DNA from: Anaerolineae bacterium
GTDB taxonomy: Bacteria; Chloroflexota; Anaerolineae; Aggregatilineales; Phototrophicaceae
NCBI GenBank assembly: GCA_022841825.1
Contig: JALHQT010000005.1
Location: forward strand, 1-64,000
Direction of reading: 5' to 3'
DNA: 64,000 nt
A program made the position numbers and the translations under genes. The notes below the pieces were generated by a model. It was not told where the DNA came from, did no database searches, and was given only the letters and a program-made list of their open reading frames with translations. This document shows, piece by piece, positions 1 to 64,000 of the stretch (positions are counted from its first letter, which is position 1; each line of letters begins with the position of its first letter).

Positions 1-48
<48 letters not shown>

Positions 49-90
49 TTTTCCAGGCTCTTCTTACTTGGTTCCTTCTCACGCTGCTGT

Positions 91-102
91 TGTTAAGGTG
101 CA
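91..102 (-). promoter_or_regulatory. boxA-like antitermination site of the rRNA leader
   Basis: On the minus strand the leader contains TGCACCTTAACA, close to the bacterial boxA consensus TGCTCTTTAACA. It lies about 45 nt before the mature 16S end and downstream of the predicted rrn promoter, where NusB/NusE-dependent antitermination sites are expected. The assignment rests on sequence and position only. Confidence 0.5.
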
Positions 103-148
103 AAACGCGCGGCTTGTCTTTCCACAATTCCCGCGCGCGATGGGTAGT

Positions 149-188
149 AGAATAGCACACTTCACCCTCACTGCAAGGGTAAAGTCAA
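149..188 (-). promoter_or_regulatory. Predicted rRNA operon promoter
   Basis: Minus strand: a -10 hexamer TATTCT (149-154) preceded by TGC (155-157, extended -10), with a -35-like TTGCAG (171-176) at 16 bp spacing. A further TTGACT (183-188) lies too far upstream (28 bp) to pair with this -10. The region upstream, 190-245, is AT-rich like an UP element. About 100 nt of leader separates the promoter from 16S. Confidence 0.5.
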
Positions 189-246
189 CCAATTTCGAAG
201 TGAATTTTAATTTTGTTTGGGTTAGTTGGGATATATTGCACAAATG

Positions 247-266
247 AAAGGTGCTTGCACCCCTAC
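247..266 (-). repeat. GTAGGGG hairpin at the recR stop codon
   Basis: On the minus strand the recR stop codon TAG is embedded in GTAGGGGTGCAAGCACC, followed by TTTCATTT. The stem GGTGC/GCACC with a short loop and T-rich tail could act as the recR terminator. It shares the GTAGGGG start with hairpins at 3313, 22678 and 34901, so it is listed as a member of that repeat family. Confidence 0.5.
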
Positions 267-868
267 AAAGTGCTGCGTCCCTGCAATGCCCGCGTCAGGG
301 TAACGGCATCCGCATACTCAATATCGCTGCCCACGGGCAGCCCGCGCGCCAGGCGCGTGACCTTGACCCCGGTATTGCGAAGCACTTCACGCTCGATAAA
401 CATGCACGTAGCATCGCCTTCATAGCTTGGATTGGTCGCAATGATCACTTCCAGGATGTCGCCTTTCTCGACTCGCGGACCCAGCTCTCGCAGCTTCAGA
501 TCGTCGGGACCCACGCCATTAACCGGACTGATCACCCCATGCAGCACATGGTAGACACCCTTGTAACTGCCCGTGCGCTCAATCGCCAGCACATCGAGAG
601 GTTCTTCAACGACCATGATTGTGCGCTGGTCACGCATCGAGTCGCTGCACACCGGACACGGGTCATCCACCGTGATGTTATGGCAGACCGAGCAGAAGCG
701 CGTGTTCGCTTTCAGGTCACGCAGCGCATCGGCGAGCGTGAGTGCCACGTCATCCGGCGCGCGCAGCAGGAAATACGTCAGGCGCGAGGCACTCTTGGGA
801 CCTACGCCGGGCAGCCGCGAGAAAGCTTCAACTAACTTTGTGACAGGTTCGGGGATCGCTTTGTTCAC
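263..868 (-). CDS. recR: Recombination protein RecR
   Basis: 201 residues, the usual RecR length. RecR works with RecF and RecO in loading RecA at single-strand gaps. Visible: an N-terminal helix-hairpin-helix (residues 9-30, LPGVGPKSA), a four-cysteine zinc finger (C59, C62, C71, C74) and a Toprim domain (about 82-175) with the acidic VVEEP start and GDILEVIIATNPS. The start codon is GTG at 868. It is the last gene of dnaX-ybaB-recR, an order conserved across many bacteria. An 87-bp gap holding a palindromic repeat separates it from ybaB. Confidence 0.97.
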   Translation of the reverse strand: MNKAIPEPVTKLVEAFSRLPGVGPKSASRLTYFLLRAPDDVALTLADALRDLKANTRFCSVCHNITVDDPCPVCSDSMRDQRTIMVVEEPLDVLAIERTGSYKGVYHVLHGVISPVNGVGPDDLKLRELGPRVEKGDILEVIIATNPSYEGDATCMFIEREVLRNTGVKVTRLARGLPVGSDIEYADAVTLTRALQGRSTL

Positions 869-890
869 TGCTCAAACCATCTCTCAAATC

Positions 891-957
891 AGTAACGAGT
901 GACGAGTAACGGGTTTAGAGTCCCTTGGCAACTCGTCACTCGTTACTCGTTGTTACT
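891..957. repeat. Palindromic element, ACGAGT family, copy 1
   Basis: Left arm AGTAACGAGTGACGAGTAAC (891-910) is answered by a right arm at about 928-957 whose reverse complement repeats AACGAGTAACGAGTGACGAG. The arms are built of near-repeats of ACGAGT(A/G)A. The element fills most of the ybaB-recR gap and abuts the ybaB stop codon (TAG at 956-958 on the minus strand). A second copy of the same words lies at 30304-30351. Confidence 0.75.
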
Positions 958-1354
958 AGCCAAACAATCCGCCAAGACCGGGGATATCGCCCAAACCACC
1001 CAGATTACCGCTGATCGCTTCCATGCGTTCGGCAGCGCGTCTCTGGCTCTCCTCGATTGCCTCATTGATGGCAAGCGTCAGCAGGTCGGAGAGATCGGTC
1101 GCCCATTCGGGATCGCTGGTATCCAGCGCCTCCGCCTTCACCATGACGGACTGCACGCGCTGGTGCCCATTGATGACAACCGTCACCACGCCGCCCTTGC
1201 TGATCTCGAACTTCTCATGTTCGAGCTGCTCACGCGCCGCCGCCATATCCTCTTCCATCTTTTGGCGCATCTGCTGCACCTGGCGCATCATCGCCTGCGG
1301 GTTGGGCATCCCACCACCAAAATTCCCCGGCGTTCCGCCACGTCGCTTGCTCAT
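956..1354 (-). CDS. Nucleoid-associated protein, YbaB/EbfC family
   Basis: 132 residues. YbaB/EbfC proteins are small dimeric DNA-binding proteins usually encoded between dnaX and recR, as here. Seen: a Gly-rich N-terminus, a Met/Gln-rich helix (PQAMMRQVQQMRQKMEEDM, about 19-37), the central beta segment GGVVTVVINGHQRVQSVMV and a C-terminal helix followed by a Gly-rich tail ending LGGLFG. The long basic/Gly N-terminal extension and the C-terminal tail make it longer than the roughly 105-residue E. coli protein. It lies 31 bp after dnaX, so the two are very likely co-transcribed. Confidence 0.93.
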   Translation of the reverse strand: MSKRRGGTPGNFGGGMPNPQAMMRQVQQMRQKMEEDMAAAREQLEHEKFEISKGGVVTVVINGHQRVQSVMVKAEALDTSDPEWATDLSDLLTLAINEAIEESQRRAAERMEAISGNLGGLGDIPGLGGLFG

Positions 1355-1385
1355 CAGTGTCTCTCCTCATCTCCGCTCATTACGG

Positions 1386-2936
1386 TCAACTTTCGCCCTT
1401 GTCCTGCTTGATGCGCCCACCGCGCTGCATCGCCTGTGAGAGCAGTGGGTCGTCACCGGAGGGGCTATCACCTGGTGCGCCGCCCATACTCGCGTCATTT
1501 CCATGGTAGACGACCTGAACCCGCAGCGCCACCTTAAACACGTCGTAGAGCGCGCTCTCAACCACCTTCTTCTTTTCAGGATAGGGATGGATACGCTCAT
1601 AGAGCATGGCATTCTCAGTCGCCAGATAAACCGTACTGCCATCCACCCGCTGAACGCGGAAGTTCTGCATCACCGCTGGGCTGGATTTGTTGTGCCGGTA
1701 CATGGCACTCAGGACATGATTCCACTGCTCCTGGATCGTGGCAGCCGGGATCACGGGTGGCGCGCCTGGCGGAAGCTCCACCGGCTGCGGTATTGCCGCG
1801 GGCTGCGCGACGGGTTGAGCAGGCGCGGCAGACGACGGGGCATATTCCGGTTCAACAGGACGCAGGCTTTCGATCAGTGCCAATTCAAACGTGAGTTGCG
1901 GCTGCCAGCCACCGCGATAGCTGTTGATGGCGTCGTTGAATGCGCGAATGGAGCGCACGAGCTGCGGGCGCTGCATCTGCCCCGCCTGTTGTTTGTAGAT
2001 CGCCTTTTCGTCCTGCGAGGCTTCGATCATCTCGATGCCCGCCGTCTGTGCGAGCAGGACATTGCGCAGATACTCCACCACCTGCTGCCCAAACTGGCGC
2101 GGGTCGGCACCGCTGTCCACCGCTTCATTGAGCAGGCGAAGCCCGCTCGCTGCCTCACCCTTGATCAACACATCGACCAGGGCGCGCGTCGCGCGGTTGC
2201 TGGCGCTGCCAAGCACCTGCTGCGCCAGTGCGACGGTGATCGCCTCGTCCGGATCAGTAATGATCTGATCGAGAAGGCTGATGCTGTCACGCATGCTGCC
2301 CGTGCCGTAGCGAGCAACGATCTCCAGCGCCTCGCGCTCGTACTTCAGTCCTTCCGCCTCGACAATCTCCTGCAAGCGATCCGCCGCTTCATATAAGGAT
2401 AGGCGGCGGAACTCGAATTGCAGACAGCGGCTCTTGATCGTCGCCGGGACTTTGTCGATCTCGGTCGTCGCCAGCACGAACACTGCGTGTGGCGGTGGTT
2501 CTTCCAGCGTCTTGAGCAGAGCATCGAAGGCATTGCCCGTAAAGCGATGGACTTCGTCGATGATGTAGACTTTGTAATGTCCCTCACCTGGCGCGAAGGC
2601 GATCTTGTCGCGCAGGTCGCGCACGTCGTCCACGCCCGTGTGCGTCGCCGCGTCAATCTCGATCAGATCGAGGTAGCGCCCTTCGTTGACCGCGATGCAG
2701 GAGGTGCATTGATTACAGGGGCGATTGTTCGGGTCTTCCTGCTGGCAGTTGATCGCCTTCGCCAGCAGGCGCGCCATCGTCGTCTTGCCGGTGCCGCGCG
2801 GACCGCTGAAGAGGTAGGCATGACGAATGCGCCCGGACTTGAGCGAATTGCGCAGGGTGCGCACAATATGCTCTTGACCGACCACGTCGTCGAACGCTGC
2901 CGGACGCCATTTGAGATAGAGCGCTTGTTGGGGCAC
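1386..2936 (-). CDS. dnaX: DNA polymerase III subunit gamma/tau
   Basis: 516 residues, starting with GTG at 2936 behind GGAGGAA. This is the clamp-loader ATPase of DNA polymerase III. Seen: Walker A GPRGTGKT (45-52), a zinc module (C64, C74, C77, C80), Walker B with IIDEVH (125-130), sensor 1 VLATTEIDK and the SRC arginine-finger motif (169-171). A Pro/Ala-rich linker (about 370-410) leads to a C-terminal tau-like domain. The length lies between E. coli gamma and tau. I saw no clear slippery site for programmed frameshifting. First gene of the dnaX-ybaB-recR operon. Confidence 0.97.
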   Translation of the reverse strand: MPQQALYLKWRPAAFDDVVGQEHIVRTLRNSLKSGRIRHAYLFSGPRGTGKTTMARLLAKAINCQQEDPNNRPCNQCTSCIAVNEGRYLDLIEIDAATHTGVDDVRDLRDKIAFAPGEGHYKVYIIDEVHRFTGNAFDALLKTLEEPPPHAVFVLATTEIDKVPATIKSRCLQFEFRRLSLYEAADRLQEIVEAEGLKYEREALEIVARYGTGSMRDSISLLDQIITDPDEAITVALAQQVLGSASNRATRALVDVLIKGEAASGLRLLNEAVDSGADPRQFGQQVVEYLRNVLLAQTAGIEMIEASQDEKAIYKQQAGQMQRPQLVRSIRAFNDAINSYRGGWQPQLTFELALIESLRPVEPEYAPSSAAPAQPVAQPAAIPQPVELPPGAPPVIPAATIQEQWNHVLSAMYRHNKSSPAVMQNFRVQRVDGSTVYLATENAMLYERIHPYPEKKKVVESALYDVFKVALRVQVVYHGNDASMGGAPGDSPSGDDPLLSQAMQRGGRIKQDKGES

Positions 2937-2957
2937 AGGCTGATTCCTCCGAACAAA

Positions 2958-2986
2958 AGTTTAGCATGGACGCCCCGGATGAGCAA
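2958..2986 (-). promoter_or_regulatory. Predicted dnaX operon promoter
   Basis: Minus strand: -10 TAAACT (2958-2963) with an extended TGC (2964-2966) and -35-like TTGCTC (2981-2986) at 17 bp. It sits just before the dnaX ribosome binding site, so the leader would be short. Confidence 0.5.
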
Positions 2987-3038
2987 CGAGGCTCCGCTGT
3001 CACGATTTCGTCAAACGTATGTCGCTTGCGAAGAACAA

Positions 3039-3047
3039 TGCTATAAT
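3039..3047 (+). promoter_or_regulatory. Extended -10 promoter of tatA
   Basis: TGCTATAAT: a perfect -10 (3042-3047) with TG one base upstream. No good -35 is seen at 16-18 bp. It lies 35 bp before the tatA start and inside the longer open frame upstream of it. This argues that translation begins at 3082 and not earlier. Confidence 0.6.
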
Positions 3048-3081
3048 GCGGGGCGTTCGGGTGAGAATAAGGATTGCGAAC

Positions 3082-3261
3082 ATGAACCTGGGTCCGACTG
3101 AACTAATCATTATCCTCGTGATTGTCCTGGTGCTGTTCGGCGTCGGGCGCATCGGCAAGATTGGCGGCGAGCTGGGCAGCGCGGTTGCCAACTTCCGCAA
3201 GGGGCTGAACGAAGCAAAACCGGAAGACAAGAAGAACGAGACTGACGCGCCGCAAGCGTAG
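3082..3261 (+). CDS. tatA: Sec-independent translocase protein TatA/E
   Basis: 59 residues from the ATG at 3082, chosen because the open frame upstream contains the promoter and because AAGGA lies 8 bp before this ATG. TatA forms the twin-arginine translocation pore. Seen: an N-terminal membrane helix starting LGPTELIIILVIVLVLFG, the FGVGR hinge, an amphipathic helix (IGKIGGELGSAVANFRKGL) and a short charged tail, the standard TatA plan. It is monocistronic. No tatC is in the window. Confidence 0.93.
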   Translation: MNLGPTELIIILVIVLVLFGVGRIGKIGGELGSAVANFRKGLNEAKPEDKKNETDAPQA

Positions 3262-3274
3262 GTCGATTCGTTAT

Positions 3275-3338
3275 ACGGATGCCATGAATGGCGTCCCTAC
3301 ATACACGATCCTGTAGGGGCGGCATTCTTGCCATCCGC
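3275..3338. repeat. Inverted pair of GTAGGG elements between tatA and hrcA
   Basis: Two related sequences face each other: minus-strand GTAGGGACGCCATTCATGGC (about 3281-3300) and plus-strand GTAGGGGCGGCATTCTTGCC (3313-3332). Together they form a long imperfect hairpin with ends ACGGATG/CATCCGC. It sits between the convergent ends of tatA and hrcA, where it could act as a bidirectional terminator, although neither side has a long U tract. Confidence 0.65.
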
Positions 3339-3355
3339 TGCTGATTGTCGCCCTG

Positions 3356-4444
3356 CTACTCTCCACCCTCTGTCTTGCCCGGCAGTTCCGGGGTTTCGCT
3401 GCTGTAGACGTTCGCCAGCATGTCCGTCATGACAGATGAGATGTAGCGAACGCTGCTGACCGCGCGACCATAGTTGATGTGGGTGGGACCCAGCACACCC
3501 ACCGCGCCACTCACCTGCCCCGGAAGCCCATACCGACTCAGCACCATCGTTAGGTGACTCAGCTCCTCCCACCGTCCATTCCCGGCGATGACGACATGCA
3601 CATCGTTGAAGTTGCGCGACAGCACTTCGTTGAGGATCAGCGTCAGGAACGCGCGCTCTTCCAGGACTCGCAGCGCTTGCTGTGCGCCTTCGTTGTTTTG
3701 CTGGAACGCCGTCAGCAGGTCAGTCAAACCGTCGCGGTAAATCGAGACGACATGGTTTTTGTCGGCACGCTCCATCAGCTCGGCGATCAGTTCGACGATC
3801 TCGCGTTCAAGGATGCCAAGCTGAACGCTCTTGAAGCGCACATCATCCGCGTCGAGATCGCTGCACAACGTGCTGATGCGCCCCGCGACCTCGCTCAGAC
3901 GTCCCTGAGGCACGGGTTCCGCCAACGTCAGCATCTGCTGATGCACCGCGCCACCCTGCAAGACCAGCACCATCAACACCAACCGCCCCTGTACGCTGAC
4001 CAGTTCGACATGCTTGAAGCGGCTGACATCCGCCAGCGGCGGCGTGATCAGCGAGGCGGAGTGCGCCGCGCGTGCCAGCAGCGCGGCACTCTGGCGCATC
4101 CACTGCTCAGTCGCCAGCGGCTGCGTGCCAAGCTTGGTATTGATGCGAGACTGCTCCAGCACGTCGAGATCGACCACGTTGAGAAGCCGACGCACAAAAT
4201 AGCGATAGCCGCTCTCGGTCGGGATGCGCCCAGCACTGGTGTGCGGCGCAATGATATAGCCGAGGTCTTCCAGCGCCGCCATCTCGTTGCGGATGGTCGC
4301 GCTGCTGAAATTGAGCTGAAAGTGCTCGACCAGATACTTGGAGCTGACAGGTTCAGGATGCTCGGTATAGGTACGGACGATGAGCGACAGGATTTCTTCC
4401 TGGCGGCGGGTAAGTTCTGGAAGGTGGGTCTCGTCTATCATCAT
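3356..4444 (-). CDS. hrcA: Heat-inducible transcription repressor HrcA
   Basis: 362 residues. HrcA represses heat-shock operons by binding CIRCE, with GroEL as corepressor in well-studied species. Seen: an N-terminal winged helix (ELTRRQEEILSLIVRTYTEH, then SSKYLVEHFQLNFSSATIR and NEMAALEDLGYI), the family hallmark HTSAGRIPTESGYRYFV and a long C-terminal GAF-like dimerisation region ending with GVLGPTHINYGRAVS. Either of two adjacent ATGs (4444, 4441) could be the start. No CIRCE was recognised in this window and no chaperone genes are adjacent, so its targets lie elsewhere. Confidence 0.96.
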   Translation of the reverse strand: MMIDETHLPELTRRQEEILSLIVRTYTEHPEPVSSKYLVEHFQLNFSSATIRNEMAALEDLGYIIAPHTSAGRIPTESGYRYFVRRLLNVVDLDVLEQSRINTKLGTQPLATEQWMRQSAALLARAAHSASLITPPLADVSRFKHVELVSVQGRLVLMVLVLQGGAVHQQMLTLAEPVPQGRLSEVAGRISTLCSDLDADDVRFKSVQLGILEREIVELIAELMERADKNHVVSIYRDGLTDLLTAFQQNNEGAQQALRVLEERAFLTLILNEVLSRNFNDVHVVIAGNGRWEELSHLTMVLSRYGLPGQVSGAVGVLGPTHINYGRAVSSVRYISSVMTDMLANVYSSETPELPGKTEGGE

Positions 4445-4514
4445 ACCAGTGGATCGCTCTTGAACTAGGACGCCCTGGAAAGCATTCGCAAAGCGTATTA
4501 TCCTGATGATCCTG

Positions 4515-4523
4515 ATTGTATCA
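4515..4523 (-). promoter_or_regulatory. Extended -10 promoter upstream of hrcA
   Basis: Minus strand TGATACAAT: TACAAT (4515-4520) with TG one base upstream. No -35 is recognised. It is placed about 70 bp before the hrcA start. Confidence 0.35.
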
Positions 4524-4565
4524 CGTCAGGTATCTTGCAGGGCACAACGGGAGTCGAGAACAACC

Positions 4566-4895
4566 ATGGGCATGAAGACGTTTGAAGTGACGGAAAGCAA
4601 TTTCCAGACCGAAGTTCTGGGCAGCCAGCAGCCTGTCCTGGTGGACTTCTGGGCGGAGTGGTGCGGTCCCTGCAAGATGATCGCGCCGATTGTCGATGAA
4701 ATCGCCGGGCAGTACGCAGATAAGCTGAAGGTTGGCAAGCTCGATACCGACCAGTTTGGCGAAGTCGCCATGCGCTACGGGATCATGGGCATTCCGACTC
4801 TGATTCTGTTCAAGAATGGGCAGGTCGCCGCGCGCATCACCGGCTATATGCCGAAGGAAAAGCTCGTCAGCCAGATTGCCCCACATCTGAGCTAA
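4566..4895 (+). CDS. trxA: Thioredoxin
   Basis: 109 residues from the ATG at 4566. The frame is open 60 bp further upstream, but that part has no thioredoxin similarity. Cytoplasmic thiol-disulfide reductant. Seen: DFWAEWCGPCKMIAP with the redox pair C33/C36 (WCGPC, 32-36), the buried Asp in the preceding strand (VDFWA), cis-Pro in GIMGIPTLILFKNGQ and a C-terminal helix, all standard. It is a single gene closed by a strong terminator. Confidence 0.96.
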   Translation: MGMKTFEVTESNFQTEVLGSQQPVLVDFWAEWCGPCKMIAPIVDEIAGQYADKLKVGKLDTDQFGEVAMRYGIMGIPTLILFKNGQVAARITGYMPKEKLVSQIAPHLS

Positions 4896-4916
4896 CGACT
4901 CCAACCGCCGAATCAT

Positions 4917-4948
4917 GGAGCGAGCCGTAAAGTTCGCTCCTTTTTATT
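4917..4948 (+). terminator. Rho-independent terminator of trxA
   Basis: Stem GGAGCGA (4917-4923) / TCGCTCC (4934-4940) with a 10-nt loop, followed by TTTTTATT. It is 22 bp after the trxA stop. Confidence 0.85.
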
Positions 4949-4996
4949 TGCCACACCTGTGTATGCCTTGAACTGAAGCACTGAAATCCTATTTTC

Positions 4997-5329
4997 ATGG
5001 TGACTCGCATGCCTCAGTATCTTTATGTCCTGCGACCCACTCGCCTCGAGATGCTCACCGACGGCGGAACGCCCCAGGAGCAGAAGATTGTGAGCGATCA
5101 CTTCGCCTATCTTCAGCGTCTGACCGAGGAAGGCGTAGCTATTTTGATGGGGCGCACTCTGAACAATGACGAACGAACCATCGGACTTGTCATCTTCAAT
5201 GCAGTAGACGATGCCTCCGCGCACAAGGTAATGGAAAGCGATCCGGCGGTGGCAAATAGCGTGATGACAGCGGAACTGTATCCATATCGAGTCGCGCTCA
5301 TCCGCGAGGCAAACGCCACAAGCTTCTAG
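4997..5329 (+). CDS. YciI-like (YCII-related) protein
   Basis: 110 residues from ATG 4997. An ATG at 5009 gives MPQYLYVLRPTR, which matches the family start better, and neither has a clear ribosome binding site. Seen: the ferredoxin-like pattern of YciI proteins, with an N-terminal strand YLYVLRPTR, a central VSDHFAYLQRLTEEGVAILMG (the His and the following helix are typical) and a C-terminal AHKVMESDPAV segment. Members are small dimeric proteins of unclear enzymatic role, sometimes fused to sigma factors. No specific function is assigned. Confidence 0.8.
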   Translation: MVTRMPQYLYVLRPTRLEMLTDGGTPQEQKIVSDHFAYLQRLTEEGVAILMGRTLNNDERTIGLVIFNAVDDASAHKVMESDPAVANSVMTAELYPYRVALIREANATSF

Positions 5330-5457
5330 AGAGAAGCGCTCGCAATTTCCGCCGGCGCCGCCTCCAACCCGATCTCCTCAACTTCAACCGGTCCTTTTTC
5401 GAGATCTTCCCAGCGCGTCGCCGCACGTAAATCAGAATCCGGGTACGATCGAAGCAT
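5326..5457 (-). CDS. Possible small acidic ORF (43 aa)
   Basis: ATG at 5457 on the minus strand opens a 43-codon frame ending TAG at 5328-5326. It has a coherent acidic composition (RWEDLEKGPVEVEEIGLEAA) and codon use similar to the neighbours. No clear ribosome binding site was seen. It fills the 133-bp gap between the YciI-like gene and the TPM-domain gene, antisense to both. It could be the conserved tail of a decayed gene or chance. Confidence 0.25.
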   Translation of the reverse strand: MLRSYPDSDLRAATRWEDLEKGPVEVEEIGLEAAPAEIASASL

Positions 5458-5492
5458 CGCTATTGAGACACCGCTCTATGAGAGGATGCCCT

Positions 5493-6368
5493 ATGCGCCT
5501 GCGTTCGTCACTGCTCACCACCTTGCTGTGCGCACTGCTCGTGTCCAGCGTGCTTGCGCAATCCGGCTATCCGCAGCCACGCGACAACTACGTGAACGAC
5601 TTCGCGAATGTGCTCAGTGCCGATGCAGAAGCCTACATACGCACACAACTTGAGGCGGTCGAAGCGCGCGCAAACATCGAAATGAGCGTCGCCACTATTG
5701 ACTCCATCAGCGAGTACGACCGTACTGCGCGCACATTCGAGGCGTTCGCGACCGGGCTATTCAACACCTGGGGCATCGGCGATGCCGCGCGTGGCGATGG
5801 TATCTTGCTGCTGGTCGCCGTCGAAGACCGCGACGTGCGCGTTGAACTGGGTGAAGGATACGCTGACGCACAGGACAACGATGCCCAAGACATCCTTGAA
5901 GAAAACATCCTGCCCGCCTTCCGGCGCGGCGATTTTCAGACAGGCATTGTCAATGGCACACACGCGCTCATCAACGAGTTCACGGGGGTTCTGCCACCCT
6001 TGCCCCCAAACGGCGTCACGCAACCCCCGCAGACGTTCACTCAGGAGGTACGCGACGATGAGCAGCACGATAATTCGGGTGGCGCGCTGCTGGTGCTCAT
6101 CCTCGTTGTCCTCGGCGGCGGAGGGTTACTCTGGTTCTTTAGCTGGCTGGCAGCAAGCGGAGCTGAGGATGGGTGGGCGAGCGACGCGGGTAATGACGAC
6201 GATTGGGATGATTCATCGAACGGCAACAACAGCTCCGGCTACTCGCGCCGCCGTTCATGGAGCAGCCCTATATCCGACAGGTCATCATCGTCCAGCCGCT
6301 CATCCGCGCGGCGCAGCAGCTTTGGCGGCGGTCGCTCCAAAGGTGGCGGCGCAAGCGGCAAGTGGTGA
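5493..6368 (+). CDS. TPM-domain membrane protein (YgcG-like)
   Basis: 291 residues from ATG 5493, chosen because AGAGGA precedes it and a signal peptide follows directly (MRLRSSLLTTLLCALLVSS, cleavage near VLA-QS). The TPM domain spans roughly residues 25-165 (YVNDFANVLSADAEAYI, GDGILLLVAVEDRDVRVELG). It is followed by one membrane helix (about 188-212) and a Ser/Arg/Gly-rich tail ending GGGRSKGGGASGKW, the usual ending of this family. TPM domains are extracytoplasmic; some are acid phosphatases or assist photosystem II repair in plants. Role here unknown. Confidence 0.85.
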   Translation: MRLRSSLLTTLLCALLVSSVLAQSGYPQPRDNYVNDFANVLSADAEAYIRTQLEAVEARANIEMSVATIDSISEYDRTARTFEAFATGLFNTWGIGDAARGDGILLLVAVEDRDVRVELGEGYADAQDNDAQDILEENILPAFRRGDFQTGIVNGTHALINEFTGVLPPLPPNGVTQPPQTFTQEVRDDEQHDNSGGALLVLILVVLGGGGLLWFFSWLAASGAEDGWASDAGNDDDWDDSSNGNNSSGYSRRRSWSSPISDRSSSSSRSSARRSSFGGGRSKGGGASGKW

Positions 6369-6479
6369 AGTCTGCGTGTCTGTGATGAGAGCTGGACAAT
6401 AATCGAATCCTGATTTGATTGTTTCGCGGTATCATAATGGCAGCATTGTTACTTTTTTTAGAAAGGCATCGCTCTAACC

Positions 6480-8879
6480 ATGGCTTACCAGATTCGCAAA
6501 GCTGCCGTGATCGGCAGCGGCACGATGGGCGGCGGGATCGCCGCGCTCCTGGCGGGCGTCGGCGTCGAAACCATTCTGCTGGACATCCCCGCGCGCGATA
6601 CGCAGTCGGGCGACCCACCCGCCAAACGCAACGCCGTCGTCAATGAAGGGGTCAAACGTCTGCAGGCGCTTCGCCCGCCGCAAGTACTGGCAGCAGGCGA
6701 TCTTGACCTGCTGCGTGTGGGCAATATCGACGATAACCTCGGCTGGCTGGAAGACGCTGACTGGGTGATCGAAGTCGTCGTCGAACGTCTTGACATCAAA
6801 CGCAGCCTGATGGCGAAACTCACGGAAGTCGTCCGCCCCGATACCATCATCAGCACCAACACCTCCGGCATCCCCATCCGCGCCATCGCCGAAGGGATGG
6901 GTGACGACTTCACACGACGCTTCCTGGGCACACACTTCTTCAACCCGCCGCGCTACCTGCACCTGCTGGAAGTCATCCCGCACGAAAATACCGACCCGGA
7001 AGTCGTCCGCTTTCTGAGCGAGTTCGGGCGGCGGCGGCTCGGCAAGGGCGTCGTCCTCTGCAAGGACGAGCCGAACTTCATCGGCAACCGCTTCATGACG
7101 ATGACCGGGATGCAGATCGTCAACTACGCGCTCGACCACGACTTCTCGGTCGATGAAGTCGATGCACTGACGGGGCCGCTGATCGGTCGCCCCAAGACGG
7201 CGAGCTTCCGCCTCAACGATCTGGTCGGCGTTGATGTCGCCGTCCATGTCGCCCGCAATCTTTATCCCGCCATCCCGAATGACCCTGCGCGCACGGTTCT
7301 TGAACACGCGGAGGCGACGGCGCTCTTTGACATGCTGATCGAAAACAAATGGCTGGGCAACAAAAGCGGACAAGGCTTCTACAAGCAGGTGAAAGGCGCG
7401 GGCGGAGAGAAAGAGTTCTGGTCGCTCAACCTGAAGACCTTTGAGTATGAAGCACCCACCAAGCCGCGCTTCGAAAGTGTTGGCAAGCATCGCAAGGTCG
7501 AGGACACCGGCGCGCGTATCAGAGCGCTGATCAACGAGGATGACCGCGCGGGACAGCTCCTTTTCCATCATCACGCTTTCTATCTGGCGTATGCCTCGCA
7601 GCGCGTGCCGGAAATCACCGACAGCATCGTCAACGTCGATAACGCCCAGAAGTGGGGTTTCTCACACGAGATGGGACCGTTTGAGATCTGGGATGCCATC
7701 GGCGTGGCGGAGAGCGCGGCGCGCTTTGAGGCGGCAGGCTACCCGGTCGCCGAGTGGGTCACGACGATGCTGGCGCAGGGGAATGCGACCTTCTATCAGC
7801 GCGACGCCAAGGGGAGCGTCACCGGCTATTACAGCCCGCAGGCGGGGCGTTACGTGGCGCTGGAGCATGATCCGCGCGCGTACACCGTCGCCGCGCTCAA
7901 AGCGGGCGGCAAAGAGGTCGAGCGGAATGGCAGTGCCAGCCTGCACGACATGGGCGATGGCGTAGCACTCTTCGAGTTCCACAGCCCTGCCAACGCCATC
8001 GATGACGACCTGGTTGCCCTGGGCTATAAGGCGCTCGAACGCCTGCAAAGCGACTTCGACGCGCTGGTCGTCGGCAATGATGCGGAACGCTTCTGTGTCG
8101 GTGCGAACCTCTTTATGGTCGCGATGGCAGTGCAGAGCGGGCAGATGGACGCGCTCGACAAGACGATCCGCGACCTGCAAGACCTGACACAGGCGCTGCG
8201 ATACGCGCCTAAGCCCGTCGTCGTCGCCGCGCATCATATGGCGTTGGGCGGCGGCGCGGAACTGCTGATGGCGGGCGCACGCGCGGTTGCGCATGTCGAG
8301 CTGTACGCGGGGCTGGTCGAAGTGGGCGTCGGCGTCATCCCGGCGGGCGCGGGCTGTAAGGAACTGCTGCGCCGCGTCGTCAATCCGGTCATGGCGTCAC
8401 ACCCGAACGCCGACCCGATCCCGCATGTGCAGAAGGTATTCGAGATGATCGCGACGGGCAAGGTGAGCGGCAGCGCCAAAGAAGCGCGAGAGATGGGCTT
8501 GCTTGCCCCCGCCGACCGCATCGTCATGAACCGTGCGCATCTGCTCGGCGAGGCGAAGCGCGAGGCGCTGCACATGGCGGATGGCTACGTGCCCGCGCGT
8601 CCTGGCAAAGTCTATGCCGCCGGACGAGATGTCTACGCGGCGCTGCTGGTCGGCATCATGGGCTTCCGCGAGCAGGGCTTCGCCAGCGAACATGATGCGC
8701 TGATCGCTCGCAAGCTGGCGTATGTGCTGACGGGTGGCGGCATCGCCGAGCCGGGCTGGGTGGACGAGCAAGTCATCCTCAATCTGGAGCGTGAGGCATT
8801 CCTGGCATTGGTGCAGGAGCCAAAAACGCTCGAACGGATGGCGTACATGGTGCAGAACAACAAGCCGCTGCGGAACTAG
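6480..8879 (+). CDS. 3-hydroxyacyl-CoA dehydrogenase / enoyl-CoA hydratase (FadN-like)
   Basis: 799 residues. Catalyses hydration of enoyl-CoA and NAD-dependent oxidation of 3-hydroxyacyl-CoA in fatty-acid beta-oxidation. Seen: an N-terminal Rossmann fold IGSGTMGGGIAALLAG (11-26), EVVVERLDIK and STNTSGIPI, the C-terminal dehydrogenase domains (to about 430), then a crotonase fold (about 485-700) with ERFCVGANLF and an oxyanion-hole GGGAELLMAG. The dehydrogenase-first order matches Bacillus FadN and not E. coli FadB. The thiolase starts 17 bp downstream, so the two form an operon. Confidence 0.93.
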   Translation: MAYQIRKAAVIGSGTMGGGIAALLAGVGVETILLDIPARDTQSGDPPAKRNAVVNEGVKRLQALRPPQVLAAGDLDLLRVGNIDDNLGWLEDADWVIEVVVERLDIKRSLMAKLTEVVRPDTIISTNTSGIPIRAIAEGMGDDFTRRFLGTHFFNPPRYLHLLEVIPHENTDPEVVRFLSEFGRRRLGKGVVLCKDEPNFIGNRFMTMTGMQIVNYALDHDFSVDEVDALTGPLIGRPKTASFRLNDLVGVDVAVHVARNLYPAIPNDPARTVLEHAEATALFDMLIENKWLGNKSGQGFYKQVKGAGGEKEFWSLNLKTFEYEAPTKPRFESVGKHRKVEDTGARIRALINEDDRAGQLLFHHHAFYLAYASQRVPEITDSIVNVDNAQKWGFSHEMGPFEIWDAIGVAESAARFEAAGYPVAEWVTTMLAQGNATFYQRDAKGSVTGYYSPQAGRYVALEHDPRAYTVAALKAGGKEVERNGSASLHDMGDGVALFEFHSPANAIDDDLVALGYKALERLQSDFDALVVGNDAERFCVGANLFMVAMAVQSGQMDALDKTIRDLQDLTQALRYAPKPVVVAAHHMALGGGAELLMAGARAVAHVELYAGLVEVGVGVIPAGAGCKELLRRVVNPVMASHPNADPIPHVQKVFEMIATGKVSGSAKEAREMGLLAPADRIVMNRAHLLGEAKREALHMADGYVPARPGKVYAAGRDVYAALLVGIMGFREQGFASEHDALIARKLAYVLTGGGIAEPGWVDEQVILNLEREAFLALVQEPKTLERMAYMVQNNKPLRN

Positions 8880-8896
8880 AACGAGGAGTATCGAAA

Positions 8897-10081
<1,185 letters not shown>

Positions 10082-10098
10082 CGCATCGGTAGTTTAGA

Positions 10099-10122
10099 AG
10101 GGGCGATGGTGTATCATCGCCC
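10099..10122. terminator. Hairpin after the beta-oxidation operon
   Basis: Stem GGGCGATG (10101-10108) / CATCGCCC (10115-10122), 6-nt loop, 19 bp after the thiolase stop. There is no U tract. The AAGGGGC...GCCC outline resembles the GTAGGGGC hairpins elsewhere in this window. Confidence 0.55.
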
Positions 10123-10198
10123 TGCTGTGCATCCTACCCCTTGCACCTTATCATCTGCGCTAGAATAGAATGATTGTTGAACATGAGAGGTCGCGCCG

Positions 10199-11056
10199 AT
10201 GGCCACGAATCCATACCCCGGCATCAACGCACATGTGAACAGCATGTTGCAAACGCCCGGCACACCCGATCAGCCAGCAATCTGGCACGCCTTTCATTCC
10301 CAGCATATCACGCACATTATGGATGCGCTCAACGCGCAGCTCATGCCACAATTTATCGCATTGGGAGAGCAGTCGCTGCAGACACGGGGATTCGATATGG
10401 GCGGACAGGTCGAAATTCTGTCACCTGTTCCCGATGTCACGATCTTTCAGCAACCTCATGTTGCGGTTGCCCTGCCTCAGCCAACAACGCAACCAAGATG
10501 GCGCGCCCGACTGGCAGAAGTACTGGAACCGATTCCGCAACCGCGTGCGATTCTACTTCGTGAAATGCTGCCCCAGAGCAAATTGGGGCAAATCGTCGCG
10601 CGTATTGAATTACTGTCGCCCTCGAACAAACCCGGCGGCAGTCATTATCACGCCTACGCTGCCAGACGCATAGCTGCCATCGATACCGGCGTTCCACTCA
10701 TCGAGGTTGATTACCTGCATGAGCAAAGGTCACCTGAACTCCGCCTACCCCGGTATCCAGAAACACCCAATGCTTATCCTTACCACGTCCTGGTTAACGA
10801 CCCGCGTGCAGGATGGGATGTGGGTGAAGTACAGGCATTCAGCTTCGGTCTCGCTGAACCGCTTACCTCTTTCCCGCTGCCCCTGCCCGGTGTTGAAGGC
10901 GTAAGCTTCGATCTTAATTCAGCTTACCAGCATTCGATTACAGTAGGACCATGGCGCACGATTGTAGACTACGCCCAGCCGCCGGAACGCTTCGAAACCT
11001 ACAGCGCCGACGACCAGGCATTCATCCGCGAAATCATGAGCACAGCAGCGAGATAA
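10199..11056 (+). CDS. DUF4058 family protein
   Basis: 285 residues. The sequence follows the DUF4058 pattern: an N-terminal NPYPGINAHVNS followed by WHAFHSQHITHIMDALNAQL, the central VARIELLSPSNKPGG with an E..SP.NK signature, then AARRIAAIDTGVPLIEVDYLHE and a C-terminal part with FPLPLPGV and YAQPPE. The LSPSNK...EVDY arrangement recalls the PD-(D/E)XK-like fold of Uma2 proteins, but this is my inference. The family is expanded in cyanobacteria and Chloroflexota with no established function. Single gene, GAGAGG ribosome binding site. Confidence 0.85.
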   Translation: MATNPYPGINAHVNSMLQTPGTPDQPAIWHAFHSQHITHIMDALNAQLMPQFIALGEQSLQTRGFDMGGQVEILSPVPDVTIFQQPHVAVALPQPTTQPRWRARLAEVLEPIPQPRAILLREMLPQSKLGQIVARIELLSPSNKPGGSHYHAYAARRIAAIDTGVPLIEVDYLHEQRSPELRLPRYPETPNAYPYHVLVNDPRAGWDVGEVQAFSFGLAEPLTSFPLPLPGVEGVSFDLNSAYQHSITVGPWRTIVDYAQPPERFETYSADDQAFIREIMSTAAR

Positions 11057-11060
11057 TACT

Positions 11061-11228
11061 TCAGAGCGCACTCGCCCTATTACTCCGCCGCGAAATGGTG
11101 ATACTGACGATGCCCAGCACCGCCAGCGCCACCGCGCCCGCTGTCGAGTAGCTCCCCTCCCCGACCATGAACATCAATGCTGCCGCCAGCACCAGGATCA
11201 CCCCGACGATAAATCGTGACCAGCTCAT
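11061..11228 (-). CDS. Small two-helix membrane protein
   Basis: 55 residues from ATG 11228, which has a strong GAGGGAGGG ribosome binding site. An ATG at 11243 overlapping the permease stop codon (ATGA) would add five residues. Two hydrophobic stretches: FIVGVILVLAAALMFMVG and AGAVALAVLGIVSITI, separated by a short polar turn, with a basic C-terminus (RRSNRAS). It follows the ABC-2 exporter genes, so it may be co-transcribed. No family recognised. Confidence 0.6.
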   Translation of the reverse strand: MSWSRFIVGVILVLAAALMFMVGEGSYSTAGAVALAVLGIVSITISRRSNRASAL

Positions 11229-11239
11229 AGAACCCTCCC

Positions 11240-12055
11240 TCATACCGCCAGATCGCGCCGCTGGAATGCCACGAGCGACAGCCCGAACAGTACCAGCGCG
11301 ATCACCAGCATGATGAAAAAATCGCCCCAGATCACACCGCTGCGCATTGTGTCGAGCGGCGAGAAGTAGTTGAAGAAGGACAGTTGACGAATCACGCCCA
11401 GCGTATCCTGAGCGACGGTCGCCAGGTTGTTGACGAAGTACGACGCGATGATGATCGCGCCCGTCACGCCTATCGCCAGTGCGCGCGAACGCAGCAGTGA
11501 GGTCAGGAAGAGCGTCATCGCCGCCATCACCAGTGCAACCGGCAGCATCGCCAGCGTCGCCTCAGCCATCCGCATCACGGTGATCCCCTGCATCTCAGGC
11601 GTCAGCCAGACACCGATCTGCGCGCCCAACCCATTGAGCGCCAGCACCAATACCGTGATCACGACCACCGCCGCGAACTTCTCCGCCACAAGCTGCCAGC
11701 GCGGAATCGGCGTTCCCAGCAGCACGTCCAGTCGCCCGCGTTCCTCGTCGTTCGAGACGATCCCCAGCCCAAGCAGCACCATGTAGACCGCCAGATAGAG
11801 CGGGACGAACGCCAGCACGTAGATGGCGAGGTATCCTTCCGGTGTGGCAAATGCCGCAGCGTCGGCGGTCTCTCCCAGGAAAGCGCGATACAGCGGGTTT
11901 TCCAGCAGATCAGCGATGTTGGAGAATGCCTGCTGAATCGTCGGGAACAGCGCCATTTCGAGCAATGCGAGAATGCCCAAGCCGATCCCCCAACCCAGCA
12001 CGCCCATTCGAGCATCCCAGAGCGCGCGTTTGAAAATGACACCTACGTTCGTCAT
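11240..12055 (-). CDS. ABC-2 type transporter permease
   Basis: 271 residues, about six membrane helices. Seen: an N-terminal FKRALWDARMGVLGWGIGLG, a long periplasmic-side loop (FSNIADLLENPLYRAFLGE), then the ABC-2 core with SNDEERGRLDVLLGTPIPRW, a signature-like coupling segment typical of exporters, and repeated hydrophobic helices to the end. The start codon overlaps the stop of the ATPase gene by ATGA, so translation is coupled. Substrate unknown; such pairs often export drugs or lipids. Confidence 0.88.
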   Translation of the reverse strand: MTNVGVIFKRALWDARMGVLGWGIGLGILALLEMALFPTIQQAFSNIADLLENPLYRAFLGETADAAAFATPEGYLAIYVLAFVPLYLAVYMVLLGLGIVSNDEERGRLDVLLGTPIPRWQLVAEKFAAVVVITVLVLALNGLGAQIGVWLTPEMQGITVMRMAEATLAMLPVALVMAAMTLFLTSLLRSRALAIGVTGAIIIASYFVNNLATVAQDTLGVIRQLSFFNYFSPLDTMRSGVIWGDFFIMLVIALVLFGLSLVAFQRRDLAV

Positions 12056-12957
12056 GACAATTTCTCCCCGTAGTACTCCAGAAAGATGTCCTCCAGGCTG
12101 GGTTCTTCATATGCCATATCGACGACATGATGACGCGCCGCCGCCTTGATGACGGGGTCGAGATCGCCGCTGACGCGGAAGCGGAGGCTGCCATTAATCG
12201 CCATCACATCGGTGACGCCGGGCAGCACCGCGAACTCCGCCGACTGCGCACCATCGTCCATTTGCAGCGTCATCCAGCGGAAGTGCACCTTCTTCAGTGA
12301 ATCAATCCGCTCGACCGCAGTGAGCCGCCCGGAACGCAGGATGCCGACTCGGTCACAAACATGCTCGACCTCCGGCAGATTGTGCGAGGACATAAAGACC
12401 GTGCGCCCCTCTGCCTTGATTTCACGAATTAGCGCGTAGAACGTCTGCTGGACGAGTGGGTCAAGACCGCTGGTCGGCTCATCCAGGATCAACAGGTCAG
12501 GTTTGTGCATCAATGCCTGGAGCAAGCCGAGCTTGCGGCGCATGCCCGATGAACAGGCTTTCACCTTGCGTGACATATCGATGCCGAGCCGCTCAACCAG
12601 CTCGCTCACATAGCGCTTATCGACGCCACCGCGCAGCCCGCCCAGGTATTCGACCAGTTCCCGCCCATTCATGTGATCCCACAACACGAGATCGCCCGGC
12701 AGATTACCGACGCGCTGTCGCACCTCCACGCTCTGACGCCGAGTATCCAGCCCAAAGATCGACGCTGTGCCGCGTGTCGGGCGGATGAGGTCGAGCAGCA
12801 GACGAATAGTCGTCGTCTTGCCTGCGCCGTTCGGTCCCAGATAGCCGAAGACTTCGCCAGCCTGCACGTCGAGGCGCAGGTCGTTCAGCGCGTGAATGCC
12901 GCCATAATCCTTGCTGAGACCATCGATGTGAATCACGGGGTTTTGTTTTGCAGTCAT
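12052..12957 (-). CDS. ABC transporter ATP-binding protein (exporter)
   Basis: 301 residues with strong ribosome binding site GGGGAGG. Seen: Walker A GPNGAGKTT (about 42-50), Q-loop region VGNLPGD, signature CSSGMRRKLGL (the usual LSGGQ is replaced by SSGMR, common in DrrA/CcmA-like exporters), Walker B LLILDEPTSGLDP, H-loop SSHNLPEV, and a C-terminal DrrA-like regulatory domain. First gene of a three-gene unit with the ABC-2 permease and a small membrane protein. Confidence 0.93.
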   Translation of the reverse strand: MTAKQNPVIHIDGLSKDYGGIHALNDLRLDVQAGEVFGYLGPNGAGKTTTIRLLLDLIRPTRGTASIFGLDTRRQSVEVRQRVGNLPGDLVLWDHMNGRELVEYLGGLRGGVDKRYVSELVERLGIDMSRKVKACSSGMRRKLGLLQALMHKPDLLILDEPTSGLDPLVQQTFYALIREIKAEGRTVFMSSHNLPEVEHVCDRVGILRSGRLTAVERIDSLKKVHFRWMTLQMDDGAQSAEFAVLPGVTDVMAINGSLRFRVSGDLDPVIKAAARHHVVDMAYEEPSLEDIFLEYYGEKLS

Positions 12958-13150
12958 AGGTTTACCTCCCCATATGAGACGGAAGTGACAGAGCCACGAG
13001 TCACTCCTCCCTTCAGCCTAGCACTCTCATCTCTCGGCTATCCACCCAATTTGCGGGGGGCGCCAGGCACTCAGAAAGCGCATCGACTCGACCTTGCGCA
13101 GAACGCGTGAATGGGCAACGATCTGAGGGGATCAAAAACGAGGGCAGCTC

Positions 13151-14230
13151 ATGACGTGGATGTTGTACGGTGCAACGGGCTACACAGGCAAGCTGATTGT
13201 CGAAGAGGCAGTCAGGCGCGGGCATAAGCCGCTGCTCGCCGGACGCAATGTCGAAAAGCTGGCACCCCTGGCAGAGCGATACGGGCTGTCTTACGTTGCC
13301 TTCGACATCGACACCGCCGGACTGTTCGTCGCCAACAGTGGCATCCGCGCCGTGCTGCACGCGGCAGGTCCCTTCGTCGTGACCAGCAAGCCAATGGTCG
13401 ATGCCTGCCTGCGAGCGGGCGTCCACTATCTCGACATCACAGGCGAAATCCCCGTTTACGAGGCTAACTTCGCGCGCGATTCCGAAGCGCAGGCGCGCGG
13501 CATCGTCCTCATCTCTGGCGTTGGCTTCGACATCGTGCCGAGCGACTGTCTGGCGAAGACCGTCGCCGACAAGCTGCCTGACGCCGACACCCTGGAAATC
13601 GCATTTGACGCGCTGCTGATGGATGGCGAACCAGGCATCACAGCCGGGACGCTCAAGAGCATGGTCGGTATACTGCCGGGTGGGTCGCGGGTGCGGCGTA
13701 ACGGCGTCCTGCTGCCTTACGACCTCGGCGCGGGCGGCATCGTCAAGCCGTTCGGCGGTGAAACGCGCCATCTGATGCCCATCCCCTGGGGCGATGTCTT
13801 CACCGCCTACCATTCGACCGGCATCCCGAACATCACCGTCTACATGACGCTCCAGCCCCCTGCATGGCACGCTTTGCGGGCAAGCGGGGTGCTGCTGCAA
13901 ACCCTGCTGCGCTTCGCTCCACTGCGTCGCCAGCTCGACCGCATCTTCGACGCTTATGTCCCCGGTCCAAGCGAGGCGCGCCTGAAAAACGGTCGCGCGC
14001 TCCTTTATGCCCGTGTGACCCGCAGGAGCGACGGCACAAGCGCCGAGGGCTGGATGCAAACACCCGAAGCCTATGCGTTCACCGGCATCTCGGCGGTCAA
14101 TGCTGTGGAGCGCATTCTGGAAGGCGCATATGCTCGCAATGGGACACTGACCCCATCGCTGGCATTCGGAGCAGACTTTGCACTCAGTGTCCCCGGTACT
14201 CGATTGTTGGATATGCCGCTTCTTGATTGA
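13151..14230 (+). CDS. Saccharopine dehydrogenase-like NAD(P)-binding oxidoreductase
   Basis: 359 residues. An N-terminal Rossmann fold with GATGYTGKLIVEEAVRRG (8-25) and LAGRN identifies the saccharopine dehydrogenase NADP-binding family. AAGPFVVTSKPMVDACL and VHYLDITGEIPVYE continue the domain. The C-terminal half resembles the trans-acting enoyl reductase branch (VGFDIVPSDCLA), members of which reduce lipid or polyketide intermediates. Substrate not predictable. It is transcribed away from the ABC exporter and stands alone. Confidence 0.82.
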   Translation: MTWMLYGATGYTGKLIVEEAVRRGHKPLLAGRNVEKLAPLAERYGLSYVAFDIDTAGLFVANSGIRAVLHAAGPFVVTSKPMVDACLRAGVHYLDITGEIPVYEANFARDSEAQARGIVLISGVGFDIVPSDCLAKTVADKLPDADTLEIAFDALLMDGEPGITAGTLKSMVGILPGGSRVRRNGVLLPYDLGAGGIVKPFGGETRHLMPIPWGDVFTAYHSTGIPNITVYMTLQPPAWHALRASGVLLQTLLRFAPLRRQLDRIFDAYVPGPSEARLKNGRALLYARVTRRSDGTSAEGWMQTPEAYAFTGISAVNAVERILEGAYARNGTLTPSLAFGADFALSVPGTRLLDMPLLD

Positions 14231-14362
14231 GCCATCCGAAAAGTCGTAAAGCGCTATAATTAATTTTTTATTGCTTTTATATCCTCAACACAAAGCATTC
14301 TCAATTCTAAATATACTCAAGGTATCTGATTTCACCCTGCATCGGGTTGTTCTAGGGTACCC

Positions 14363-14905
14363 ATGATGTTCAAGCACCTGCTCTCATCTTTACGCACGCT
14401 GCGCCTTCACCGTTCATTGATGGTCGCCGCGTTGATGTCCTTCACCCTCATCGCAGCGCGCGCCCATGCGAATGATGGCAGCCCGTTGATTATGATACCG
14501 TCGCTCGATCTGAGCGCGCCAATCGTGACGCTGCCCCTCGACCAGAGCATCGGCACCTGGGACACCGCCAACCTTGGCGACAATGTCGGACATTTTGAGT
14601 ACACACCCTGGTTGGGTGACAATGGCAACATCGTCCTCGGCGGTCACGCCACGCTGGAAGACGGCTCGCCAAGCATCTTCTTCACGCTGGGGTATCTGGC
14701 GGTCGGCGATATTGTCACGATTCGCGTCAGCAGCGAGGATGTCCACTATGCCGTACGCAGCATTCGCTCGGTCGCAGTCAACGACCTGAGCATCCTCTAC
14801 GCCTCCAGAGGCGAGACGCTGACGCTGCTGACCTGCTCTGGGTTCAACCCGGAAAGCCGAACCTACGAACGTCGGCTCGCCATCGTCGCGGAACGTATCG
14901 GGTAA
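14363..14905 (+). CDS. Sortase with N-terminal signal segment
   Basis: 180 residues. Sortases are extracytoplasmic cysteine transpeptidases that cut LPXTG-type motifs. Seen: a hydrophobic signal/anchor (about 17-33), the beta-barrel with IPSLDLSAPIV and a WDTANLGDNVGHFEYTPW segment, catalytic His in VLGGHATLE (H95), catalytic Cys in TLLTCSG (C158) and Arg in YERRLAIVAE (R170 or R171). All three catalytic positions are present. It is short, like class D/E/F enzymes. A matching LPSTG substrate is encoded at 50986-58338. A perfect TATAAT lies at 14255-14260. Confidence 0.88.
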   Translation: MMFKHLLSSLRTLRLHRSLMVAALMSFTLIAARAHANDGSPLIMIPSLDLSAPIVTLPLDQSIGTWDTANLGDNVGHFEYTPWLGDNGNIVLGGHATLEDGSPSIFFTLGYLAVGDIVTIRVSSEDVHYAVRSIRSVAVNDLSILYASRGETLTLLTCSGFNPESRTYERRLAIVAERIG

Positions 14906-14906
14906 A

Positions 14907-16223
14907 TTACCGACGCAGCCGCTGAAAGACCAGCATGGCTGCCGCCCCCAACAATGCGAACTCGGCATTGTCGCGCGGGATCGGCAGCACACTCCCCTCA
15001 ACCTCACTCAAAGGGATCGGCACAAACGTCACGATGAAGACGATGAGCGCGAGGACTGCGATTGCACGCCGCCGCCTGTCCAGCGGCGTGATGGCGTCCA
15101 ATGGCACCGCATACAGCCGCCCGAATAAGAGCAGCAGGATCAGCCAGTAGAACCAGATGTCGCTGCGGAAGGTCAGCCCGATCAGGGCGAGGATGACGGG
15201 GAAGTACAGCCAGCGTGCGCGGTGACCCACCAGCGAATATGCGATGTGTCCGCCATCCAATTGCCCAATCGGGATCAGATTGAGCGCCGTCACCAGCAGC
15301 CCAACCCACCCCGCCGTCGTCAACTGGTTCATGTACACGTCAATGCTGCCGTTGGGCAGGAACTCGCCGAAAGTGATCGTCTTTGCCAGCGCGTAGACGA
15401 ACGAATTGCCCTCGACAATCCCGCCGGGCGTGACGGGTCCCGTAGGCGCAGTCGATAATCCGATCATCAGGATCGGGAGGGCGAAGATCAGCCCGAACAA
15501 AGGACCCGCCGCGCCCACGTCAAGCAGCACCTTACGGTTGCGGTGCGGCTCACGCTGCAAGATCACCGCGCCCATTGTGCCAAGCAGGTTGAAGGGCATC
15601 GGAATAAAGAACGGCAGCGAGACATGCACGCGATGGAAGCGCGCCGCGAAGAAGTGCCCAAGTTCATGCGCGCCCAGAATGAGCAGGATGGACAGGGCAT
15701 AGGGCAGCCCACGCCAGAGTTCCGGCGCGATGTCCTGCGCCAACCGCCGCGCCAGCGCTTCATCCGTCGCCGCCAGCTCGCTCAATCCCATGATCGTCCC
15801 GACGTAGAGAACGCTCAGGAATGTGGCGATGAAGAGGATGAGATTCCACGTCCAGCGGATCGGCTGCCGCCGCACCCGACCCGACATGATATGCACGACA
15901 TGCTTGCCATTGACCAGACGGAAGAAAGGCGTATGGTTCAGAGGTTGCAGTGCGGCGTCAAGCTGCTCATACGCCGCTTCCGATTCGGTCATCAGCCTGC
16001 CCTCAAAGCTGGCGACCAACCGGCTTTCCGGATTGAACATGACCAGCGAGTCGCGCGCCATCAGCGCTTCCGGGGACTCGCTCGGTTCACGTTCAATCGC
16101 CATAACGCTCATGACGAGGACACGCAGCTCCTCATGGGTCTCGATCTGAGGATAAACCTCCACATTCGGGGCAGCCCGGAGCGTCGGACGATCATGGGGC
16201 GACGAAGCGGTTTCGTTGATCAT
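14907..16223 (-). CDS. Site-2 protease family (M50) membrane metalloprotease
   Basis: 438 residues. Site-2 proteases cleave within membranes. Seen: a soluble N-terminal half (1-120) with VFNPESRL-like and FRLVNGKHVVHIMSG segments, then membrane helices with zinc motif HELGH (186-190) in LILGAHELGHFFAARF and the distal LNLIPIGQLDGGHI that supplies the third ligand Asp. More helices follow to the C-terminus. Its end is 1 bp from the convergent sortase end. Target proteins unknown; regulated proteolysis of an anti-sigma factor is one possibility. Confidence 0.88.
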   Translation of the reverse strand: MINETASSPHDRPTLRAAPNVEVYPQIETHEELRVLVMSVMAIEREPSESPEALMARDSLVMFNPESRLVASFEGRLMTESEAAYEQLDAALQPLNHTPFFRLVNGKHVVHIMSGRVRRQPIRWTWNLILFIATFLSVLYVGTIMGLSELAATDEALARRLAQDIAPELWRGLPYALSILLILGAHELGHFFAARFHRVHVSLPFFIPMPFNLLGTMGAVILQREPHRNRKVLLDVGAAGPLFGLIFALPILMIGLSTAPTGPVTPGGIVEGNSFVYALAKTITFGEFLPNGSIDVYMNQLTTAGWVGLLVTALNLIPIGQLDGGHIAYSLVGHRARWLYFPVILALIGLTFRSDIWFYWLILLLLFGRLYAVPLDAITPLDRRRRAIAVLALIVFIVTFVPIPLSEVEGSVLPIPRDNAEFALLGAAAMLVFQRLRR

Positions 16224-16241
16224 AGTGCGAGTCGCAACACC

Positions 16242-17261
16242 CTAACCTGGCGTGATAATCTGCCAGCTTTCACCCGCGGGGGCGAGTTCGAGGACGGAAC
16301 CATCTGCGCTGGTGACATAAAGCCTCTCAGTACCATTCGTCGCGGGCGCGGACTGGATGAAACCCTGGTAGCTGAATTCCGGTTGCAGCGCCAGACCCAG
16401 GCGGCTGCGTATGCGATCATTGCCACGCCAGGTGAAGCCGAGAACGCGCAGGGGTTGATACAAGCCCGGCGGCGGCTGGAATGAAGGCTCGGACTCTGGA
16501 TGGATGGACGGATCGTAGCGGTTCTCCAGGCTCACCCAGGCAGGTTCGAAGCCATCATTGAAGAGCGCATAGACCAGGTTCGCGCTGCCCACGTAGAGCA
16601 TACGTCCGCGTTCGAACGGCTCTTCGATCAACTGCGTCTCGGCGGCAGGACCCGTCGGGCAGGCGGTCGGCGACGGTGTGAAGAACCACGTATCCGGGCA
16701 TGACAGCGGCACCATCAGATCGACCTCGACCGCGTCCACGCCTTCGCCGATGCTGAGGACAAAGCGCAGTTCACCCCGGTCGCTGCGCCCGGTATCCACA
16801 CCGAGCTGCCCATCGGGACCCACGTTCCAGAGCTGGGTCCGGTTGCCGCCGCTGTCAAGCCGATAGATCTGCGCGGTATCTGCCCCACGCGCCGACCAGA
16901 ACAGCGTTACGACATCGCCCGGCGCGACCGACAGCACATTGGTGGTGAAAAACTCGATACGCGGCGCATTCGGGTTGAATGGGCGTGTGCTCGTCGGCAG
17001 AGCATTGACGACGGCGGCAGCAGCCCCAAACAACGGGGTTGGGCTGGGCCCCCCCGTCGGCGTCAACGCGGGCAGCGTCGGCGGCGCGCTCGGCGTCACG
17101 TCCACGCCCGGTCGTCGCGTCCCCGTCACGGTGGGCGTGATGGTGGCGGTCGGCTGTGCCGTCGGAATGACAATCGTCTCCGCCGCCACGCACGCGCCGA
17201 GTAACAGCGTGAACAGAAGCGACAGGAAAATGAGGTTTGGTTTATAGCGACGAGCGATCAT
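16242..17261 (-). CDS. Secreted lipoprotein of unknown function
   Basis: 339 residues from ATG 17261. A TTG at 17291 overlapping the murD stop (TTGA) would add ten residues. N-terminal lipoprotein signal MIARRYKPNLIFLSLLFTLL with lipobox LLGAC, followed by a Thr/Pro-rich linker (TAQPTATITPTVT, TPTGGPSPTP). The folded part has an immunoglobulin-like start (IEFFTTNVLSVAPGDVVTLFWSARG) and later WxxLENRYDPS and FTWRGNDRIRSRLG. The family is not recognised; similar TP-linker lipoproteins are common in Chloroflexota. Probably co-transcribed with murD. Confidence 0.75.
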   Translation of the reverse strand: MIARRYKPNLIFLSLLFTLLLGACVAAETIVIPTAQPTATITPTVTGTRRPGVDVTPSAPPTLPALTPTGGPSPTPLFGAAAAVVNALPTSTRPFNPNAPRIEFFTTNVLSVAPGDVVTLFWSARGADTAQIYRLDSGGNRTQLWNVGPDGQLGVDTGRSDRGELRFVLSIGEGVDAVEVDLMVPLSCPDTWFFTPSPTACPTGPAAETQLIEEPFERGRMLYVGSANLVYALFNDGFEPAWVSLENRYDPSIHPESEPSFQPPPGLYQPLRVLGFTWRGNDRIRSRLGLALQPEFSYQGFIQSAPATNGTERLYVTSADGSVLELAPAGESWQIITPG

Positions 17262-17287
17262 AAGCGAACAGCATAACCCATCGGCGT

Positions 17288-18679
17288 TCAATCGAGCAAG
17301 TTGACGAGTCGGCGGAAATCTTCGCCGCGCGCCGCGAAATCGACATAAGCGTCGAAACTGGTGCCGCCAGGCGAGAGCAGCACGACATCGCCCGCCTGCG
17401 CAGCTTTCGCCGCTAGCGCAACCGCCTCTTCCAGATTTGCCGCGCGCGTCACACGTTCCGCTGCGCCCATCGCCTCGGCGGTGCGGACGACAATATCCGC
17501 CACCGATTTGTCGCCGCTCTTGCCAAAAGCGATGATCTGCCGCGAGGACTCCAGCGCAATCGCCATGACTTCATCCCAGGGCAAGTCCTTGTCTTTACCT
17601 CCCAGCAGCAGAATGAGCGGCTCCTGGAAGCTGTGCAGCGCGGCGGCGACGCGCTCCGGCGCGGTGGCGATGCTGTCGTTGATATACGTCACACCCGCCC
17701 GCTCGCGCACGATCTCCAGGCGATGCGGCACGCCGCGAAAATCACGGATCGCCGCCAGCATTGCATCCGGCGAGCAGCCCGCCGCGCCCGTGATGGCACA
17801 GGCAGCAAGCACATTCAGCAGATTGTGATCGCCGCGCAGCCGCACATCCGCGCGCTCGGCGAAGACGTGAACATTCTCATCCGGGCTGCACACGCCGGAA
17901 AGTGCCAGTCGCCCGCCGATCATAAACGCGCCATCGGCGACGATTTCGCTGCCACTGAACCAGGCGACCTGCCCCGGTGCTGTCATCTCCAGGGCGCGGC
18001 TGTTGTAATCTTCACGTCCCAGGATCGCAACGTCGTCCGGCGTCTGGTGGCTGATGATGTGCGCTTTCGCGGCAATGTAGTTTTCCATCGTGACGTGGCG
18101 GTCGAGGTGATTGGGGGTGATATTGAGGATTGCCGCATAACGCGGGCTAGTAGTCATGATCTCAAGCTGAAAGCTCGACAGCTCCATCACCACGCGGTCT
18201 TCCAGCTTGATCTGCGGCAGGACATCCAGCAGCACGTCGCCGATGTTGCCGCCGACCCAGGTCGCGTAGCCCGCGCGCCGGACGATCTCGCCTGCCAGCG
18301 TCGTCGTCGTCGTCTTGCCGGCGCTCCCCGTGATGCCAAGCACAGGCGCTGGACAGCGTTCGAGGAAGAGCTGCGCGTCGTTGGTGATGGGGATGCGGCG
18401 CTGCCCCGCGCGCCGGACGGCAGGTGTTTCGAGCGGCACACCGCCAGAGACACACAGCAGATCGACCGCGTCGAGGAAATCTTCCGGCTGCCCGCCGAGC
18501 ATGAATTCTACACCGGGGAAGTCCTCCGGGTTGAGTTGAAGCTGCGCCGCCGTCTTATCGTCACTGACACGCACGCGCGCGCCAATTGTCGGCAGCCATC
18601 GTGCCAGCGCCCTGCCCTGGCGCGCAAAGCCAAGGACTGCGACCATCTTGCCATGCAGGGGATCGACGTGTGTTGTCAT
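17288..18679 (-). CDS. murD: UDP-N-acetylmuramoylalanine--D-glutamate ligase
   Basis: 463 residues. Adds D-Glu to UDP-MurNAc-L-Ala in peptidoglycan synthesis. Seen: an N-terminal Rossmann domain (VLGFARQGRALARWL), the ATP-binding GITGSAGKTTTT (115-126), VMELSSFQLE and ILNITPNHLDRH in the central domain, and a C-terminal domain with YINDSIATAPERVAAAL and LLLGGKDKDLPW. All hallmark Mur ligase motifs are present. It is separated from other mur genes, which are not in this window. Confidence 0.96.
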   Translation of the reverse strand: MTTHVDPLHGKMVAVLGFARQGRALARWLPTIGARVRVSDDKTAAQLQLNPEDFPGVEFMLGGQPEDFLDAVDLLCVSGGVPLETPAVRRAGQRRIPITNDAQLFLERCPAPVLGITGSAGKTTTTTLAGEIVRRAGYATWVGGNIGDVLLDVLPQIKLEDRVVMELSSFQLEIMTTSPRYAAILNITPNHLDRHVTMENYIAAKAHIISHQTPDDVAILGREDYNSRALEMTAPGQVAWFSGSEIVADGAFMIGGRLALSGVCSPDENVHVFAERADVRLRGDHNLLNVLAACAITGAAGCSPDAMLAAIRDFRGVPHRLEIVRERAGVTYINDSIATAPERVAAALHSFQEPLILLLGGKDKDLPWDEVMAIALESSRQIIAFGKSGDKSVADIVVRTAEAMGAAERVTRAANLEEAVALAAKAAQAGDVVLLSPGGTSFDAYVDFAARGEDFRRLVNLLD

Positions 18680-18691
18680 GTGTGCGTACTT

Positions 18692-19291
18692 TTAGGGTGC
18701 GCTGCGCGCGTTAAACAGGTCGGTGACTGACAGCCTGAAGCCGGGCAGGACAGGCGTTTCGAGCGCGTCACCCGGTGCGTAGCTCTCGAAACCATCCATA
18801 TCATTGCGGAAACGCTGCAAGACGCGCCGCCGAGGGAGAATGTACCATGCCTCTTCCGTCCCCGCCGCCAGATACTCGGCGATCTTCTTGAGCAGATCAG
18901 CATTGACCTGTCCGGGCGATAAGACTTCGACCGCGAGGTCAGGCGCACCCTCAAAATCGTTCAGCCAATTGAAGTCCGCAGGCATTCGTCCCTTGCGTAG
19001 AAACGACAGATCAGGAATACGCGCATCTTCGATGGACGGATCCACACCACGCAGGATATAGCGCGCGCCGTCGGGGTAAACGGTCCCCAAGTCATGCTTC
19101 GAAACATAGTCGTGCAGCAGAAGGAACAGCCACCGCACCATCATTAATTGCTGCCACGACACAGTGCGTTTCTCCGTGATAAGCTCCCCGTCGATGACTT
19201 CGAGACGCGCATCACGGTTGCGCGCTTCACCCTCCGCGAGCGTGATCTCGTCCTGCGTCACACCGACCTTGACCCGCATCATATCGCTCAT
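18692..19291 (-). CDS. Uma2 family (DUF820) putative endonuclease
   Basis: 199 residues from ATG 19291, behind GAGGG; a TTG at 19309 is possible. Uma2 proteins have a PD-(D/E)XK nuclease-like fold. Seen: RDARLEVIDGELI, PDLSFLRKGRMP, the core DLAVEVLSPGQVNADLLKKIAEYLAAGTEEAW with acidic and lysine positions, and the C-terminal TPVLPGFRLSVTDLF. The family is greatly expanded in cyanobacteria and Chloroflexota with no proven role. The gene ends 12 bp before the murD start, so it may be read together with murD. Confidence 0.88.
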   Translation of the reverse strand: MSDMMRVKVGVTQDEITLAEGEARNRDARLEVIDGELITEKRTVSWQQLMMVRWLFLLLHDYVSKHDLGTVYPDGARYILRGVDPSIEDARIPDLSFLRKGRMPADFNWLNDFEGAPDLAVEVLSPGQVNADLLKKIAEYLAAGTEEAWYILPRRRVLQRFRNDMDGFESYAPGDALETPVLPGFRLSVTDLFNARSAP

Positions 19292-19330
19292 CGCACATGC
19301 CCTCGCCAACCATCTCCGGACGCGCCGCTA

Positions 19331-20453
19331 TCACGTCGATTGTAGCACGTTCGCACCCGCGCTCGGCTGGCTGATGTAGAGCGCAGGGGTCAGAGAGGTC
19401 GCCGCTGTGTATTCGCGCGCGACGCTCTCCGCGAATGCCTCCGCCCCATCAGCGCGCACCAGCGCCACGCAGCAGCCGCCAAAACCGCCGCCAGTCATCC
19501 GCGCGCCAAAACACGCCGGATGCGCCTGCGCCAGTTCGACCATCTTGTCGATCTCCCATCGTGTGATCTCAAAATCGTCGCGCATACTGATGTGACTGGC
19601 GTCCATCAGCCGCCCCAGCTCATGCGCATCGCCCGCGCGCATGGCGGCAGCGGCTTGCAAGGTTCGGGCGTTCTCGGTCAGCACATGGCGCGCGCGCTTG
19701 CGTGGCAGTTCGTCCAGGTGTTCCGCACGGGTGAAAAACTCGGACAGCGAAACATCGCGCAGCGTCTCGACCCCGAAAAAGTGTGCAGCCGCTTCGCACT
19801 GCGCCCGCCGCTCGTTGTACTTCGACTCCGCCAGTTCTCGCCGTGTCGCCGTGTCGAGGATGACGACGGCTGTGCCGGACGGCAGCGGCGCGGGCGTCAG
19901 CGTCAGGTGGCGGCAGTCGATCAGGAGCGCGCTGCCTTCGACCGCAGCCGCCGAAATCATCTGATCCATGATCCCCGTCTTGACGCCGATCCAGACATTC
20001 TCGGTGCGCTGCCCAAGCTTCGCCATGACCGGAGCATCCCAGGGGATATCACCCAGCGCGGCAAAGGCGCGCGCGGTCGCCATCTCCAGCGCCGCCGAAG
20101 ACGATAGTCCTGCACCAATGGGCACGTCGCCTGCGACTACCCCCTCCCATCCACGCAGCGTAAAGCCTGCCTCCTGTAGTGCCCACGCCATGCCCTGTAC
20201 ATACTCTGCCCATTCCAGCTCGCGCTTGCGAATATCGTCCAACGCGAACTCGACGACCTCGCCCTCAAAATCAAGCGCCTGGATGACAATGTAGCTGTCC
20301 TGGCGCGGACGCAAGGCGATGTACGCCGCGCGCTCAATCGCCATCGGCAGCACAAAACCGTCGTTATAGTCGGTGTGCTCGCCGATCAGGTTGACGCGCC
20401 CAGGCGCACGCACGACCAAAGCCGGTGCTTCGCCATAACGCTGGCGAAATGCT

Positions 20454-20479
<26 letters not shown>
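19331..20479 (-). CDS. galK: Galactokinase
   Basis: 382 residues from ATG 20479, chosen for its AGGAAG ribosome binding site; an upstream ATG at 20506 is also in frame. Phosphorylates galactose at C1 (Leloir pathway). Seen: galactokinase signature RAPGRVNLIGEHTDYNDG (24-41), GHMP motif GAGLSSSAALE (about 122-132), the catalytic Asp in KTGIMDQMIS (D172) and the C-terminal GARMTGGGFGGCCVAL. Last gene of a galT-channel-galK operon, overlapping the preceding gene by 26 bp. Confidence 0.95.
19339..19347 (-). promoter_or_regulatory. Extended -10 promoter of the Uma2 gene
   Basis: Minus strand TGCTACAAT: TACAAT (19339-19344) with TG one base upstream, inside the 3' end of galK and about 48 bp before the Uma2 ATG. 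No -35 at standard spacing. Confidence 0.4.
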
Positions 20480-23395
<2,916 letters not shown>

Positions 23396-23476
23396 TGTTT
23401 ACTCCCACGATCAGACGCAACGATGCGAAGCAGCATAATAGCGCGAGAAAATCGGACGCGCTAGAGATGAATGTGC

Positions 23477-24541
23477 TTATGTCGAGCGCCCTGCCGTCAA
23501 CTGATCCTGATACGCCTTCATGCCGTCCATGTCGCCCTTGGCGGCATAGCTTGCCTGCTTCGCCCAGGTCGGCACGCTCGGCGCAAAACGCATCCCTGCC
23601 TTTTCGATGGCAGCGCGGATCATCTCTTCGCTCGCCTCCGCAAGCTGGGCAAAGGTCAGAATACCTGCCGCGTTCAGCGCCTTTTCCATCTTGGGACCAA
23701 TGCCCTCCACGACCTTGAGGTCGTCGGGGGTCACAGGCGCTTCCGCCTTCGCCTTTTTCGGCTTGGGTGCGGCGGGCGCTTTCTTGCCGGCGGGTTTTTC
23801 GGAGGCAGGTTCTTTCTTCGCGCGCGATTTGGCGGGTGCCTCGGCGGACGCTGCTTCTGCTATGGTCGGCACTTCGGGGGCGGGAGCGCTCGTCACGACA
23901 TAATCGCGCGAGACCACCTGCCCCGGCTCCAGCCCACGCACCAGGTAATCGCGGTACGTCACGAAACCAGGCTGATCGCCATCGGCGAGGTAGCGCGCCT
24001 GCTTCGACCAGTTGACAAGGCTGGGCGCCAACGTCAGCCCATGCTTTTCGACCGCAGCGCGCAGATCGGCAATGCTGGCGTCCGCAACTTTGCGATAAGT
24101 GTCAATACCTTCGGCACGCAGCGCCGCATCCATCTTCGGACCAATGCCTTCGATGATGAGGAGATCGTCTGGGTCACTCGACGCAGGAACGGGCTGTTCG
24201 GCTTTTGCGAACCCCATCATCACCGGCTCAGGAGACGGCGCAGCCGCCTCGACTGGGGTCGGCGCAGCAGACGATTCGGCGGGGGCGGGCATCGCCAGCG
24301 CAGCGGGGGTGTCGAATTCGCGCACGCGCGGGGGCACGACGGGTTCAGAGGCAGCAGAAGCAGGGACTTCCGCCACCGCAGAGCGCCCCCACAGGAACAG
24401 CAGCGCCGCCCCAACGACCAGCAACCCCGCAAGCCACCATTCGTCAACCGGTCGCTCGCGCACGATCAACCAGAGGATCACCAACAGCGCGGCGACCAAG
24501 AGACCCACTCCCCAGAAGGTTCGCGTGGTACGATCCAGCAT
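23477..24541 (-). CDS. Membrane-anchored protein with two helix-hairpin-helix domains
   Basis: 354 residues from ATG 24541, preceded by AGGGAGAG. Two N-terminal membrane helices (TFWGVGLLVAALLVILWLIV and WLAGLLVVGAALLFLW), an Ala/Pro-rich linker, then two similar domains each starting DDL..(I/V)EGIGPKM and containing a second helix pair and WxKQA(R/S)Y. They are joined by a Lys/Ala/Pro-rich linker (AKKEPASEKPAGKKAPAAPK). EGIGPK domains are Rad51-N/DUF4332-like HhH folds found in ribosomal, NADH-dehydrogenase-linked and structural proteins. DNA binding at the membrane is possible but unproven. Confidence 0.78.
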   Translation of the reverse strand: MLDRTTRTFWGVGLLVAALLVILWLIVRERPVDEWWLAGLLVVGAALLFLWGRSAVAEVPASAASEPVVPPRVREFDTPAALAMPAPAESSAAPTPVEAAAPSPEPVMMGFAKAEQPVPASSDPDDLLIIEGIGPKMDAALRAEGIDTYRKVADASIADLRAAVEKHGLTLAPSLVNWSKQARYLADGDQPGFVTYRDYLVRGLEPGQVVSRDYVVTSAPAPEVPTIAEAASAEAPAKSRAKKEPASEKPAGKKAPAAPKPKKAKAEAPVTPDDLKVVEGIGPKMEKALNAAGILTFAQLAEASEEMIRAAIEKAGMRFAPSVPTWAKQASYAAKGDMDGMKAYQDQLTAGRST

Positions 24542-24735
24542 AACTCTCCCTTTCTCATGCAGTTCGGTGATGGGCGCGTTGAAAAGTAAAGCTTGACAGA
24601 CGGACAGTGTAACTCCTGGCAAATACTGGCGTCAAACAGCAGACGCCGCATAAAACACTCCAGTAATTGGGATTTTAAGCCCTTAAAGATTACAGAATCA
24701 ATGACTTGTGAATTATTTCTGAATATTTCCCGGAA

Positions 24736-25608
24736 GTGATGTACTTTGTAGAATTTTCATCTATTATGAGGTCAAGCGTCAATGCTTTCTCAATGCATGG
24801 TGGTAATGGGGGTTGGGAAATCATGTTTTCATCTTATTTCACTTCTGAAGATTGTCAGCTTTTGTCGTCTCCCGTTCACGGAGATGTCCAGGGGGTTTAC
24901 GATAAGTTCCAGGAACTTCATCGTTCACTCCAGCGCCGGATGCGTGACCACAGTTGGGATCTGCATCCCCATTGGAACCGCACCGAGATGATCAGCAGCT
25001 ATTCGCTGGCGTCCGGCAGGCAGTTTCAGGGCTTCGCAATGCCCTTCTCACGTTCCCGCGAACAGGCAGTTCTGGTCGAACGACTGATGGGTCGAGACAG
25101 CTTCGGACCCGTCGGGCAGGTCGATATCCATCGCCATCCCGTCATCGAGGTTCGGTTGACCGCCAACCACGTTGCGGCAGAGTTGATTGTGTCGGGCACA
25201 TCACTGCTCGACCAGCAGAATCTGATCGGCAAACTGGAAGTCGCTCGACATCGCCAGCAGCTCCGCAGCCTGATCCAGGCACTGCCGAGCGACACTGTCA
25301 TCGGCTTCTGGAGTGGTGTCGAAGTCGACGACATGCACCTGACCGCCGGACAACTTTCGCGCGGGAGTGTGCTTGAGCAGTGGATCGGCACGTTCCAGGA
25401 TGGGCATGACAACCTGCGTATCGGCGCGTGGTATCAGCCGCAGGACACCTGCCTCAGTTCAAGCAACATCCTTTCCGAGTTGACCCGTCGCATCAGCAGC
25501 CTGTACAACCTCTACAACTTCCTGCGCTGGACGAGCAACAATGACTTCCGGACCTTCTATAGCAAGGCGGGTCTCGGCTACAACCATCGGGATCTGCGCC
25601 TTTCGTAG
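24736..25608 (+). CDS. Hypothetical protein, unrecognised
   Basis: 290 residues if ATG 24736 is used; ATGs at 24793 and 24823 are alternatives and the latter starts MFSSYFTSEDC. The upstream 110 bp is AT-rich, unlike the rest. No signal peptide or membrane helix. Notable segments: LHPHWNRTEMISSYSL, FSRSREQAVLVERLMGRDSFG, VDIHRHPVIEVRLT, FWSGVEVDDMHLT, LYNFLRWTSNNDFRTFYSKAGLGYNHRDL. A conserved-looking globular alpha/beta protein. It has its own terminator, so it is probably monocistronic. No function proposed. Confidence 0.7.
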   Translation: MMYFVEFSSIMRSSVNAFSMHGGNGGWEIMFSSYFTSEDCQLLSSPVHGDVQGVYDKFQELHRSLQRRMRDHSWDLHPHWNRTEMISSYSLASGRQFQGFAMPFSRSREQAVLVERLMGRDSFGPVGQVDIHRHPVIEVRLTANHVAAELIVSGTSLLDQQNLIGKLEVARHRQQLRSLIQALPSDTVIGFWSGVEVDDMHLTAGQLSRGSVLEQWIGTFQDGHDNLRIGAWYQPQDTCLSSSNILSELTRRISSLYNLYNFLRWTSNNDFRTFYSKAGLGYNHRDLRLS

Positions 25609-25633
25609 CGAACTCCACAGCCCGACCAGACCG

Positions 25634-25668
25634 CAAGGCGACTATTCAGGTCGCCTTGTTCGATTCTT
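25634..25668 (+). terminator. Terminator after the hypothetical gene
   Basis: Perfect 9-bp stem CAAGGCGAC (25634-25642) / GTCGCCTTG (25650-25658), 7-nt loop, followed by TTCGATTCTT. Confidence 0.75.
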
Positions 25669-25811
25669 AAGGCAATCGCTCGAAAAAACGGCACTTCCAT
25701 GCAGACCGCGTGTTACATATAGATAAATCAGCCGCCAATGGGCAGCCACCTTATTCGCGCGTTCCAACACCGCACTTGCGCCGATGTGCCTGCGGTAGAA
25801 AATTAAACACG

Positions 25812-26687
25812 ATGTCCGCACTCACGCATGATCGAAAAAAAGTCAGAATGACAACCAAAGCGCCGCAGATCTCCCAAAACCTTCGGCAGCGCTGGATCAC
25901 GGCAATCATCTTCGGACCCATCGTCCTCGCGCTTATGGCAATTGGCGGGTGGTGGTTCTTCGGAGTCGCGCTCGCCCTGGCGACCATTGGAGCGCTGGAG
26001 TTTTGCAGTCTCGGGCGCAATCGTTCCATTCAACCCTCTGCCCTCTTAGCGGTCAGTACGACCGTCGCGACTGTCCTGGGCTTCGTCCTCGGCTGGACGT
26101 GGGCAGTCGTCGCGGCATTCGCGCTCGCCTTCGTACTGGCACTCGCATCGAGCCTGCTCAGACGGCGAACCCCTCGTGCCGCGCTGCTTGACGCACTGAT
26201 GACCATCGCGGCGCCCGCCTATGTCGCGCTGCCCGCCGGGATGCTGGCGCTTGTGCGTATGACCGAGCCAGGAGGCTTGCACTGGCTGCTGCTGATCGTC
26301 TTTCTCACCTGGGGGACGGACTCACTGGCGTATTTCGGGGGTCGCACCTGGGGCAGGACACTGCTCGCCCCGCGCATCTCACCCAAAAAGACGGTCGAAG
26401 GTGCGATTGTCGGCGTCAGTGGCGGCTTTGTCGTCGGTTTAGTACTGCTGCTCATCGCAGGCGCGTATCAGGTGGCGCTGCTCCCGCTCCTCATCGTTGC
26501 GCCCCTGGTCGCGGTCATCGGCGATCTGAGCGAGTCCGCGCTCAAACGTGCGTTCGACGTCAAGGATTCGCATCTCAGCCACTTCGATCTGTTTCCTGGT
26601 CATGGCGGCGTCCTCGACCGCACGGATGCTTTGATCCTGGTCACCTGGTTTTGTTTTGTCGTTTACCACGGGGTCGGGATACTCTAA
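25812..26687 (+). CDS. cdsA: Phosphatidate cytidylyltransferase
   Basis: 291 residues from ATG 25812 (ATG 25848 is an alternative). Makes CDP-diacylglycerol, the precursor of phospholipids, in the cytoplasmic membrane. Seen: about seven membrane helices starting RWITAIIFGPIVLALMAIGG, the WGTDSLAYFGGRTWG segment with K-T-V-E in SPKKTVEGAI, and the family signature SALKRAFDVKDSHL...PGHGGVLDRTDALI at the C-terminus. Length and motifs are standard. The upstream gap has no clear promoter. Confidence 0.93.
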   Translation: MSALTHDRKKVRMTTKAPQISQNLRQRWITAIIFGPIVLALMAIGGWWFFGVALALATIGALEFCSLGRNRSIQPSALLAVSTTVATVLGFVLGWTWAVVAAFALAFVLALASSLLRRRTPRAALLDALMTIAAPAYVALPAGMLALVRMTEPGGLHWLLLIVFLTWGTDSLAYFGGRTWGRTLLAPRISPKKTVEGAIVGVSGGFVVGLVLLLIAGAYQVALLPLLIVAPLVAVIGDLSESALKRAFDVKDSHLSHFDLFPGHGGVLDRTDALILVTWFCFVVYHGVGIL

Positions 26688-26754
26688 CGCGCGGTTTCAT
26701 ATCATAATAGGGGCATCATCGCAATTTGTTGTTACCATCGGTTGAGGAAGTGCC

Positions 26755-27141
26755 ATGTCGGTATCCAAACCCCCGAAGACGTCCAACGCCCCTAATCGTG
26801 AAGAACTGCTGCTGATGGCGATTGATGCCGCAAAAGCAGGGCAAAAAGAGGGGGCACGCATGATGTTGCGGAAGATCCTCGCGGAAGATAAACGCAATGA
26901 ACGCGCGCTCATGTGGATGGCAAAGCTTTCTGATAGCAAAGCCGAACAAACCCAATGGCTGCAAAAGGCACTCGCTATCAATCCGGATAACACGATTGCC
27001 CGACAGTCGCTTGACCGCATGAGATACAGCGGTGCCGCGCGCGACAACCGCACGCTGATCATCTTTGGTGTGGTCGCCGCAGTTCTGGTCGTGCTGCTGT
27101 TGGTCATCTTCCTGGTGATCGCAACGGGCACATTGGGATAG
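26755..27141 (+). CDS. TPR-like protein with C-terminal membrane anchor
   Basis: 128 residues. An N-terminal pair of TPR-like helices (REELLLMAIDAAKAGQKEGA, RMMLRKILAEDKRNERALMW, SKAEQTQWLQKALAINPDNT), then a single membrane helix (about 102-124, LIIFGVVAAVLVVLLLVIFL) close to the C-terminus. The same TPR-TM plan is used at the N-terminus of the next two genes, but here the protein stops after the helix with no propeller. Member of a local paralogous family. The TPR part is predicted cytoplasmic. Confidence 0.78.
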   Translation: MSVSKPPKTSNAPNREELLLMAIDAAKAGQKEGARMMLRKILAEDKRNERALMWMAKLSDSKAEQTQWLQKALAINPDNTIARQSLDRMRYSGAARDNRTLIIFGVVAAVLVVLLLVIFLVIATGTLG

Positions 27142-27237
27142 TTGTTGAATAGGACTTAATCCTGCTCGCCTCTAATCTGATGAATAATGTAAGCTAGTAT
27201 CGTTTATGCTGCGCGTTACCTGCGCCATCTGACGGGC

Positions 27238-28806
27238 ATGACGCAAAGCACAATATCAGGAGAGAGCGGCTTGGCAGAAAACACACAAGACAAGCTCAAA
27301 CAGGCAATCGCCGCAGCGCAGCGCGGCGACAAGACTGCCGCCCGACGAATGCTGCAGCAGGTCCTCGGCGAAGACCGAGATAACGAACTCGCCTGGATCT
27401 GGATGGCATCCGTCGTCGATTCGTTCGATGAGCGGCGGGCGTGCCTGGAGCGAGTCCTCAAGATTAACCCCAACAACGCGCGCGCCAAAGAAGCGCTGCG
27501 TCGCCTGGGTTTCGATGCACCGACCGAGCGCACCGCTGCCGGGTCACCCTCTGCGGCAACAGCAACGACCGCCGCCGCAGGTGCCATCCGCGGCGGAGGC
27601 AACCGTACCCTCTACTTTGCGATTGGCGCAGCCATCACCATCGTGCTGATCGCGCTCGTCGTGGCGTCCTTGTTGTCTGGCGGACCGAGTGACTCGGATG
27701 TGCGTTCGACCGCGACGACCTTCGCCATCGCGCAGCTTCCCACCAGCATTCCACCCACGATTGACCCTGACACCTTCACGGCGACACCGTTCCTCGGCGT
27801 TCGGGTCACCCTGGGAAGCGATTCGTTAACACGGCTGCCTCCTACTTTTACACCCACCGTGGCGGCAACCGCGACAGAACTGCCACCCCCAACCGCGACC
27901 CCGCTGCCGTTGGCTAGCTTCCCCCTGGTCTATACCGCTCTGACGAGCGATGGGCAAACAGAACTGTTCGCACTCAATGCGGATGGCAGCGGTTTGCGCC
28001 CCGTGGCGCAGGGTTTTGGCGACCCATTCGCTGTCAACCCTGCCGGAGACCAGATTGCGTTCATCCGTCTCGTCCCCGCCAGCAGCGACTTCGTGCCGCC
28101 GACACCCGCCGAGGGAGAAGATGCTCCCCCAGCCACCAACCTGATGCCGCAGATCTTTGTTGCGCCGCTCCAGGATACCGCGTCGGCACGGCAGGTTACG
28201 CAAATGATCGGCTCGACCATGTCTAGACCCGCCTGGTCGCCTGACGGTGAGCGCATCGTCTTCAGCAGCAACCAGGACGGTGATTCAGAGCTGTACATCA
28301 TCGACGCCGACGGCGGCAGCCCTCCCACCGCGCTGACAGCCAACGACGCGAACGATACTGACCCCAGCATCAGCGCCGATGGGCGACTGGTCGTCTTCGC
28401 CTCCGACCTGGAGACTCCCGGTTCGCAGGAAATCTTCAGCGTTTCGATTGATGGCGGCGAGATGCGTCAGTTGACGAATGCCAGTGGGAGCAGCACATCG
28501 CCAGTGTTCTCGCCAGATGGTTCTCGTATCACCTTCGTCAGCGACCGCGGAGGCGATGGCGACATCTGGATCATGGATGCCAATGGTCAGCGTCCCTTCC
28601 TCGTCACCATTGACGACGGAGGTGCCGAAGACCGGGCACCTGTCTGGACGCCCGATCTGCGCTGGATCGCCTTTGTTTCCAATCGTGGAGGCGAACGCTT
28701 CCAGGCATATTTGATCTCGCTAGACGGCAGCACGCTCCTGCCCATCACAGACGATCCCGACAACGTTCAATCCCTCGGTATGCTGCCGATCTCGCGGTCA
28801 GGTTAA
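27238..28806 (+). CDS. TPR - membrane helix - PD40 beta-propeller protein
   Basis: 522 residues. Domains in order: TPR-like helices (15-90: KLKQAIAAAQRGDKTAARRM, WIWMASVVDSFDERRACLER, LKINPNNARAKEAL), membrane helix (about 122-146, LYFAIGAAITIVLIALVVAS), Thr/Pro-rich linker (to about 225), then TolB-like PD40 repeats with SPDGERIVFSSNQDGDSELY, SADGRLVVFASD, SPDGSRITFVSDRGGDGDIW and TPDLRWIAFVSNRGG. The propeller should lie outside the membrane. It probably senses or binds something extracellular and reports to the TPR side, which is inference. Eight bp separate it from the next paralogue. Confidence 0.85.
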   Translation: MTQSTISGESGLAENTQDKLKQAIAAAQRGDKTAARRMLQQVLGEDRDNELAWIWMASVVDSFDERRACLERVLKINPNNARAKEALRRLGFDAPTERTAAGSPSAATATTAAAGAIRGGGNRTLYFAIGAAITIVLIALVVASLLSGGPSDSDVRSTATTFAIAQLPTSIPPTIDPDTFTATPFLGVRVTLGSDSLTRLPPTFTPTVAATATELPPPTATPLPLASFPLVYTALTSDGQTELFALNADGSGLRPVAQGFGDPFAVNPAGDQIAFIRLVPASSDFVPPTPAEGEDAPPATNLMPQIFVAPLQDTASARQVTQMIGSTMSRPAWSPDGERIVFSSNQDGDSELYIIDADGGSPPTALTANDANDTDPSISADGRLVVFASDLETPGSQEIFSVSIDGGEMRQLTNASGSSTSPVFSPDGSRITFVSDRGGDGDIWIMDANGQRPFLVTIDDGGAEDRAPVWTPDLRWIAFVSNRGGERFQAYLISLDGSTLLPITDDPDNVQSLGMLPISRSG

Positions 28807-28813
28807 GGTATCC

Positions 28814-30295
28814 ATGTCAACTCAGATCAAGGAACTCATGCAGGATGGCATCGAGAAAGCGCGCCTCGGCGAACGAGCGGAGGCGCGCGAAGTCTTCGAG
28901 CAAGTCATCGCACTGGATGATAAAAACGAGAAAGCCTGGTTCTGGCTGGCTTCAGTGCTCGACGACGAGGCGCGGAAGAAAGTCGCCTTGAGCACTGTCC
29001 TGATGCTGAACCCGGATAACGAACGCGCCAAAAAGATTCTGGACTCGCTCGAGGCGCGCGATCGTGAACTCCAGGAACGAGATGAAATCATCCCAGGCGT
29101 CTCTCGCCGCGCGTTGACTCTGATGGTCGGCGGTGGGGGTGCCATCATCGTCGGCGTCATCGCCATCTTCATCATCATCACGCTCAACAATGCCCGCATC
29201 GCAGGCGATGCTCAGGCGACCGTGCAGGTAGCAACCCAGGCAGTGCTGGATGCACAGGCGTCGCAGACCGCGGTGATGGCGGCATTCAACGCGACGCTGG
29301 CGGCAACCACCCCAACACCCGTCGATCTTCAGGCAGTCGTTCGCACGCTTCCCCCAACCTTCACGCCGACCGCGCCGCCCTCGCCCACCCCAGCACCGGA
29401 AATCCTGCCTCCCCCGACAGGGATTAGTGGCAATCTGACCGTCTGGTCGGGTCGAGACTTTGACGTCAACGGTTATTTGCCCGTTGGAATCATTTCGGTC
29501 TCTACAGGCGCTTTCCAAAGAGCGGGTGAGCAGGAAGGACGCGATGTCGCGGTTTCGCCGGACGGCTCACGGTTGGTCTACACCCGTTTTCAGCCAGCAG
29601 TCTTCGACACGCTGATCGAAGCCATCAATGTCAATGGCACCAATCCCGAATCGCTTGGCGATCGCTGGATCGATCTGCAAACGCTCTTCAGCCCACGCCA
29701 CCCCAGTTACTCCGCCAGCGGCGATGCCATCATCTTTGTCGCGCGCCCAGACGGCAGCCTGACCGAGCAGATCTTTTTGCTTTCGCTGCTGGAAACGCCG
29801 CCGGACGTCAGCCCGCTGCGGCAGATTTCGACGGATGCCGCGACCTATACGCAGCCTGTCATCTCACCCGATGGTACGAAGGTGGTTGCCGTCCGTGACG
29901 ATGTCAACTCGGCGGACGCTGGCGCGGATCTCGTCATCATCGATCTGGCGACAGGCTTTGTAACCGCCCTGACCAATGATCGCGCGGCATTCGTCGAGTC
30001 ATCGCCGCAGTGGTCGCCAGACGGCGCACAGATCGTCTTCGCGGCTGCACCACAATCCGCGCCCAACAACGCGGACATCTTTGTCCGTTTCAGCAATGGC
30101 GGCGGCGCGCCCACCATCGTTGCGCGCGACCCCTCAAACGAAGTCACGCCGGTCTTCAGCCCTGACGGTCGTCACATCGCCTATGCCAGCAACCGGCTCG
30201 GCAATTACGACATCTACATCTTTGACCAGACGACGGCGACGATCAGTCAGCTCACCAACACCGTCGAGGACGAGTACATTGGGGGATGGCGATAG
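28814..30295 (+). CDS. TPR - membrane helix - PD40 beta-propeller protein (paralogue)
   Basis: 493 residues with the same plan as its upstream neighbour: TPR-like helices (EKARLGERAEAREVFEQVIA, LDDKNEKAWFWLASVLDDEA, LMLNPDNERAKKIL), membrane helix (about 96-122, MVGGGGAIIVGVIAIFIIIT), Ala/Thr/Pro linker, and a C-terminal propeller with VSPDGSRLVYTRFQ, SASGDAIIFVARPDGS, SPDGTKVVAVRDD, SPDGAQIVFAAAPQS and SPDGRHIAYASNRLGNYDIY. It is co-transcribed with 27238-28806. An ACGAGT-type palindrome follows its stop. Confidence 0.85.
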   Translation: MSTQIKELMQDGIEKARLGERAEAREVFEQVIALDDKNEKAWFWLASVLDDEARKKVALSTVLMLNPDNERAKKILDSLEARDRELQERDEIIPGVSRRALTLMVGGGGAIIVGVIAIFIIITLNNARIAGDAQATVQVATQAVLDAQASQTAVMAAFNATLAATTPTPVDLQAVVRTLPPTFTPTAPPSPTPAPEILPPPTGISGNLTVWSGRDFDVNGYLPVGIISVSTGAFQRAGEQEGRDVAVSPDGSRLVYTRFQPAVFDTLIEAINVNGTNPESLGDRWIDLQTLFSPRHPSYSASGDAIIFVARPDGSLTEQIFLLSLLETPPDVSPLRQISTDAATYTQPVISPDGTKVVAVRDDVNSADAGADLVIIDLATGFVTALTNDRAAFVESSPQWSPDGAQIVFAAAPQSAPNNADIFVRFSNGGGAPTIVARDPSNEVTPVFSPDGRHIAYASNRLGNYDIYIFDQTTATISQLTNTVEDEYIGGWR

Positions 30296-30302
30296 AGCCA
30301 GC

Positions 30303-30351
30303 AACGAGCGACGAGTAACGAGTGAAGACAAATCGTGGTCACTCGTTACTC
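30303..30351. repeat. Palindromic element, ACGAGT family, copy 2
   Basis: Left arm ACGAGCGACGAGTAACGAGT (about 30304-30323) and right arm TCACTCGTTACTC (30339-30351). The words are the same as in the element at 891-957, 29 kb away. It starts 8 bp after the stop codon of the propeller gene. Confidence 0.75.
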
Positions 30352-30453
30352 TGCACAACATCTGTCTATCTCCAATTGGTAACATTGTGCCCTTTTCCTG
30401 TAATGTTTTCGCGCTAAACTCTACGCAGAATTCGTTACAGGAGGGGCATCCGG

Positions 30454-32016
30454 ATGAAGAGGTTCGTCAGTCTTGCTGTACTATTGCTGGTTCTTGTTCT
30501 GAGCATTACCCCCGCTGCCGCGCAGGACAACATTCTGCGAATCGTTGCCAATGCCGATATTCGCACCGCCGACCCGCACATTGCCTATGAACTTGATACA
30601 TGGCCTACCGTCGCGCTGTTCTATCGCAGTCTTGTCGAACTGGAGAGCGCGGATGTAGCTGTGCCTGGTCTCGCTGAGGAATTCACCATCAGCGAAGACG
30701 GTCTGATCTATACCTTTACGCTGGACGAGAATGCTGCGTTCTGCAACGGGCGACAGGTGACATCAGACGACATTGTCTATACCTGGGAACGCTGGAACGA
30801 TCCAAGCGTGCCTTCGCCGACTGCTTACTTCTTTGATGCGCTTCAGGGCGTAAGCGCCTACCGTGCGGGCGACGCCGAGTCGATCAGCGGCATCAGCGTC
30901 CTCGACGAGCGCACCGTGCAGTTCACCTTCGATTACCCGGTCTGGACGATGATTCAGCGCTTCGCGCTGCCGCCAGCGGGCATCATCGCGCGTGAAGGCG
31001 TGGAAGCGGCGGGCGACGGCTTTGGCTTCGCGCCGCTCGGTGCGGGTCCATTCTGCGTCACATCGTGGGAACCGGGGCTGCGCATCACAGGTGAGCGCAA
31101 TCCGAACTATTTCAAAGAAGGGCTGCCGGTTGCCGATGGCTTCGAGATCGCGATTGGCATAGAGCCTTCGATTGGCATCCTGCGCATGGATGCGGGCGAG
31201 GCGGATGTCGCGATTGACTTCGTCCCGAATTCCGATTTCCCGCGCATCAACGCCGACCCGACACTTGCCGAACGCCTGGTGACGACCACAGCGTTCCCCA
31301 ACATCGACTATGTCATCTACCAGACGCGCACCGAACCCTTCAACAATGTGGACGTTCGCCGCGCCCTGAGCATGGCGATTGACCGCGAACGCCTGAGCAC
31401 CATCCTGAATGGTCGCGCCGTCGCTGCCAATGGTCCCATCCCACCTGGCGTGCCTGGCGATAACACGGAAGTTTCGCCTTACAGCTATGATCCGGATGGT
31501 GCGCGCGAGCTGTTGACGGGCGCGGGCTATCCCGATGGACTTACGACCGAAATTTTGACCAACACCGACCCGACCAACCTTGCCGTCTCGCAGGCGATCA
31601 TCGCCGATTGGGCGCAGATCGGCGTCACCGCGACACTGCAAGCCATCGACAACGCGCAGTTCCTCGACATCCTGATCAACCAACCGGAGACCTTCCAGGT
31701 CGCAATGACCAACTGGTACATGGACTATCAGGATCCATCGAACGTGTATGAACCACTCTATGGCTGCGGCGGCTCCTACAACTGGGGTGGCTACTGTGAT
31801 GAGGGTTTGCAGGCGACGTTCGACGAGGTAAATCTGATCCCGTTCGGAGATGAGCGTTGGTCGGCATTCGCCGATTTCGAGGCGATGCTGTTTGAGCAGC
31901 AGCCTGTCGCCTTCCTCTATCACCTGCAGAACTTCTACTATCGCAGCGAACGTCTCTCTATAGACACGGACGCCGCACTGCTCTTCAAGTGGGATACGGC
32001 GAGCGTCACACCATAA
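30454..32016 (+). CDS. Peptide ABC transporter substrate-binding protein (family 5)
   Basis: 520 residues. Extracellular solute-binding protein of the DppA/OppA type. Seen: signal peptide MKRFVSLAVLLLVLVLSITP with cleavage near AAA-QD, the family start ADIRTADPHIAYELDTWPTV, LVELESADVAVPGLAEEFTI, then FTFDYPVW and NPNYFKEGLPVADGFEI, DVRRALSMAIDRE in the middle. It lacks a lipobox cysteine although a single-membrane cell would normally need an anchor. It is followed by two permease genes. A GGAGGGG ribosome binding site lies 8 bp before ATG. Confidence 0.92.
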   Translation: MKRFVSLAVLLLVLVLSITPAAAQDNILRIVANADIRTADPHIAYELDTWPTVALFYRSLVELESADVAVPGLAEEFTISEDGLIYTFTLDENAAFCNGRQVTSDDIVYTWERWNDPSVPSPTAYFFDALQGVSAYRAGDAESISGISVLDERTVQFTFDYPVWTMIQRFALPPAGIIAREGVEAAGDGFGFAPLGAGPFCVTSWEPGLRITGERNPNYFKEGLPVADGFEIAIGIEPSIGILRMDAGEADVAIDFVPNSDFPRINADPTLAERLVTTTAFPNIDYVIYQTRTEPFNNVDVRRALSMAIDRERLSTILNGRAVAANGPIPPGVPGDNTEVSPYSYDPDGARELLTGAGYPDGLTTEILTNTDPTNLAVSQAIIADWAQIGVTATLQAIDNAQFLDILINQPETFQVAMTNWYMDYQDPSNVYEPLYGCGGSYNWGGYCDEGLQATFDEVNLIPFGDERWSAFADFEAMLFEQQPVAFLYHLQNFYYRSERLSIDTDAALLFKWDTASVTP

Positions 32017-32020
32017 GCTG

Positions 32021-32090
32021 TGCGAAGTGCATGGTGCGCGCTGCGAAAGTTCAGCATTTGACTTATCGCACTGCGCACTGCGCCTTCGCA
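32021..32090. repeat. Palindromic element, GTGCG family, between binding protein and permease
   Basis: Left arm TGCGAAGTGCATGGTGCGC (32021-32039) and right arm with GCACTGCGCACTGCGCCTTC (32068-32087). The arms are short near-repeats of GTGCG(A/C)A. It occupies most of the 88-bp gap between the binding-protein stop and the first permease, where a stem-loop could stabilise the upstream mRNA and lower permease expression. Confidence 0.65.
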
Positions 32091-32104
32091 ATACTAGTGA
32101 TCTT

Positions 32105-33025
32105 ATGACCACATACATTCTTCGCCGCCTTGTGGGTGCCGTCGCCGTCATCTTCGGCGTGATGACCATCAGCTTTCTCATGGTCGCGCTGATGCCGGGG
32201 GACGCTGCCCGTATGTTCGCCGGACCGCGCGCGCCGGAAGAGACCGTCCAGCGCATTCGTGAGTTGTGGGGGCTGGATCAACCGCTGCCCGTGCAGTACG
32301 TGCGCTACCTGGGGCGCGCACTCCAGGGCGACCTGGGCAATTCGACGCGCGACCAGCGCCCTGTCATCCAGGCAGTCACCGAACGGCTGCCCGCGACCAT
32401 TCAGCTTGCGCTGGCGGGTTTGTTCGTCGAGCTGGCATTGGGCGTGCCGCTGGCGCTGCTGGCGGCGACACGACCGGGGTCGATCTTCGACCAAATCGCG
32501 ACGGGCTTTGCGCTGATCGGCATTTCGATCCCGCCGTTCGCGCTTGGGCTGGTCTCGCTCTACGTCTTCGGCTTTCTCATCCCCATCTTCCCACTCGGCG
32601 GCTATGGCACGGTGCTGCACCTCATCCTGCCTGCGATCATCCTAGGCATTGGCGGCGCGGCATTCTATGCGCGCGTGCTGCGCAGCAACCTGCTCGACGT
32701 GATGGGCGAGGACTACATCCGCACCGCCAATGCCAAGGGCTTGAGTCCGAGGGTCGTCCTGAACAAGCATATCTTCCGCAATGCGCTGCTGCCGACCGTG
32801 ACGCTCGCCGGGCTTGACCTGGCGCTGCTGCTGGGCGGCGTGGTCGTCATCGAGGCGGTCTTCGGTTGGCCCGGCATCGGCTTGCAGGCGTTCAACGCCA
32901 TTCGCAATCAGGATACACCGATCATTATGGGAACTGTGCTCTTCGCCTCCATAGCCGTCGTCTTCATCAATCTGCTGGTCGATGTGCTCTATGCCGCACT
33001 CGACCCGCGTGTTCGTGTGCATTAG
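32105..33025 (+). CDS. Peptide ABC transporter permease, DppB type
   Basis: 306 residues from ATG 32105, where the family start MTTYILRRLVGAVAVIFGVM begins; the longer frame reads through the palindromic repeat. Six membrane helices. Seen: DQPLPVQYVRYLGRALQGDLG, the BPD transport motif region YIRTANAKGLSPRVVLNKHIFRNALLP (EAA loop contacting the ATPases) and VVIEAVFGWPGIG. Forms a heterodimer with the next gene product. The ATPases (DppD/F) are not in this window. Confidence 0.92.
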   Translation: MTTYILRRLVGAVAVIFGVMTISFLMVALMPGDAARMFAGPRAPEETVQRIRELWGLDQPLPVQYVRYLGRALQGDLGNSTRDQRPVIQAVTERLPATIQLALAGLFVELALGVPLALLAATRPGSIFDQIATGFALIGISIPPFALGLVSLYVFGFLIPIFPLGGYGTVLHLILPAIILGIGGAAFYARVLRSNLLDVMGEDYIRTANAKGLSPRVVLNKHIFRNALLPTVTLAGLDLALLLGGVVVIEAVFGWPGIGLQAFNAIRNQDTPIIMGTVLFASIAVVFINLLVDVLYAALDPRVRVH

Positions 33026-33034
33026 GGGGCGATC

Positions 33035-33919
33035 GTGGTGACGCTGGATACCGGGTCTCGTGACGATCATCGGACGTTCCTGGGAAGGATGCGCCGTCAG
33101 CCGCGCGCCTGGGTGGGCGGTGGACTGGTGCTGATGGTGGCGCTGGCGGCGATCTTCGCGCCGCTGCTGACGCCCAATGACCCGCTCGAACAATTTCGCA
33201 ATGGCTTATCGGATATGGGGACGCCGCTGCCGCCGTCGCCGGATTTTCTGCTCGGCACGGATGGGTTGGGGCGCGATCTGTGGTCGCGGCTATTGTTTGG
33301 CGGGCAGGTGTCGCTCATCATCAGCGTGATCGCCAACCTGACGGCGGGCGTCGTCGGAACGCTCATTGGCATGGTCGCGGGCTACTACTCGCGGTGGATC
33401 GACTCATCGCTCATGCGCGTCACCGACGTGCTGCTGGCATTCCCGGCAATTCTGCTGGCGCTGGGGCTGGGATCGGTGCTGCGACCGAGCATCCCGACCG
33501 TGTTGATCATCCTGACGATCATCACCTGGCCCACGCTGGCGCGCCTGGTGCGCAGCCAGACTTTAGCGATCAAGGAACGGCAGTTCGTGGAGAGCGCGCG
33601 CTCCGTCGGCGCGACGGATGGCTATATCCTGCTCCATCATATTCTGCCGCACACCATCACCGTGACGGTCGTCTGGCTGACGTTAAGCATCGCCAGCACT
33701 GTGTTGATCGAGGCGTCGCTCAGTTATCTCGGCGTAGGCGTGCCGCTGCCAACCGCCAGTTGGGGCAACATCATCCGTGAGGGCAATACCAGCTATCGTA
33801 TCGCGCCCTGGATCATCCTGACGCCGACCGTCGCGATCCTGGTCACAACCTTCGGCTTCAACCTGCTGGGAGATGCCATCCGCGACGCGCTCGATCCGCG
33901 CACATCATTACAGAAATAG
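33035..33919 (+). CDS. Peptide ABC transporter permease, DppC type
   Basis: 294 residues from a GTG at 33035, or the next GTG at 33038, behind AGGGGG and 9 bp after dppB. Seen: the N-terminal OppC-type segment RRQPRAWVGGGLVLMVALAA, LLTPNDPLEQ, the hallmark FLLGTDGLGRDLWSRLLFGGQVSL, the EAA loop VESARSVGATDGYILLHHILP and C-terminal PRTSLQK-type end after DAIRDALDPR. Partner of the DppB-type permease. Confidence 0.92.
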   Translation: MVTLDTGSRDDHRTFLGRMRRQPRAWVGGGLVLMVALAAIFAPLLTPNDPLEQFRNGLSDMGTPLPPSPDFLLGTDGLGRDLWSRLLFGGQVSLIISVIANLTAGVVGTLIGMVAGYYSRWIDSSLMRVTDVLLAFPAILLALGLGSVLRPSIPTVLIILTIITWPTLARLVRSQTLAIKERQFVESARSVGATDGYILLHHILPHTITVTVVWLTLSIASTVLIEASLSYLGVGVPLPTASWGNIIREGNTSYRIAPWIILTPTVAILVTTFGFNLLGDAIRDALDPRTSLQK

Positions 33920-33923
33920 AAGA

Positions 33924-33987
33924 AACCTCACCCCCAATGAGGCGAGATGCAGGGACAGGGCATGCCCTGTCCGAACGGGGTGAGGTT
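33924..33987. repeat. Nested palindrome after the peptide permease genes
   Basis: Outer arms AACCTCACCCC (33924-33934) and GGGGTGAGGTT (33977-33987) enclose a perfect 20-bp palindrome GGACAGGGCATGCCCTGTCC (33953-33972). It starts 5 bp after the permease stop and ends 20 bp before the peptidase ATG. The inner part shares AGGGACA/GTCC outlines with the GTAGGG family. Confidence 0.75.
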
Positions 33988-34007
33988 CATCCAAAGGAGC
34001 ATTGTTT

Positions 34008-34904
34008 ATGTCTAATCGCGCTGTCGTAGAGGGTCGCATTCCGTTCAAGGGCAACAGCACCTGGTATCGTATTGTCGATCATGGCGAAGCACCGGGTAAG
34101 CTTCCCCTCCTCTGCCTGCATGGCGGACCCGGCGCTGCGCATGACTATCTGGAGTCGCTCGACGCAATGGCGGCGACCGGACGGCGAGTCATCTATTATG
34201 ACCAGCTCGGCTGCGCCAATTCGTCGCTGTCCCATCCAGCGCCAGAGATGTGGACGGTCGAACTCTTTGTCGAGGAGATCGACACCGTGCGCAAGTCGCT
34301 CGGTTTGGAGCGCATCCACCTGTTGGGGCAGTCCTGGGGTGGGATGCTGGCGATGGAATACATGCTGACGCAACCGCAGGGCATCGCCAGCCTGACGATT
34401 GCCAGCTCGCCCGCCAGCATGAAACAGTGGGTGGCGGAGGCGAACCGCCTGCGAGTGAAGCTGCCGGCTGAAGTGCAATCGGCGCTTGACAGGCACGAGG
34501 CGGCGGGGACGACGAGCGATCCCGAATATATCGCGGCGACGGATGCTTTTTACGCGCAGCATGTCTGCCGCGTGGTGCCGCCGCCGGAATACGTGGCGCG
34601 TTCGTTTGCGAAGCTGGCGGCGAACCCTGAGGTCTATAACACGATGAATGGACCGAACGAGTTCTTCGTCGTCGGCACGCTCAAGGAATGGGACATCATC
34701 GACCGCCTGCCGGAGATCAACGCGCCAACGCTGGTCACCTCTGGCAAGTACGACGAGGCGACGCCGCTCATCTCCGGCACGGTCTACACGGGCATCCCCG
34801 GCGCGCGCTGGGTCACCTTCGACCACAGCTCGCATATGGCGCATGTCGAAGAGGCAGACCGCTATATGCAGGTGCTGGGCGCGTGGCTGGCAGAAAACGA
34901 GTAG
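34008..34904 (+). CDS. Proline iminopeptidase-family alpha/beta hydrolase (S33)
   Basis: 298 residues from ATG 34008, preceded by AAAGGAG; an ATG two codons upstream is weaker. Prolyl aminopeptidases remove N-terminal proline from peptides. Seen: the oxyanion segment LHGGPGAAHDYLESL, DQLGCANSS, the nucleophile elbow GQSWGG (S109) and LAMEYML, Asp in TSGKYDEATP and catalytic His in FDHSSHMAHVEE. It stands next to a peptide importer, consistent with use of imported peptides. The stop codon lies inside a GTAGGGGC hairpin. Confidence 0.87.
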   Translation: MSNRAVVEGRIPFKGNSTWYRIVDHGEAPGKLPLLCLHGGPGAAHDYLESLDAMAATGRRVIYYDQLGCANSSLSHPAPEMWTVELFVEEIDTVRKSLGLERIHLLGQSWGGMLAMEYMLTQPQGIASLTIASSPASMKQWVAEANRLRVKLPAEVQSALDRHEAAGTTSDPEYIAATDAFYAQHVCRVVPPPEYVARSFAKLAANPEVYNTMNGPNEFFVVGTLKEWDIIDRLPEINAPTLVTSGKYDEATPLISGTVYTGIPGARWVTFDHSSHMAHVEEADRYMQVLGAWLAENE

Positions 34905-34926
34905 GGGCAGACCCGTGTGTCTGCCC
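34901..34926. repeat. GTAGGGGC hairpin at the peptidase stop codon
   Basis: GTAGGGGCAGAC (34901-34912) with stem GGGCAGAC (34905-34912) / GTCTGCCC (34919-34926) and a 6-nt loop. The TAG stop codon (34902-34904) of the peptidase is part of the element, as for recR. After it, 34940-34975 holds a lone arm of CCTCCGTG-type words seen elsewhere. Confidence 0.7.
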
Positions 34927-35009
34927 GCGTTAGCACAATCGGTAACCTCCGTGCCTCCGTGTTTCAAAACTTCTTCGATGACCAAGCAGCGACGTTGAAA
35001 GGGTTGACT

Positions 35010-35873
35010 ATGGCTGTCTATTCCATTGCGAAAGAACAAAATGCGGTCGCGTTTTCGCGCGAAATCCCGCCCGTGCTGGAGATCGAATCGGGCGATACGG
35101 TGACATTCTATACGGGCGACGTGGCGTATGAGCGCCTGTCGAAAGGCGAGTCGGTCGAAGCGATTGGGCTGGCGAACTTCAACCGCGTCACAGGACCCGT
35201 CCACGTCAAAGGCGCGATGCCCGGCGATGCGCTTCGCATCGAGATCCTGGATGTGCAGGTCGTGCGCGCGTGGTCGGTCTGGCTGCCGGAGTTCGGCGGG
35301 TTGGGGCATCAGACGAACGCCATCCGCGTGATGGAGACGCCGCTGCGCGATGGACGCGCTTATATCGGCAAGATCAGCGTGCCGATTCGACCGATGATCG
35401 GCTGCATCGGCGTCGCGCCCGCCGAGGGCGAAGGCTCGACCTTCATGCCCGCCTATCCCTTCGGCGGCAATATGGACCTGCGCGAGAACGAGCCGGGCAC
35501 GACGCTCTATATGCCCGTCTTCGTACCGGGCGCGAACCTGGCGATGGGCGACCTGCACGCTGCGATGGGGACGCAGGAGCCGACGTGGGTGAGCCTGGAG
35601 GCGGCTGGCTCGGCGACGCTGCGCATCAGCCTCGTCAAGAATATGGCGCTGCCGTTCCCTCGCCTGCACCGTGGCAATGAGACGTTCTTCATCGGCATGG
35701 CGGAGCAGTACGAGGACGCCCACAAGCTGGCGCTCGATCAGGCATACGAGCATCTCGTGAATGTGCGCGGCATGGAGCCGTTCGAGGCGTATGCCTACAT
35801 CAGCGCGACCTGCGACATGCGGCTGGGCGGACCCGCGACCACCATCGTGATGGCGGTGCTGCCGGACTTCTAG
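35010..35873 (+). CDS. Acetamidase/formamidase family protein
   Basis: 287 residues from ATG 35010, since the upstream frame lies in repeat sequence. FmdA/AmdA enzymes hydrolyse short amides to ammonia and acid. Seen: LEIESGDTVTFYTGDV, the central GPVHVKGAMPGDALRIEIL, GVAPAEGEG, YPFGGNMDLRE and the metal-site-like GDLHAAMGTQEP (family form GDxHAxxGDGE). The C-terminal half has YEHLVNVRGMEPFEAYAYIS. It may be translated with the peptidase as one transcript. Substrate not certain. Confidence 0.88.
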   Translation: MAVYSIAKEQNAVAFSREIPPVLEIESGDTVTFYTGDVAYERLSKGESVEAIGLANFNRVTGPVHVKGAMPGDALRIEILDVQVVRAWSVWLPEFGGLGHQTNAIRVMETPLRDGRAYIGKISVPIRPMIGCIGVAPAEGEGSTFMPAYPFGGNMDLRENEPGTTLYMPVFVPGANLAMGDLHAAMGTQEPTWVSLEAAGSATLRISLVKNMALPFPRLHRGNETFFIGMAEQYEDAHKLALDQAYEHLVNVRGMEPFEAYAYISATCDMRLGGPATTIVMAVLPDF

Positions 35874-35890
35874 CGCGGGGTGCTCCGCAG

Positions 35891-35910
35891 GGGCAGGATG
35901 CATCCTGCCC
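35891..35910. repeat. Perfect 20-bp palindrome GGGCAGGATGCATCCTGCCC
   Basis: A 20-bp perfect palindrome lying between the convergent formamidase and aldo/keto reductase genes. It could serve as a shared terminator. Its flanks read GCAG on the left and TTAC on the right, so on the minus strand the element starts GTAAGGGC, close to GTAGGGGC. Confidence 0.7.
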
Positions 35911-35921
35911 TTACAAGCGCC

Positions 35922-36935
35922 TTACCGTGCACGCGGTGCTGACAGCCGCCCGATGAAATCATAGGGATAGGGCGGGTTAATGGCGCTGGCATCGTTCAAG
36001 CGCGTGCGCTGCTCGGCGCTTAATGCCCACCCGACGCTGCCCAGGTTGTCTTCGAGCTGCTTCATGTTGCGCGCACCGATAATGGGTGCGGTGATCCCCG
36101 GCGCATCCTTGACCCAGCTCAACGCCACCTGCGCTGCGCTCTTGCCGATCTCCTCTGCCACCTCGACCAACGTGTCGATCACCGCCCAGGTGCGCTCGTT
36201 GTTGTAGGCATCCCACCCTTCCGACCAGCCATGTTTGGTCGCGGCGGCAATGCGCGTATCATCGGGCGGCAGCTCCATGCCCCGGCGATACTTGCCGCTC
36301 AACCAACCCCCGCGCAGCGGACTCCAGGGGATGATGCCCAAGCCCTCCGCGATGCACAGCTCGATGATCTCCCATTCCAACGCGCGGTCAAGCAGGTTAT
36401 ACAGCGGCTGCAAACAGGTGAACGCCTCCCAGCCATGATGACGGCTGAGGTCAATCGCCTTCTGAATCTGATATGCCTTGTAGTTGCTGATGCCGATATA
36501 GCGGACTTTACCCTGCTGGACGAGGCTGTTGAGCGTGCCGAGCGTTTCGTCGAGCGGTGTGCCGGGGTCCCAGCAGTGTACCTGGTAGAGGTCGATGTAG
36601 TCCGTACCCAGACGGCGCAGGCTGCTTTCGACGCCTGCCAGGATATGCTTGCGGCTCAAACCAACTTCGTTGACGCCGTCACCCATCGGGAAACGCACTT
36701 TAGTAGCAATCACGTAGTCGTCGCGACGCTTGCCCGCCAACCAGCGACCGACGATTTCCTCGCTTGCGCCGCGTGTGTAGACATCGGCAGTGTCGATGAA
36801 AGTGCCGCCCGCCGCCGCGAAAGCATCCATCATGGCGAAGCTGCTCGCCTCATCCGCCTCGCGCCCAAACGTCATCGCGCCCAAGCACAGCTCGCTCACC
36901 TTCAGCCCTGTTCGTCCCAAGTAGCGGTAGTCCAT
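35922..36935 (-). CDS. Aldo/keto reductase
   Basis: 337 residues with strong site AAAGGAG. NADPH-dependent oxidoreductase of the AKR superfamily, near the YajO/Tas-like branch. Seen: [22 protein letters not shown] (split here as [12 protein letters not shown] and CLGAMTFG), catalytic D and Y in [19 protein letters not shown] in [13 protein letters not shown], and H in [35 protein letters not shown]-type region follows. Substrate unknown. It is on the opposite strand to the formamidase and separated by a palindrome. Confidence 0.94.
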
Positions 36936-36956
36936 TTCATGCTCCTTTGAGTGTCA

Positions 36957-37487
36957 TCAGTCAATCGTCCCGCCTGCCATCCACGCTTCCAGCCCTTTTT
37001 CGCGCTCGCGCCAATCTGGCAGATGCCTGTCCATCAGCGCCTTGAAATCCTTCCCGTGATTGAACACGGTCAGGTGCACCAGCTCATGCACGACCACGTA
37101 TTCCGCCAACGGGCGGGGCACCTGGCAGAGCGCCGTATTCAGGCTGATGCTGCCTTTGCTCGAACAAGATCCCCACTTGCGCAGCATCTCGCGCACGGAA
37201 ATACGTGTCGGCGCGACGCCCATCCGCGCCGCCCAATCACCGACCATCGCCTTAAGCCCGTCTGGAGGCGTGATGACGGGCGCGTCCTTCGGCGCAGTCT
37301 TGTCGCCCAACTTCTGCACCGCCTCACGCAGAAAGTCACGCATGACATCGCTCTTCAGGCTGGCGCGCGTGGGGATGAACAGGACAAGTCCGAGCGGCGT
37401 CGTCTTCATGACGAAGGAGCGCCGCCGCTGGCGATAGACCCGAATATCGTGACCGTCTATCGTCAGGATTGCGTCTGGCTGCTTCAT
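36957..37487 (-). CDS. YgjP-like zinc metallopeptidase (M48/DUF45)
   Basis: 176 residues from ATG 37487, which overlaps the manA stop codon by ATGA; the longer frame inside manA is not YgjP-like. Seen: RRRSFVMKTTPLGLVLFIPT (the strand that opens the family), the basic VSVREMLRKWGSCSSKG-like segment (ISVREMLRKWGSCSSKGSIS), zinc motif HELVH in VVHELVHLTVFNHGKDF and the third-ligand region FKALMDRHLPDW. Family members are predicted metal-dependent peptidases found next to restriction or unrelated genes. Function unproven. Confidence 0.85.
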   Translation of the reverse strand: MKQPDAILTIDGHDIRVYRQRRRSFVMKTTPLGLVLFIPTRASLKSDVMRDFLREAVQKLGDKTAPKDAPVITPPDGLKAMVGDWAARMGVAPTRISVREMLRKWGSCSSKGSISLNTALCQVPRPLAEYVVVHELVHLTVFNHGKDFKALMDRHLPDWREREKGLEAWMAGGTID

Positions 37488-38449
37488 GCCGACGCAGGGC
37501 GACTCAGCAAGACGCGCGCATGATCGTTCGTCGCCAGACTGTAGGCACCCCATGCCGCCGGGACGAGGACGGTCTCGCCCAGCGTCAGCGGCACGACATG
37601 AATACCCGCACGCACCAGTGCGCTGCCCGCGATGCAGGTCAGGCTGTGAAAGTGGGTACCACCCGTATCCAGGCGAGTGCTCCTACCATTCTCCCCATTC
37701 AACTGGACAAGCGTCGTCGCAAAGTAGGGTGTCTCGACAATGCTGACGAGCCTCCCGGTCTCACCACCCGTATGAACAATCGTGGGGAGCGAGGACAGGT
37801 TGGCGACGCGCAGCCCTTTCTCGATATGCAGTTCGCGGTCGGTCCGACCCCAGTCGTAGAGACGGTAGGTGGTATTTGACGACTGCTGGATTTCGTAAAT
37901 CAGCACGCCGGGTCCCAGCGCGTGGATCGTATTTGCCTCGACATACAACACATCGCCGGGCGCGACCTCGGCATAGACGACATATTGTTCGAGCGTGCCG
38001 GAGCGAATGGCTGCGGCGACAGCTTCGCGGCTCATTCCCGGCTGGATGCCGATCACCAGCTTCGCGCCGGGCGCGGCAGCCAGCACATACCACGCCTCGT
38101 TCTTGCCGCGCGGTTCGCCTTCCAGTTCGCGCGCCTGCTCGTCGTTCGGATGATCCTGGATCGACAGCCACTCGTTCGCGTCGATGAACTTCGCCAGCAG
38201 CGGAAAGCCCTCGCTCAGGTCGTATTGCTCGCCGACAAGCGCCGCACCCCATTCGGCGAGCACATCAGCGAGCGTCCTGCCCGCCAGTTCTCCATTGCGA
38301 ATCACGGACGTATCGTGCAACTCCCACGCCTCACCAATGCGTCTGCCAGGGGCGATTGATTTGCCGAGGTGCGATGCCAGGGCAGTGCCCGCCCAGGGCT
38401 TCTCGTGTAAAGATGCTTGCAGCAGCAGCGGATACAGCGAGTGCATCAT
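37484..38449 (-). CDS. manA: Mannose-6-phosphate isomerase, type I
   Basis: 321 residues (adjacent ATGs at 38449 and 38446; the second fits the AGGA site better). Interconverts mannose-6-phosphate and fructose-6-phosphate, zinc-dependent. Seen: LLAKFIDANEWLSIQDHPNDE with the zinc ligands Q and H, GKNEAWYVLAAAPGAKL (Glu ligand), NTIHALGPGVLIYEIQQSSN with His ligand and TYRLYDWGR. Shorter than the E. coli enzyme (391), typical of the short Bacillus-like group. Operon with the YgjP-like gene. Confidence 0.93.
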   Translation of the reverse strand: MMHSLYPLLLQASLHEKPWAGTALASHLGKSIAPGRRIGEAWELHDTSVIRNGELAGRTLADVLAEWGAALVGEQYDLSEGFPLLAKFIDANEWLSIQDHPNDEQARELEGEPRGKNEAWYVLAAAPGAKLVIGIQPGMSREAVAAAIRSGTLEQYVVYAEVAPGDVLYVEANTIHALGPGVLIYEIQQSSNTTYRLYDWGRTDRELHIEKGLRVANLSSLPTIVHTGGETGRLVSIVETPYFATTLVQLNGENGRSTRLDTGGTHFHSLTCIAGSALVRAGIHVVPLTLGETVLVPAAWGAYSLATNDHARVLLSRPASA

Positions 38450-38471
38450 CTTCCTTTCGTGTTGAGACGAC

Positions 38472-38981
38472 TCAAAAGCCGTAGATTAGAATACTTAGCA
38501 AGATCCCGATGCCGACCGCCAACATCCCGAAGATAAGCGCCAGTACCACCAAGCGCATCACCGGAGATCGAGGAAGCAAGCTGGATCGTCCCGCCTCCGC
38601 CACAGCCTGCGGGGCTTCCATGCCTAACTGGCGGATGCCCCTTGGAGCCGTCACCTCCGCGAAGTTCTGCGCGGGCAGCGGCGGCGTCAGATCGATCATG
38701 CTGACATCCATGTGCGCCAGGCGCAGCAGTCGTTTCGCTTCGAGGCTGTTCGGGTTGATGACGAGGATGTTCTCCAGGCAGACGACGCGGTCACTTTCAG
38801 TCTCGACAAGGTCGATCAGCGCCCACCAGATGGTCTCGTCTTCGGGGGCGATCTTCGCCGCTTCCTGCAGCAGTTTGTACGCTTTGGCGCGGTCGCCGTC
38901 GCGCAGCGCTGCACGACTGCCATTGATAAGCGTGATCACCATCGGATCACGTTCAAATTTCAGACTATCGAGTTCTGCCAA
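38472..38981 (-). CDS. TPR-like protein with C-terminal membrane helix
   Basis: 169 residues from a TTG at 38981 with GAGGA upstream; ATG 38942 is an alternative. TPR-like helices: SRAALRDGDRAKAYKLLQEA, DETIWWALIDLVETESDRVV, LVINPNSLEAKRLLRLAH. A Pro-rich linker then leads to a C-terminal membrane helix (about 142-167, LVVLALIFGMLAVGIGILLS). Same architecture and words (ETESDRVVCLENILVINPNS) as the 26755-30295 family. Member of that paralogous set without a propeller. It ends 22 bp before the manA start. Confidence 0.75.
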   Translation of the reverse strand: MAELDSLKFERDPMVITLINGSRAALRDGDRAKAYKLLQEAAKIAPEDETIWWALIDLVETESDRVVCLENILVINPNSLEAKRLLRLAHMDVSMIDLTPPLPAQNFAEVTAPRGIRQLGMEAPQAVAEAGRSSLLPRSPVMRLVVLALIFGMLAVGIGILLSILIYGF

Positions 38982-39064
38982 CCTGTGATCCTCATCGTCC
39001 CACCATGCTTATTCAGTTTACCTGTGACGCAAAGCACGGTCTATAGCCGATCTGGATATCGACT

Positions 39065-39127
39065 CCTGGCGTCCCTGGCGTCCTGGCGGTTCAGTTCGTT
39101 CAACCGCCAAAACGCCAGAGACGCCAT
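39065..39127. repeat. Palindromic element, CTGGCG family
   Basis: Left arm CCTGGCGTCCCTGGCGTCCT (39065-39084) plus GGCGGTT, right arm AACCGCCAAAACGCCAGAGA (39102-39121) plus CGCCATG. The arms are near-repeats of CTGGCGTC. It lies between the TPR gene and sufU, about 38 bp after the sufU stop. The words GGCGGTTCA also occur in the gap at 63780. Confidence 0.7.
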
Positions 39128-39164
39128 GGGAACACCTTTGTTGCGGACGCAAGACTTGCCAGGT

Positions 39165-39584
39165 CTATGTCTTTTTGAGGATTTCTTCCAGCGCCTGCCA
39201 TGCCAGCAGTGCGCACTTGATGCGCGCAGGGAACTGGCGCACGCCTTCCAGCGCGTCCAGCTCTTCCAGCTTTGGGTCAAGTTCACTGTGTTCGATCAGG
39301 AAGGCGCGGAAGCTGGCGAGCATCGCCGCCGCGTCTGCCTTCGTCATGCCGATCAGCGCGTCGGTCATCATCGACGCCGACGCCGTGCTGATGGCGCAGC
39401 CCGCCGACTCATAGCGCAGATCGACCAGCACGCCGTCCTTGACGATGGCGCACAGGTCGATAGCATCGCCGCACGAGGTGTTCTCGCGGTGCACGCAGTC
39501 GGTCGCGTCGGGCAGCTTGCCGCTGTGCAGCGGGTCCTGCGCGTGAGCGAGGATCACCTCGCGGTACATGTCACGAACGGACAT
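39165..39584 (-). CDS. sufU: Fe-S assembly protein SufU
   Basis: 139 residues from ATG 39584 (a TTG at 39590 would add two). SufU is the zinc-bound IscU-type partner that accepts sulfur from SufS. Seen: MYREVILAHAQDPLHSG, first Cys in TSCGDAIDL, second in GCAISTASASMMTDALIG, third in RIKCALLAWQAL, all at conserved positions. The insertion between the second and third cysteines is longer than in IscU, as in SufU. It overlaps the sufS stop region by 14 bp. The other suf genes are not in the window. Confidence 0.93.
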   Translation of the reverse strand: MSVRDMYREVILAHAQDPLHSGKLPDATDCVHRENTSCGDAIDLCAIVKDGVLVDLRYESAGCAISTASASMMTDALIGMTKADAAAMLASFRAFLIEHSELDPKLEELDALEGVRQFPARIKCALLAWQALEEILKKT

Positions 39585-40788
39585 TGGCAAACATCTCCCG
39601 CGCGCCCATGAGCGCGGTCACGAGCGCGTCGATTTCTTCCGGCACATTGTAGAAGGCGAGGCTGGCGCGCGCGCTGGCGGGCACGCCAAAGCGCCGACCG
39701 AGCGGCTGCGCACAGTGATGCCCGGCGCGGATGGCGATGCCGTCTTCGTCGAGCAGCGCCGAGAGATCATGCGGGTGAATGCCCGCGAGCGTGAAGGCGA
39801 AGACGGGTCCACGCTGCGGCGCGCTGCCGAGCAGGCGCAAGCCCGGCACTTGCGGCAGCTTCTCCAGCGCGTAGGCGGTCAGCGTTGCGTCTTCCGCCTG
39901 GATCTCCGCCATGCCGATGCTGCACAGATAATCGACCGCCGCGCCCAAGCCGATTGCCTCGGAGATGGCGGGCGTCCCCGCCTCGAACCGGGCGGGCGGT
40001 TCCGCCCAGGTCGAGCCTTCCAGACGCACGCTCTCGATCATGTCCCCGCCGCCGAGGAAGGGATCCATCGCTTCGAGCAGCTCGTATCTGCCCCACAGCG
40101 CACCGATGCCCGTCGGTGCGCACAGCTTGTGCCCGCTGAAGGCGTACCAATCGCAGCCAAGCGCCCCCACATCGACCGGCATTTGCAGCACGCCCTGCGC
40201 GCCATCGACCAGCACCTTCGCGCCGACGGCGTGGGCGGCATCGGCGATCTGACGCACGGGGTTGATCGTGCCCAGGACATTCGAGGCGTGCATGAACGAG
40301 ACGAGCTTGACACCTTCGAGCGCCGCATCCAGATCGCTCAGGTCGAGCGTGCCGTCGTCGTTGACGCGCAGGAAGCGCAGCGTGATGCCGATCTGGTCGC
40401 GCAGAATGTGCCAGGGGACGATGTTGCTGTGATGTTCCATCTCGGTCAGCAGGACGACATCACCCGCCTTGAGGAACTTGCGCGCCCAGCCGTGCGCGAC
40501 GAGGTTCAAGCCCTCGGTCGTGTTGCGGACGAAGACGATCTCTTCTGGGCGAGCAGCATGGACGAAACGGGCGACCTTGCGGCGGGCGTCCTCGTAGGCA
40601 GCAGTGGCGGCTTCGCTGAGGGTGTGCAGCCCGCGATGGACGTTGGCGTTGGTTTCGCGGTAGTAGCGGTCGAGCGCGTCGATGACGGCGGTCGGCTTCT
40701 GCGACGTGGCGGCGTTATCGAGGTAGACGAGCGGCTTGCCATGAACCGTGCGGCTCAGGATGGGGAAATCACGGCGAACATCGCGCAT
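39571..40788 (-). CDS. sufS: Cysteine desulfurase SufS
   Basis: 405 residues. PLP enzyme releasing sulfur from cysteine as a persulfide for Fe-S clusters. Seen: YLDNAATSQKP, EMEHHSNIVPW (His stacking on PLP), VDGAQGV (Asp), PLP lysine K221 in FSGHKLCAPTG, and the persulfide cysteine C359 in RAGHHCAQPLG. Group II (SufS-like) by the short active-site loop. Forms an operon with sufU, which is its usual partner. Confidence 0.96.
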   Translation of the reverse strand: MRDVRRDFPILSRTVHGKPLVYLDNAATSQKPTAVIDALDRYYRETNANVHRGLHTLSEAATAAYEDARRKVARFVHAARPEEIVFVRNTTEGLNLVAHGWARKFLKAGDVVLLTEMEHHSNIVPWHILRDQIGITLRFLRVNDDGTLDLSDLDAALEGVKLVSFMHASNVLGTINPVRQIADAAHAVGAKVLVDGAQGVLQMPVDVGALGCDWYAFSGHKLCAPTGIGALWGRYELLEAMDPFLGGGDMIESVRLEGSTWAEPPARFEAGTPAISEAIGLGAAVDYLCSIGMAEIQAEDATLTAYALEKLPQVPGLRLLGSAPQRGPVFAFTLAGIHPHDLSALLDEDGIAIRAGHHCAQPLGRRFGVPASARASLAFYNVPEEIDALVTALMGAREMFANVRS

Positions 40789-40846
40789 GAGAGGGTGTGT
40801 CCTGTACTCAACGGGCGGCTTACATTACGACGCTTGGGACGCACCC

Positions 40847-40875
40847 ATTGTAGCAAATGCGTAACGGCGGTTAAA
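40847..40875 (-). promoter_or_regulatory. Predicted sufS-sufU promoter
   Basis: Minus strand TGCTACAAT: TACAAT (40847-40852) with TG one base upstream, weak -35 TTTAAC (40870-40875) at 17 bp. It is 59 bp before the sufS ATG. Confidence 0.45.
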
Positions 40876-40903
40876 GCGGAAGTTGAACGGATGCGTGAGA
40901 GGC

Positions 40904-41158
40904 TCAATAGTATCGGACGGGCAATTCCAGTGTCTCCAGCAGATCATACAAGTTGAGCGCAGGTATACCCAGGAGGTCAGCGAGCTTGCTAGCGGTGAAC
41001 TCGCCTCCCATATGACGTGTGTGGAGATCGTTGAGCCGCGTCAGGAAGTCCGCTTCGCGAATTTGTGCGAGCGCTTCTGCCTCCGCGATGTGGTTGTAGG
41101 CGGCGTAAAGTTCGATGGTGAGCGTGTAGCCTTCGCGGGTTACGCTTCGCAATGTCAT
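40904..41158 (-). CDS. Small protein, UPF0175/antitoxin-like C-terminus
   Basis: 84 residues from ATG 41158, which overlaps the stop of the pentapeptide gene by ATGA. N-terminus MTLRSVTREGYTLTIELYAAYNHI is unknown. The C-terminus FTASKLADLLGIPALNLYDL followed by LETLELPVRYY resembles the helix-turn-helix pattern of UPF0175 antitoxins (AAELLGI.....DLL...GIPV). If so, no toxin gene is obvious next to it. Belongs to the low-GC patch by coupling, although its own GC is higher. Weak call. Confidence 0.55.
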   Translation of the reverse strand: MTLRSVTREGYTLTIELYAAYNHIAEAEALAQIREADFLTRLNDLHTRHMGGEFTASKLADLLGIPALNLYDLLETLELPVRYY

Positions 41159-41952
41159 CTCGGTTTCCAAAAGTTGGGATGATCGGGATCGGTAAAGCGG
41201 AATAGATCTTCTTGTTGACTCCATCTTTTGCCATCTGGAAGGATAGTTGTTTCGTCAATCTGAATGTCCACAATGCTCGCATTTCGGAGGTTTGCGCCTG
41301 TTAAGTCAGCGCCTCTCAGAATTGTTCCGGCAAGCTGTGCTGCGGTAAGGTTTACAAGCCTTAAGCCTGCTTTGGTGAAGTTGGTTGTCCCTAAATCTGA
41401 GTTTGACAGATTAGACTTATCCAGTATTGAGTTCCGAAACTCAAAATCACGCAAATGGGCATTAGACAGATTTGCAAAGTGTAGATTTTTTCTCCATAAC
41501 GTTCCATCTCGATGCCACCCCTTGTTTTCCAAGATTCTCGCCGCTTCAATTGCAAACATGTTATTAGGACTTGTCAGTTGATGTATGAGTAATTGTTTTT
41601 CTGTATACTGCTGACGGATTGAGGCGAGCAAGTCAACGAGCGCCACGGTCACCGCAATTCCGATAAGTTCGGAACTCAAGTTTATATACAAATCATTCGC
41701 GACTGTTTTGAAGTCCAATGGAATGGTTCGAGCACTAGCATAGCCTGCAAAGTAAATACCACCTGCTATGAGGAGCAAAGTCAAGGTCAGTGTTGTTCGG
41801 GCAATAAGAATGCGAGCCAATCTGTGTGAGATACGAACGAGCCACTCATAGATTGAGGTGGTCACATCCTCGAACGAATGACTCAACGGACTTGATCTTC
41901 TTCGTGGACTGCCACCATGCGCGTTCTGTTTACTCCGCTGACTGGTTCTCAT
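41155..41952 (-). CDS. Membrane protein with pentapeptide repeats
   Basis: 265 residues from ATG 41952, preceded by GAGAG; a TTG at 42024 would add 24 residues. Seen: a basic N-terminal stretch (SKQNAHGGSPRRRSS), two membrane helices (LTLTLLLIAGGIYFAGYA, SSELIGIAVTVALVDLLAS), then a pentapeptide repeat block, A(D/N)LxX style: HFANLSNAHLRDFEF, SNLSNSDLGTTNFTKAGL, GADLTGANLRNAS. C-terminus LFRFTDPDHPNFW. Pentapeptide repeats form right-handed beta-helices, often in adaptor or protective proteins. GC is clearly lower than in the core. Confidence 0.75.
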   Translation of the reverse strand: MRTSQRSKQNAHGGSPRRRSSPLSHSFEDVTTSIYEWLVRISHRLARILIARTTLTLTLLLIAGGIYFAGYASARTIPLDFKTVANDLYINLSSELIGIAVTVALVDLLASIRQQYTEKQLLIHQLTSPNNMFAIEAARILENKGWHRDGTLWRKNLHFANLSNAHLRDFEFRNSILDKSNLSNSDLGTTNFTKAGLRLVNLTAAQLAGTILRGADLTGANLRNASIVDIQIDETTILPDGKRWSQQEDLFRFTDPDHPNFWKPR

Positions 41953-42679
41953 CTCTCGAATCCTTGATTGTGTCTTGCATTCGTTTGTTGCGAAGCTCAG
42001 GCGTCTCAACCATGATTGAGTCAAAACTGGTAACTCTGTCGAACCGTTTGGAAATGCTCTCTAATTCTTTCGCTACTCGCATTACAGCCTCGCTAGCGCT
42101 GGGAGAAGGAAGTGTTGCCTCTTTCATGTAGCTGAGGTCAATGATGTCTTCTTCATCAAATGTGTGACCATTAAGCGAGCTATACCGTAATGAGACACGA
42201 AATCTGATAGTGCGACCTTCCATCAATAGCTCTGGCCCTGAGTCAATAATCTGTTCAAACTTTTTTCCGGATGGGAGAAGTGGTATAGAGTTGGCAAATG
42301 GCCCGACGTCGTTTAGTTGTTTTTCTCGCATGTATAGTGGGGAGGGGTCAAACTTAATGCAAATTTCTTTTGCAGGTGTGTGCCCAAAATTCTCTATGAT
42401 TGCATAAATCATGTGGTTGCTCTTTCCCTCAAAATAGACCAAAACATGCGGATTTTCAGCATTTTCGCGTTGTCTTTGAATTTCGACTGCTTGAATTAGT
42501 CCGGCGACTGCGCTTACCAAAGAGAAGAACGCCGACACAGCGGCTATACCCACAATGAATGTTGGATCCGCATTACCCGCAGAAACGATCCATAAGAAGA
42601 CAATGCCAAGACCCATGACCAAAAGCGCTAGCAAGATGCCCAGTCGACGAGCTAGCCACTTTAGGGTTCGGTTGATCAT
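41930..42679 (-). CDS. Hypothetical membrane protein, low GC
   Basis: 249 residues. Two membrane helices at the N-terminus (LGILLALLVMGLGIVFLWIV, then FIVGIAAVSAFFSLVSAVAG), a cytosolic or extracytoplasmic domain with HVLVYFEGKSNHMIYAIIEN and FRVSLRYSSLNGHTFDEEDI, and a charged C-terminus. No family recognised. It overlaps the next gene by 23 bp. Low GC: 22 of the 60 bases in 42361-42420 are G or C. Part of the accessory patch between sufS and nifJ. Confidence 0.65.
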   Translation of the reverse strand: MINRTLKWLARRLGILLALLVMGLGIVFLWIVSAGNADPTFIVGIAAVSAFFSLVSAVAGLIQAVEIQRQRENAENPHVLVYFEGKSNHMIYAIIENFGHTPAKEICIKFDPSPLYMREKQLNDVGPFANSIPLLPSGKKFEQIIDSGPELLMEGRTIRFRVSLRYSSLNGHTFDEEDIIDLSYMKEATLPSPSASEAVMRVAKELESISKRFDRVTSFDSIMVETPELRNKRMQDTIKDSRDENQSAE

Positions 42680-42913
42680 TTAGTTGAGCTCCCAAATTTT
42701 GGATAGTTGTTACAATGACTATTGAGCCATAAAATGAAATATTAAGCAAATACTTTCCAGCTAGCCAATTGATTACAAGGGTTGCTATTCTCGTTTATAC
42801 ACCTTCATGACATTCACCCGCCCTTTGCGTGATGTCTATCACTCTCCCCTCCCCCATCCACAGGGCTAAGATCGCCTTAGAATGAGGCTCTTTGTCTTCA
42901 TGAGGGACGTGAG

Positions 42914-45900
42914 ATGAAATCACCCGAATACATCACGCTTGACGCCAACGAGGCGGCAGCGCGCATTGCCTACCTGACCAACGAAGTCATCGCCATTTAC
43001 CCGATCACCCCCGCATCCCAGATGGGCGAATGGGCGGATGAGTGGGCGGCAGCAGGCAAACCCAACCTGTGGGGAACTGTCCCGCAGGTGGTCGAGATGC
43101 AAAGCGAAGGCGGCGCTGCCGGCGCCATTCATGGCGCGCTGCAAGCAGGGTCGCTGGCGACCACCTTCACTGCCTCCCAGGGCTTGCTGCTGATGATCCC
43201 GAATATGTACAAGATCGCGGGCGAACTGACGCCCGTCGTCTTTCATATCGCCGCCCGCGCCATCGCCGCGCAGGGCCTGTCGATCTTCGGCGACCATCAG
43301 GATGTGATGGCGGCGCGGCAGACCGGCTGGGCGGTTCTCGCGTCGGCATCCGTGCAGGAGGCGCAGGACTTCGCGGCAATCGCCCACGCGGCGACGCTCC
43401 AGGCGCGCGTCCCCTTCATCCACTTCTTCGATGGCTTCCGCACCTCGCACGAGATCAACAAGATCGCGCTGCTCGACGAAGACGACCTGCGCGCCATGCT
43501 CGACGAAGCGGGCATCGCTCGCCACCGCGCGCACGGCTTGTCACCGGAACACCCGGTCATTCGCGGTACCGCGCAAAACCCCGATGTCTACTTCCAGGGG
43601 CGCGAGACGGTCAACCCGTACTACGCCGCCGTCCCCGGCATTGTCCAGGGCGCGATGGATCGCTTCGCCGCGCTCACCGGACGGCAGTATCACCTCTATG
43701 AGTATTACGGCGCGCCCGATGCCGAACATGTCGTCATCATCATGGCATCCGGCGGCGAAGCCGTACACGAGACGGTCGATTACCTCAACGCGCACGGCGC
43801 GAAGCTCGGCGTGCTCAAGGTGCGCCTGTTCCGCCCCTTCGACTGCGCGGGCATGATCGCGGCGCTGCCTCAGAGCGTGCGCAAGATCGCCGTGCTCGAC
43901 CGCACGAAGGAACCCGGCAGCGCGGGCGAACCCCTCTACCAGGATGTACTGACGGCGCTGATGGAAAACTGGACGGGCGTAATGCCGCGCGTCGTCGGCG
44001 GGCGCTACGGCTTGGCATCCAAGGACTTCACGCCTGCGATGGTCAAGGCGGTCTACGACAACCTGGATCTCGACCAGCCCAAGAATCACTTCACCATCGG
44101 CATCAACGACGATGTGGGACACACCAGCCTGCCCTTCGACCGCGATTTCTCGGTCGAGCCGGAAACCGTCGTCCGCGCGCTCTTCTACGGCTTGGGCGCG
44201 GATGGCACGGTCGGCGCGAACAAGAACTCGATCAAGATCATCGGCGAAAACACGCCAAACTACGCCCAGGGCTACTTCGTCTATGACTCGAAGAAGTCCG
44301 GCTCGATGACGACCTCGCACCTGCGCTTTGGACGCGACCCAATCCGCTCCAACTACCTGATCACCAAAGCGAACTTCGTCGCCTGTCACCAACCGGGCTT
44401 CCTGGAGCGCTTCGACATCCTGGCGGACGCCGTCGAGGGTGGCGTCTTCCTGCTGAACACGCATGTGCCCGCCGACCGCGTATGGGACAGCCTGCCGCGC
44501 AACACCCAGGAACACATCGTCAATAAGCACCTGCATCTCTACATCATCGACGCGTACAAGGTCGCCAAGGAAGCGGGCATGGGCGGGCGCATCAACACCG
44601 TCATGCAGGTCTGCTTCTTCGCCATCTCCGGCGTGCTGCCGCGCGACGAAGCGATCAATGAGATCAAAGACTCGATCATCAAGACCTACGGCAAGAAAGG
44701 CGAAGAGATCGTCGAAAAGAATCTCCAGGCGGTCGATCAGACCCTGGGGAATCTCTACGAGGTCGCCGTCCCCACAGCCATCTCGTCGAAGGTCGAGCTG
44801 CTCTCGCCCGTCAGCGCGGGCGCGCCAGATTTCGTGCGCGGCGTCCTGGGCGAGATGATCGCCGGACGCGGCGACCTGCTGCCCGTCAGCCTCATGCCCG
44901 CCGATGGAACCTACCCGGTCGGCACAACGCAGTACGAAAAGCGCAACCTGGCGCAGGAAATCCCGGTCTGGGACCCGAACGTCTGCATCCAGTGCGGCAA
45001 GTGCGCGATGGTCTGCCCGCACGCCGTCATCCGCATCAAGGCGTACGAGCCAGAATTGCTGACAGGCGCGCCGGAGACCTTCAAGTCGATGGACGCCAAG
45101 GATACGGATTGGGCGGGCTTGAAGTACACCATCCAGGTCGCGCCGGAAGACTGCACGGGCTGTGCGCTGTGCGTGGACGTCTGCCCTGCCAAGAACAAGA
45201 GCGCCGCCAATCAGAAGGCGATCAACATGCGTCCGCAGCCGCCGCTGCGCGAGCAGGAATGCGAAAACTGGGACTTCTTCCTGGACATCCCGGAACTCGA
45301 CCGCCGCCGCATCAAGACCAGCAGCATCCGCCAGCAGCAGGTGCAGCAGCCGCTCTTTGAGTTCAGCGGTGCCTGTGCGGGCTGCGGCGAAACGCCCTAT
45401 CTCAAGCTGATCACCCAGCTCTTTGGCGACCGCACCGTCGTCGCCAACGCGACGGGCTGCTCGTCGATCTACGGCGGCAACCTGCCGACAACCCCCTGGG
45501 CATCGAACGACGAAGGGCGCGGTCCCGCCTGGGCGAACTCGCTCTTTGAAGACAACGCCGAATTCGGTTTGGGCATCCGCGTCGCACTCGACAAGCAGAA
45601 CGAAATCGCGCGCGAACTGCTCCAGAAACTGGCGGGCGAGATCGGCGGCGAATTCGCCGAGTCGATCCTCCACGCCGTCCAGCGTGATGAGGCGGGCATC
45701 CACGAGCAGCGTGAACGTGTTGCCCTGCTCAAACAGCGGCTCGCAGAGCTGAGTTCCGTCGGTCGCAATGGCGCGTCTGATGCCAAGCGTCTGCTCGATT
45801 TGGCGGATACGCTGGTCAAGCGCGATGTCTGGATCGTCGGTGGCGATGGCTGGGCATATGACATCGGCTTCGGCGGTTTGGACCATGTCTTCGCCAGCGG

Positions 45901-46489
45901 ACGCAACGTCAACATCCTGGTCATGGATACCGAGGTTTACTCCAACACGGGCGGTCAGGCATCGAAATCAACCCCGCGTGCCGCCATCGCCAAATTTGCG
46001 GCGGGTGGCAAGCGCGGCAGCAAGAAAGACCTCGGCATGATCGCCATGAGCTACGGCGGCGTTTATGTCGCGCACGTGGCGATGGGTGCCAAGGACGAGC
46101 AGACCCTGCGCGCCTTCCTCGAAGCCGAAGCATACGACGGACCATCCCTCATCATCGCCTACAGCCACTGCATTGCGCATGGCATCAACATGGGAACGGC
46201 AATGCGTAACCAGAAAGCGGCGGTCGATAGCGGGCAGTGGCTGCTGTATCGCTATCACCCGGAACACGCCGCACGCGGCGAACACTCGCTCACGCTCGAC
46301 AGCCGCGCACCAAAGCTGCCGCTGAACGAGTATCTGCGTATGGAAAATCGCTTCAGGATGCTCGAAATGAGCAAGCCCGAGGTTGCGCGAGAACTGTTCG
46401 CTCAGGCGCAGGAAGATGTGCGGATGCAGTGGGCGCTCTATGAGTATCTGGCATCACGCTCTGTGAATGGCAGCGAAGTTAAGAGTTAG
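42914..46489 (+). CDS. nifJ: Pyruvate:ferredoxin (flavodoxin) oxidoreductase
   Basis: 1191 residues, a single-chain PFOR. Oxidises pyruvate and CoA to acetyl-CoA, CO2 and reduced ferredoxin. Seen in order: N-terminal pyrimidine-binding domain (NEVIAIYPITPASQMGEWAD), CoA-binding domains, two 4Fe-4S motifs (CIQCGKCAMVC from C691, CTGCALCVDVC from C747), a further cysteine pair in GACAGCGETP (C821, C824), and the TPP domain with VGGDGWAYDIGFGGLDHVF (about 976-994), EVYSNTGGQASKST. All cofactor sites are present. It heads a pyruvate module with 46578-50657. Confidence 0.96.
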   Translation: MKSPEYITLDANEAAARIAYLTNEVIAIYPITPASQMGEWADEWAAAGKPNLWGTVPQVVEMQSEGGAAGAIHGALQAGSLATTFTASQGLLLMIPNMYKIAGELTPVVFHIAARAIAAQGLSIFGDHQDVMAARQTGWAVLASASVQEAQDFAAIAHAATLQARVPFIHFFDGFRTSHEINKIALLDEDDLRAMLDEAGIARHRAHGLSPEHPVIRGTAQNPDVYFQGRETVNPYYAAVPGIVQGAMDRFAALTGRQYHLYEYYGAPDAEHVVIIMASGGEAVHETVDYLNAHGAKLGVLKVRLFRPFDCAGMIAALPQSVRKIAVLDRTKEPGSAGEPLYQDVLTALMENWTGVMPRVVGGRYGLASKDFTPAMVKAVYDNLDLDQPKNHFTIGINDDVGHTSLPFDRDFSVEPETVVRALFYGLGADGTVGANKNSIKIIGENTPNYAQGYFVYDSKKSGSMTTSHLRFGRDPIRSNYLITKANFVACHQPGFLERFDILADAVEGGVFLLNTHVPADRVWDSLPRNTQEHIVNKHLHLYIIDAYKVAKEAGMGGRINTVMQVCFFAISGVLPRDEAINEIKDSIIKTYGKKGEEIVEKNLQAVDQTLGNLYEVAVPTAISSKVELLSPVSAGAPDFVRGVLGEMIAGRGDLLPVSLMPADGTYPVGTTQYEKRNLAQEIPVWDPNVCIQCGKCAMVCPHAVIRIKAYEPELLTGAPETFKSMDAKDTDWAGLKYTIQVAPEDCTGCALCVDVCPAKNKSAANQKAINMRPQPPLREQECENWDFFLDIPELDRRRIKTSSIRQQQVQQPLFEFSGACAGCGETPYLKLITQLFGDRTVVANATGCSSIYGGNLPTTPWASNDEGRGPAWANSLFEDNAEFGLGIRVALDKQNEIARELLQKLAGEIGGEFAESILHAVQRDEAGIHEQRERVALLKQRLAELSSVGRNGASDAKRLLDLADTLVKRDVWIVGGDGWAYDIGFGGLDHVFASGRNVNILVMDTEVYSNTGGQASKSTPRAAIAKFAAGGKRGSKKDLGMIAMSYGGVYVAHVAMGAKDEQTLRAFLEAEAYDGPSLIIAYSHCIAHGINMGTAMRNQKAAVDSGQWLLYRYHPEHAARGEHSLTLDSRAPKLPLNEYLRMENRFRMLEMSKPEVARELFAQAQEDVRMQWALYEYLASRSVNGSEVKS

Positions 46490-46557
46490 AAGGGCAAAGT
46501 CAAAAGTGGAACCTGTGTCCACATGCCCAAACTTTTAACTTTCGACTTTTAACTTGC
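46477..46557. repeat. Palindromic element, AAGTTAAAAGT family
   Basis: Left arm AAGTTAAGAGTTAGAAGGGC (46477-46496) plus AAAGTCAAAAGTGG, right arm about 46531-46557 with CTTTTAACTTTCGACTTTTA. The left arm includes the last codons and the TAG stop codon of nifJ. It nearly fills the gap to the next gene. Confidence 0.7.
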
Positions 46558-46577
46558 AACTGGAGGGAACCGAATTC

Positions 46578-47579
46578 ATGACTGACATCACGACGCCCTA
46601 CCTGGGCATGATGCTGCGCTCGCCTATTGTGGTCTCCGCAAGCCCGCTTTCGGAGAAAGTCGATAACATCCGCCGAATGGAAGACAGCGGCGCGGGTGCA
46701 GTCGTGCTCTACTCGCTGTTCGAGGAGCAAATTCGCCAGGAACGTGAGGCGATGCACCACTACATGCTCTACGGGACGGAGAGCTTCGCCGAGGCGCTCT
46801 CGTACTTCCCCGAACCGGAGGTCTATCACGCCGGGACAGAAGACTATCTCAAGCTGATCCAGGATGCCAAGAAGGCGGTCGATATTCCCGTCATTGCCAG
46901 CCTGAACGGGGCGCATCCGGGAAGCTGGGAGAAGTTCGCACGCAGGATCGAAAGCGCAGGGGCTGACGCGCTCGAACTGAACGTCTATACCATTCCGTCC
47001 GACCTGCTGATGTCTGGCGCTGCGGTCGAGCAGAACATCATCGAAATCGTGCGCGAGGTCAAAGCGGCGATCAAACTACCGGTTGCGGTCAAGCTCAGTC
47101 CGTTCTTCAGCAACATGGCAAACATGGCATATCAGCTTGACCTCGCAGGGGCGGACGCGCTGGTGCTGTTCAACCGCTTTTATCAGCCCGATATTGACCT
47201 GGAGACGCTCGAAGTCGTGCCCAACCTGCTCTTGAGCACGCCGCAGGCGCTGCGCCTGCCGCTTACCTGGATCGCGCTGCTCTATGGTCGCATCCGCCCA
47301 CAGCTCGCGGCGACCAGCGGCGTTCACACCGCGAACGACGTGGTCAAACTGATGATGGTCGGAGCGCAGGTGACGATGATGGCGTCGTCTCTGCTGCGCA
47401 GTGGGATCGACCACATCCGTCTCGTCGAGAGCGGAATGCGCAAGTGGATGAACGAGCATGAGTACGAGTCGGTCGCCCAGATGCGCGGCAGCCTCAGCCA
47501 GCTCAACGCGCCCGATCCAAGCGCCTTCGAGCGCGCGCAGTACATCCGCTCGCTCAAGTCGTACCAGCCGAAAGAGTAG
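46578..47579 (+). CDS. Dihydroorotate dehydrogenase-like flavoprotein
   Basis: 333 residues from ATG 46578 with site GGAGGG; the eight preceding codons lie in the palindrome. TIM-barrel FMN protein of the PyrD/PreA-like group. Seen: LGMMLRSPIVVSASPLSEKV, IPVIASLNGAHPGSWEKFAR, ALELNVYTIPSD, LPVAVKLSPFFSNMANMA and the C-terminal TSGVHTANDVVKLMMVGAQV. Such proteins often follow nifJ, and their substrate is not established; a true PyrD role is uncertain. Confidence 0.85.
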   Translation: MTDITTPYLGMMLRSPIVVSASPLSEKVDNIRRMEDSGAGAVVLYSLFEEQIRQEREAMHHYMLYGTESFAEALSYFPEPEVYHAGTEDYLKLIQDAKKAVDIPVIASLNGAHPGSWEKFARRIESAGADALELNVYTIPSDLLMSGAAVEQNIIEIVREVKAAIKLPVAVKLSPFFSNMANMAYQLDLAGADALVLFNRFYQPDIDLETLEVVPNLLLSTPQALRLPLTWIALLYGRIRPQLAATSGVHTANDVVKLMMVGAQVTMMASSLLRSGIDHIRLVESGMRKWMNEHEYESVAQMRGSLSQLNAPDPSAFERAQYIRSLKSYQPKE

Positions 47580-47607
47580 GAGCCGAGTTCAGCGCGCAGC
47601 ACGAATT

Positions 47608-47690
47608 GAAACACGAAGGCAGGGAGGCGACGAAGGTAAACGAAGGAATTTTTCCTCCGTGATCCTCCGTTTTCTTCGTGCCTTCGTGTC
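47608..47690. repeat. Palindromic element, CACGAAGG family, in the ppdK upstream gap
   Basis: ACACGAAGGCA (47611-47621) pairs with TGCCTTCGTGT (47679-47689). The interior has further complementary words (CGAAGG, CCTCCGTG, CTTCGTG). The gap 47580-47891 (312 bp) holds this element, a short CAGTGC/GCACTG hairpin at 47852-47866 and a 21-codon upstream frame at 47827-47892 ending TAATG at the ppdK start. No clear promoter was found. Confidence 0.65.
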
Positions 47691-47891
47691 AAAAGTCTCT
47701 ACGTGTTGTCCTCATTCGGAAGCGGTCATATCTTCCTCAAAGGCGTGCTGATCATGACGTTCTACCCTTCAAGACCTGCTTTCTGTCATTAGGGCAACAC
47801 CTGTCCCCGATGCGACAATTCGGATCATGATGCGGAGGTCTTGCAGCGCTCCAGTGCGGAGCACTGTCAAGCGAAAGAATTGGAGCCAATA

Positions 47892-50657
47892 ATGGTCACC
47901 GTGATGAACGAGACGGCTGCGGGGACGAAGAAGCGTACCCAGAAGCCTGTCGAAGCTGGCAAACGCTGGGTCTATCAGTTTGACGAAATCGAAGCGGTTG
48001 AGGCGCTCTGCGGCTCATGGGACAAGGTGCGTTCGCTGCTGGGCGGCAAGGGCGCGGGCTTGTTCGACATGACCCGCTCCGGCGTCCCCGTGCCACCCGG
48101 TTTCACCGTCACGACCGAAGCCTGCAACGCCTATATGGATGTGGGCGGAAGGTTTCCTGATGGCATGTGGGATCAGGTACTGGCGTCGATGAAGGGTGTC
48201 GAGGCGAAGACCGGTAAGATCTTCGGCGGGAGTGACAAGCCCCTGCTGGTCTCCGTGCGTTCGGGTGCCAAGTTCTCGATGCCCGGCATGATGGACACCG
48301 TCCTCAACCTCGGCTTGACCGACAAGATCGCCACGACGATGGTCAAACTGACGGGTGACGCCCGCTTCGTCTATGACGCCTATCGCCGCCTCGTCCATAT
48401 GTTTGGCTCCGTCGTCATGAATATTGACGACGACGATTTCGAGCATCACCTGACCGCCGTCAAGAAGCGCAAGGGCGTCACGTCTGATACTGACCTGAAT
48501 GCAGAAGACTGGATGGCGGTGACCGATGAATACAAACGAATCTTCAAATCCAGTGTCGGCGACGATTTCCCCCAGGACCCCTACCGCCAGCTTGAACTCG
48601 CGGTCGAAGCGGTCTTCAAATCGTGGAATGGCAAGCGCGCGATTGACTATCGCAATCACGAGCGCATTCCGCACAACCTGGGGACGGGTGTCAACGTCCA
48701 GACGATGGTCTTTGGAAACCTCGGCGCGAACTCCGGCACGGGCGTGGCTTTTACGCGCAATCCATCGACTGGCGAACGTAAACTCTTTGGCGATTACCTG
48801 ATGAATGCGCAGGGCGAGGACGTGGTGGCAGGCATCCGCAACACCAAGCCCATTTCCGACCTCGAACGCGAGAATCCCGAAGTCTACGGGCAGTTCGTCA
48901 AGATCGCCGAACAACTCGAAAAGCACTACCGCGAAATGCAGGATGTCGAATTCACCATCGAAAGCGGCACGCTGTACATGCTGCAAACGCGTGACGGCAA
49001 ACGCACCGCGCGCGCGCGCGTCCGCACCGCAGTCGAGATGGCGCAGGAAGGCTTGATCAGCAAGGAAGAAGCCGTTCAGCGCGTCAAACCGGAATTCGTG
49101 CTCCAGCTCCTCCACCCGCAGTTCGACGCCGACGCCAAAGACAAAGCGGAACGTGACGGACGCATGATCGGCAAAGGCGTCAACGCCTCGCCCGGCGCAG
49201 CAGTCGGCATCGCCGCCTTCGACGCGGACATTGCCGAGAAATGGGGCAAGGCGGGCAAATCGGTCATCATGGTGCGCCCGGAGACCAAGCCGGACGACGT
49301 GCATGGCATGTTAGCATCCAAAGGCATCCTGACCAGTCACGGCGGCGCGACCAGCCATGCGGCAGTCGTGGCGCGGCAGTTCGGCGTCCCCTGCGTCTGC
49401 GGCGCGGACGCGCTCGACATCAACGTCAAGGGGCGCGTCCTCAGAGTCGGCGATGTCGCGGTTTACGAAGGAGACACCATCTCGATTGATGGCGGCACGG
49501 GTGAAGTCTTCGTCGGCGAAATCGAGCGGGTTGAGCCGGACTTTATGCGCGAGACCAACCTGCGCAAGCTGCTTGCCTGGGCGGATGACATTCGCAGGGT
49601 CGGCGTTTATGCCAATGCAGACTACCCATCGGATGCCCGGCGTGCACGCGAATACGGCGCGGGCGGCGTAGGTCTTTGCCGCACGGAGCACATGTTCTTC
49701 CAGGAAGAGCGTCTGCCCATCGTCCAAGCGATGATCCTGAGCGAGCCAAACAGTGCCGCCGAAAAAGAGTACCTCGACCAACTCGAGGTCTTCCAGCACG
49801 ACGATTTCTACGGCATCCTCAAGGCGATGGACGGTCTCCCGGTCGCCATTCGCCTGCTCGACCCGCCGCTGCATGAGTTCATGCCCAACCATGAGCAGCT
49901 CGCGCTGCGCGCGGCGGGCTTGCGTCTGATGGGGGATCGTCCGCTGGAAGTCGAGCGTATCGAGACCCTGATGAAAGCCGTCGAAGGCTTGCAGGAATTC
50001 AACCCGATGCTCGGTCTGCGCGGTGTCCGCCTTGGCATCACTCGCCCAGGCATCAGCGAGATGCAGGTGCGCGCGCTCTTCCGCGCGGCATGCAAGCTGG
50101 CGTCGGAAGGCGTCGATGTGAAACCGGAGATCATGGTCGCCGTCACCAGCAGCGAAAACGAGGTTGAACGGCTGAAGACGCTGATCGACCGCGTCGCGGA
50201 AGAAGTGTTCGCGCTTGCGGGCGTCCGCGTTCACTACCATGTCGGCACGATGATCGAGCTGCCTCGCGCGGCGCTGATCGCCGACAAGATGGCGCAGTTC
50301 TCCGAGTTCTTCTCGTTCGGCACCAACGACCTGACGCAGACGACATTCGGCATCAGCCGCGACGACGCCGAGGGCAAGTTCCTGCTCGAATACGTCGAGA
50401 CGGGCGTGCTTTCGAACAATCCATTCCAGGTGCTCGACGAAGAAGGTGTCGGCGCGCTGGTGCGCATTGCCATCGAGAAGGGTCGCAAGGAGCGCCCAGA
50501 CCTGGTCGTCGGCATCTGCGGCGAACATGGCGGCGAACCCCAGAGCATCGACTTCTGCCATCGCGTTGGCATGGATTACGTGAGCTGCTCGCCGTTCCGC
50601 GTGCCGATTGCGCGTCTGGCGGGCGCGCACGCGGCGCTGAAGAGCAAAAAGGCGTAA
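47892..50657 (+). CDS. ppdK: Pyruvate, phosphate dikinase
   Basis: 921 residues from ATG 47892; GGAG lies 7 bp upstream. Interconverts pyruvate + ATP + Pi and PEP + AMP + PPi. Seen: N-terminal ATP-grasp with LLGGKGAGLFDMTRSGVPVPPGF (split LLGGKGAGLFDMT), SVRSGAKFSMPGMMDTVLNL, the phosphohistidine domain with H489 in GGATSHAAVVARQ, and the C-terminal TIM barrel with catalytic Cys in VVGICGEHGGEP (C876). Complete. It stands downstream of PFOR, giving acetyl-CoA/pyruvate/PEP interconversion. Confidence 0.96.
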   Translation: MVTVMNETAAGTKKRTQKPVEAGKRWVYQFDEIEAVEALCGSWDKVRSLLGGKGAGLFDMTRSGVPVPPGFTVTTEACNAYMDVGGRFPDGMWDQVLASMKGVEAKTGKIFGGSDKPLLVSVRSGAKFSMPGMMDTVLNLGLTDKIATTMVKLTGDARFVYDAYRRLVHMFGSVVMNIDDDDFEHHLTAVKKRKGVTSDTDLNAEDWMAVTDEYKRIFKSSVGDDFPQDPYRQLELAVEAVFKSWNGKRAIDYRNHERIPHNLGTGVNVQTMVFGNLGANSGTGVAFTRNPSTGERKLFGDYLMNAQGEDVVAGIRNTKPISDLERENPEVYGQFVKIAEQLEKHYREMQDVEFTIESGTLYMLQTRDGKRTARARVRTAVEMAQEGLISKEEAVQRVKPEFVLQLLHPQFDADAKDKAERDGRMIGKGVNASPGAAVGIAAFDADIAEKWGKAGKSVIMVRPETKPDDVHGMLASKGILTSHGGATSHAAVVARQFGVPCVCGADALDINVKGRVLRVGDVAVYEGDTISIDGGTGEVFVGEIERVEPDFMRETNLRKLLAWADDIRRVGVYANADYPSDARRAREYGAGGVGLCRTEHMFFQEERLPIVQAMILSEPNSAAEKEYLDQLEVFQHDDFYGILKAMDGLPVAIRLLDPPLHEFMPNHEQLALRAAGLRLMGDRPLEVERIETLMKAVEGLQEFNPMLGLRGVRLGITRPGISEMQVRALFRAACKLASEGVDVKPEIMVAVTSSENEVERLKTLIDRVAEEVFALAGVRVHYHVGTMIELPRAALIADKMAQFSEFFSFGTNDLTQTTFGISRDDAEGKFLLEYVETGVLSNNPFQVLDEEGVGALVRIAIEKGRKERPDLVVGICGEHGGEPQSIDFCHRVGMDYVSCSPFRVPIARLAGAHAALKSKKA

Positions 50658-50985
50658 CGATGACCTCATCCCCTGCGCGCCTCCGCGTCTTCGTACGCGG
50701 AGAGGCAGGCTGAGGGGGCAAGGTTAACGGCACTTCCGATCAATGCCCGTCGGGTTGGCGGGCAGGGTGTGGCGTAGAGAGGGTTGTTCCTGTGGGGCAG
50801 CCCTCTCTATTTTGATTGGGAATTTGCACAGACGGCGCGCGAAAGTTGGGGTACAGTTTGAAAATACGGGCAATTTTAAGATTTTCGTTTGGTGCAAACC
50901 GCCAGTCGTTTGTTATGATTAACGAGTTTGGGTGAAGTTTAGCTCAGATTTGTCGGTTCTGCGCCCTCGTGGGGAGAATACTGTT
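50658..50985 (+). promoter_or_regulatory. 328-bp gap: palindrome, terminator, promoter
   Basis: In order: an imperfect palindrome (50662-50724) with core CTCCGCGT (50681-50688) / ACGCGGAG (50695-50702); a terminator with stem TAGAGAGGG (50775-50783) / CCCTCTCTA (50801-50809) and tail TTTTGATT; and an extended -10 promoter TGTTATGAT (50911-50919) with a weak -35 TTGGTG (50889-50894) at 19 bp. The promoter serves the giant surface protein. Nothing else was seen. Confidence 0.6.
50775..50815 (+). terminator. Terminator after ppdK
   Basis: Stem TAGAGAGGG (50775-50783) / CCCTCTCTA (50801-50809), 17-nt loop with extra complementary bases (TTG/CAG), followed by TTTGATT. Confidence 0.75.
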
Positions 50986-53900
50986 ATGCGGAAGCCTTCG
51001 TCCAGCAGTGCCTGGATGCGTTATTCCTCGCGATTCGCATTGGTGATCGCGCTTATTCTGTTGATCGGCACGCCCAGCGTGCTCGCACAAACGAACACCG
51101 TCACGGGCGTCGTCTTCCGCGACTTTGACATGGACGGTGTACAGGGCAGCAACGAGCCGCCTTTCGCGGGCGTGACGGTGACGGTCACTGGCACGGCGAG
51201 TGGACCCGTCAGCTTCACGACGCTGGCGAATGGTGCCTATTCTCTCAATTACACGGGGACGGATGCGCGCGTCGAATTCACGCTTCCAGTAGGAAGCGAC
51301 TTCCGCACTACAGGCTTCGGCAGCGACTCCGCGACCAGCGTTCAGTTCGTGACCGGAACCACCACCGCCGACTACGGCGTTCTTCTGCCGGGCGATTACT
51401 GCCAGGCAGATCCGCGACTCTCCCTGAGCTGCTTTGTCGTCGGCGACAACTCAGTCAGTGCCGAACCGGTGGTCATCAGTTACCCTTATTCGACCAACGC
51501 TCAGCAACCGCTGCCGACGGAAGTCACGATCTCAGATGCAAACGAAGCGGGTACGGTCTACGGCATCGCCTGGCAATCCACAACGCGCTCGGTCTATTCG
51601 TCGGCATACGTCAAGCGCGGCGCAGGTCTGGGTGTCAGCAACAGCACAGGCACCATTTACCGTACCGCCAATGCAGACTCCGCGACGCCCGGCGCAACCT
51701 CTATCTTCATCGAATTGAATGGGCTAGGGAGCATCGCCACTGGTGCTAATCCGCATCCGAATGGCACGCCCGCGCTCACGGTTGAGCAAGGCACGGCGGC
51801 ATTTCAAGCGGTCGGGCTGGCTGGGTTGGGTGATCTGGAAATCAATGACGACGAGGATACGCTCTACACGGTCAACCTCAATCAACGCACGCTGATTGTC
51901 GTCCCGATTGACAATTCGGGCGCTGTGCCAACCGCGATCAGCGGGTCTGTCCAGAGTATTCCGGTGCCCGTGCCCGGCGATTGCGCGGTCGATTATCGCC
52001 CCTTCGGTCTCGGCTATCACGATGGCTTCCTGTACCTGGGCATGGTCTGCTCTGGCGCGAGCCTGCTGACACCCGCAATCGACACCTGGGCGGAGGTCGC
52101 TCCGCTGCTGGCATCACTCCAGGGCTATGTCTATCGCTTTAACCCTGGCACGAACGCATTCGACGGCGCGCCGCTCTTGCAGTTCCCGCTCAACTATCCG
52201 CGTCAGTTCGTCAACGAAGGGTTTCCTGATCCAGTACCTGGCACTCCCAACAACGAAAATGATGGCGAGTGGCTGCCCTGGACGAATGTGTGGGAGCCGG
52301 GGTATGCACCATTCCGACCGGGTACCAGGGCGCTCATTTCGAACCCACAGCCGATGCTGACCGACATCGAATTCGATGGGCAGGGCTTCATGATGCTCGG
52401 CATGCGCGACCGCTTCGCGGATCAATCCTATTCCGAGGATGACTATAGCCCGTTTGGTGGTGCGCCGCGAACACCACCCCTTCGTTCTTCACGTCAGGGC
52501 GGCGACATCCTGCTCGCCTGCCAGGGTTCGGGTGGAGCATGGTCGTTAGAGAATAACGGAACGTGCGGCACGCGAACATCCGTGTCAACACAGACCGACG
52601 CGGGTCCTGGCGGTGATGAGTTTTATTTCGATGAGCAGTTTGGAGCCTTCCACCGCGAAACCGCGCTGGGCAGCCTGGCGCTGATCCCCGGACGGAATGA
52701 GCTGGTGAGTACAGTTTACGACGTCTATGCCACGTTTGAAGCGGGAACAATCACGTTCAGCAACAGCGCGGGTAACCGCGTACGCGGCGCGCAGATTCTA
52801 CCGCCGGACTCTGCTTTTCAAAAAGGTGGCGGCTTAGGCGATCTGGAGCTGCTATGCGCACCTGCGCCGATCCAGATCGGCAACCGCGTTTGGATCGATA
52901 GCAACAATAACGGTCAGCAAGATCCTGGTGAAGCGCCGATTCCGAACGTCGAGGTCGAGCTATTGTCGCCCGGCGGGGCATCTCTCGGCACGGTGACGAC
53001 GGGACCCGATGGTACCTACTATTTTTCGTCCGGTCCACAGGTAGGGGCGGTGACGACAAATGCCTTATACGGGATTGCCGGCTTGACCTACAACACGGCG
53101 AATTTCCGCGTCGTGATTGACCCGGCACAAACCGCGCTGGCGGGTTATCAGTACACATCAGCGCCGAACACAGGGGCAGACACAACGGACTCGGATGGCG
53201 TGCTCAATGGCGCGACAGGGGATCTGGAGGCGACGTTTGCAACGGGTGGACGCGCCGAGAACAACCATACTTATGACTTTGGCTTCCGACAGGTTTCGGA
53301 TCGCGGCGACCTGCCCGACACGGCGGCAGGCATCGGCGCGGGCAACTACGAAACCCTCATCGCCAACGGCGGTCCTTCGCATCCCATCGTCACAGGCTTG
53401 CTGATGGGCGCGACCGTCGATGCCGAGGCGGACGGGCAACCGAACGCGACGGCGAACGGCGACGACACGACGTTGACGCCTGACGATGAGGACGGCGTCA
53501 CCGTCACCACCCTGGTGGTTGGTTCGCCCGCCGTCTTCTCGGTCAGCGTCACCAACACCACCGGCACGCCCGCCAACCTCTTCGGCTTCCTCGACCTCAC
53601 CGGCGATGGCGACTTCACCGACCCCGGCGAGACCGCGACGGTGACCACTGCGACCGGGACGGTCTCCCTCACCTTCGGCAGCGTACCTGCCGGGACGACG
53701 CAGTTGTACGCCCGCTTCCGCCTCAGCACCGACGCGACACTGACCGCCAACGGCGCGGCGACGGACGGCGAGGTCGAGGACTACGTCTTCCCGCTCGCCG
53801 TCGTGGATCGCGGCGACCTGCCCGACACGGCGGCAGGCATCGGCGCGGGCAACTACGAAACCCTCATCGCCAACGGCGGTCCTTCGCATCCCATCGTCAC

Positions 53901-56900
53901 AGGCTTGCTGATGGGCGCGACCGTCGATGCCGAGGCGGACGGACAGCCGAACGCAGCGGCGAACGGCGACGACACGACGTTGACGCCTGACGATGAGGAC
54001 GGCGTCACCGTCACCACCCTGGTGGTTGGTTCGCCCGCCGTCTTCTCGGTCAGCGTGACCAACACCACCGGCACGCCCGCCAACCTCTTCGGCTTCCTCG
54101 ACCTCACCGGCGATGGCGACTTCGCCGACCCCGGCGAGACCGCGACGGTGACAACCGCGAGCGGGACTGTCTCCCTCACCTTCGGCAGCGTACCTGCCGG
54201 GACGACGCAGTTGTACGCCCGCTTCCGCCTCAGCACCGACGCGACACTGACCGCCAACGGCGCGGCGACGGATGGCGAGGTCGAGGACTACGTCTTCCCG
54301 CTCGCCCTCGTGGATCGCGGCGACCTGCCCGACACCGCTGCGGGCATCGGCGCGGGCAACTACGAAACCCTCATCGCCAACGGCGGTCCTTCGCACCCCA
54401 TCGTCACAGGCTTGCTGATGGGCGCGACCGTCGATGCTGAGGCGGACGGACAGCCGAACGCAGCGGCGAACGGCGACGACACGACGTTGACTCCTGACGA
54501 CGAGGACGGCGTCACCGTCACCACTCTCGTGGTTGGTTCGCCTGCCGTCTTCTCGGTCAGCGTCACCAACACCACCGGCACGCCCGCCAACCTCTTCGGC
54601 TTCCTCGACCTCACCGGCGATGGCGACTTCCTGGACGCGGGCGAGACGTCGAGTGTGACAGCGGCAACCGGAACTGTCTCCCTCACCTTCGGCAGCGTGC
54701 CTGCCGGAACCACCCAGCTCTATGCCCGCTTCCGTCTAAGCACCGACGCGGTGCTGACCGCCAACGGCGCAGCCACCAATGGCGAGGTCGAGGACTACGT
54801 CTTCCCGCTCGCCCTCGTGGATCGCGGCGACCTGCCCGACACCGCTGCGGGCATCGGCGCAGGCAACTACGAAACCCTCATCGCCAACGGCGGTCCTTCG
54901 CATCCGATTGTGACCGGACTGCTGATGGGCGCGACCGTCGATGCTGAGGCGGACGGACAGCCGAACGCGACGGCGAACGGCGACGACACGACGTTGACGC
55001 CTGACGATGAGGACGGCGTCACCGTCACCACTCTCGTGGTTGGTTCGCCTGCCGTCTTCTCGGTCAGCGTCACCAACACCACCGGCACGCCCGCCAACCT
55101 CTTCGGCTTCCTCGACCTCACCGGCGATGGCGACTTCCTGGACGCGGGCGAGACGGCGAGTGTGACAGCGGCAACCGGAACTGTCTCCCTCACCTTCGGC
55201 AGCGTGCCTGCCGGAACCACCCAGCTCTATGCCCGCTTCCGCCTCAGCACCGACGCGACACTGACCGCCAACGGCGCGGCGACGGACGGCGAGGTCGAGG
55301 ACTACGTCTTCCCGCTCGCCCTCGTGGATCGCGGCGACCTGCCCGACACCGCAGCAGGCATCGGCGCGGGCAACTACGAAACCCTCATCGCCAACGGCGG
55401 TCCGTCGCACCCCATCGTCACAGGCTTGCTGATGGGCGCGACCGTCGATGCTGAGGCGGACGGACAGCCGAACGCGACGGCGGATGGCGACGACACGACA
55501 TTGACCCCGGATGACGAGGACGGCGTCACCGTCACCACCCTCGTCGTCGGCTCGCCCGCCGTCTTCTCGGTCAGTGTCACCAACACCACAGGCACGCCCG
55601 CCAACCTCTTCGGCTTCCTCGACCTCACTGGCGATGGCGACTTCCTGGACGCGGGCGAGACGGCGAGTGTGACAGTGGCAACCGGAACTGTCTCCCTCAC
55701 CTTCGGCAGCGTGCCTGCCGGAACCACCCAGCTCTACGCCCGCTTCCGTCTAAGCACCGACGCGGTGCTGACCGCCAACGGCGCAGCCACCAATGGCGAG
55801 GTCGAGGACTATGTCTTCCCGCTCGCCCTCGTGGATCGCGGCGACCTGCCCGACACCGCAGCAGGCATCGGCGCGGGCAACTACGAAACCCTGATCGCCA
55901 ACGGCGGTCCTTCGCACCCCATCGTCACCGGACTGCTGATGGGCGCGACCGTCGATGCCGAGGCGAACGGGCAACCGAACGCGACGGCGGATGGCGACGA
56001 CACTGCCCTCACACCTGACGACGAGGACGGCGTCACCGTCACCACCCTCGTCGTCGGTTCGCCCGCCGTCTTCTCGGTGAGTGTGACCAACACCACAGGC
56101 ACGCCCGCCAACCTCTTCGGCTTCCTCGACCTCACTGGCGATGGCGACTTCCTGGACGCGGGCGAGACGGCGAGTGTGACAGCCGCGAGCGGGACTGTCT
56201 CCCTCACCTTCGGCAGCGTGCCTGCCGGAACCACCCAGCTCTATGCCCGCTTCCGTCTAAGCACCGACGCGGTGCTGACCGCCAACGGCGCAGCCACCAA
56301 TGGCGAGGTCGAGGACTACGTCTTCCCGCTCGCCCTCGTGGATCGCGGCGACCTGCCCGACACCGCAGCAGGCATCGGCGCGGGCAACTACGAAACGCTC
56401 ATCGCCAACGGCGGTCCCTCCCACCCCATCGTCACCGGACTGCTGATGGGCGCGACCGTCGATGCCGAGGCGAACGGGCAACCGAACGCGACGGCGGATA
56501 GCGACGACACTGCCCTCACACCTGACGACGAGGACGGCGTCACCGTCACCACCCTCGTCGTCGGTTCGCCCGCCGTCTTCTCGGTCAGTGTGACCAACAC
56601 CACAGGCACGCCCGCCAACCTCTTCGGCTTCCTCGACCTCACTGGCGATGGCGACTTCCTGGACGCGGGCGAGACGGCGAGTGTGACAGCGGCAACCGGA
56701 ACTGTCTCCCTCACCTTCGGCAGCGTGCCTGCCGGAACCACCCAGCTCTACGCCCGCTTCCGTCTAAGCACCGACTCGACGCTGACCGCCAACGGCGCAG
56801 CCACCAATGGCGAAGTCGAGGACTACGTCTTCCCGCTCGCACCTTTGAGCCTGGGCAACCTGGTTTGGAATGACCTCAACAACGACGGCAACCTGGACGG

Positions 56901-58338
56901 TGGCGAAGCAGGAATCGACGGAGTCACGGTTCAGCTTTACCGCGATAGCAACGGCGACAATATCCCGGATGGCGCGCCAATCGCGACGACGACCACTGCG
57001 GGCGGCGGTTATTATCTGTTCGATAACCTCCTCCCTGGCAGCTACATCGTCGGCATCCCGGCGACGGACTTCCAGGGTACGAACCCGCTCGTCGGTTTCC
57101 TCAGCAGCACGGGTCCCGGACAGCAGGCGAACCCGAACGGAGACATCGACAGCGATGACAATGGGCTGGATACGCCGACGCCTGACGTGGGCGGTGTCTT
57201 CAGCAACGCCATCACCCTGACCATTGGCGGCGAGCCAGCAGGCGATGACGAGACGGGCAGCGGTTTGGGCAGCGCAGCGGATAACAGCAGCAATCTGACG
57301 CTCGACTTCGGCTTCTTCCAACCGCCCGCCAATACGCTGAGCCTGGGAAACCTGGTCTGGATCGATACGGATAACAGCGGCACGGTCAATGGCAGTGAGT
57401 CTGGCATCGGCGGTGTGGTCGTCAACCTGATCCAGAATGGCGCGGTCATCGCCACGACCACCACCAATGGCAGCGGCTACTACCTGTTCGTCGGGCTGGC
57501 TCCGGGCGATTACGTCGTCCAGGTCGCGCCGTCGAACTTCGCCAGCGGCGGCGTACTCTTCGGCTCGACCAGCAGCACGGGCGCGGGACAGGAACCCGAT
57601 CCGGAGAACAGCGGCGACATCAATGACAACGGAATCGACAACGCCGATCCCGCAACCAATGGCGTCTCCAGTGGTCTGGTCACGCTCGCGCTCACCGTCG
57701 AACCGATTGACGAGAGCGACCTGGGAAGCGGCACGGGCGGCGCTCCGAACAACAGCAGCAACCTGACAGTCGATTTCGGCTTCAGCCAGCCGCTGGTGAC
57801 CGGAACCCCACCACCCCCGCCGCCGCCTGTGACGCGGGATCCGGCGATCGTCAAACTCGCAGACCCGGCGTTTGCGCTGCCCGGCGAAGCGGTGACGTTC
57901 ATCATCACCGTGACCAACCCGAACAGCATCCCGCTGGACAGCGTGATTTTCACCGATATTGTGCCGAATCAGTTCACGGTTTTGGGGGCGACAGCCACTG
58001 CGGGCACGGTCACGGTGACCGGGCAGACCGTCAGCTACTTCTTCCAGACCATGCCACCCCTGAGCAGCTTTGAAGTTCGTATTCAGACGCGCGTGCGCGA
58101 TGATGTCGTCCCGCCCCTGGCGGTCGATAACATCGCTATGCTCGGCGGAATCTACAGCGGCAGAGCGACGGCGACGGTGACGATTGACTTTGGCGATATC
58201 AGCGCGCGTGTGACGCAGCTACCGAGCACGGGCGAAACCCCTTGGTGGCGTACTCCCGTGTTGGTTGGCGGCGGGCTGCTTCTCCTGGCGGCAGGCTACG
58301 CCGGGCTGCGCCGCGCCAAACGTGACCTGATCGGATAA
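50986..58338 (+). CDS. Giant LPXTG surface protein with SdrD-B, seven GEVED and DUF11 domains
   Basis: 2450 residues from ATG 50986 with GGGGAGA upstream; an in-frame earlier start lies in leader sequence. Signal peptide with FALVIALILLIGTPSVLAQ. First SdrD-B-like domain (about 38-120, VTGVVFRDFDMDGVQGSNEP); a large probable propeller/secreted domain (150-620); SdrD-B domain (630-765, GNRVWIDSNNNGQQDPGE); seven GEVED repeats (772-1954); two SdrD-B domains (about 1955-2275); Pro linker; DUF11 (about 2285-2405); sorting signal LPSTG (2412-2416), membrane helix VLVGGGLLLLAAGYAGL and basic RRAKRD tail. Predicted covalently anchored adhesin or stalk, substrate for the sortase at 14363. Many Asp/Asn/Gly loops suggest Ca2+ binding. 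Confidence 0.88.
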   Translation: MRKPSSSSAWMRYSSRFALVIALILLIGTPSVLAQTNTVTGVVFRDFDMDGVQGSNEPPFAGVTVTVTGTASGPVSFTTLANGAYSLNYTGTDARVEFTLPVGSDFRTTGFGSDSATSVQFVTGTTTADYGVLLPGDYCQADPRLSLSCFVVGDNSVSAEPVVISYPYSTNAQQPLPTEVTISDANEAGTVYGIAWQSTTRSVYSSAYVKRGAGLGVSNSTGTIYRTANADSATPGATSIFIELNGLGSIATGANPHPNGTPALTVEQGTAAFQAVGLAGLGDLEINDDEDTLYTVNLNQRTLIVVPIDNSGAVPTAISGSVQSIPVPVPGDCAVDYRPFGLGYHDGFLYLGMVCSGASLLTPAIDTWAEVAPLLASLQGYVYRFNPGTNAFDGAPLLQFPLNYPRQFVNEGFPDPVPGTPNNENDGEWLPWTNVWEPGYAPFRPGTRALISNPQPMLTDIEFDGQGFMMLGMRDRFADQSYSEDDYSPFGGAPRTPPLRSSRQGGDILLACQGSGGAWSLENNGTCGTRTSVSTQTDAGPGGDEFYFDEQFGAFHRETALGSLALIPGRNELVSTVYDVYATFEAGTITFSNSAGNRVRGAQILPPDSAFQKGGGLGDLELLCAPAPIQIGNRVWIDSNNNGQQDPGEAPIPNVEVELLSPGGASLGTVTTGPDGTYYFSSGPQVGAVTTNALYGIAGLTYNTANFRVVIDPAQTALAGYQYTSAPNTGADTTDSDGVLNGATGDLEATFATGGRAENNHTYDFGFRQVSDRGDLPDTAAGIGAGNYETLIANGGPSHPIVTGLLMGATVDAEADGQPNATANGDDTTLTPDDEDGVTVTTLVVGSPAVFSVSVTNTTGTPANLFGFLDLTGDGDFTDPGETATVTTATGTVSLTFGSVPAGTTQLYARFRLSTDATLTANGAATDGEVEDYVFPLAVVDRGDLPDTAAGIGAGNYETLIANGGPSHPIVTGLLMGATVDAEADGQPNAAANGDDTTLTPDDEDGVTVTTLVVGSPAVFSVSVTNTTGTPANLFGFLDLTGDGDFADPGETATVTTASGTVSLTFGSVPAGTTQLYARFRLSTDATLTANGAATDGEVEDYVFPLALVDRGDLPDTAAGIGAGNYETLIANGGPSHPIVTGLLMGATVDAEADGQPNAAANGDDTTLTPDDEDGVTVTTLVVGSPAVFSVSVTNTTGTPANLFGFLDLTGDGDFLDAGETSSVTAATGTVSLTFGSVPAGTTQLYARFRLSTDAVLTANGAATNGEVEDYVFPLALVDRGDLPDTAAGIGAGNYETLIANGGPSHPIVTGLLMGATVDAEADGQPNATANGDDTTLTPDDEDGVTVTTLVVGSPAVFSVSVTNTTGTPANLFGFLDLTGDGDFLDAGETASVTAATGTVSLTFGSVPAGTTQLYARFRLSTDATLTANGAATDGEVEDYVFPLALVDRGDLPDTAAGIGAGNYETLIANGGPSHPIVTGLLMGATVDAEADGQPNATADGDDTTLTPDDEDGVTVTTLVVGSPAVFSVSVTNTTGTPANLFGFLDLTGDGDFLDAGETASVTVATGTVSLTFGSVPAGTTQLYARFRLSTDAVLTANGAATNGEVEDYVFPLALVDRGDLPDTAAGIGAGNYETLIANGGPSHPIVTGLLMGATVDAEANGQPNATADGDDTALTPDDEDGVTVTTLVVGSPAVFSVSVTNTTGTPANLFGFLDLTGDGDFLDAGETASVTAASGTVSLTFGSVPAGTTQLYARFRLSTDAVLTANGAATNGEVEDYVFPLALVDRGDLPDTAAGIGAGNYETLIANGGPSHPIVTGLLMGATVDAEANGQPNATADSDDTALTPDDEDGVTVTTLVVGSPAVFSVSVTNTTGTPANLFGFLDLTGDGDFLDAGETASVTAATGTVSLTFGSVPAGTTQLYARFRLSTDSTLTANGAATNGEVEDYVFPLAPLSLGNLVWNDLNNDGNLDGGEAGIDGVTVQLYRDSNGDNIPDGAPIATTTTAGGGYYLFDNLLPGSYIVGIPATDFQGTNPLVGFLSSTGPGQQANPNGDIDSDDNGLDTPTPDVGGVFSNAITLTIGGEPAGDDETGSGLGSAADNSSNLTLDFGFFQPPANTLSLGNLVWIDTDNSGTVNGSESGIGGVVVNLIQNGAVIATTTTNGSGYYLFVGLAPGDYVVQVAPSNFASGGVLFGSTSSTGAGQEPDPENSGDINDNGIDNADPATNGVSSGLVTLALTVEPIDESDLGSGTGGAPNNSSNLTVDFGFSQPLVTGTPPPPPPPVTRDPAIVKLADPAFALPGEAVTFIITVTNPNSIPLDSVIFTDIVPNQFTVLGATATAGTVTVTGQTVSYFFQTMPPLSSFEVRIQTRVRDDVVPPLAVDNIAMLGGIYSGRATATVTIDFGDISARVTQLPSTGETPWWRTPVLVGGGLLLLAAGYAGLRRAKRDLIG
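53299..56847 (+). repeat. Seven tandem 507-bp repeats (GEVED domains)
   Basis: Unit starts at 53299, 53806, 54313, 54820, 55327, 55834 and 56341; each is 507 bp (169 residues), starting DRGDLPDTAAG and ending GEVEDYVFPLA. Positions of PDDEDGVTVT and LDLTGDGDF are invariant. Copies 1-2 share the DNA words CCGGGACGACGCAGTTGTAC; copies 3-7 use CCGGAACCACCCAGCTCTA. Copies 6-7 share GAGGCGAACGGGCAACCGAA. The block pattern points to recent duplication or gene conversion. Confidence 0.93.
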
Positions 58339-58343
58339 AAAAG

Positions 58344-58387
58344 CGCGCGGTGCGAATAGGCAGGAAATGCCTCATTCGCACCGCGCG
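58344..58387. terminator. Bidirectional terminator between surface protein and SIS gene
   Basis: Perfect 14-bp arms CGCGCGGTGCGAAT (58344-58357) / ATTCGCACCGCGCG (58374-58387) with an inner AGGCA/TGCCT stem. On the minus strand the hairpin is followed by six T residues (GGATAAAAAAGCGC on plus), on the plus strand by TCGTTTCTACGTTT. Confidence 0.88.
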
Positions 58388-58409
58388 TCGTTTCTACGTT
58401 TCCAGCAAC

Positions 58410-59447
58410 TTAGCGCGTCACGGTCACCTTGTTCAGACCGCGCGGCGCATCGACCGGGTAGCCCTTCGCAAGCGCCACATGCATTGCCAGCACCTGCCCT
58501 GGGATGACGGCGGTCAGCGGCGTCAGCCACTCGGGAATGCCAGTGGGAAGACGTACGCTCCGTGTCGCCAGTGCGAGCGCCTCATCGTCATCAGAAATGA
58601 CGATGCTTTCGGCGTCGCGCTCGCGCAGCTTGACGAGCAGGTCGCGCATCAGCGGCAGCGTCCGATCGTTCGGCGCGATGACCACGACGGGAAATCCCGG
58701 TTGGATCATGGCGATAGGACCGTGACGGAAGTCTGCCTCACTATAGCCATGACCGGGAATGTAACAAAGTTCCTGGAGTTTGAGATTGATCTCGAACGCA
58801 GTACAGAAGTTATAGCCACGCCCCAGTGCCACACAGAAATTCATGTAGCGGTAACGCTGTGCCCAACTGCCGATCTCCGCACTGGTCGCCAGCGTCGCCG
58901 CGAGGTGTCCGGGCATCTGATCAAGCGCAGCAAAGTGCTCCGCATCGCCTGCCAGTGCCGACGTCAGCAGCGCCAACGCCCCAAGCTGGGCGGTATACGT
59001 CTTGGTCGCCGCCACGCTGCGTTCCTCACCTGCCCCAATGTCGAGATGATACTCCGCATTCTGCGCCAGCGGTGAGTCGGGGGCGTTGGTGATCGCCAGC
59101 GTCAGCGCACCCTGTGCCTGCGCATCCGCGAGCACCTGACGTACATCGTCGGATTGCCCAGATTGCGAAATGCCGATGACCAGCGCGCGCGACAGGTTCG
59201 GCGGCGCATGATAGAGGGTGTGCAGCGAGGGCGTCGCCAGCATCACAGGCAGACCAAGCTGCGCGCCAAAGGCATACTGCGCATAGCGCGCCGCATTATC
59301 CGACGTGCCGCGCGCGGCGATACACACAAATGTCGGTGCGAAGGCACGGATCGCAGTGGCGATTTTCTCGGCATTGCTGCGCTGGTCTTTCAGCAAACGC
59401 GCAATGACATCCGGTTGTTCGGCAATTTCGATTTCGATGCGGTGCAT
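58410..59447 (-). CDS. SIS-domain sugar isomerase/deaminase (GlmS C-terminal-like)
   Basis: 345 residues from ATG 59447; the longer frame overlaps nagA and is not conserved-looking. Two SIS domains bind phosphosugars. Seen: HRIEIEIAEQPDVIARLL, first SIS with VCIAARGTSDNAARYAQYAF and GISQSGQSDDVRQVLADAQA, RSVAATKTYTAQLGAL, second SIS with GRGYNFCTAFEINLKLQELC and a C-terminal LNKVTVTR. No glutaminase domain. Probably isomerises or deaminates an amino-sugar phosphate made by nagA, which starts 5 bp upstream. Confidence 0.9.
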   Translation of the reverse strand: MHRIEIEIAEQPDVIARLLKDQRSNAEKIATAIRAFAPTFVCIAARGTSDNAARYAQYAFGAQLGLPVMLATPSLHTLYHAPPNLSRALVIGISQSGQSDDVRQVLADAQAQGALTLAITNAPDSPLAQNAEYHLDIGAGEERSVAATKTYTAQLGALALLTSALAGDAEHFAALDQMPGHLAATLATSAEIGSWAQRYRYMNFCVALGRGYNFCTAFEINLKLQELCYIPGHGYSEADFRHGPIAMIQPGFPVVVIAPNDRTLPLMRDLLVKLRERDAESIVISDDDEALALATRSVRLPTGIPEWLTPLTAVIPGQVLAMHVALAKGYPVDAPRGLNKVTVTR

Positions 59448-59452
59448 GAGCT

Positions 59453-60601
59453 TTATTCTGGACTCCTGGTATAGGCAATGCGCCCACCGACGATCGTCCT
59501 CTGTACGCGCAGGTCGGCATCGAGCAGGACGAGATCCGCATCTTTGCCATACGCGATGCTGCCCTTGTAGCCGTCGATCCCCAACGCGCGCGCCGGGTTC
59601 AGCGAGACAACTTTCCAAGCCTGCTCGACGGTCACCCCTGTCGCACGCAGGAACTGCGCGAACGCTGTGTCAAGCAGGGTCGTGCTGCCCGCCAGGGTGT
59701 TGTCGGGCAGATAGGCAGCATCTCGCACCTGGACTTCGCGCCCATCCTGGAGATAAGTCTCGCCTGATGCCAGCCCTGCGCCGCGCACTGCGTCGCTCAC
59801 AAGTAGCATTCCGTCCGCGCCTTTTGCCCGCCAGAGCAGCAACTGCGTGGCAGGATGGACATGCACGCCATCTGCGATCAACTCGCACATCAGCGCGTCA
59901 ATCGTCAGCGCCGCACCCACTGTGCCCGGATCGCGGTGATGAAGCGGACGCATGGCGTTGTAAGTATGGGTCGTCTGACGGACGCCAAGCGCGACGGCGC
60001 GTTCCATCTGGGCGTAGGTCGCATCGGTGTGCGCGGCGGAAACGCGAATTCCTCGCGCAGTGCACTCTTCGATCAACCATTCATTTTCGGGATACTCCGG
60101 CGCAAGTGCGAGCAGGCGAATGATCCCCAGATCAAGGAACTTCAGCGCCTCCTTGCGCTCGGCGCGGCGGATGTGCGTGCTGTCCTGCGCGCCGCAGCGA
60201 ACCGGGTTGAGATACGGACCTTCGAGATGTGCGCCGATCAGCGCCGCACCCTGCGTCTTACCTATCGTGGCGGCAATCGCCGCCAGCGCCGCATCGACGC
60301 GCGCCCGGCTGTCTGTCCAGGTCGTCGCCAGGAATGCCGTGACGCCGTGCTCGGCATAACAGCGCGACATCGCCTGCAATCCCTCACTGCTGGCATCCAT
60401 CGTGTCGTGCCCAACCGCACCATGAACGTGAACATCGATCATGCCTGGCAGCAGCCACGCGCCCTGCGCATCAATGCGCTGGGTATCCACCAGCGGCGGC
60501 ATCCCCGCGCCAAAATGCGCGATCTTATCGCCATGACAAAGCAGCCATCCGGGAAAAATAAGTGCCTCGGCGGTCACGAGACGAGCGTTATAGATCAGCA
60601 T
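59453..60601 (-). CDS. nagA: N-acetylglucosamine-6-phosphate deacetylase
   Basis: 382 residues from ATG 60601 behind AGGAAG. Deacetylates GlcNAc-6-phosphate to GlcN-6-phosphate. Amidohydrolase barrel. Seen: PGMIDVHVHGAVGHDTMD (metal HxH), GAHLEGPYLNPVRCGAQD (Glu), VSAAHTDATYAQMERAV (His), HTYNAMRPLHHRDPG (His) and LVSDAVRGAGL with the catalytic Asp. It forms an operon with the SIS gene, and the divergent PfkB gene is next door, a complete-looking amino-sugar entry route. Confidence 0.95.
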   Translation of the reverse strand: MLIYNARLVTAEALIFPGWLLCHGDKIAHFGAGMPPLVDTQRIDAQGAWLLPGMIDVHVHGAVGHDTMDASSEGLQAMSRCYAEHGVTAFLATTWTDSRARVDAALAAIAATIGKTQGAALIGAHLEGPYLNPVRCGAQDSTHIRRAERKEALKFLDLGIIRLLALAPEYPENEWLIEECTARGIRVSAAHTDATYAQMERAVALGVRQTTHTYNAMRPLHHRDPGTVGAALTIDALMCELIADGVHVHPATQLLLWRAKGADGMLLVSDAVRGAGLASGETYLQDGREVQVRDAAYLPDNTLAGSTTLLDTAFAQFLRATGVTVEQAWKVVSLNPARALGIDGYKGSIAYGKDADLVLLDADLRVQRTIVGGRIAYTRSPE

Positions 60602-60706
60602 CTTCAATCTTCCTGTGTACACGGAGATTCGACCGCAAATCGCGCGTGGATGCCAGCAATTCGTTATACTCCTGGCGTGTTAATCCCCAGCCCTGGAGTG
60701 ATCCTG

Positions 60707-61642
60707 ATGATCCTAGCCGTGACGCCGAACCCATCCCTTGACCGCACCCTCGTCCTCAGCGACTACCAGGAGGGCGGCGTACTGCGGGCGACCCATGTCT
60801 TACAGACGGCAGGCGGCAAGGGCATCAACATGAGCTACGCGGCGCGCTCGATAGGTGTTGAGATGGTCAACCTCGGCTTTCAGGGCGGGCACACAGGGCA
60901 GCAGATCATGGACTGGATGGCGGCGGATGGCTTCAAGTCGCACTGGACGGTGATCGAGGGATGGGAGACTCGCTGCACCACCCACGTCGTTAACCAGGCA
61001 AGTGGGCTGGTTACGGTCATCAACGAGAATGGGCAGCCCATCGATCTGGATGCCTGGCGACGCTTCGTCGCGGACATTCACGCCGAGGCAGGCGCGGCGA
61101 GCATCGTCGCCATGTGCGGGAGCTGCCCGCCCGGCGCGCCGCTGGACGACTATCAGAAGCTGCTGAGTGACCTGCTGGCAGCCGGCAAATCCGTCTGGGT
61201 TGATGCAGCCGGCAAGCAGTTGGCGGCGGCGATTGAAACCCCCGGCGTGCACATCAAAGTCAATGGCGATGAGATCGGCGGCATTCTGAAGATGCCCGTG
61301 AGGACCGTCGAGGACGCGGCGGCGGCGGCTCGGCGTTTCGCGGGCGGTCGCGGAGTGCCCTGCGTAGTCACGCTGGGCGGCGCTGGCGCGGTCTATGCGG
61401 ATGGCGCGCTGGCTTGGCACGCCCAACCGCCCACCATCCAGATGGTCAGCCCGGTCGGCAGCGGCGATTCCTTCCTCGGCGGGCTGTTGATCGGCTTGCA
61501 GGCGGGCGATGCGCCTCCGGCGGCGCTGCGGCGCGCCGTCGCGGCGGGCACGGCAAACGCGCTCTCGATTCCAGCGGGGCGCTTCACGCATGCCGAATAT
61601 GCAGCGATGCTGGCGGAGACGCGCGTAAACGAACTCCCTTAG
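60707..61642 (+). CDS. PfkB-family 1-phosphofructokinase-like sugar kinase
   Basis: 311 residues from ATG 60707 with GGAG eight bases upstream; the long upstream frame is antisense to nagA. Seen: the FruK-type start MILAVTPNPSLDRTLVLSDY, GGKGINMSYAARSIG, GFQGGHTGQQIMDWM, a GSCPPGAPLDDYQKLL segment, DAAGKQL, VTLGGAGAVYADG and the C-terminal PfkB signature SPVGSGDSFLGGLLIG with catalytic D254. Phosphorylates fructose-1-phosphate, tagatose-6-phosphate or a related sugar phosphate. Divergent from nagA-SIS. Confidence 0.9.
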   Translation: MILAVTPNPSLDRTLVLSDYQEGGVLRATHVLQTAGGKGINMSYAARSIGVEMVNLGFQGGHTGQQIMDWMAADGFKSHWTVIEGWETRCTTHVVNQASGLVTVINENGQPIDLDAWRRFVADIHAEAGAASIVAMCGSCPPGAPLDDYQKLLSDLLAAGKSVWVDAAGKQLAAAIETPGVHIKVNGDEIGGILKMPVRTVEDAAAAARRFAGGRGVPCVVTLGGAGAVYADGALAWHAQPPTIQMVSPVGSGDSFLGGLLIGLQAGDAPPAALRRAVAAGTANALSIPAGRFTHAEYAAMLAETRVNELP

Positions 61643-61678
61643 ATTATACTGAAGCAGGTTGAGTCACGAGGTGCAGAG

Positions 61679-62230
61679 ATGAACGCGCAAATCGCACAGC
61701 CAGAAGTGGTGACAGCGGATGCCTTCGACGAGTATGCGCTGCTGCCGGAGAATCGCGACAGGCGGTTAGAACTGATCAACGGGAGGATCGTGGAATTGGT
61801 CTCGACAGATTATCCTTCGATGATTGCTGGGCGTATCCTGACCTGGGTCAACGTACATGTCATGCAGCACAAGCTAGGACGGGTGACTGGCGCTGACGGC
61901 GGTTACTGGGTGATGAACGAACGCTACATCCCCGACGTTGGTTACATCGCCAACGCCCGCCAGCCGGAACCCAGCCATAAGGCGTATAACCCGCTGCCGC
62001 CCGACCTTGCCGTCGAAGTGATGTCGCCGACCGATGATGCGGCGGATGTGCGCGATAAGGTGATCAACTACATGCTCGCGGGAACGGTGGTATGGGTGGT
62101 TGATCCACAGAAGAAGACCGTTGCCGTGTATGTGAGCGGACAAAAGCCGCAAACGATTGGCATCGATGGCGAGATCGACGGCGGGCAAGTGCTGACCGGT
62201 TTTCGCCTTAAAGTCGCAGAGATCTTCTAA
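61679..62230 (+). CDS. Uma2 family (DUF820) putative endonuclease
   Basis: 183 residues. Second Uma2 gene of the window. Seen: NRDRRLELINGRIVELVST, ADGGYWVMNERYIPDVGYIA, the nuclease-like core PPDLAVEVMSPTDDAADVRD plus KVINYMLAGTVVWVVDPQKKTV, and the C-terminal VLTGFRLKVAEIF. More divergent from the copy at 18692 than recent duplicates would be. It starts 36 bp after the PfkB gene and may be co-transcribed. Confidence 0.88.
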   Translation: MNAQIAQPEVVTADAFDEYALLPENRDRRLELINGRIVELVSTDYPSMIAGRILTWVNVHVMQHKLGRVTGADGGYWVMNERYIPDVGYIANARQPEPSHKAYNPLPPDLAVEVMSPTDDAADVRDKVINYMLAGTVVWVVDPQKKTVAVYVSGQKPQTIGIDGEIDGGQVLTGFRLKVAEIF

Positions 62231-62246
62231 TCCGGGCAGTCCACGC

Positions 62247-63185
62247 ATGGCGTTCTTCATTCTTCGTCTTTTCGCAGTATTCGCCGCCTCATGTTTTTCC
62301 ATCATGGCTGCCGGGGCGTCCGCGCGCATCCTGCCTGACGAGGGACAGATTCTCTTCCAGCGGGGTCATCCGCAGACAGGCTCGGCGATCTATCGCCTGG
62401 ATGTGCGCACCGCCCTGTCGATGAGCCTTTCGCGCACAGTGCGCCGTGCAGAAGGGGCTGCATCCTGGTCGCCAGACGGGCAGTCCATCGTCTTCGGCTT
62501 CAACAACCGCGCGATTGCGGTCGGCTACAGCGCGGGCAGCGTAGGCATTATGGACGCGCGCGGGCGCGGGCGTCAAACACTCAGTCGAGACGGCGGCGAT
62601 TTCCCGGTCTGGTCGCCAGACGGACGCGAGATCATCTTCGCGGTCGTGGATCGATTCTTCGTCCGTGTCGATCTCGAAGGCGCGATGCAGCCCGTGCGTG
62701 ATCTGCCGATCTGGCATCCGCTGGCGCAGCGCGGGCGGCTGCTGGCGTCGCGCGTCTCGCCCCCCAATACGATCACGGCAAATGCGCCTGTCGCGGTAGC
62801 GACGCAGACTTCATCGCCGCTGATCCCAGCTCCGGAAGCCGCTGCGCAGGACGATGTGCAGCAGGGCGCAATCCTCGATCTGTCATGGTCACGTTCGGGC
62901 GACCTGGTCATCGTCGCCTACCTGAACGGGAGCGAAGCGGGTTTGTACCGTCTGGACAGCCGCTGCATTCCCAACTGCGCCGGTCAGCTCATCGCCATCC
63001 CCAATACACGCGGCGCGCTCTATCCTTCGCTCGCGCCGGATGGATCGCGCATTGTCTTCATCTGCCCGACGCAGCCACGCCAGCCCAACGAAGTGTGCGT
63101 CATCAATCTTGATGGCAGCGAGCTGCGCCAGATCACCCAATCGCGGCGCAGCAGTTCGAATGTCAACCCAGAGTGGCGACCATGA
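62247..63185 (+). CDS. Secreted PD40 (TolB-like) beta-propeller protein
   Basis: 312 residues. Signal peptide MAFFILRLFAVFAASCFSIM, possibly a weak lipobox FAASC. The body has PD40/WD40-like repeats: SWSPDGQSIVFGFNNRA, VWSPDGREIIFAVVDRF, APDGSRIVFICPTQ, with INLDGSELRQITQS near the end. An interrupting segment (TANAPVAVATQTSS, about 170-215) breaks the propeller. Like the propeller half of the TPR fusions, but without TPR or internal TM. The MaoC gene starts 16 bp downstream. Confidence 0.8.
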   Translation: MAFFILRLFAVFAASCFSIMAAGASARILPDEGQILFQRGHPQTGSAIYRLDVRTALSMSLSRTVRRAEGAASWSPDGQSIVFGFNNRAIAVGYSAGSVGIMDARGRGRQTLSRDGGDFPVWSPDGREIIFAVVDRFFVRVDLEGAMQPVRDLPIWHPLAQRGRLLASRVSPPNTITANAPVAVATQTSSPLIPAPEAAAQDDVQQGAILDLSWSRSGDLVIVAYLNGSEAGLYRLDSRCIPNCAGQLIAIPNTRGALYPSLAPDGSRIVFICPTQPRQPNEVCVINLDGSELRQITQSRRSSSNVNPEWRP

Positions 63186-63201
63186 GACAGCAGGAGGCGT
63201 G

Positions 63202-63660
63202 ATGGCGGGCAAGTATTACGACGAAATCGAGGCGGGGATGATCTTCCGGCATGAGCTAGGGCGAACGCTGACGGAGGCGGACAACGTCCTCTTTTGCAGC
63301 CTGACGATGAACACCCAGCCGCTCCACATCGATGAGCATTTCGCCAGCAAAACGACATTCGGAACGCGCATCATGAACGGAATATTCACGCTTGGCGTCG
63401 TCGTGGGCATTAGCGTGGGCGATCTGACGCAGGGGACGATCATTGCCAACCTGGGCTACGAGAACGTACGCCATCCGAAGCCGATGTTCGCGGGCGATAC
63501 GCTCTACGCCGAAACGACCATCGTCAGCAAGCGCGACAGCAGTTCGCGCCCCGACGCGGGTATCGTGACGATGAAGCACAGCGGGCGCAACCAGCACGGC
63601 GATCTGTGTATCGAAGTCACCCGCAGCGCCCTCTTCCTCAAGCGCAAAGAAGATCTTTAG
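63202..63660 (+). CDS. MaoC-family (R)-hydratase
   Basis: 152 residues from ATG 63202 behind GGAGG; the earlier frame overlaps the preceding gene. Hot-dog fold hydratase. Seen: MIFRHELGRTLTEADNVLFC, the catalytic segment MNTQPLHIDEHFAS (His), FGTRIMNGIFTLGVVVGISV, the LGYENVRHPKPMFAGDTLYA and a C-terminal CIEVTRSALFLKRK. Related to enoyl-CoA or mesaconyl-CoA hydratases; substrate undetermined. Confidence 0.9.
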   Translation: MAGKYYDEIEAGMIFRHELGRTLTEADNVLFCSLTMNTQPLHIDEHFASKTTFGTRIMNGIFTLGVVVGISVGDLTQGTIIANLGYENVRHPKPMFAGDTLYAETTIVSKRDSSSRPDAGIVTMKHSGRNQHGDLCIEVTRSALFLKRKEDL

Positions 63661-63852
63661 CACGACGACACGGAGAAGAGAGGAAGTCGCGGAGGAATGA
63701 TGAAAAACAGTATCCTCCGTCTAGCTTCGATCCCTCCGCTCCGGGGTGTTTGAGTCTTTTCTTCGCGCCCTCCGCGTCTTGGCGGTTCAATCCATCTTCT
63801 TTTGAACTGTTTTCCCGATCACTGCGTATTGCTCATTAGAGAGGAGCAGCGC
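63661..63852. repeat. Gap with degenerate palindromic words
   Basis: Contains CACGACGACACGGAGAAGAG, CGGAGGA...TCCTCCG pairing (63693-63720), and CGCCCTCCGCGTCTTGGCGG (63764-63784), words shared with the elements at 39065 and 50662. No gene seen. GAGGAG before the sigma-factor GTG is its ribosome binding site. Confidence 0.45.
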
Positions 63853-64000
63853 GTGGACGACACCATCACCATCCTGCTGGCGCAGGCGCAGGCAGGCGAT
63901 CATGCCGCTTTTGAGGCGCTCCATGAGACGTTTCTGCTGCCGCTGCTCCGCTTCACACGGCGGCTCGTCCCGTCCGACGAAGAGGCGGAAGACATCGTCC
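63853..64000 (+). CDS. ECF RNA polymerase sigma factor, N-terminal fragment
   Basis: Runs off the right edge, 49 codons visible, starting with GTG at 63853 behind GAGGAG. Seen: the sigma-70 region 2 start AQAQAGDHAAFEALHETFLL, FTRRLVPSDEEAEDIV, where DEEAEDIVQ is the conserved region 2.2 helix that contacts core RNA polymerase. Not covered by a full frame, so domain 4 and any anti-sigma partner are outside the window. Confidence 0.85.
   Translation, partial: MDDTITILLAQAQAGDHAAFEALHETFLLPLLRFTRRLVPSDEEAEDIV

Follow-up and report, generated by a model that had tools for sequence, protein, structure and literature searches.

In a 64,000-nucleotide window on contig 5 of an Anaerolineae genome (5.9 Mb, 95.67% complete), three adjacent genes and a fourth further downstream encode chains in which a TPR-like module is followed by a membrane helix, and two of these chains continue into a propeller. 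What would such a set do at the cell envelope? A sequence-only reading had proposed a transmembrane signalling or envelope-scaffold family. We examined the genes, their predicted folds and topology, and their occurrence and neighbourhood in other Chloroflexota genomes.

The four chains and their TPR module

The four genes, named A to D here, and the gene upstream of A are as follows.

25710..26687, + strand: cdsA-like phosphatidate cytidylyltransferase (Pfam CTP_transf_1, E 1.2e-51), 67 bases upstream of A
26755..27141, + strand: gene A, 128 aa; TPR module at about 13-92, TM helix at 101-119 with 9 residues behind it; marker of the cassette, with 22 aligned sequences and a single clade in the module tree
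27238..28806, + strand: gene B, 522 aa; TPR module, TM helix at 128-146, low-confidence Thr/Pro linker at about 147-214, TolB-like propeller at about 225-517
28814..30295, + strand: gene C, 493 aa; TPR module, TM helix at 104-122 with a frequent juxtamembrane PG-x-x-RR, Ala-rich low-confidence helix at about 133-165, Thr/Pro linker, second TolB-like propeller at about 207-492
38472..38981, - strand: gene D, 169 aa, TTG start as listed; TPR module, TM helix at 144-162 as a predicted N-in tail anchor

All four open reading frames were found at these positions, D lying 8 kb from C on the opposite strand, and each of the four chains has a single strong hydrophobic helix. In BLASTP comparisons the module region connected A with B, A with C, B with D and C with D (E 1.8e-18 to 1.8e-8), and the propellers connected B with C (E 3.1e-14); A and D gave no significant direct BLASTP match. 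A profile of the four modules, run against the whole genome, ranked A-D at the top by construction (E 5e-39 to 7.5e-36) and reached eight further places at E 0.01, two of them weak. These results confirmed the arrangement first read from the letters, a tandem A-B-C plus D at 38472 with a common module and then one TM helix. The peptide words LxINPxNxxAKxxL, which had been given as shared by the genes, held exactly in B and not elsewhere: A has R for K, C has LNP and D has NPNS. Such words are the ordinary TPR consensus and were rejected as a family signature; a profile of the 84 residues common to A-D was used instead.

When 52 modules were scanned alone at E 0.01, TPR_14 matched 51 and TPR_19 matched 47, and the B module alone exceeded both cut-offs, while full-length A-D fell slightly under the Pfam TPR cut-offs. 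The B model has five helices at 10-89, with blocks 11-90 at pLDDT 81-97. From these profile matches and the helical repeat fold in the B model, the module belongs to the TPR superfamily. Fis1 is a tail-anchored TPR protein with a C-terminal helix, and A and D are likewise small TPR proteins ending in such a helix, with Fis1_TPR_C matched by 5 of the 52 modules (E 0.01). However, A and D are bacterial and stand in a cassette with propeller proteins, and the resemblance is weak and at the TPR level.

In the tree of the 52 modules, A formed one clade (15/15, support 0.965), as did D (7/7, support 0.981). B fell to 9/13 in one clade (support 0.244) and C to 11/12 (0.765), so that by module alone these two are not fully resolved. 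Full-length profiles, built from the same families that they separate, distinguished the two in all complete pairs. That four chains have one TPR family in common, and that A and D form clades of their own, suggests paralogues kept as distinct parts rather than recent copies. Conservation in the first repeat was higher in the groove than at outer positions in A (2.73 vs 2.25) and B (2.56 vs 1.56), and hardly or not higher in C (2.11 vs 2.06) and D (2.02 vs 2.26).

Predicted propellers and topology

PD40 repeats were matched in B (E 1.5e-35) and C (E 2.2e-22). The AlphaFold model of B (mean pLDDT 79.3) shows helices at 10-89, a TM helix at 123-146, a low-confidence linker and a propeller, which is six-bladed by our reading of the strand list; the model of C (mean pLDDT 76.9) is like that of B, with region 89-179, including the TM helix, at low confidence. 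In both models the linker is of low confidence, and the parts on either side of it are folded. The top Foldseek matches were TolB 1c5k for B (E 1.5e-19) and TolB/Pal 4r40 for C (E 1.9e-14). B and C are thus predicted to carry different TolB-like propellers behind Thr/Pro linkers; with PD40 repeats and structure models in agreement, the earlier assignment of linker and propeller to two of the genes was borne out.

Topology was judged by counting K and R in the 15 residues before the TM helix against those after it. An excess before the helix was found in 22/22 copies of A, 8/8 TM-bearing copies of D (2 of the 10 aligned D copies have no TM helix), 14/16 copies of B (2 reversed) and 12/16 of C (2 ties, 2 reversed). 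The flanking charges, together with the Thr/Pro linkers and propellers behind the helix, support the prediction that the TPR modules are cytosolic and the propellers extracytoplasmic. The sequence-only reading, which had coupled an outside propeller to an inside TPR module in one chain, is supported on the same charge evidence, and the two domains do not come out on one side.

Does the TolB-like fold make these proteins part of a Tol-Pal system? The PD40 propeller is shared with TolB, and TolB chains are the best structural matches of B and C, but here the propellers are tethered by a TPR-TM stalk, and the NCBIfam TolB scores are 143.2 bits for B and 94.4 bits for C against a cut-off of 343.15. 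TolB_N (PF04052) gave no match in the analysed genome (95.67% complete), with a control search positive in 3/14 genomes, and Omp85 (PF01103), taken as a proxy for an outer membrane, gave none in the same genome, with a control search positive in 7/14. Membership of Tol-Pal was rejected because no TolB_N and no Omp85 were found. The earlier label TolB-like therefore stands for the fold, through Foldseek and the models, and not for the system.

The cassette across genomes

A profile search with A at E 1e-20 covered 396 genomes of the class and found A in at least 22 of them, all of one order. Among the matches listed, A was present in at least 14 of 28 genomes of the same family and at least 8 of 9 from other families of the order; beyond the order it occurred in 0/359 genomes among the matches listed at E 1e-20, judged by listing order. 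Two further A-bearing genomes (L015, L016) came from another search, giving 24 in total, several of which share a genus (four g15, two g16, two g4, two g9, three g1). The A-B-C-D set is dispensable, since 14/28 family genomes gave no A among the matches listed at E 1e-20. In one genome of this family (G146), where A was not found at E 1e-20, the contig breaks off within a gene with a B-like N-terminus (L180:4895-5354).

A, B and C are contiguous, in the same order and on the same strand, in 17 of the 24 genomes, which represent five families of the one order; this count includes L052, with a 520-base gap after A. The B-C pair lies far from A in four genomes (L124, L174, L175, L176) and is intact in all four. 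In G019 (L062, L179), A and B-C stand at the ends of two contigs, A 230 and B 285 bases from the ends, and this genome was counted neither as contiguous nor as A-distant because contig ends intervene. In the other two genomes (L053, L058) the contig ends in B; the B frame of L058 terminates in a low-complexity stretch, 16 bases short of that end. B and C are same-strand neighbours in 22/24 genomes, that is, in 22/22 where this can be judged, with a median gap of 28 bases (range -4 to 495, gene starts taken as the first possible start).

In 11 of the 17 contiguous cassettes D is the gene immediately after C, and no D is next to C in the other six (the window, L059, L060, L061, L063, L067). In four f2 loci of one genus (L065, L066, L177, L178), D is 91-116 aa long and still next to C; the two short copies tested (L065, L066) gave no TM helix. 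That short D stays by C fits binding through the module itself.

The outer flanks of the cassette vary, and the genes upstream of A differ among families. This bears on the view that the chains are independent paralogues, the module being a lineage habit of N-in membrane proteins, perhaps as a help in targeting or insertion, and the cluster an old tandem duplication with no joint function. Tandem pairs of module genes with other outer parts do occur in other Chloroflexota (e.g., L077, L108/L125, L126), but a cluster of this kind is at odds with an A-B-C order kept across five families while the flanks differ, and with a B-C pair that holds together where A is far. We consider this view improbable.

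The cdsA cluster adjoins A in the window, L049, L050, L051 and L053, which belong to one family and two genera, and in L058 it is 8.5 kb from A; as a cassette member cdsA was judged weak, being confined to one family and not kept across families. An N-acetylmuramoyl-L-alanine amidase gene (Amidase_2) follows A with an overlap or a 1-base gap at L055:9077-10271 and L057:9717-10869, which may point to the wall. The gene neighbouring A in L054 and L056 does not match Amidase_2, and the single Amidase_2 match of the analysed genome is on another contig than the cassette. The amidase was judged weak as a cassette partner, since L055 and L057 are of one genus only. Gene clusters around the cassette that are shared between families exist, and those identified either belong to large common families or vary in where they lie: cluster c9 (L059, L061, L067) touches A only in L067, and c10 (L059, L061, L064) only in L064. 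Within the window, a minus-strand gene at 23477-24622 has an N-terminal hydrophobic stretch and helix-hairpin-helix or DUF4332-like matches.

Module family, signalling neighbours and a candidate membrane assembly

The 52-row module profile, run against 300 Chloroflexota genomes (completeness floor 90, E 1e-10), found the module in at least 81 of them. In a small control of four genomes from other phyla (three archaeal, one alphaproteobacterial; E 1e-6) it found none. A PDB sequence search with the module returned designed and generic TPRs; the profile therefore also sees ordinary TPRs, and single weak matches should not be over-read. A wider family does exist, as the genome-wide and Chloroflexota searches both show, and the case of no such family, named beforehand as a refutation, did not come true.

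Among 75 module ORFs, a set with many close orthologues and with some frames cut where the locus ends, the module was N-terminal in 73. A later TM helix was present in 56 of these 73, exactly one in 43, and none was found in 17, 5 of which were cut. Behind the module we found TPR arrays (L142; L007 in the analysed genome), polytopic or zinc-ribbon-like parts (the latter by eye), and, in L010 of the analysed genome, a weak PPC match below cut-off, besides many regions with no domain assignment. The module thus heads varied, mostly membrane-anchored Chloroflexota proteins. Among other forms, L013 of the analysed genome (C8:375893-376012; 407 aa) has a partial module match followed by a trypsin-like serine protease domain, with a putative zinc ribbon and no TM helix. 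Stand-alone modules with no TM helix occur in two genomes of one genus (L116, 100 aa; L117, 87 aa). Adjacent module-TM-linker pairs with another outer part, parallel to B-C, were seen at L108/L125:9740-10837 and L126:8636-11274.

That a single kind of inner module is combined with so many outer parts suggests that it serves a common client inside. The modules may accordingly be adaptors that dock a single cytosolic protein, for instance of the growth or secretion machinery, and bring it to differing outer domains, and the N-terminal module, frequent later TM helix and varied parts behind it fit that view. By itself, however, a shared client does not explain the cohesion of B and C or that A and D mostly travel along, and the groove residues partly differ among A, B, C and D. 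We regard such an adaptor as rather unlikely.

Downstream neighbours were annotated for 15 contiguous cassettes (L177 and L178 were left out). The next gene is a signalling gene in 7/15, as a raw count, and is of three kinds: an MCP after D in L015, L016, L050 and L051, a GAF-cyclase after D in L065 and L066, and an OmpR-type response regulator after D in L064. Of the other eight loci, L052 and L060 have a next gene with no match, L059 and L061 one for a LysE-type protein, and single loci one for a peptide-binding protein (window), CN hydrolase (L049), glycosyltransferase (L063) or PHP-domain protein (L067). L050 and L067 also have histidine kinases no more than about 6 kb from the cassette.

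These neighbours are a lead towards a transmembrane sensor, in which a ligand on the propellers would rearrange the TPR modules and signal to a regulator, either soluble or in the membrane. Single-pass chains that are predicted N-in and have their propeller outside would suit such a role, and PknD is a receptor kinase with an inner effector, a TM helix and an outer propeller. The likeness of B and C to PknD-type receptors is one of topology alone: the PknD propeller is of the NHL kind rather than TolB-like, B and C have no kinase, and here several chains share the inner module. Against a sensor, the next gene in the remaining 8/15 loci is something else or has no match, the MCP and response regulator genes are convergent to the cassette and not co-transcribed, and the three signalling kinds fall in about three lineages. 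Pfam and NCBIfam gave no output domain on the A-D chains, with only TPR inside. We think a sensor unlikely. The earlier proposal of transmembrane signalling thus has no output domain on these chains behind it, though output may run through a separate partner; the neighbours in 7/15 loci leave a lead, which stays a lead because they are of three different kinds. The other half of that proposal, an envelope-scaffold family, would fit.

That the genes are linked and have an inner module in common speaks for a single membrane assembly. The reading we prefer, tentatively and at rather less than an even chance, is a membrane complex joined inside by its TPR modules and showing two propellers to the wall or surface. 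The cytosolic modules of A-D would bind one another, perhaps with one cytosolic client. A and D, which have no outer domain, would bring B and C together as linkers or caps, and the two propellers would then stand next to each other on the outer side of the membrane, where they would bind a surface protein or a polymer of the wall. The role of such a complex would be that of a scaffold, not an enzyme, linking a ligand outside to an organising point inside. The B-C pairing, A-B-C order, adjacency of D (short copies included), single TPR family on four chains, separate A and D clades, low-confidence linkers between folded parts and N-in charge speak for it. Against it stand the four genomes with A away from B-C, the 6/17 contiguous cassettes with no D by C, the 14/28 family genomes that gave no A at E 1e-20, the incomplete separation of B and C in the module tree, a groove that is the better conserved part in A and B and not in C or D, and the signalling neighbours, which lean towards a sensor.

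A single chain joining outer and inner parts has a counterpart in the polar landmark proteins FimV/HubP, which carry an extracytoplasmic LysM-like domain, a TM region and a cytosolic TPR (PMC12918733). B and C are alike in having an outer domain, a TM helix and a cytosolic TPR on one chain, but FimV/HubP have their TPR at the C-terminus and a LysM-like part outside, so that domain order and outer domain differ. No FimV or LysM family was matched on A-D in Pfam or NCBIfam at E 0.1.

The Chloroflexota envelope is usually considered monoderm, often multilayered and without BAM or LPS genes, and tomograms recently obtained from two members have been interpreted as diderm-like (PMC13319060). That Omp85 and TolB_N gave no match in the analysed genome agrees with the BAM lack stated there. 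For these reasons, namely the absence of Omp85 and TolB_N matches, the reported BAM lack and the tomograms read as diderm, outside here means wall, surface or an atypical outer layer.

What is new is the conserved cassette and the domain combination; the single parts are of known kinds, and a search of the open-licence PMC literature found no description of the TPR-TM-propeller architecture or the cassette. A broader and more speculative possibility, which we think doubtful, is a lineage-specific Chloroflexota system for organising the envelope, with TPR modules as an inner-face assembly code that gathers varied single-pass surface proteins. Within it, A-B-C-D would be the example with the strongest conservation, and its two tethered TolB-like propellers would read the wall or surface in the absence of Tol-Pal. 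The Chloroflexota envelope is unusual and disputed, and a conserved inside-helix-outside cassette offers concrete genes with which to test it.
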